IMG/VR virus record: IMGVR_UViG_3300025466_000147
Location: 1 to 27,248 of that record
Reading direction: 5' to 3' (one strand)
DNA length: 27,248 nucleotides
DNA from: a virus
The translations under genes and the position numbers were made by a program. How positions within the stretch are numbered: position 1 is the first letter of the stretch; the number at the start of each line of letters is the position of its first letter. The notes below the pieces were generated by a model. It was not told the DNA's origin, searched no databases, and saw only the letters and a list, made by a program, of their open reading frames with translations. Positions 1 through 27,248 of this stretch are shown in pieces.

Positions 1-38
1 ATACTATACTACACCCAATAGGTCAACCTAAATGAGTA

Positions 39-1028
39 TTAGGCGATTGTTACTGTGCCCCAGCTTGCGCTTAGGTTTGTTGTTTCTGGATAAACTATGT
101 CAACGCGGTGATTAACGGTAACGTTAATACTGTCATTAACCGAAGTATTAATAGTTGGGGGTGTACCTCCCGGGCCTGCGGCAGGAGGAGTTGGTAACGC
201 GGCACGTGCAGCAGAATACATGTACAATGTAAATGTAACAACGTTACCTTTATCGCCATTGGATCCACTTGCACCACTCGACTGTGCGCCAAGATATACA
301 TAGTCACCAGTATAACCAGCAGTAGCACTGGTAATTTGACTTAACACTTGATTACTAGTTGTTAACCCATAGTAGCCAATGCTAGTAGCAGCAGTATTAA
401 CTGTGCCGCTAGTGCCTGTGCGTCCACCATTTGAAGCGGCACGGAAAGCACTTACACCGCCAAGATTGGTAGCAAGTAATGTAACCATATCGCCTGAACG
501 TGTTGTGGCATCATTATTTGTTACACTACTGATAACAAAATTTAATTGGCCGCCGGCATTAAAGAAGTAACGTGCTTGGTCTGCACTAGCAAATGTTGCT
601 GTGCGTGTAACTGTAAATGCGATTGCACTTTGAGTTGTTGCATTAGTTTCACCGGTAGCATTGTTTGTGCCTGTAGTTGTTGTACCTTGACTAGCAAAAG
701 TCAATGCGTTTGTATATGCAGTATTAACGTTGGTCTGGAAAGTGCTTAGATACGCAGCCAACGAACCCGATGTCGGGGCTCCAATACCGGTTCCGCTACC
801 ACTTTGGTGTGTACGAATACTGTTTAGGTTATTAATTGCTGTGGCCCACTGAGTGGCTGTTACTAGGCCGGCACTACTGACCTGACCAATGGCTGTTTGA
901 CCATATCCGTATTGACCATTACCCACTGCCCAGACTGTGTTAATTCTATTTGCTGTACTACTAGGGCTTGTACCTACTATATTATTATAGTCGTTTGCGT
1001 CAATCAACCCGCCTGATGAGTATGTCAT
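39..1028 (-). CDS. Virion structural protein, probably tail fibre or baseplate-associated (329 aa)
   Basis: I do not know a specific function. The protein resembles a family common in marine T4-like phages: the N-terminus (about residues 1-75) has a GGLIDANDYN start, then VWAVGNGQYGYGQT and a conserved WATAINNLNSIRTHQ helix; the middle has FASADQARYFFNAGGQ (about 145-160), followed by a beta-rich, Gly/Ser/Thr-rich half and a Pro/Gly linker (about 280-292). There is no signal peptide or membrane segment. It is the last gene of the minus-strand structural block, 12 nt after the stop of the 516-aa fibre gene. The start is supported by AGGAA overlapping the upstream TAG stop, about 10 nt before the ATG. 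Its position after three fibre genes suggests a virion part, probably near fibre or baseplate; that is inference from context. Confidence 0.7.
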   Translation of the reverse strand: MTYSSGGLIDANDYNNIVGTSPSSTANRINTVWAVGNGQYGYGQTAIGQVSSAGLVTATQWATAINNLNSIRTHQSGSGTGIGAPTSGSLAAYLSTFQTNVNTAYTNALTFASQGTTTTGTNNATGETNATTQSAIAFTVTRTATFASADQARYFFNAGGQLNFVISSVTNNDATTRSGDMVTLLATNLGGVSAFRAASNGGRTGTSGTVNTAATSIGYYGLTTSNQVLSQITSATAGYTGDYVYLGAQSSGASGSNGDKGNVVTFTLYMYSAARAALPTPPAAGPGGTPPTINTSVNDSINVTVNHRVDIVYPETTNLSASWGTVTIA

Positions 1029-1040
1029 TTTTCTTTATTC

Positions 1041-2591
1041 CTATGAATTTATTTTAACAATCGCTTCAATCACTGATTCGTTTGTATCTGTTTTATCTAC
1101 CAATGAACGTCCAATAACATTCCATGGTGTTAATTCGTTTTGCTTACCTGCTCTTGCTAGACCATTTCCGGCACTAACTAGACGATCACCTTTAGTGATT
1201 AATCCAACTACTCGGACCGGGACACGTCCACTCATTGCAATTGGTGGATGTGTTGCGTCGTTGCCTGCGCTAGAATTCATTAAGTAAGCTGCATTAGTAC
1301 TTATGACCCCAAACACTTTATCGCTTAATTCTGCTACCACTTTAGTGATTTCTGCCGAACCGCCCATTTCTACAACGGTTCCCGGGGCATACTCTGCATC
1401 TGCATGGAAGCGTTCGGCTAAGTCGGCGTATAGTGCGTGGATGGCAGTACCGTAAATGTTATTAAACCAAGCACTTGTACTACCAAGATTAACACTTAAA
1501 TTGGCTGCTGGTGTAACACTTGTAGCAACCTGTAGTGTAGTAAAAGCGCCAGTACTTGGTGTTGCATTACCAACAGGAGTACTGTTGATACTAGTAAATG
1601 AAGCGGCACCACCTATAGTAGCAATCCCAACGCCATTTAATGTGGCAGAGCCGGTTAATGTTGTAGTTCCGTTAACTGCCAATCCGGTTAAAGTACCATG
1701 GCTGGTAATATTAGGTTGGCTAGCAGTTAATATTGTACCGGTGTATCCAGATGTAGCGTTGATACCCTGTGTTTGTATACTAGAAAATGTACCGTAAGTT
1801 CCTGTTACGTTACCAGTTAAGTTACCGGTAAACGAGCCTACACTACCTGGGCTGGTAATTGTACTTGCTACAATGGTACCAACTGTTAGCGTGCCGCCAG
1901 AGTTAATATTATTAACGTTAATACTACCTGTACCATCTCTTTCTACTATTGTACCAGCAATATTATTAACAGATTGATTACTTAATTTCCAAGTTGGACT
2001 TGCTGTTGAGCTAAAATTAATACCGGCGTTTATTTGTGAAAAACCGCTTAGGCTAGTGTTAAATGTATCTTTGGAAAAAATGGCATAAATTACACCACTA
2101 ATTTTAAACTGTATCACTACGTGCGGACTAGCACTTGTGTCGTTAATCAGTGCCGGGGTAGCACCAGTGTCACCGGTTGCCGGAGTTGCAACTGGACCAA
2201 CGGTAACCCATTGGCTACCAGAATATACTTTAAGTTGTGTGTTAGTAGTATCGAACCACAAATCTCCACCAATCGCGCTTAAATCGCCGGGAGGACTCGA
2301 ATATGGACTACTAGTAGCACCAGTTGAGATTTTCCAACTTGTACCAGAATATACTTTTAATATGTTATTAGCTGTGTCCCACCATAACTGTCCACGTAGC
2401 GGATTAGCCGGACCGGTAGTAGCGGCAAAATTTTCTAATAAGTAAACAAAATTTTCGTTCAAAAACTGTCCGTAACCGGCATAATCTCGTCCAATTAATG
2501 TTAAACTTGAGTGTGTTGTATCAACGGTACCATCAGATAATCCGCCTGGGATTAGGGTAGTTCCATTAGTTAAATTAATTGTATACGACAT
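1041..2591 (-). CDS. Tail fibre protein with shared N-terminal module and C-terminal chaperone/peptidase-like domain
   Basis: 516 aa. Residues 1-60 match the N-termini of the next two fibre proteins (LIGRDYAGYGQFLNENFVYL, then LLENFAA). Residues 67-132 hold two copies of a G-x-LW-(W/F)DT-x-N-x-L-KVYSG-x-W repeat. Residues 130-195 also match the 557-aa fibre. The middle (about 200-380) is low-complexity Gly/Thr/Ser/Asn beta-repeat, including SQPNITSHGTLTGL, a common phage fibre repeat. Residues about 388-516 (YADLAERFHADAEYAPGTVV, FGVISTN, GRVPVRVVG, KGDRLVSAGNG) form the compact C-terminal domain often found at the end of marine phage fibres and related to self-cleaving or intramolecular-chaperone domains; no catalytic residues were assigned. 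The start has AAAGGA 6 nt before the ATG and a late-promoter motif 25 nt upstream. It probably adsorbs to the host surface. Confidence 0.85.
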   Translation of the reverse strand: MSYTINLTNGTTLIPGGLSDGTVDTTHSSLTLIGRDYAGYGQFLNENFVYLLENFAATTGPANPLRGQLWWDTANNILKVYSGTSWKISTGATSSPYSSPPGDLSAIGGDLWFDTTNTQLKVYSGSQWVTVGPVATPATGDTGATPALINDTSASPHVVIQFKISGVIYAIFSKDTFNTSLSGFSQINAGINFSSTASPTWKLSNQSVNNIAGTIVERDGTGSINVNNINSGGTLTVGTIVASTITSPGSVGSFTGNLTGNVTGTYGTFSSIQTQGINATSGYTGTILTASQPNITSHGTLTGLAVNGTTTLTGSATLNGVGIATIGGAASFTSINSTPVGNATPSTGAFTTLQVATSVTPAANLSVNLGSTSAWFNNIYGTAIHALYADLAERFHADAEYAPGTVVEMGGSAEITKVVAELSDKVFGVISTNAAYLMNSSAGNDATHPPIAMSGRVPVRVVGLITKGDRLVSAGNGLARAGKQNELTPWNVIGRSLVDKTDTNESVIEAIVKINS

Positions 2592-2615
2592 TCTTTATCC
2601 TTTGATTACTTTGTT

Positions 2616-2623
2616 ATATTTAT
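2616..2623 (-). promoter_or_regulatory. Late promoter (ATAAATAT) before the 516-aa fibre gene
   Basis: On the minus strand the sequence reads C-ATAAATAT, one base off the ATAAATAC core seen before five other genes here. By analogy with T4 late promoters (TATAAATA, start about 6 nt further on), mRNA should begin near 2611. That leaves a 20-nt leader containing AAAGGA, well placed for the ATG at 2591. It lies in the 55-bp gap after the 557-aa fibre gene. Confidence 0.7.
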
Positions 2624-2646
2624 GAGTTTAGTATGCATTTTAACCC

Positions 2647-4320
2647 TTAGAACATTTTTTGTATGTAACATAATGCATAATATGGCGGTAATGTGCTAAA
2701 TGAAACTCCAGAGCCAGTTCCACTAGTAGTTCCGGTTAAGCTATGAGTATGCCCACTAACTGATGCCACAGTAGTTGAAGCAGAAATACTAGCAACTCCC
2801 GATGCTATGCTTACCCCAGTTGTTGCACTAGTTGTTGGTATATCCACCGATCCATTTATGTTTTCCCCATATGTAGGATCTGATAGCATGTATGGGGTAG
2901 CATTATTACTTTTACTAGTTCTATGAAAAGTTGTTGAGTGGGAATGAGCAGATTCTGAAACACTATGAGTATGTCCCCTATCTGTTGCAGTTGTTGTGGC
3001 AGTATGAGAGTGGTCGCCTCCCAGAGTTGTGCTACTTGAACTAAGATCGTGGGTATGAGTTGGTAGGTTATTAACTGATAATGCTACGCCAGCAGCTCCG
3101 CCACTTGTGCCAGTGCGGTAAGATCCAGTAGCATCGCCAGTGGATCCAACAATAAATTGTCCACGTAAATCGGGCGTACCATTTGTTCCGTTACAAAGTT
3201 GCCAGCCTGTGGGAATTGTTGCGGCTGTACTATTCCACATCATAATCATTCCACGTGGTAAAACACTTTGCACAAATGCTGTAGTTGCATATTTGGTACT
3301 ACTATCGCTATAGACCTGTGTAGTTGATCCAGCAGTTAGAGTATTAATTTGAGTTTGTTGTGCAACGGCATTGGCGGTCCAGGCCGCAGTAACACCGTCT
3401 AACCCTGCATTAATTGTGGCAATGTTAGATAGAAGATCATTATAAACATGTTGAATGTTTGCAGTTAAATCGTCGACATACATTTTTGTATTTGCCACGA
3501 TTGCGTTGGCGGTGGAATTTAATTGCGCTACTGCAATTTCAATATTAGAGTGTATTGCGGCCGATTCTTCGTTAATATAATTTGTTAAAGCTACGTTTGC
3601 TGCCTGAATGGTTGCTATAGTATTTGCTTCTACCTGAGTTATATTACTATTCAAACTAATTATAGTAGGATCTACCGGTAGATATGCTGCTGTATTAGCG
3701 TTTGTATAAAACTGATTACTACCCGGAAATAAATTATTGTTTAATGTTAATCCACGGAATATACGCGGAAAACCATCAATGGCCGGCGATGGTGTAAAAG
3801 GTGAATCGCCACTTAATGTGGCTAATATTTGATTACCAAATCGTAGTTCTAAAATATTATGTGTAACTCCAACTAATGTGTCATCGCTAACACTAGTCGG
3901 TATGGCTCCACTAACACCTTGCGCTTTGGTATAAATGGGTCCTATTAAAGTCCAGTTAGTACCATCATAGAAAAAATATTGATTGCGTGTTGTGTCATAC
4001 CACGTATTGCCTGGGTTGGCACTAACAGGCTGACTAGTACTAACAATAATACCCGAAACTGGTAAGTATCCCTGATCTCCAGTAAAGACATTTAAAATCT
4101 TGCTACTTTTATTAAACCAAAGTTGCCCTTGTACGCTTTCGCCACTAGGGCTAGTATTAGACGCAAAGTTTTCTAATAGTTGTAAGAGATTTTGATCTAA
4201 TGATTGTCCATATCCAATTGAGTTTGGTCCAGGAAGTGTTAAACTTGTGGTGTTATCAAATTGTCCATCCGGAATAGTGATTACCAGTGATCCGTCGCTT
4301 GTTGTTATTGTATATGACAT
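2647..4320 (-). CDS. Short tail fibre-like receptor-binding protein with tail-collar domain and HxH motifs (gp12-like)
   Basis: 557 aa. The N-terminal module (1-60: SIGYGQSLDQNLLQLLENFA) and two LW-type repeats (65-125) are shared with the neighbouring fibres. Residues about 128-195 are shared only with the 516-aa fibre. Residues about 215-330 are Ala/Asn/Ile-rich and probably helical or coiled-coil. The motif KYATTAFVQ (343-351) leads into a phage tail-collar domain (about 355-400: PRGMIMMWN, IPTGWQLCNGTNGTPDLRGQ). The C-terminus has five HxH motifs at 422-424, 437-439, 450-452, 459-461 and 524-526. In T4 gp12 and gp37, trimeric tips bind metal ions through such histidines, so a metal-stabilised receptor-binding tip is likely. 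No Shine-Dalgarno is seen; a late-promoter motif ends 5 nt before the ATG. Confidence 0.88.
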   Translation of the reverse strand: MSYTITTSDGSLVITIPDGQFDNTTSLTLPGPNSIGYGQSLDQNLLQLLENFASNTSPSGESVQGQLWFNKSSKILNVFTGDQGYLPVSGIIVSTSQPVSANPGNTWYDTTRNQYFFYDGTNWTLIGPIYTKAQGVSGAIPTSVSDDTLVGVTHNILELRFGNQILATLSGDSPFTPSPAIDGFPRIFRGLTLNNNLFPGSNQFYTNANTAAYLPVDPTIISLNSNITQVEANTIATIQAANVALTNYINEESAAIHSNIEIAVAQLNSTANAIVANTKMYVDDLTANIQHVYNDLLSNIATINAGLDGVTAAWTANAVAQQTQINTLTAGSTTQVYSDSSTKYATTAFVQSVLPRGMIMMWNSTAATIPTGWQLCNGTNGTPDLRGQFIVGSTGDATGSYRTGTSGGAAGVALSVNNLPTHTHDLSSSSTTLGGDHSHTATTTATDRGHTHSVSESAHSHSTTFHRTSKSNNATPYMLSDPTYGENINGSVDIPTTSATTGVSIASGVASISASTTVASVSGHTHSLTGTTSGTGSGVSFSTLPPYYALCYIQKMF

Positions 4321-4324
4321 AGTT

Positions 4325-4332
4325 GTATTTAT
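4325..4332 (-). promoter_or_regulatory. Late promoter (ATAAATAC) abutting the gp12-like gene
   Basis: The minus strand reads CG-ATAAATAC-AACT-ATG. If transcription starts six bases after the ATAAATA core, as at T4 late promoters, +1 is the A of the ATG at 4320, so the mRNA would be leaderless. No Shine-Dalgarno lies upstream. A second, weaker TATAAAT (4346 to 4340) is a possible alternative that would give a 13-nt leader. Confidence 0.65.
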
Positions 4333-4367
4333 CGCTTAAATTTATAGGTTTTGCATCTGTCTATTAA

Positions 4368-5504
4368 TTAATAAAGTTCGGCCCAATTTAAAATACCGGA
4401 ACCGTTAAAAACCAATCTATATGTATTACCTGGTGGAACAATAGTACAACCGCCCGATTCGGCGCCAGCGCCGTTAAACTGCCACTGGAACTGTGATACT
4501 AATATTCCGCCAACATATATTTGCAAATCCGGGGAACCGTTTGCAGGAGTACCTGTAGCCGATACCATGATTGGGTATGAGAAGTTATTTGTGTATATTG
4601 TACCGCTACTTCTACTACCAGTTACATCATGCCATGTTTCGCCACCAAATCCTAACCCTACAGAAGGGCCGCGGGGGCCAGTTGCTCCAGATAACCCGGT
4701 TGCACCAATTGGCCCAGGAACAGTACTTGCCGGTCCGGTTGCTCCTATTAACCCTTGTGGGCCACGCTCACCGGTATTGCCTGTATTGCCTTGTGGACCA
4801 GCTGGTCCTTGAAGTCCATTTTGTCCTTGAAGTCCATTTTGTCCAGGGATTCCTTGAGGCCCGGGTTGCCCTGTTGCTCCTTGCAAACCATTTTCCCCAG
4901 TTGCTCCGGTTGCTCCTTGAAGTCCGGTTGCGCCAGCTACTCTACTCGCAGCACCAGTGGGCCCTTGGGGGCCAGTTGCTCCTTGAAGTCCGGTTGCTCC
5001 CTGGGGGCCCGCTACTGTACTATCTACGCCGCCAGGGCCCTGTGGCCCTGTTGCGCCTTGTGGACCTGTGGCACCACTTATACTAGCATTACCCCAACTT
5101 GTTCCGTCCCAAACATTTAATATTGGTGTTACTAGATTAGTATTGTTATACCATAAATCGCCAGTAACTGGATTAGTGGGTGCAATCGTAGAAACAGTTG
5201 CTCCGCCAACTACATTCCAATTGGTGCCATCATATACACGTAATCTTTTATTGGCGGTATCATACCATACCGTACCGGTTAGTGTGCTTAATGCTGCTAA
5301 ACTAATTGTAGGAGGATTTGCAGCAGCAAAATTTTCTAATAAACGAACAAAATTTTCGTTTTGTACTTCGCCGTAGTTAGGATAATTACGACCAATTAAT
5401 GATATACCAGTGCCGGTATCAATGGTACCATCTAATAGAGTACCATTTACAATGGTTGATGTTGATAAAACACTACCATTGGTTTTGTTAATAATATAAC
5501 TCAT
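4368..5504 (-). CDS. Collagen-like tail fibre protein
   Basis: 378 aa. The N-terminal module (about 30-62: LIGRNYPNYG, NENFVRLLENFAA) matches the next two fibre proteins. Two W-D/N-T repeats follow (GTVWYDTANKRLRVYDGTNW at 77-96, GDLWYNNTN and WDGTSW at 115-137). Residues about 144-283 are Gly-X-Y collagen-like repeats, rich in GATGPQ and GLQGAT and broken three times by short S-(T/R)-V-(A/P) segments (about 159-166, 185-190, 259-263). The C-terminal head (about 287-378, WHDVTGSRSSG to NWAELY) is a beta-rich domain that likely caps the trimer. Phage collagen-like fibres form trimeric stalks. The gene begins 4 nt after the stop of the 232-aa protein; only a weak GGA lies upstream, so translation may be coupled to that gene. 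Confidence 0.88.
   Translation of the reverse strand: MSYIINKTNGSVLSTSTIVNGTLLDGTIDTGTGISLIGRNYPNYGEVQNENFVRLLENFAAANPPTISLAALSTLTGTVWYDTANKRLRVYDGTNWNVVGGATVSTIAPTNPVTGDLWYNNTNLVTPILNVWDGTSWGNASISGATGPQGATGPQGPGGVDSTVAGPQGATGLQGATGPQGPTGAASRVAGATGLQGATGATGENGLQGATGQPGPQGIPGQNGLQGQNGLQGPAGPQGNTGNTGERGPQGLIGATGPASTVPGPIGATGLSGATGPRGPSVGLGFGGETWHDVTGSRSSGTIYTNNFSYPIMVSATGTPANGSPDLQIYVGGILVSQFQWQFNGAGAESGGCTIVPPGNTYRLVFNGSGILNWAELY
4806..4841 (+). repeat. Perfect 2 x 18-bp tandem repeat in the collagen region
   Basis: The 18-bp unit TCCTTGAAGTCCATTTTG occurs twice head to tail (4806-4823 and 4824-4841). On the minus strand it encodes the repeated GQNGLQ within the Gly-X-Y region. Identity at every base suggests recent duplication; related but imperfect units (CCTTGAAGTCC) recur at about 4916 and 4981. 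Such repeats can change stalk length by slippage or recombination. Confidence 0.9.
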
Positions 5505-5508
5505 AGTA

Positions 5509-6207
5509 TTATCCGTTTGCTTTGCTTAAATTAGTCAAAGTTTGAATTCGCACAGTATAGTCGATTTGAATTAATCTGTTTAAACTTTTTTGTACAGGCA
5601 TAAACACCACGTGCGTTAATAGTAAACCCGTTGATGTTAATCCACTTGTGCCATCAATACTGCGACCACGTAGACCTAGTTCATCAAACACATAGGTACC
5701 ATTTAAATTTTGGCTGTTATCAAAATTTGATTGGCCGTTGGGCTCGCCGTAGTCTAGTAGACAACTAACTAAAATATCGGTATACACAGTACCAGGAATA
5801 TGAGCCACTGTCATTTTATTGTTAAGTGGATTAATATTTGCGGCTGCTGTATTATCAACAATTTTACTATATGTGGGATTATACAAATTAGCGTTTTGTC
5901 CCACAGTATTAGTAGGCAAGTATGTAATGATACCAGTGGGATCTACACTGGTTCCACCGTTGCCGAAGGTCATTTCGTAGATATAGTTTTCACCTTTGTT
6001 GGCTAAGGACCAGGCCAATGCTTGACTAAAGTTTTCATAGTGAATAGCGTTGGGTTTATCAATATAAACATCGCCGGACTCTGGATCAAAAATCTTAATA
6101 TGCCCACGAACATAGATTCCGGTGCTTTCGTCTGGTTGTTTTAGTATATTTTCCACTGCTGTTTCCTCTAATTTTTTTGTATTTTCATTCATATCAGTAT
6201 TTATCAT
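5509..6207 (-). CDS. Conserved virion structural protein, probable baseplate/fibre connector
   Basis: 232 aa from the ATG at 6207, or 227 aa from the ATG at 6192. I recognise the type from marine T4-like phages but know no assigned function. The core begins at about residue 30: YVRGHIKIFDPESGDVYIDK, then NAIHYENFSQALAWSLANKG, YEMTFGNGGT, VYTDILVSCLLDYGEP, YVFDELGLRGR and LTHVVFMPVQKSLNRLIQID. There are no membrane segments. It sits between the giant wedge-like protein and the fibres, which suggests a connector between baseplate and fibres (inference). The ATG at 6207 has AGGT 8 nt upstream and would serve read-through mRNA. A late-promoter motif overlaps codons 2-4, so a transcript from it could only use the ATG at 6192. 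Confidence 0.75.
   Translation of the reverse strand: MINTDMNENTKKLEETAVENILKQPDESTGIYVRGHIKIFDPESGDVYIDKPNAIHYENFSQALAWSLANKGENYIYEMTFGNGGTSVDPTGIITYLPTNTVGQNANLYNPTYSKIVDNTAAANINPLNNKMTVAHIPGTVYTDILVSCLLDYGEPNGQSNFDNSQNLNGTYVFDELGLRGRSIDGTSGLTSTGLLLTHVVFMPVQKSLNRLIQIDYTVRIQTLTNLSKANG
6197..6204 (-). promoter_or_regulatory. Late promoter (ATAAATAC) inside the 5' end of the 232-aa gene
   Basis: The minus strand reads ATG-ATAAATAC-TGAT-ATG. The motif lies between two in-frame ATGs (6207 and 6192). With +1 six bases after the ATAAATA core, transcription begins at the A of the second ATG, giving a leaderless mRNA and a protein five residues shorter. No Shine-Dalgarno precedes the second ATG. 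Confidence 0.65.
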
Positions 6208-6222
6208 AGGTGTTTACCTGGT

Positions 6223-9200
6223 TTAGTAGTATCGGCTAGCTTTTAAAAATTCAGCTTGTACTGTAGTGCTGTTTACTAACGGCAATCCATTAGTAGGTGT
6301 GCTAATTCCCGATGTGTACCAAACATTACTTTGAGTTACACGCGAGCCTGCTGTTACAGTTATCTGTGCATCGGCATCAACCATACCTAAAATATAATAG
6401 TTTGTTAGATATATTCCGGTATCTACGCCATTTATATGTACGGTGCCAACGGTGTTATCAAATCCGTCTCCGCCACCGTTGTACTCAATGGTAGCATCGT
6501 AAGGTGGTATGCCCCCGGGACCAAATTCATATTCTGGGTCTGTACTAAATGCATCATATGTCCCGGTTGTTCCTGTAACTGTGCCAGAATCATACTGAAT
6601 TGGTGCGCCAGCAATAGCACCAGCAGTTAATATAACTGGAATTAATTTCTGGTTAGTTACTGTTTCTAGTAATGTCATTGTGGATATATTAGTTGTATTA
6701 CCAGCAAATGCTAAAGTAACATTGCTGGATATACTACTAAATGTTGTACCGTATACATTACCAGTAACTGTGTAACTATTACCACTGTAATATACTAATT
6801 GACCTAATGCAATATTTTTATTTGCTTGCCACAAATCAACTGTCTGTGTTTGTGTAATTACGTCGCCGATGTTGCCACTTATATTTCCGTTTAACACAAC
6901 ACCTAAACTTGGTTGATCTGCTACCGTATAAACAGTGGTATGAGATAATACTACATTACTGTTGGCAGATCCGGGTATTAATTGCTGAATACTAGAGTCG
7001 ACTACTTGACTATCCATGGCGTGTACTAATTGCGGGCTTGTACCATCTACTGCCCGACGAATCTGAGTAATAGTATTAGCTAATACTTCAGTAACATTGG
7101 AGGTGATGTTAGCAAAATACGATGCATATACATTACCGGTAGTTAGATACAAGTTTCCACTATGTGTTATCAAACTATTTGTAGCTATTACTGCATTAGC
7201 TGACCAACTAACTTTATTTTCTAAAGCATAGTTTCTCCAGTAAATAATTTTTTCACCGTTAATAAAAACTACACCCGGTTGATTTTGTGCCGGGTTGGGT
7301 TCGGGCAATATACTAGCATTAGCAACTAATATTGAAGTATCTGTCAGATTTAAATTTGATGTTAATGTAGTAATATTTGCCCGGGCAATTCTATAACTAC
7401 TAGACAATTGATTCATATCATTGAGCAATCTAAATGCTAAATGGTCAGTATCTTGAACAGTTAGATTTAAACTATCGTACATACGCCCAGGTACAAACTC
7501 TTCTGGTGCATAACTTTCAAATCGATCTACGTACTCGCCACCGTCAATGATGATATTGCTAGGATTAATACCCAGGCTGTCAGTATAACGACTTTGAATT
7601 AGACTGTCATATACATTGCCAGTAAATGTATTACCATCAACGACAACTCCAGGATAGTTCAGTCCCGGTTGTGTTAAGGTTAGATCAACATTGCCCTGGT
7701 GGGCTACAATACGATCGTTGGCATTGTCAAAATCTCCAGCATAAACTTGAGTAATGTCGGTTACTGGGAATGTTACTTCGGCGTCTACTGTATAATTTGA
7801 ATCTAATCGATAAAATTTATTATCTAATACAACTATGGTATTAGTTGGAATTACATCGCCAATATTTGAAGAAGTAACTGTATCCCAAAATACAAATGTG
7901 TTACTAGAAGTATAGCTAACGCGGTCAAACTTTAATGTAGTTTGTATACTTCTAACAAGATTGTGTCCAGTATTATTTCCATCAAACACGTTACGCAATA
8001 CTGCACGAGCTCTAGCACCAGTACCAATGCCGTTAATTATAATAGTAGGAGTACTTGTATATCTGCTACCAGATTTAGTAATAATAATATTGCCAATTCC
8101 GCCACTACCGTTGAGTGTGGCATATCCCTCTGCGCCGGTTCCGCCGCCTCCTGAGATAACAACCTGAGGAACAATAGAGTATCCGGTGCCAGAATTTTCT
8201 ATCATAACATCAACTACTTGATATTTGTAATTGTTATTCCATTGATTGTATACTCCGCTTGTTAGAGTAGCATCATCATAAGGTTGTTCACTATTTGGAC
8301 TACGATAATATCCAACGTTGGCATCGTAGTACGGAGGTAAATCAAAGTCGCTAACATCACCGCTGTACGAATCAATACCTTGATAGTCAACCACAAACTC
8401 GCGAATGGTAGTTCTATACGGCTTTACTTCTTTGATATAATCAAGATAGTAATCTTGATTATCGGGAATATAGCTTGGATATTGTGTTAATGCACGAATA
8501 TATTGTGTTGCGCTTAAAAAACTGGTCTTAAACGCCCACTCAATATTTTTTTGTTCTGATAACGCATACTTAACCATTGTAAAAAATAATTGGTTATACT
8601 TATCAGCTAAGTCATTGACAAAAATTTCGTTTTGTACAGCTAATAAAATTTGTCTTAATTCTAAGGACGGGATAGTACCTGTACTAATTTGAATTGTGCC
8701 GTTTTGTATACCGATTAAATTTTGAGTCAGTGTATTGTCGACATAATATACTTCAAATTGACTGTTTCCGTTATTTAATACCTTAATATAAGTATTAGGC
8801 GTTAATGTTAATTTGCCAAGTTCTAAACGATTGGCCACAGTAACGTTGGGTGCTACAGTATAATCATATCCAGTTTCATACCAATCAATTTTAGACCAAT
8901 ATAAATTTGTTTTATAACTTTGTAATTGGCTTAGTTCCCAGATTGTTCCAGACCATGTGTAAATAGCCCATTTACCTAGATTGGTTTCGTCATTGCTAAC
9001 AAGTGTGCCATATCCCGGACTTAGTGTTGCAGTATTTACATAAGTTAATTCTGCAAAACTAGCAACAGTAAGACTATATAGACCTGAATCTGTATGCGGG
9101 GTTGGCTCTTCACTGTTTAACGTAGTCGATAATTTAAGCTCAACTATTGGATAACTTAATAAATTTGTATTAACCATAGTCAAGTAATTACGCAAGGCCA

Positions 9201-12200
9201 ATGCACGATTGATAAACATGCTTTGGCGAGGACGAATATTGATGCCATATGCTTGTGCTGGAGTTAATGCAGGATCTGGGACAGTATTGCCCACAGAATC
9301 TTGACCAGCTAAACTATCAATTAATTTTTTCTCAATTGAGATAGGGATTTCACTCTTGGGATTGCCCTCTTGCACCAATGCATATTCATTATGAATTAAC
9401 ATAGGATTTGAATTTATACATTCAATGTGTAAGACACTATTTTGACCAGTTAACAAATTGTTAACATTATATAATGCCAATGTATCATTGCGTAATACTG
9501 TGGCATAGCTAATACCCTGAGCTTGTGGATTTTCAATTGCTGTTGTGATACTGTATACGCTATTTAATTTGCCAGCAACTGTATTAATTGTAGTTTTGTT
9601 TATAACCCAAAAATAATATTTTATATTCACAGCGCCGGTTGGGCCAACACTACCATATGTGCTGTAGGCAGAATTGTTGATATAGACCGGAGTTCCATTG
9701 CCACCTGCAGCCACATACTGACTTGGTAATACTGAACTTTCAACCCATTCGTAGACTAAAATTTGGCTTCCAGGAAATACTCTACCCCATTGGTTTAATC
9801 TATAGATAAGTGTATCTTGTTCATAGTCAATGTATCGTACCGTATCAAGATTCCACCATATCTTACCAACTTGTTGTGGTCCCCAATGGTAGTCTGCGAT
9901 TGTGCTACTAGTGCCAGCATTGTATAATGCAGGATCTTTAGTTAATCGGTAATCAATATCAACACTAACAGAATTTAATACCTTACCTTTTGCCGGGTCA
10001 ATGTAATCCAATGCGGTTGAAATAACATTATTGGTTTTATCAAAAATAAATGTTCTGCCAATGCTGTTAATATCAACTTTAGCCGACTGCTGTCTTGTTC
10101 TATCCCAAGTTGCACCATTGTATGTGTATACTGCCCAACCAGTTGAGCCTGTGTTAGTATCGTTATTGACCCATACGCGGTCACCAACTAACCAAGTAAT
10201 TCCAGAAATTGGATTTCCTGTTCCACTATAGGTATCAACTATCATAGAAGTAAGATTATATACAGATCCTAATCCTGTTAATGTACTTCCAGAACCAATA
10301 ATTGCCTTGGTACTTTGTAAAATAACTGTTACACCAGTGGTATTAGGAATTGCCACCACTTGATATAAGCCATTGTAATTACTATTAAAGTTTTGTAATA
10401 CAAATGTATCACCAATGTTAAAACTATGTGTTGTATTAAAGGTTAACTGTGCATACGAATCTAAAGTATATGTTAATTTAGTTGCTGTTAACCCAGTACT
10501 TACAACACGATAAACATTCCAGGTGCCATCGAAATCTTTTGCTACCCAAATTTTACTACCTGTGATTAATGTAGGTAATGTAGTAATAGTAGAAATATCA
10601 AAAATTTGATAATCAACATCGCCAAGATTTACATAACCACATGTGGGCAAATCTGCTGAGTACTCATCTGTTGAATTTCTATTATTGTATATTGTTGTTG
10701 TAGTACTAGAGATATTACTGGAATTATATACATTAGATGTTACTGTATTCCCTGTAACAGCCAAATTAACAATAATATTACCGGTGTTGTAGTTGTTAGT
10801 TGTTGTAAAAGCAACCGGGTTGGTCATAAACACACTTTGATCGAGTACAAATTCGGTATATTGATTACTACTAATACCACCATATTGACCGACACGGAAT
10901 GCCCATTCTTCATAAATTCCAAGTTCGCTACTAACAGTATCAAATGTAGATTTAGTTAATGCTGTGATAGAATTGTGTGTACCTTTTTGGTGTATGTATC
11001 CTTGATAGAATTTAGTCTGTGTAGGAATACTAATACCTAGATTACTTAAGAACGGACGTTCACGGAATCCGATTAAGCCAGCACTAAATATTTGAAAATT
11101 TTCATCTTGCGGGGGATTATCAACATCATAAATGTGTTGGAATATTTGCGCATTATGACCAAAACTTGGTAATAAACCTGTTTGTATATCAGATAAACTT
11201 ATTTGCGTCCAGTCCGACAGATTAAATGTTTGGCTAGCTGTAGTGTTATTGGGCGCAGTATAGTAACTACCATTGTAGGTAACGATATCGCCTTGACGAT
11301 AATCAACTCCGGATTGCCAACTACTAATAGTTGGATTACTGTAAACATATCCAGCCGGACTTAATGCACCTGTCCAGGCGCCAGTTTTTGCACCATTGAT
11401 TTTTAATCTAAACTGACGAGTTCCTTGTTCGGGAATATATAGTATGTCGCCAAAATTATCAACGTTATCAAAAATTAATGAATTTTCGTAACTAATTAAA
11501 TCTAACCGAGCAAATGCAATCCCAGTAACACCATCAACAGTCGAAATAGAAAATTTATTTCCCAATGGCCCATTTGCTGTCGTTGGATAGTCGGTTCTAA
11601 TAATTTCAAACTTATTACTCTTGATAGGAGTAAAGTTTGTTGATAGCAAACGACTTCCGTTAGGAAGGTTAGTAATTTCGTCAACTATTGTACCAGTTGT
11701 TTGTATCAGCAATCGGTCAAATATAGGATTTAGTACTATAATAGTACCCAATGCCCAATTTTGTTGTACCCAGAATAAAAACTCCCGTACACTCAATGAC
11801 CAGTCTCGAGTTTGTTCTAAATCAGCATCAAATATACTAAAACTAAAGCCCTGGCTAACTAGATAACGTTGATAACTAATTAAGAAATCTGCTACCTGTT
11901 GGGAAGAAGTAAATGTAGTACCATACGGTATAGTCATCGGTGTTGTACTACCAGTTTTATATACTTTTACAGTTAGATCGTTAACCAAAATAGTACTACT
12001 TTGATTATTTGCTACGCTAGGCAAAATAGTAAAGAACGGATACAACGTATCATAACCAGCAACACTATATCCTGTTTCTGTTTTAGTTATAATTACACCA
12101 CTATAGGTAATTGACTTAACTGGTACAGGTTTGCCAAGATATACTGTATAATTTCCGTCAGGGATAATAATACTAGCGTTGGTACTGCCGGGACTAGTCT

Positions 12201-15200
12201 GTTCTGCTGTTACAGTAATTAAATTTTGGTCTGTAAAGCCGCCAACACGATAGGATAATTGTACGTCAAAATTTGTAAAATAATTTTCAATTTTACTAAC
12301 AGGATCCATACCAAGATTTTTAATTGAGTCGGAGATCCAGTTTAAGTACCCAGCGGTGCGTAGTATGGTATCAGGGTTGCTAACAGTATCTCCATTGACC
12401 TTTAATAGGCTTGGGGAAATTGTTTGATTATTAGAATTAGTAAATTGACCAGTGATTGGATTTTGATAAAATCTACTTAGATCAATTTGTGTACTAAAGT
12501 ATTCTGCTGGACGTGCCAGTGCTAGTGCTTGTTGTACCGCATATAGATAATCGCTACTACGGCGCCAGGCGGATTCCACTGGGCCTTGATGGCCAACCTG
12601 GAAGGCATCGCCAGCATCAACAGTATTCATTTGACGTATCAATTGAGCTTCAACAGGATTTAATAGATTGCCGGCAGAGTCCACAGGAATAAAATTAACC
12701 AACCCGGGGCGAGCAAAATGTACATTGGTATAAGCAACAGAATTACCACCGTTCCAAATATATCCAGCTTCTAGATCTTCCCATAATGTTGTATTGCCAT
12801 TGGTATAAGGTGCTGCGCCATACCGATCTGTCCACCAAGTTGGTTTACTAACAAAGCCTAACATTTCCCAAGGAGCAAGGTGCGGCTGATCGGTATCAAA
12901 CCAATACTTATAAACGGCACGCCAACTTCCTTGTAGGAAGCTACCATCAACAGAGTCTGTAAATTTACTGTAATTCCATGTCCACGGATTATTGGCATTA
13001 TACCAAGAATTAGTAGTGTAATCAATGTTATTACTGCCAACCCACTGTAGGAAATTTTGTGTTAATAGTTGTGTCCATTCAGATAGACTGTATCCTGTTG
13101 TTCTAAAACGACCCGGTACAGTATCATATGGATTTAAAATGTTTGTTGTTGTATAATTTATTTTAATGTTGTTATAGATACGGCGTTCAAGTTCTAACAA
13201 ATAGTCGTCGCGGAAGTCGTTGAATGCCGGAGTAATACTTCCGTCGTGACCACGAATGACCATAATTGGGGTTTGGTATGTTGTATCCAGGTACTTTGCC
13301 GGAGGATAGGCCTGATCCAATCCTAACTTAGACGGAGTTTCAGGAATATAATTTCCGTCAGTGTTGTTATAGTCGTCAATTACAATAGTATCACCTATTA
13401 CTAGGGGAACATTAATTATAATTTCTGGTGTTAACTGATTGAACGAAAAATCAATACCGTTAGCAACTAATTGTGTACCATTTAGATATACTAAAACTGC
13501 GCGGTTGCTTAATTTTGTGGTATTAAAAATACTAGTAATCTCATAATGAGTTTGTCTAGAGTTAAGAACACTATATGTAATAGATGTGTAGTTGTTGCCT
13601 TGCGGGACCATATCGCTATAATACCAAGGAAAGCTATTATTTTTAACTGCATTAATATTTTGTAGTATCGTATCAACACCAGATTTTGAATTATTATAAT
13701 CCAATGTAGTCAAAGTAGTACATAAATTTAAAAATTTATTTTTAAAACGTTGATATTCTTTACGTGCCAGTGTTATTCCGTTAACAAAATTGACCACAGG
13801 ATCAGTTAAAAATGTCATTCCGTATATCAACGGACTACTTTGTTGTAATAAGGTACCACCCTGCGCTTTTAAATATCTATCTTGATTGGGAATAGCAGTT
13901 GTTGGACTAACTGCGGTATTTTCTATTAGTTTATTGTAATGAGTTCTAAGTTGTCCCAATGTAATTGCTGTCGGAACACTTCCAACATTAGTTTTAACTG
14001 TTGGGAATTTTTGATTTAGTGAGTTATAATCAAGATTCTTTGGAATTTCATAATAGCCAATATTGCTTTTTGTTGAACTAAGTATTGCCACATCAATCTT
14101 GTCTCCAATTGCAGGCAAATTAGTTAATGTAATAACATAGTAAACACCATAATTTATAAGTTGATAATCTGTATTAGGATTTAATAAAGTATTGTTTAAA
14201 TAGACTTTAAGGTGGGGCATCGACGTTACTGCATCAGGTAATATGTCAACTTGTACAAAAGCATATGATCCGCTAGAAACAACTTTATCCACCGGATAGA
14301 TAGCTGTAACATCTGTCGCAATGTCAAGAACATATCCTTCAAAGAATTTAGTTATAATTTGATATTGTGCATTGGGTTCAATACTTTCAACCCATGTATT
14401 CAATTTGGTTGTACTCGTTAAACTATTATTTTTAACGATATATCCTGAACTAGTATTAACCGTAGTTGAGCTATTGTAACTAAATGAATCTGAGTCATAA
14501 TAACTTGTAAAAACAATGTCGCCAATGTTGTTAAAATTTTGGTATGCTAAAGGAAATCCAAGTATTGAATCGTCGGTCCCTGTGACTACAGGATACCCAA
14601 ATATTTTATTTCCAATAAATGTTGTGCCAGGATAAACGGTGGTGTCGCTAAAACTATACCCGTCGGCGTCAACTAAATCAAATAGTGGTGCTTGTTGTAC
14701 TGATAATTTTGCCTGGCTATCGTGCCAGTTAGTTCCATCAAACCAAAAAGTTTTACCACTGTTTGTAGTACCTTGTGTAACTATTACGCACTCACCGTCA
14801 ACAATTGGATCGTCTGTAGTTTCAAGTAGTCGTAAAAATACTTGACTGTTGATCGTTTGAAAATCTACTTGCCATACTTTATTTTTAATTAATTGATCAT
14901 AGTCGTTGGCAAAAATTACTCGCATGCCTTGTGTAAGAGTTGCGCCATCTAATGACTTTGGTACTGGGTATGTTTGCGGACCCTCAATTTTAATAAATGC
15001 ATCAGTTACTGCAAACGTAATTAAATTAACACTATTTTTAGCCTGTTGGCCAAAGTTATATAATTGTAAATTGGGTTCAAACTCAATGATAGCACGACGA
15101 CCAGAAATATTAGGACCATAGTCAATTTCAGTTTGATTATAGGTGGCAGTAGCGTCTAATACGTCTCGATGAAACCAACGATTACTACGAGACCACGGAT

Positions 15201-16749
15201 TACAATCAAGGCTACTACGATTAACAGTAATGTAATCAGGGGTAGTTGCAATGTTTTCCCCAAATGACTCTGGAATGACTAGTTGTGCTACCGGAACCAA
15301 CACAATTCCTGTTCCAACTCCTTCGACATAATATTCATTGTTGGCATAAGTTGCTGGTGTTACTAGAGAATCAAATTGAATTTTTAGTCCGTTAGTAAAA
15401 TTAATTCCGTTAGGACTTATATAACCAACTTTCCTAATGATATCTGTATCAATATTAATTGGTGAACTTAGATTATCAACTAATTTTATTTCGCCAACAA
15501 AACTAGGATTAACTGAGTCTTGATAATACAAATAATCCTCAGTAGCAGTTATTGTTGGAACCTGTTGATAATTGTAATTAGTATCTAACCAAAATTCCTG
15601 TGACGCATAAGTTTTACCCGACGTAACAAATAATTTTTGTTGCGGCGAAACTGTGAGAGACTCTGTAATTTGAATTATGTAATCGCCTATGTTAGTTGGA
15701 ACTAAATTTATCTTCCAAACACTTGGTCTATTAGTCCCGGGTACTACACCAGAAAAAGGTGTAGAGGGACTATCAAATGCTTCTGTTATTGTATCAAAAC
15801 TGGAATGATCTAATAACCCCGCAGCTTCCCAATTAGTTGGATCTGTGGTATTATTAATGAAAATAAATGTTTTGCCTTGAAGTTGGTTAGTAATGCCATC
15901 TAAGCCTTCAGGAAAACGACCAAGGAATTCACTGAGTAATACGTTTTGTATATCGCTATAATTAAATGTCACTGCGGCATTTACACTTGCTACAGTTGGC
16001 ATTCCTATATAAAAGTCTTGTGCTGTTTTTAATGGGACGTTAAATGTTATAGCACCGGTGCTGGCACCATTGTTAGTAACTCCAAAAATCTCACGTGTAC
16101 TGATACTAGGTACATTAGGATCTACTCCGTTAATTCCCGGTTTGCTTTGAATCCAAAAATTATGCCCAGGCTGATTAATATTGAAGGTATATGTACCCCC
16201 ACGAACCAATGTCAATTGTTGGTTAGGGTGACTAGTTATACCGCTAAATGTATATCCATTAACTGTATTATTTCTATTAACTGTATAATTACCTGCTAAT
16301 GGTGTATTAGCCGATGTAACTACTACCGGCACCGGGCCATTGGGCAACCAGTAGTAGTTGTGATAATTTACAAATTTATCATAATCAAAGTGACCGTTAT
16401 AGTTATAACTTGTATTAGAAAATAAACGATTATGATTATCGTTAACACCACCATTATTTTTAACACTTTGTAGTAGGTCAAGATAGTTACTATTTAAAAC
16501 AATATCGCCATTGGCATCTTTAACAACTACACTAGGTTCAAGTTGATAATGTGCTCTATCTGTAGTAGGTTCAGGTACATAATTATCACCCAATTTATAA
16601 GTCGGGGCAAATGTTCGACCAATATATCCATTAACTGGAACATTTACTGCGTCGGCAGTTAATTGGTCTACTGTAGCGCCAAGGAATCGTCGGTTAGTTG
16701 ATGATCTAAATGTCTCAGGTAAAAAATTAAGTGTATTAATTATAGCCAT
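6223..16749 (-). CDS. Giant virion protein, probable gp7-like baseplate wedge (3508 aa)
   Basis: It follows gp6 by 4 nt, the position of gp7 in T4 (T4 gp7 is 1032 aa), so it is probably a peripheral baseplate wedge protein; direct similarity to gp7 is not claimed. Residues 8-75 (NFLPETFRSSTNRRFLGAT, GYIGRTFAPTYK, YQLEPSVVVKD) and 119-140 (HFDYDKFVNYHNYYWLPNGP) are the type conserved among marine T4-like wedge proteins. Residues about 164-263 look cupredoxin-like. About 1160-1420 holds conserved blocks (RGHDGS, DFRDDYLLELERRIYNNIK, KPTWWTDRYG, DYLYAVQQALALARPAEYF). W1811, W3182 and W3307 start three short repeats of W..N/G..Y/I..G..V.Y.G..Y type. About 2847-2922 has Gly-rich SGTGY/GGGGTGA repeats. 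There is no Shine-Dalgarno, so translation is probably coupled to gp6. Confidence 0.85.
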   Translation of the reverse strand: MAIINTLNFLPETFRSSTNRRFLGATVDQLTADAVNVPVNGYIGRTFAPTYKLGDNYVPEPTTDRAHYQLEPSVVVKDANGDIVLNSNYLDLLQSVKNNGGVNDNHNRLFSNTSYNYNGHFDYDKFVNYHNYYWLPNGPVPVVVTSANTPLAGNYTVNRNNTVNGYTFSGITSHPNQQLTLVRGGTYTFNINQPGHNFWIQSKPGINGVDPNVPSISTREIFGVTNNGASTGAITFNVPLKTAQDFYIGMPTVASVNAAVTFNYSDIQNVLLSEFLGRFPEGLDGITNQLQGKTFIFINNTTDPTNWEAAGLLDHSSFDTITEAFDSPSTPFSGVVPGTNRPSVWKINLVPTNIGDYIIQITESLTVSPQQKLFVTSGKTYASQEFWLDTNYNYQQVPTITATEDYLYYQDSVNPSFVGEIKLVDNLSSPINIDTDIIRKVGYISPNGINFTNGLKIQFDSLVTPATYANNEYYVEGVGTGIVLVPVAQLVIPESFGENIATTPDYITVNRSSLDCNPWSRSNRWFHRDVLDATATYNQTEIDYGPNISGRRAIIEFEPNLQLYNFGQQAKNSVNLITFAVTDAFIKIEGPQTYPVPKSLDGATLTQGMRVIFANDYDQLIKNKVWQVDFQTINSQVFLRLLETTDDPIVDGECVIVTQGTTNSGKTFWFDGTNWHDSQAKLSVQQAPLFDLVDADGYSFSDTTVYPGTTFIGNKIFGYPVVTGTDDSILGFPLAYQNFNNIGDIVFTSYYDSDSFSYNSSTTVNTSSGYIVKNNSLTSTTKLNTWVESIEPNAQYQIITKFFEGYVLDIATDVTAIYPVDKVVSSGSYAFVQVDILPDAVTSMPHLKVYLNNTLLNPNTDYQLINYGVYYVITLTNLPAIGDKIDVAILSSTKSNIGYYEIPKNLDYNSLNQKFPTVKTNVGSVPTAITLGQLRTHYNKLIENTAVSPTTAIPNQDRYLKAQGGTLLQQSSPLIYGMTFLTDPVVNFVNGITLARKEYQRFKNKFLNLCTTLTTLDYNNSKSGVDTILQNINAVKNNSFPWYYSDMVPQGNNYTSITYSVLNSRQTHYEITSIFNTTKLSNRAVLVYLNGTQLVANGIDFSFNQLTPEIIINVPLVIGDTIVIDDYNNTDGNYIPETPSKLGLDQAYPPAKYLDTTYQTPIMVIRGHDGSITPAFNDFRDDYLLELERRIYNNIKINYTTTNILNPYDTVPGRFRTTGYSLSEWTQLLTQNFLQWVGSNNIDYTTNSWYNANNPWTWNYSKFTDSVDGSFLQGSWRAVYKYWFDTDQPHLAPWEMLGFVSKPTWWTDRYGAAPYTNGNTTLWEDLEAGYIWNGGNSVAYTNVHFARPGLVNFIPVDSAGNLLNPVEAQLIRQMNTVDAGDAFQVGHQGPVESAWRRSSDYLYAVQQALALARPAEYFSTQIDLSRFYQNPITGQFTNSNNQTISPSLLKVNGDTVSNPDTILRTAGYLNWISDSIKNLGMDPVSKIENYFTNFDVQLSYRVGGFTDQNLITVTAEQTSPGSTNASIIIPDGNYTVYLGKPVPVKSITYSGVIITKTETGYSVAGYDTLYPFFTILPSVANNQSSTILVNDLTVKVYKTGSTTPMTIPYGTTFTSSQQVADFLISYQRYLVSQGFSFSIFDADLEQTRDWSLSVREFLFWVQQNWALGTIIVLNPIFDRLLIQTTGTIVDEITNLPNGSRLLSTNFTPIKSNKFEIIRTDYPTTANGPLGNKFSISTVDGVTGIAFARLDLISYENSLIFDNVDNFGDILYIPEQGTRQFRLKINGAKTGAWTGALSPAGYVYSNPTISSWQSGVDYRQGDIVTYNGSYYTAPNNTTASQTFNLSDWTQISLSDIQTGLLPSFGHNAQIFQHIYDVDNPPQDENFQIFSAGLIGFRERPFLSNLGISIPTQTKFYQGYIHQKGTHNSITALTKSTFDTVSSELGIYEEWAFRVGQYGGISSNQYTEFVLDQSVFMTNPVAFTTTNNYNTGNIIVNLAVTGNTVTSNVYNSSNISSTTTTIYNNRNSTDEYSADLPTCGYVNLGDVDYQIFDISTITTLPTLITGSKIWVAKDFDGTWNVYRVVSTGLTATKLTYTLDSYAQLTFNTTHSFNIGDTFVLQNFNSNYNGLYQVVAIPNTTGVTVILQSTKAIIGSGSTLTGLGSVYNLTSMIVDTYSGTGNPISGITWLVGDRVWVNNDTNTGSTGWAVYTYNGATWDRTRQQSAKVDINSIGRTFIFDKTNNVISTALDYIDPAKGKVLNSVSVDIDYRLTKDPALYNAGTSSTIADYHWGPQQVGKIWWNLDTVRYIDYEQDTLIYRLNQWGRVFPGSQILVYEWVESSVLPSQYVAAGGNGTPVYINNSAYSTYGSVGPTGAVNIKYYFWVINKTTINTVAGKLNSVYSITTAIENPQAQGISYATVLRNDTLALYNVNNLLTGQNSVLHIECINSNPMLIHNEYALVQEGNPKSEIPISIEKKLIDSLAGQDSVGNTVPDPALTPAQAYGINIRPRQSMFINRALALRNYLTMVNTNLLSYPIVELKLSTTLNSEEPTPHTDSGLYSLTVASFAELTYVNTATLSPGYGTLVSNDETNLGKWAIYTWSGTIWELSQLQSYKTNLYWSKIDWYETGYDYTVAPNVTVANRLELGKLTLTPNTYIKVLNNGNSQFEVYYVDNTLTQNLIGIQNGTIQISTGTIPSLELRQILLAVQNEIFVNDLADKYNQLFFTMVKYALSEQKNIEWAFKTSFLSATQYIRALTQYPSYIPDNQDYYLDYIKEVKPYRTTIREFVVDYQGIDSYSGDVSDFDLPPYYDANVGYYRSPNSEQPYDDATLTSGVYNQWNNNYKYQVVDVMIENSGTGYSIVPQVVISGGGGTGAEGYATLNGSGGIGNIIITKSGSRYTSTPTIIINGIGTGARARAVLRNVFDGNNTGHNLVRSIQTTLKFDRVSYTSSNTFVFWDTVTSSNIGDVIPTNTIVVLDNKFYRLDSNYTVDAEVTFPVTDITQVYAGDFDNANDRIVAHQGNVDLTLTQPGLNYPGVVVDGNTFTGNVYDSLIQSRYTDSLGINPSNIIIDGGEYVDRFESYAPEEFVPGRMYDSLNLTVQDTDHLAFRLLNDMNQLSSSYRIARANITTLTSNLNLTDTSILVANASILPEPNPAQNQPGVVFINGEKIIYWRNYALENKVSWSANAVIATNSLITHSGNLYLTTGNVYASYFANITSNVTEVLANTITQIRRAVDGTSPQLVHAMDSQVVDSSIQQLIPGSANSNVVLSHTTVYTVADQPSLGVVLNGNISGNIGDVITQTQTVDLWQANKNIALGQLVYYSGNSYTVTGNVYGTTFSSISSNVTLAFAGNTTNISTMTLLETVTNQKLIPVILTAGAIAGAPIQYDSGTVTGTTGTYDAFSTDPEYEFGPGGIPPYDATIEYNGGGDGFDNTVGTVHINGVDTGIYLTNYYILGMVDADAQITVTAGSRVTQSNVWYTSGISTPTNGLPLVNSTTVQAEFLKASRYY
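7985..8210 (-). other. Gly-rich tandem motif in the giant protein
   Basis: About residues 2847-2922. Two copies of a motif of the form SG-(T/S)-(G/R)-Y-(S/T)-x3-P-x-(V/I)-x-I-x-G-x-G-T-GA are seen: SGTGYSIVPQVVISGGGGTG and SGSRYTSTPTIIINGIGTGA, separated by a YATLNGSGGIGNI linker. Such beta-rich repeats are common in phage baseplate and fibre proteins. Boundaries are approximate. Confidence 0.6.
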
Positions 16750-16753
16750 ATTA

Positions 16754-19700
16754 TTATGATATTAAAGTAGTTCCAAGATTAAGTTGTGCGGCTGTTACTG
16801 CACTAATGATATCCACATTGTCGACAGTAGCGGCGCTGGTAATGATTTCCCACGGCTCAGCATTGATTTGAAAATAGTTACCAAATACTAAATTATCGTT
16901 GGCCGGTACAATTAAGACGCTAGCAATATTAGGTACTAAAGTAGTGTGTAAGTATGCGGCTAACTCACTGAAGTAAAACGATTCACCAAAATCCCAATTA
17001 TTAATATCAAAATATGTGTTAATTGCATTGATAACCTGTGTCTTAACTTCGTTAGCAGTAATACTAACCGCAGGGTTAATAACTACCTGGAAACGAGCAC
17101 GTAAGTTAGCATCAGCTTTGGCACCAAATAATGGCTTGAATTTAGCGGGATTATAAATTAAACTATCGCTAGTGGCTTTATAATCGTCGAGTTTACTATA
17201 GGCAATTTCTAAACTACTTGAAGTTGGCGGCACCGGTTCTGAGATAGTGCCAGTTAAATCACGCAACCAGTTTAGATAACTTATGGCATATTCAGCAGTT
17301 AGAATATATAAGTCGATTAAATTTACACTTGTTGGATCTATACGATTTTTACCAGGACTATTATGTTTGTATTGGAAATAAAGTCCACTACGACTAACGG
17401 CTGTATTTGCTACAATAGAATATAAATCTGGATTATCGGGCACACCGGTCATTTGAGTTTCCGGACTACTTACATATACCTGTTTAGGATTAACATATCC
17501 GTCGGCCTCAGTATGAACATTGTAAATATTCCATATAACATCTTGTCCAATTGGTATACTTGTATTTAACACCGGATTAATCTTTAAAATCTTAATAAGA
17601 TCTTGAATTGTAGATCCAAGTCGACTATCATAAACTTTAACAGCAGGGTCAAAGTAGAAATTTGTTTCTGCTGCGCTAGCAAATACATAAGACAAGTTAC
17701 GAGACTGAACATTATACAATCCAGCATTATAAGTAAACTTTAATAACCAATTGGTGCTTGTACCAATATCAGCTGGTTTGATATTGGTCCATTGTTGATT
17801 TACTTGATCATATATTAGACCAAAATTAACCTTGGCAGCAATTTGAGTAGCAATGGTTGTAATTAGTGTACCGCTTAGATCATTTTTAAATAAAGGTATA
17901 ATAGATTTTACAACAGACCCAGTGGGTACGTTCATACCAAAATATACCTGTGTATTGCTTACTGTATTAGTAACTGATGAATAGAATGTTGTGGCATTGG
18001 CATGCACGTTAGTTAAGAACTGTATGCTTGCTCCGGTTGCTACATATTTTAAATTACCGCTTGCACCTGTACTAACATGTATTACATTTCCGTTATAAGT
18101 TAAGTTGCCATAACTGCTAGAGGTTGAATTGCCTGTTTGAACAAAAGTAATATTACTGTGTGTTGGCGTATATCTTTCGTAGTTAGCATAATAGTAGTTA
18201 GACATTTCTGTACTATTAATAATAGGAATGATGTCATTGTAAATTGCTGAATAGATATCGTTTGTAGTTAAGAAACTAAATGTTTCAGAACTAATAGAAC
18301 TATTAGTAGAAATCATCCCATCGGCAGCAAAAATATTGGTGCTACTAAAACTACTATTTGGATCAAGAGTATCTAAATATAAACTTACACCAGAACTAAT
18401 ACGGTTAACTGCTTTGATTTTTTGTATACTAGTAAATGATGTCAGCGGGAAGATTTGATAGTCTTCGGCAGTAATCATACGATTTTGTGTGTAGTATTGC
18501 TGTGGTGCGTAGGTTTTAATACTGTTCAAACTTTGAGTAGCAGTAGCGTTGGTTACAGTATATTTTAAACTAGCAACAATCGTTAAAGTTTGATTTACAC
18601 TATTGACATCAATGTAAGGAATAGCCACAGTAACACTTGACATATCGTCGGGTGTTACGCTATAGGCATTGCCGTTACTAGTGCGGAAATAAAATCTAAA
18701 TGCTCCTTGCGGAATATTAGCAAACGAGCCATCGCCAAAGACTAAATTAACTTGATCGTTGTTTAATGTATTAACCTGATAGAGGTTTTTATTAGTTGAT
18801 TGATTATAAACAACATTGATGCCAGGTAATGCTGGTACCTGTGCCCATAGAGTTTGAACGCTGCTATTGACATTTAAACTATACAACCAATGATCGGTGT
18901 TATTAATATTGTTTGTAGTAACAGGAACAAAATTATTTGGAATAGCATTTTGAATAGTAAAGTTTGTAGCTTGTAGTGTGCCTTGCTTAAAGTACAAGAA
19001 GAAACCTGTGTTGTTACTACCATTACCATTGTTATCGTTACGATATAGAACGTTAAATTGTCCAAGGGCAGTTGGGTCTCGTTCGTAAATGTATGTTTGG
19101 CCCAGTGTTGTTGCACTAACCGCTTCAAAGCGTGTTGTTGTATTCTGAATAGGAACTGCAAATGGTGCAACAGGTAAACTGTTGGTATTTAAACTTACAC
19201 TATACTCATCGGTCTGCACACCATTGATTACTTGACTATTACCGGGTTTACCAATGGCTTGCCCAGTAACTAATGCAGAATTTAAAACTGTGGTAAATTG
19301 CTCTAACCAATTATCGTTAGTTACATCATTCCAATTAATAACAGTATTAGACAGATTAACGCCATTGCTATCTGTAACACTTTCAGTAGTACTGATACTA
19401 TCAAATTTAATTAGACCACTTGCACTAGTTGTGCGAGTAGGATTGTAGCTCAACATACGAGCTAATTTTAATATACTGTCACGACGCTGTGCTGTATCAA
19501 TAAAGTTTTCACGTGCATTTAAATCTGTACGGAAAGCAAGACTTTGTCCTAAGAATGCAATCATATCTATTAGGGCTAGATATTCTGAGCTTTCTAGGAA
19601 ATCATTAAATGATTCTGGGTAGTAAGTCTGCAAATAGTTAATCATACTATTACGCAGAGTTTCAAAGTCGTAGCTAGTAAAATCGGCGTTGGTAAAGCTC

Positions 19701-19762
19701 TGATAGACTTTAGTCCAGTCCTGATTTACTAAAAGATTTGATTGACGTGTGGTTTGTGCCAT
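16754..19762 (-). CDS. 6: Baseplate wedge protein gp6
   Basis: 1002 aa (T4 gp6 is 660 aa). The N-terminus (about 10-115) has the gp6 signature: NQDWTKVYQSFTNADFTSYD, LRNSMINYLQTYYPESFNDF, SSEYLALIDMIAFLGQSLAF, RTDLNARENFIDTAQRRDSI. The C-terminus (about 880-960: LRARFQVVINP, VINAINTYFDINNWDFGESF, YFSELAAYLHTTLVPNIASV) matches the baseplate-J-like end of the family. In T4, gp6 dimers interlock to form the inner ring of the baseplate around gp25 and gp53, and the neighbours here fit that. The extra length is in the middle, which is Asn/Thr/Ser-rich. The ATG at 19762 has AGGU 8 nt upstream; both lie inside a predicted hairpin with a late promoter in its loop. Confidence 0.93.
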   Translation of the reverse strand: MAQTTRQSNLLVNQDWTKVYQSFTNADFTSYDFETLRNSMINYLQTYYPESFNDFLESSEYLALIDMIAFLGQSLAFRTDLNARENFIDTAQRRDSILKLARMLSYNPTRTTSASGLIKFDSISTTESVTDSNGVNLSNTVINWNDVTNDNWLEQFTTVLNSALVTGQAIGKPGNSQVINGVQTDEYSVSLNTNSLPVAPFAVPIQNTTTRFEAVSATTLGQTYIYERDPTALGQFNVLYRNDNNGNGSNNTGFFLYFKQGTLQATNFTIQNAIPNNFVPVTTNNINNTDHWLYSLNVNSSVQTLWAQVPALPGINVVYNQSTNKNLYQVNTLNNDQVNLVFGDGSFANIPQGAFRFYFRTSNGNAYSVTPDDMSSVTVAIPYIDVNSVNQTLTIVASLKYTVTNATATQSLNSIKTYAPQQYYTQNRMITAEDYQIFPLTSFTSIQKIKAVNRISSGVSLYLDTLDPNSSFSSTNIFAADGMISTNSSISSETFSFLTTNDIYSAIYNDIIPIINSTEMSNYYYANYERYTPTHSNITFVQTGNSTSSSYGNLTYNGNVIHVSTGASGNLKYVATGASIQFLTNVHANATTFYSSVTNTVSNTQVYFGMNVPTGSVVKSIIPLFKNDLSGTLITTIATQIAAKVNFGLIYDQVNQQWTNIKPADIGTSTNWLLKFTYNAGLYNVQSRNLSYVFASAAETNFYFDPAVKVYDSRLGSTIQDLIKILKINPVLNTSIPIGQDVIWNIYNVHTEADGYVNPKQVYVSSPETQMTGVPDNPDLYSIVANTAVSRSGLYFQYKHNSPGKNRIDPTSVNLIDLYILTAEYAISYLNWLRDLTGTISEPVPPTSSSLEIAYSKLDDYKATSDSLIYNPAKFKPLFGAKADANLRARFQVVINPAVSITANEVKTQVINAINTYFDINNWDFGESFYFSELAAYLHTTLVPNIASVLIVPANDNLVFGNYFQINAEPWEIITSAATVDNVDIISAVTAAQLNLGTTLIS

Positions 19763-19804
19763 ATTATTTTACCTATATCAAGTATTTATCGGTTAAAATA
19801 ATAT
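19761..19804 (-). promoter_or_regulatory. Hairpin that hides the gp6 ribosome binding site in read-through mRNA
   Basis: In mRNA sense, AUAUUAUUUUAACC (19804-19791) pairs with GGUAAAAUAAUAU (19773-19761), giving 13 bp with one bulged A and a 17-nt loop. The 3' arm contains the GGU of the Shine-Dalgarno and the AU of the gp6 AUG. The loop contains the late promoter (19789-19783) and its expected start (about 19777). A transcript entering from gp25 can fold; one started in the loop lacks the 5' arm and cannot. There is no U-tract after the stem, so it is not an ordinary terminator. Confidence 0.75.
19782..19789 (-). promoter_or_regulatory. Late promoter (ATAAATAC) before gp6
   Basis: The minus strand reads CCG-ATAAATAC-TTG. 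It lies in the 48-bp gap between gp25 and gp6. The expected +1 is near 19777, giving a 15-nt leader that keeps AGGU and the ATG but lacks the 5' arm of the surrounding hairpin. Confidence 0.75.
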
Positions 19805-19810
19805 GTGTAG

Positions 19811-20188
19811 TTAATTTGTAGTTAATGAGCTGGCATTGCGATTAAAATTTAGCAGTAGGGTATCTGCTTGATTACTAGGTACGTAAGACAAGGAAATTTC
19901 TATTTGTATGCCGTTGGTTTGTTCAACCACAGATATGTTAATAACTTGTAATCTAGGGTCGTATTTAACAATACGCTTGATATCATTGGTAATAATGTCA
20001 CGGGTAGTTTCGTTTAATGGCTCAAATAATTGGTCCCAAATAATAGTGCCAAATCCAGGTTGCATTAGTTTACTACCTTTTCGTATATTAAAGTAGTTAA
20101 TTAGGTCTTGTTTGGCTAAAGCATAGTCCGTAAGGCTATACTTTTTTTTATTAACTAGTGTAGAGAATCCGCGATATATAATGGTCAT
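19811..20188 (-). CDS. 25: Baseplate wedge protein gp25
   Basis: 125 aa, close to T4 gp25 (132 aa). It matches the GPW/gp25 family: a short N-terminal strand (IIYRGFSTLV), then DYALAKQDLINYFNIRKGSK (21-40), the conserved PGFGTIIWDQLFEPLNE (44-60), TTRDIITNDIKRIVKYDPRL (61-80) and a C-terminal beta pair (VINISVVEQ, IQIEISLSYV). In T4, gp25 forms the inner wedge core with gp6 and gp53 and is related to the sheath-initiator GpW/TssE proteins of contractile systems. The ATG follows a late-promoter motif by 4 nt and no Shine-Dalgarno is visible. The 5' end lies 7 nt after the stop of the preceding gene. Confidence 0.93.
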   Translation of the reverse strand: MTIIYRGFSTLVNKKKYSLTDYALAKQDLINYFNIRKGSKLMQPGFGTIIWDQLFEPLNETTRDIITNDIKRIVKYDPRLQVINISVVEQTNGIQIEISLSYVPSNQADTLLLNFNRNASSLTTN

Positions 20189-20191
20189 ATT

Positions 20192-20199
20192 GTATTTAT
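20192..20199 (-). promoter_or_regulatory. Late promoter (ATAAATAC) abutting gp25
   Basis: The minus strand reads CA-ATAAATAC-AAT-ATG, and the motif overlaps the TAA stop of the preceding 220-aa gene. The expected +1 (six bases after the ATAAATA core) falls at 20187, within one base of the A of the ATG, so the mRNA would be leaderless or nearly so. Confidence 0.65.
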
Positions 20200-20858
20200 T
20201 GGCTTAAAACTACTACCGTGTAACGTCCGCTGTTATAGCTGTTTATACCAGATCCTATGTTGTTATATCTCCAGGCCCATGCACCTGTGCCGGTTGGATC
20301 GCTAATAGTTGGTCCTGCACCAACGCCTAACGTCCATGCTACATACATCATACCGGCTACTACATCAGCAGTATCACCGGCAAGTATTGTGCCTACATCA
20401 ACCGCAGTTAGATAAATGTCAACTAGTCGCTGATATGCTAAGTGCTCTTGTGCAGTTGCGGTAGATAAAAAATTATTTAAGCTGGTGATGTTATAAAAAT
20501 AATTTTGATAAGCATTAATACCAGTATTAATAGTAATAGGTTGCCAACTGTGAACATAATTTACACAATCTGTTCCATATTCTGTGTTGGACCCGGTGGC
20601 TAATAATCCATAGGCTTCTAATACCTGTGTTGTAAATTGATATCTGCCCAATTTATTGTTACTACCAATAAGTTTATAGTCCCAACTGCTTAAATCATAA
20701 GCAATCTGTGCCTGCAGGTTACGTAATTGTACAGAACTCAGTGCGCCAATATTGGCCCAAGCTGGGGGTTTAGGAGGTAAGTCGGCACGACCTAACCAGC
20801 TGACTGGCAATGGGTTTGTAATCGGTATTCCGGCTGCTGATTGAATTCCTGCGTCCAT
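20196..20858 (-). CDS. Putative tail-associated peptidoglycan hydrolase (transglycosylase-like motif)
   Basis: 220 aa. Residues about 42-86 hold SSVQLRNLQAQIAYDLSSWD, YKLIGSNN and KLGRYQFTTQVLEAYG. The G-(R/K)-YQF block after a Y.LIG..N segment resembles the transglycosylase/lysozyme-like motif in which GRYQF follows a catalytic Glu. Here no Glu is at the expected place; Asp55 is nearest. The C-terminus (about 168-212: GMMYVAWTLGVGAG, WAWRYNNIGSGINSYNSGRY) also fits such hydrolases. It lies directly after gp5, which lacks the lysozyme domain that T4 gp5 has, so this may supply cell-wall cleavage as a separate protein (inference). AGGT about 9 nt before the ATG, at the end of gp5, supports the start. 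There is no signal peptide, as expected for a virion part. Confidence 0.6.
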   Translation of the reverse strand: MDAGIQSAAGIPITNPLPVSWLGRADLPPKPPAWANIGALSSVQLRNLQAQIAYDLSSWDYKLIGSNNKLGRYQFTTQVLEAYGLLATGSNTEYGTDCVNYVHSWQPITINTGINAYQNYFYNITSLNNFLSTATAQEHLAYQRLVDIYLTAVDVGTILAGDTADVVAGMMYVAWTLGVGAGPTISDPTGTGAWAWRYNNIGSGINSYNSGRYTVVVLSQ

Positions 20859-20862
20859 TATC

Positions 20863-22389
20863 TTAACCTAAAAGTTTTCCAGCAACACCGGCACCAATAC
20901 TTAATGCTCCGCCAACTAGTCCCGCAGTTCCGCTGGCTTTGGCTGGTGCCGGTCTGAGCCCAGTTCCGGGATCAATCCAAGGTTCGTGGGCCGGAACTAC
21001 TGTACAAATACTTCTAACAGCACCCGGAGTATATACCCAACTTGTGCCGGCAAACATAACGTCGGGTAACGATATTCCAGTTTCTGGCAATGGTGGCATG
21101 GGTGGTATTGGTGCGTAAGGGTTATTTAGATTGACTAATGCGCCAGACAAATACGCTGGGCCAACTGCGCTTAATTTTAATGCGGCACCTGCTCCTACGT
21201 TTACTGCGCCATCGGCGCTTAAAGTTAACATACCAATTGTGCTCATCGAACACGCTACTTCTGCACTAATTGCCACAGATGTTAAAGATTTTATTGTTAC
21301 GCCCATTTCGCCATTGATATGAACTGCTCCGCCAGAGTTAATATTGACTTGACTGTCGCTATGAAAATTTAATGCTCCCTCTGATCGAACATTGAATCCA
21401 GCAATGCCAAACATGTTAATACTGCCATCACTACTAAATTCTAGCCATTGGTTGCCTGACGCACTGGCAATATACAATACTCCCTTGCCGCCTTTTTCTG
21501 TTTTGTCAGCAACGTCATTCATTAAGATCTGGTGGCCACCGGCTGTACGTAATCTAATTAGTTGATCGTTACCGTCTTTATCACCATCGTCCATGACAAA
21601 ACTATGTCCGCCTACACGACCAATAACTGTTTGACTAGAATTAACATTTTTTGCGCCTGGCGCTTGTGGTGTATTTGTGGCGCTACGACCCGGTGTACTA
21701 ATACCATATACATTGCTAGGCACTTCGCGTAGACTACTTGAACTTATTGCGCCGCGTACAGGATCACGATCTAGACCTTGTATAACATAACGCATTGACT
21801 GTACAGGATGTGCATACCGAGGTGTATTTTGTATACCATCGGCATTAAATGCTGTACCTTCTCCTGTGCTGTATTCAACTACCGGCAGTAAACTATCTGA
21901 ACTAGCATATGAAGATAACGGGCCAGAACTAACTGGATCTATTTCAGTCTTTGATTGTCCGCCGATGTTACGAGCATTACCTGGTACCATATGATGACTA
22001 GGACTATCGTATATGCAGGCAAACCAATAACCGCGATTACGATCACCTGCTGCAAAAGTTACCAACACTTTATTACCTACATCTGGCGGAACACACCACA
22101 TACCATAACTCATGCCGCTGCTAAATGCACCCGGGGTATCGGTTTGTGTATCTGTGCCAAATGTTGTTCCGTAGAAGGGACTAGCGTAACTAACTACAAT
22201 TTGGCTGTCCGGATCTGTTTGTAGTCCGCCCCAATCTGGGATGTAAACTTGTAATTGCCCCATACGAGTGCTTTGTACATGTGCTGTTACGATCGCTTCG
22301 TACGGTCCTGGGTCTACTGTATAACCAGACTTACCATCAGCTTTTGCAGCTGGATTGGCGCCTGTTCTTTGTATTTGATTATCTGCCAT
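20863..22389 (-). CDS. 5: Baseplate spike protein gp5 (OB-fold and beta-helix, no lysozyme domain)
   Basis: 508 aa (T4 gp5 is 575 aa). Residues about 28-137 are the gp5/VgrG-type OB-fold: PYEAIVTAHVQSTRMGQLQV, YIPDWGG, GMWCVPPDVGNKVLVTFAAG, RGYWFACIYD. Residues about 255-315 (GHSFVMDDGDKDGNDQLIRL, RTAGGHQILMND, LYIASASGN) lead into a beta-helix of repeating short strands (about 318-423: WLEFSSDGSINMFG, VNINSGGAVHING, AVNVGAGAALKLSA). A Pro-rich stretch (425-435) and a Gly/Ala-rich, mildly hydrophobic tail (about 486-508) follow. The 120 residues between OB-fold and helix show no lysozyme motif. The protein is the trimeric cell-puncturing spike below the hub. AAGGA lies 11 nt before the ATG, inside the 14-bp gap after the hub gene. 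Confidence 0.9.
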   Translation of the reverse strand: MADNQIQRTGANPAAKADGKSGYTVDPGPYEAIVTAHVQSTRMGQLQVYIPDWGGLQTDPDSQIVVSYASPFYGTTFGTDTQTDTPGAFSSGMSYGMWCVPPDVGNKVLVTFAAGDRNRGYWFACIYDSPSHHMVPGNARNIGGQSKTEIDPVSSGPLSSYASSDSLLPVVEYSTGEGTAFNADGIQNTPRYAHPVQSMRYVIQGLDRDPVRGAISSSSLREVPSNVYGISTPGRSATNTPQAPGAKNVNSSQTVIGRVGGHSFVMDDGDKDGNDQLIRLRTAGGHQILMNDVADKTEKGGKGVLYIASASGNQWLEFSSDGSINMFGIAGFNVRSEGALNFHSDSQVNINSGGAVHINGEMGVTIKSLTSVAISAEVACSMSTIGMLTLSADGAVNVGAGAALKLSAVGPAYLSGALVNLNNPYAPIPPMPPLPETGISLPDVMFAGTSWVYTPGAVRSICTVVPAHEPWIDPGTGLRPAPAKASGTAGLVGGALSIGAGVAGKLLG

Positions 22390-22403
22390 TTATTGAAAAG
22401 TCC

Positions 22404-24815
22404 TTATTGTCGTGCTTGAACACCGTTGGGCAATGCGTTGGTACTCAATGGTTGTGCATATTGAGGAATAGCAACAGGTTGTGCCGCAGGCATATTAAAT
22501 GTACCAGCATTAACTGATGTTCCTTGTACTGTTGCTATAGTTGGCGATTCACTTGCCGGAGTCGATGTGCTGGTCGAACCCGCCGGAATTGGTTGTGTAT
22601 TATTGTTTGTTGAATTTTGATTATCTTGTGATTTTTTAACTGCGCTACCATCTGCGGCTGTTGCGGCTGCAGAATTTGTAACATAATCGCTGTTCATAAT
22701 TCTTACTAATTTAAGAGTCTGTTCAAACTTACCGGACTGAAACGTATTTTTAATTTGTAGGATTTTATACTGTCCGCTAAACAAACTACGATAAGTGTTA
22801 GGTTGAGGGAACGCTAGTCCCTGATTGGTCCAGTCAGTATCAATATCTAGCGGAGTATTGATAGTCAATGATGCTACTAAAGCACCAGTATCCATTCTGA
22901 TGTGACCGTATTTTGACGCAAAACTGTTTTGACTAAAGGACATCCAGTTATTGTAGTCTGAGTTTCCATTTGGGCTAGGGACGTAGAGCCAGTCATCTTG
23001 TTTAATTAAGGTTGGATCTCCAACAATTTGTAAATCAACTGTTAACATATCCCCCGATGGTTTACTATAAAGACTACGCATCATGTTAGCAGTTGTTTGC
23101 GCTGCCGGGTTATCGGTGATATTCATACCGATGTTGTCACGTTGATCATTGACAATTGACTTGTATCTTAACGGGGTTAAATTTGGAATTGCTGTCGAAC
23201 CAAAGATTCCCGAAGATGCCAATAACTGTGGACTCAGTAAAATAGTTCCGCTATTAGCTAATAATCCATCAACTCCTGTACTAGGACTTGTTTGACTAGC
23301 AGCATATTGGTTAGGATATGTCATAACCGCAGTATACCAGGTTGTATCAAAATTTATTTTAAGATCTAGTATGTCAATATTTTTACCGGTGTACAAATAG
23401 TTATAGGCTTTGAGCGTTGCTGGACGACTATCTGACAATAACGGAGCAGCTGGGTGGTTGGCATCATAGACCGCATATTGATGTATACGATAGGCAAATG
23501 CGACTGGATAATTATTTCTTACGTTATCAAATACTCCATTGGTCACTGTTCCTGCGCTGTCGGCACCGGCAAATGTTGTTTGGCAAGTAGTTTTAAAAGT
23601 ATTCAATACCTGCGTCAGTGTAGTTTGTGTTTTTTGCTCGCTTGCTGTTTGTAGGTCAAGTCCTAATTGATTAATTAGATAATCAGATTGTATCAATACA
23701 CGATTAATAACATCAGTAATTTGCGTACCTGCAGGAATGCTAAAACTTCCCTGGCTAGCATCAATACTAATACCCTTAGGATTAGTTTTTCCTAGGCTTA
23801 GTTGTTTGTCATAGACAATTTTACTTTGACGAATAGCAGAATCAATATCAAATGAAATTGTATCGGCATATTGTTGTTTTCCATCAAGAACTTCAAGTTG
23901 CCAAAATGCGTTCAACGCACTTGCCAAGGCATCAAAGAATCCACCAACGGTTCCGGCTACAATAGGTAAGTTCTTGGGTACTGTAGAATGCTCGGGTCTA
24001 TAACTTTGATGTCCAAGTGCATAATAATTAATTTTATATTCGGCGCCCTTATTAGTTACATTAACTTTTACACCAGTAAATCTAATAGGAAAGCGTTTTC
24101 TATAAAGAGCTGTTGTACTTGCGGGCAACGGATTACCCGAATCATCATATCCAGTAAAATCTAACTGTAACATATATGGTTGTTGCAAATAGTTATATCC
24201 CGGAGTGTTAATAAATGATGCCTGCACTAAACTATCAATAAATGTTACACCATATGGTTCTAATATAGTCAGGGCTCCATCAATCATGTTACTGCTTTTA
24301 CTTGATGAGTTAAGACCAACCACTGTGTTAAATTCAACATCTTGAATATTGTAATTTAAACCAAACTGTGTAGGTAGTCGTCGACCAGGAAATAGTCCAG
24401 AATCCTCAGCTACTACATAACTAGTTGGGCCCAGTGGATATGCTAGTGCTGTACCAGCATCTGCTCCTGATATTAAATTATTATAATCATTAACATCTAG
24501 CCACCAAAGACTCCATGCATAGGTCCAACTAGCAAACTCATGCATAGGATTAGGAATTTCCTGTGTAGCCATTGGTGTTTTTATACTATTAACAACTGCT
24601 TGAATATTATTGTTGTTGTTAGATCCGCCATTGCCGCCGGTTGGGTTAAATCCATTAATAGGAATATTTTGTAAATTTTGAACTGGTTGGAGGTTTAATT
24701 GTGCCATTGCCTGTTGCGGGGTTAGGCCAGATTGAATTAATGCATTGTATTGTGCTTCTTGCTCGGCTGTAAACCCGCCGGTGTCTGTGCTAGAAATAAC
24801 TGTTGGGTCAGCCAT
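22404..24815 (-). CDS. Baseplate hub protein, gp27-like (803 aa)
   Basis: It lies between gp53 and gp5, where marine T4-like phages place a large hub protein. The N-terminus is a helical peptide (15-45: FTAEQEAQYNALIQSGLTPQ) and a Gly/Asn linker (57-70). The domain from about 88 has FASWTYAWSLWWLDVNDYN, then LTILEPYGVTFIDSLVQASF (182-201) and PYMLQLDFTGYDDSGNPL (213-230), a pattern seen in hub proteins that bind the tail tube. Residues about 350-375 (SFSIPAGTQITDVINRVLIQ) and the C-terminal FSGQYKILQIKNTFQSGKFE, QTLKLVRIMNSD (about 680-710) resemble gp27/VgrG-type hub folds. The last 90 residues are Gln/Ser/Thr/Pro-rich and probably disordered. T4 gp27 is 391 aa, so this is about twice as long. 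GGGA lies about 10 nt before the ATG, 4 nt after the stop of gp53. Confidence 0.72.
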   Translation of the reverse strand: MADPTVISSTDTGGFTAEQEAQYNALIQSGLTPQQAMAQLNLQPVQNLQNIPINGFNPTGGNGGSNNNNNIQAVVNSIKTPMATQEIPNPMHEFASWTYAWSLWWLDVNDYNNLISGADAGTALAYPLGPTSYVVAEDSGLFPGRRLPTQFGLNYNIQDVEFNTVVGLNSSSKSSNMIDGALTILEPYGVTFIDSLVQASFINTPGYNYLQQPYMLQLDFTGYDDSGNPLPASTTALYRKRFPIRFTGVKVNVTNKGAEYKINYYALGHQSYRPEHSTVPKNLPIVAGTVGGFFDALASALNAFWQLEVLDGKQQYADTISFDIDSAIRQSKIVYDKQLSLGKTNPKGISIDASQGSFSIPAGTQITDVINRVLIQSDYLINQLGLDLQTASEQKTQTTLTQVLNTFKTTCQTTFAGADSAGTVTNGVFDNVRNNYPVAFAYRIHQYAVYDANHPAAPLLSDSRPATLKAYNYLYTGKNIDILDLKINFDTTWYTAVMTYPNQYAASQTSPSTGVDGLLANSGTILLSPQLLASSGIFGSTAIPNLTPLRYKSIVNDQRDNIGMNITDNPAAQTTANMMRSLYSKPSGDMLTVDLQIVGDPTLIKQDDWLYVPSPNGNSDYNNWMSFSQNSFASKYGHIRMDTGALVASLTINTPLDIDTDWTNQGLAFPQPNTYRSLFSGQYKILQIKNTFQSGKFEQTLKLVRIMNSDYVTNSAAATAADGSAVKKSQDNQNSTNNNTQPIPAGSTSTSTPASESPTIATVQGTSVNAGTFNMPAAQPVAIPQYAQPLSTNALPNGVQARQ

Positions 24816-24819
24816 GCTG

Positions 24820-25122
24820 TTATAGTCCCAGTGCTTTTTGAACTACTGCTTTAGTTGGAATGTAGATAATATTAGGTGCAACAAAATTGAATATTGGGTC
24901 TATTAAGGCATTAGGATTACGAACAGCAAACACCCACCATAGGTTAGTGTCTTGATATAAATCATATGCCAATAAATCTGGGCGTAGATTATACGGCGGG
25001 TCGATTTGATAAAGGGCATCTGTTACATCTGCAGGAATAGTTTTTGAATTCCAAATATCTAAAAATTGACCCCATTGTGGTGTTCCGTGATATGGACTTG
25101 ATGTTGCATAAGAAGTTGACAT
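24820..25122 (-). CDS. 53: Baseplate wedge protein gp53
   Basis: 100 aa, about half the length of T4 gp53 (196 aa). Residues about 25-90 hold the family core: NSKTIPADVTDALYQIDPPY, NLRPDLLAYDLYQDTNLWWV, FAVRNPNALIDPIFNFVAPN, IIYIPT. The YDLY.D..LWWV..VRNPN...DP.F pattern is LysM-like and typical of gp53 and related tail proteins. In T4, gp53 clamps gp6, gp25 and the central hub. The ATG overlaps the TAA stop of the gp48-like gene by one base (TAATG), and GGAGGA, the strongest Shine-Dalgarno in the window, lies 8 nt upstream, so translation is probably coupled. Confidence 0.85.
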   Translation of the reverse strand: MSTSYATSSPYHGTPQWGQFLDIWNSKTIPADVTDALYQIDPPYNLRPDLLAYDLYQDTNLWWVFAVRNPNALIDPIFNFVAPNIIYIPTKAVVQKALGL

Positions 25123-26114
25123 TATAAGAATCCTCCAGCGCCCGGCGAACCGCCGTTAATTGCTGTTTGTGTTGCGCCAAAAGAACTGGCGGTGCCACCC
25201 GATCCTGGTGCGTTAATCAATGCGCCACGAGCAAAGTCGCTAAGGTTAAATCCTTGACTTTGTGCCAGTCTGCTGTAAACTGGTTGTACGGTCAATGATA
25301 TTGTACTAGTTGTCGGTAAGCGTGTACTATTTAATACAGGGCGAGTAACCCCGGGATTATAATTAAGTCCAGGTTCGGGAATATCCATGTAGTCTACCGA
25401 GTCTGGCATAGTATGACTAAAGCTGGTTACAACACAAGGAACACTCGGCAAATAGTATTCGCCATAACCATTTAAGTAAACAATCGGCGGCGGATTACCT
25501 GCCAGTGAATCTCTACCAAAGAACATCTTAGTTAGCGAACGGAAAAAGTAAATTGTAGCCAAAAGATATTGACCTTCATTTACGTTTTGTACGGTAAATT
25601 CTCCATTAATTGAGATTGCACCAACTTCTGAATTTTCATAAAAATATTGTGTATAGTTACTGTGTGTTAATTTTTGTGCGGCATAGTTAGCCGAGTGTTG
25701 AACTGTAACTGTTGGAGTATACGGAAACACCACACCGACGCGGCTTTGACCACCTGACCCAAATAAACTATTAATTCCTTGTACTACCGCCGACGTCGAA
25801 TTATTAGCGACTTCTGTACGTAGCGGACTTAATAAATTATTACTTGGATCATTGTAAAAATAGTTACTATTTGGTGCTAGACTAATCCGTACACGCCAAT
25901 CATAGCTGGCCTGCGGATAATTAACCACAACTTGCGGGCCAACGGTTCTATTGGTATATTGAAACATAGTAGCAACATTTTGACGACTCATCATTGGGTT
26001 TAATCCAACAGAACCCTGGAGGCTGTTGGTTACGCTATTCCAAATTTGATTGCCGAAGCTACCGCTAGGGTTAGTTACCGTTGTTTGTAAAGGCTGATTA
26101 GGTAGTACTGGCAT
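25122..26114 (-). CDS. 48: Baseplate tail-tube cap/initiator protein, gp48-like
   Basis: 330 aa from the ATG at 26114 (T4 gp48 is 364 aa). The N-terminus (1-75) is Asn/Thr/Gln-rich with MSRQNVATMFQYTNRTVGPQ (42-61) and YDWRVRISL. The core (126-200) has VGVVFPYTPTVTVQHSANYA, YFYENSEVGAISINGEFTVQ and GQYLLATIYFFRSLTKMFFG, conserved in marine T4-like gp48 homologues. It ends in a Gly/Ser-rich tail (300-330). In T4, gp48 and gp54 sit above the hub and start tube polymerisation; no separate gp54 is seen here. The ATG has AGGA 6 nt upstream. An in-frame GTG at 26144 would extend it by 10 residues, but it lies upstream of the late promoter and has no Shine-Dalgarno. Confidence 0.8.
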   Translation of the reverse strand: MPVLPNQPLQTTVTNPSGSFGNQIWNSVTNSLQGSVGLNPMMSRQNVATMFQYTNRTVGPQVVVNYPQASYDWRVRISLAPNSNYFYNDPSNNLLSPLRTEVANNSTSAVVQGINSLFGSGGQSRVGVVFPYTPTVTVQHSANYAAQKLTHSNYTQYFYENSEVGAISINGEFTVQNVNEGQYLLATIYFFRSLTKMFFGRDSLAGNPPPIVYLNGYGEYYLPSVPCVVTSFSHTMPDSVDYMDIPEPGLNYNPGVTRPVLNSTRLPTTSTISLTVQPVYSRLAQSQGFNLSDFARGALINAPGSGGTASSFGATQTAINGGSPGAGGFL

Positions 26115-26132
26115 ATAGTTCCTGTTTATACA

Positions 26133-26140
26133 GTATTTAT
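26133..26140 (-). promoter_or_regulatory. Late promoter (ATAAATAC) before gp48
   Basis: The minus strand reads GA-ATAAATAC-TGT, and the expected +1 is near 26128. This leaves a 14-nt leader with AGGA before the ATG at 26114. It is the first late promoter of the minus-strand block and lies back to back with the plus-strand gp55 promoter, about 46 bp away. Confidence 0.75.
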
Positions 26141-26185
26141 TCACTTAAATTAACGGCTAATATAAAGAATAGTTTTTTAAAAAGG

Positions 26186-26215
26186 TTGACCATATGGGGT
26201 TAAATATGTTAGTAT
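26186..26215 (+). promoter_or_regulatory. Host-type (sigma70-like) promoter for gp55
   Basis: TTGACC (26186-26191, 5/6 match to TTGACA) is followed by 18 bp and TAGTAT (26210-26215, 4/6 match to TATAAT), with TGT directly before the -10 (extended -10). An AT-rich stretch lies just upstream. The expected +1 is about 26222, giving a 19-nt leader that contains AAAGGA (26227-26232), 8 nt before the ATG at 26241. Confidence 0.65.
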
Positions 26216-26240
26216 GTGCTAACTTTAAAGGAACCAAAGG

Positions 26241-27149
26241 ATGGCTCGTAACAATTATCTAAATAATAAAGATATTCTAAAAGAGATTCACAAAAGCAAA
26301 AACACCTATTGCTATTACACTAGTCCAGACGTTGCAGATTATGATATGATCCTGCCCGACGCTAGTAAAATAAACAAAAAGAACATATTACAAGCTCGAA
26401 AAGATCGTGCTGTCCGTTTGGCTAAACTAGCACACGAAATTGCTACTGCTGATGGTACCAAGCGTAAGCTAGATGAGTTCGAAATTAAATTAAAAGATGT
26501 AGCTGACAGCGATGTGGTGTTCCGTGTTATGACCTGGGAACATGTGCCCATTGATGATGTTAAATCACGCAAGGCCGCTGTTAAAGCTCTAACGGAAGAA
26601 GAAGGTGGTGCTCCTCGTTCCGAATACGACGACGACGAGCTAGACTTAGCCGGAAATACCAAATACGTTAAATGTAACTTTCCACCATTTGAGCACTATA
26701 AAATTAGTGAAGAGGGAGAACCTGTTTGCGTGGGACGTAGCCATTGGAAGGGCGGACTCAAGGCCGGTAAGTTTAGCAAGGATCACGGTAAGATGACTCC
26801 TAAGCTGGCTCATATGTTTATCAAACTGTGTGAGCGTTATGCTACTCGCAGTAACTGGCGTGGTTATACATACAATGATGAAATGCGTAGTCAAGCACTA
26901 CTACAGTTAAGTCAGATTGGTCTACAGTTTGATGAATTCAAGAGTCAAAATCCGTTTGCTTATTACACAGCCGCAATTACTAACTCATTTACCAGGGTAC
27001 TTAATATTGAAAAGCGTAATCAAAATTTGCGGGACGACATACTTGAAATGAATAACTTAACCCCAAGTTATACACGCCAAGGACAAGGCGGCGGCGCTAA
27101 CTTTAGTGCTAGTAGTGGCAACTTTGGTGGTGGAGGGGACGACGATTGA
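26241..27149 (+). CDS. 55: Late-transcription sigma factor, gp55-like, enlarged (302 aa)
   Basis: T4 gp55 is 185 aa and directs host RNA polymerase to TATAAATA late promoters. Residues 4-17 (NNYLNNKDILKEI) match the T4 gp55 N-terminus (YVNNKELLQAI). The sigma-region-2-like part is at about 186-262: TPKLAHMFIKLCERYATRSN, WRGYTYNDEMRSQALLQLSQ, then QFDEFKSQNPFAYYTAAITN, SFTRVLNIEKRN, matching T4 FSGYT..W..EM and KNPHAY.TQA...F....K.E. Between them, residues about 20-185 are an insert with no T4 counterpart; it includes a charged helix (47-70), an acidic patch (128-135) and PPFEHYKI, GRSHWKGGLKAGKFSK. The C-terminus (about 281-302) is Gly/Asn-rich and ends in Asp residues; the T4 SLDFLYE clamp-binding peptide is not present. 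Homologues of this long form occur in marine T4-like phages. Confidence 0.85.
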   Translation: MARNNYLNNKDILKEIHKSKNTYCYYTSPDVADYDMILPDASKINKKNILQARKDRAVRLAKLAHEIATADGTKRKLDEFEIKLKDVADSDVVFRVMTWEHVPIDDVKSRKAAVKALTEEEGGAPRSEYDDDELDLAGNTKYVKCNFPPFEHYKISEEGEPVCVGRSHWKGGLKAGKFSKDHGKMTPKLAHMFIKLCERYATRSNWRGYTYNDEMRSQALLQLSQIGLQFDEFKSQNPFAYYTAAITNSFTRVLNIEKRNQNLRDDILEMNNLTPSYTRQGQGGGANFSASSGNFGGGGDDD

Positions 27150-27160
27150 TTAAATTAGTA

Positions 27161-27189
27161 TTGCAATTATCAAAATAAACCTGTATAGT
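27161..27189 (+). promoter_or_regulatory. Host-type promoter for the gp47-like gene
   Basis: TTGCAA (27161-27166, 4/6 match) is followed by a 17-bp spacer and TATAGT (27184-27189, 5/6 match). The expected +1 is about 27196, one base before the ATG at 27197, which has no Shine-Dalgarno, so this mRNA may be leaderless too. The promoter lies in the 47-bp gap after gp55. Confidence 0.55.
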
Positions 27190-27196
27190 ATTAGCT

Positions 27197-27248
27197 ATGA
27201 CTAATCTATTCAAAAAGGCCGCGGTCTTTACTGACATTCACTTTGGGT
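27197..27248 (+). CDS. 47: Metallophosphoesterase, recombination nuclease subunit gp47-like (5' end only)
   Basis: Only the first 17 codons are in the window: MTNLFKKAAVFTDIHFG. The (V/I)-x-x-(T/S)-D-x-H-x-G motif near the N-terminus is the first metal-binding motif of calcineurin-type phosphoesterases such as SbcD, Mre11 and T4 gp47 (DWHLG there). In T4, gp47 works with gp46 in recombination-dependent replication and host DNA degradation. A gp55-gp47 order is common in T4-like phages of marine hosts. No earlier start is available: the frame is closed by TAA at 27176 and no ATG, GTG or TTG lies between. The identity rests on a short stretch, so it is provisional. Confidence 0.65.
   Translation, partial: MTNLFKKAAVFTDIHFG

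Follow-up and report, generated by a model that had tools for sequence, protein, structure and literature searches.

When the start codon of a gene lies in one arm of a hairpin and a late promoter lies in its loop, the question arises which of the RNAs running through the gene can be translated, and to what end. Such an arrangement is found before a gp6-like baseplate wedge gene in a virus fragment of 27,248 bases (the whole stretch of DNA analyzed, hereafter the window), which carries a T4-like run of baseplate genes on its minus strand and a gene for a gp55-like late sigma factor on its plus strand (Table 1). The genes located 5' of gp6 are gp53-like, hub/lysozyme, and gp25. The gp6-like protein has matches of up to 79 % identity among uncultured viral contigs, while its cultured relatives, at roughly 33-40 % identity, are mostly jumbo phages (RaK2, 121Q, GAP32, Munch, PA5oct, and Atu_ph07). 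Megablast revealed no near relative among phages, GTDB genome contigs yielded no relative, and no Rfam family matched at gathering score anywhere in the window. A literature search with thin coverage of subscription journals revealed no comparable control of gp6.

An earlier, sequence-only reading of this DNA held that mRNA reading through from gp25 is silent for gp6 while mRNA started at the late promoter is translated, as in T4 genes e, soc, and 49. The analysis presented here leads to a related answer, to which we assign a probability of roughly 0.7: gp6 has its own late promoter, and the hairpin restricts translation to the RNA made from it, most likely insulating gp6 from gp25.

The hairpin and the late promoter at the gp6 start

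The stem is formed on the minus strand between CAUAUUAUUUUAACC (19805-19791) and GGUAAAAUAAUAUG (19773-19760), with a single bulged A at 19793; both the Shine-Dalgarno GGU and the entire gp6 AUG are buried in it. The bulge had been noticed before, together with a stem of 13 bp; the stem is in fact 14 bp long, as the G of the AUG is also paired. The earlier placement of the late box in the loop and of the GGU in the 3' arm is borne out by sequence and fold alike. The stem is AU-rich, the loop of 17 nt holds the box, and 5 nt separate the 5' arm from the gp25 stop codon TAA (19813-19811).

Table 1 Features of the gp6 locus and its surroundings in the window
Feature	Position	Strand	Basis or remark
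gp6-like baseplate wedge gene, 1002 aa	16754..19762	-	phrog_10646 baseplate wedge subunit, E 6.5e-278; gene under control
Hairpin 3' arm GGTAAAATAATATG	19760..19773	-	Sequence, fold; Shine-Dalgarno core AGGT (19774-19771) to ATG (19762-19760)
Expected late transcription start, ~6 nt past box	19777..19778	-	Inferred from T4 rule (PMC2988020)
Late promoter box ATAAATA of gp6, in hairpin loop	19783..19789	-	Sequence; kept in relatives
Hairpin 5' arm CATATTATTTTAACC	19791..19805	-	Fold; wholly upstream of late box
gp25 baseplate wedge gene	19811..20188	-	Pfam GPW_gp25 E 6e-10; PHROG baseplate wedge
gp25 late box, 4 nt before gp25 ATG	20193..20199	-	Source of read-through RNA into gp6
Late box heading upstream baseplate gene run	26134..26140	-	Box search
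gp55-like late sigma factor gene	26241..27149	+	phrog_12791 E 2e-81, phrog_234 E 1e-22; divergent from baseplate run

A 71-base piece folds with a minimum free energy (MFE) of -11.4 kcal/mol (z -3.0), which was equalled by 2 of 200 dinucleotide shuffles. The stem is retained in a context of 121 nt, albeit with a z of only -1.1. Of 1,586 AT-rich placements in the window, which overlap one another, 6 match the -13.5 kcal/mol of the duplex between the two arms. The single-sequence fold statistic is thus modest, and the weight rests on the comparative evidence.

The box has the character of a gp55-type late promoter: a TATAAATA-like box, here GATAAATAC, is present with no -35 consensus, and the start would follow the rule known from T4, in which the late box lies about one helical turn ahead of the transcription start (PMC2988020). 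ATAAATA occurs six times in the window against a chance expectation of 17.4, and all six copies are on the minus (late) strand. The box (19789-19783) is located downstream of the 5' arm, so that RNA begun there is predicted to lack this arm altogether, as the sequence-only reading had it. When the fold was computed with and without the bases upstream of 19777, as that reading had proposed, the stem was present in the full RNA and lost upon cutting; the RNA cut at this expected late +1 has an MFE of -1.3, with the Shine-Dalgarno sequence free of the stem.

In this phage, opening of the start site is predicted to cost 11.2 kcal/mol in read-through RNA vs 2.1 in RNA started at the box. Taken as predicted masking and unmasking, the claim that gp6 is silent on read-through mRNA and translatable on late mRNA is supported with moderate confidence. 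In the proposed mechanism, gp6 would be transcribed from its own gp55-type late promoter. RNA reading through from gp25 or beyond would carry the 5' arm, which would fold onto the Shine-Dalgarno sequence and the AUG, and translation of gp6 would not be initiated on such RNA. Transcripts begun at the box would start past the 5' arm and leave the gp6 start open.

Other late boxes in the window are placed differently with respect to their genes. Those at 20199-20186, 6204-6190, and 4332-4318 (minus strand) are followed by an ATG after only 4 or 5 nt, so that the late RNAs of gp25 and of two further genes are expected to have little or no leader. Among relatives, such a distance was observed in 72 of 121 box-to-start spacings, mostly at gp25, and permuted heptamers gave no peak at 4-5 nt. 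The main exception is gp6, which has a leader and a Shine-Dalgarno sequence. The first listed start codons of the open reading frames at 5509-6207 and 25122-26144 (minus strand) overlap late boxes; their likely starts are the ATGs just past these boxes, at 6192 and 26114.

Conservation and co-variation of the arms

The comparison was made on 105 non-redundant gp6 upstream regions of uncultured relatives, 36 of them close and 69 distant. Every one of the 105 has a late-type box (mostly ATAAATA) upstream of gp6, at a median of ~20 nt from the start, and in the first 80 relatives the box and the facing arms can be seen by eye. Predicted opening costs in the close relatives average 11.5 kcal/mol for read-through RNA vs 2.1 for RNA from gp6's own promoter, with a difference of more than 3 kcal/mol in 36 of 36; the corresponding costs in the distant relatives are 9.0 and 2.7 kcal/mol. 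Exchanging the upstream sequence for that of another phage lowered the read-through cost to 6.8 (close) and 7.0 (distant).

Swapping of arms between loci showed that own arms pair better than swapped ones: the observed total was reached in 0 of 20,000 permutations with 51 non-redundant loci, in 0 of 100,000 with only the closest 37, and in 0 of 20,000 with all 105 (z -11.6). Reversal of the 5' arm, used as a control, gave a z of -4.2 over the 105 loci; as this is below zero, composition and kinship account for some, albeit not most, of the pairing signal. The signal was also obtained separately for the inner and the outer arms (5 and 7 of 50,000, respectively). An alignment of 28 sequences has two-sided changes in 9 of 17 pairs (mean of shuffles 3.9, 0 of 500), a count that in the true register exceeds those of all slid registers. 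Examples of arms that changed together are ttgccctg/cagggcaa in L022, gtcctg/cgggac in L182, and cctacctg/taggtagaa in L062, the latter two from separate parts of the gp6 tree. The sequence-only reading had called for a search for compensatory changes in related phages; in these, the box has been kept, and so has the pairing, through changes on both arms.

Distant relatives carry quite different arms at the same place (GCCGTTTTT/AAAAACGGT and TTTTCC/GGAAA; as RNA, GCCGUUUUU with AAAAACGGU and UUUUCC with GGAAA), as would be expected if masking and not a fixed sequence is conserved. In some of them the spanning stem is weak or absent. A good spanning stem is absent from L064, L066, L070, and L075, and in L122, L131, L138, and L176 the inner stem is weakened without full compensation. 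RNAalifold gave no consensus structure on a MAFFT alignment, probably as a consequence of stem registers that shift between lineages. Counts of G-U and A-C cells revealed no strand bias (25 vs 25; 20 vs 21 in another count) and hence no sign of selection on one RNA strand.

The sequence, its predicted folding, a box present throughout the clade, and arms that co-vary form the observed basis of the model, from which we infer masking in vivo. The hairpin with its late box at the gp6 start is real and conserved.

L061 and L072 have another hairpin upstream of gp6, which encloses the late box (atatgctta/taagcatat in L061), and a second complementarity exists between TCCTG and the Shine-Dalgarno-like CAGGGA.

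Alternative explanations

The precedents cited for the hairpin are documented. The late promoters of T4 gene e are located in the upstream part of a hairpin that masks the start on long RNA, while translation proceeds from the late RNA, which is made without the 5' strand (PMC3014915). The start sites of soc and 49 are likewise sequestered by a helix (PMC3014915), and late RNAs without an inhibitory 5' arm have been described for I-TevI, I-TevII, I-TevIII, segB, and Aeh1 mobE (PMC2988022). The gp6 locus has in common with these a sequestering helix (predicted) and a putative promoter past the 5' arm, and its pairing is conserved in relatives. With the same arm measure, the values were -12.0 (z -3.4) for T4 e, -8.0 (z -3.9) for T4 soc, and -13.5 (z -3.8) for gp6, by which the gp6 hairpin is as strong as those of e and soc, and close to e in spanning energy. 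This shared anatomy (PMC3014915, PMC2988022) speaks for a timing switch of the kind described for e, soc, 49, and I-TevI, in which early or middle RNA running across gp6 would be silenced and late RNA translated.

The setting of gp6, however, makes such a switch improbable. The T4 cases concern masked late genes that are carried on early and middle transcripts (PMC2988022): e is a lysis gene masked on early RNA, soc and 49 are located on early/middle transcripts, and the homing endonuclease genes lie inside early/middle transcription units. By comparison, gp6 codes for a baseplate protein and stands within a late run, and its box is in the loop. Carriage on an early or middle polycistronic RNA is common to the known cases, although unnecessary for the mechanism, and the gene order at gp6 speaks against it. 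As the gp53-like, hub/lysozyme, and gp25 genes lie upstream and this run has late boxes of its own (26140 and 20199), read-through RNA would itself be late, and the timing part of the sequence-only reading is not supported. The gp55 gene is divergent, and the region 19500-26300 contains no convincing early promoter, with 16 sigma70-like sites vs 22 expected.

Equally doubtful is a reading in which the arms act at the DNA level, as a palindromic protein site or as an extra promoter with TATWAT as its -10 sequence, RNA pairing being secondary. Two near-invariant blocks at fixed spacing precede the variable inner arm and occupy 19820-19798 (minus strand); one, AATTAACT, includes the gp25 stop codon, and the other is C(C)ATATWATT. 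In the close clade, the CATATWATT block of the 5' arm is nearly invariant while the inner 5' arm is variable and co-varies; the block is retained even where its partner differs and is, with AATTAACT, more conserved than pairing requires. This near-invariance in the face of a varying 3' arm favors a DNA element, as do the sigma70-like score of TTAACT-16-TATTAT and the fact that G-U is not in excess of A-C. The joint change of the inner arms is, however, incompatible with a fixed protein site, the arms of distant relatives are quite different at the same place, and the -35 of the extra promoter is unconserved and lies within gp25 codons. A general upstream promoter element was rejected, since among the loci examined CATATWATW with a late box is found at gp6 only and not at other late boxes.

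That the hairpin is a terminator, a processing element, or a stabilizing element of the gp25 message, and not a translational mask, is very unlikely. XaC1, GAP32, and Munch (L082, L083, and L086), which share the gp25-gp6 order and a late box before gp6 with the phage studied here, differ from it in having, directly ahead of this box, a G+C-rich hairpin with a T run that resembles an intrinsic terminator, so the site can host termination. The stem in the window, however, is AU-rich, has a 17-nt loop and no T run after it, and its 3' arm spans the Shine-Dalgarno sequence and, in relatives, usually the AUG. A scan for intrinsic terminators (a G+C-rich stem with a T run) found none on the gp6 stem, and a terminator at this stem was rejected. 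Chance complementarity in an AU-rich spacer, to which the z of just -1.1 in the longer context might point, can be dismissed in view of the arm swaps, the pair counts, the slid registers, and the conservation across 105 loci.

A proposed role: uncoupling gp6 from gp25

There remains the purpose of a hairpin that would confine translation of gp6 to RNA from its own promoter. Because the upstream genes are also late, the likely gain is insulation of gp6, in amount and stoichiometry, from the gp25 unit, and not early silence. Such a late-on-late insulator, in which the promoter of origin decides whether gp6 is translated and the dose of gp6 is uncoupled from that of gp25, has a somewhat less than even chance of being the true purpose. 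The T4 baseplate contains 12 copies of gp6 and 6 copies of gp25 (PMC3004832). The terminator-like hairpins before the gp6 late box of GAP32, Munch, and XaC1 look like another means of stopping read-through and would serve the same insulating end.

No masking hairpin is present at gp6 of the cultured jumbo relatives. The orthologous baseplate gene 6 of T4 has a box-like sequence, TTAAATA, 9 nt before its start and no spanning hairpin by the same arm measure (E -2.2, z +1.2). Phage 121Q has a gene between a baseplate gene and gp6 (L089 432-1196) whose annotation reads group I intron-associated protein.

The device at gp6 is thus of a known kind, and its location at a core tail gene among late neighbors suggests that its purpose is likely a different one. 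The promoter-in-hairpin device of T4 extends beyond lysis genes, soc, gene 49, and homing endonucleases; in the case of gp6, it is conserved across a broad clade of uncultured phages and at a core tail gene. If insulation is indeed its purpose, phages would set the ratios of structural proteins within one late transcription unit by means of a hairpin.
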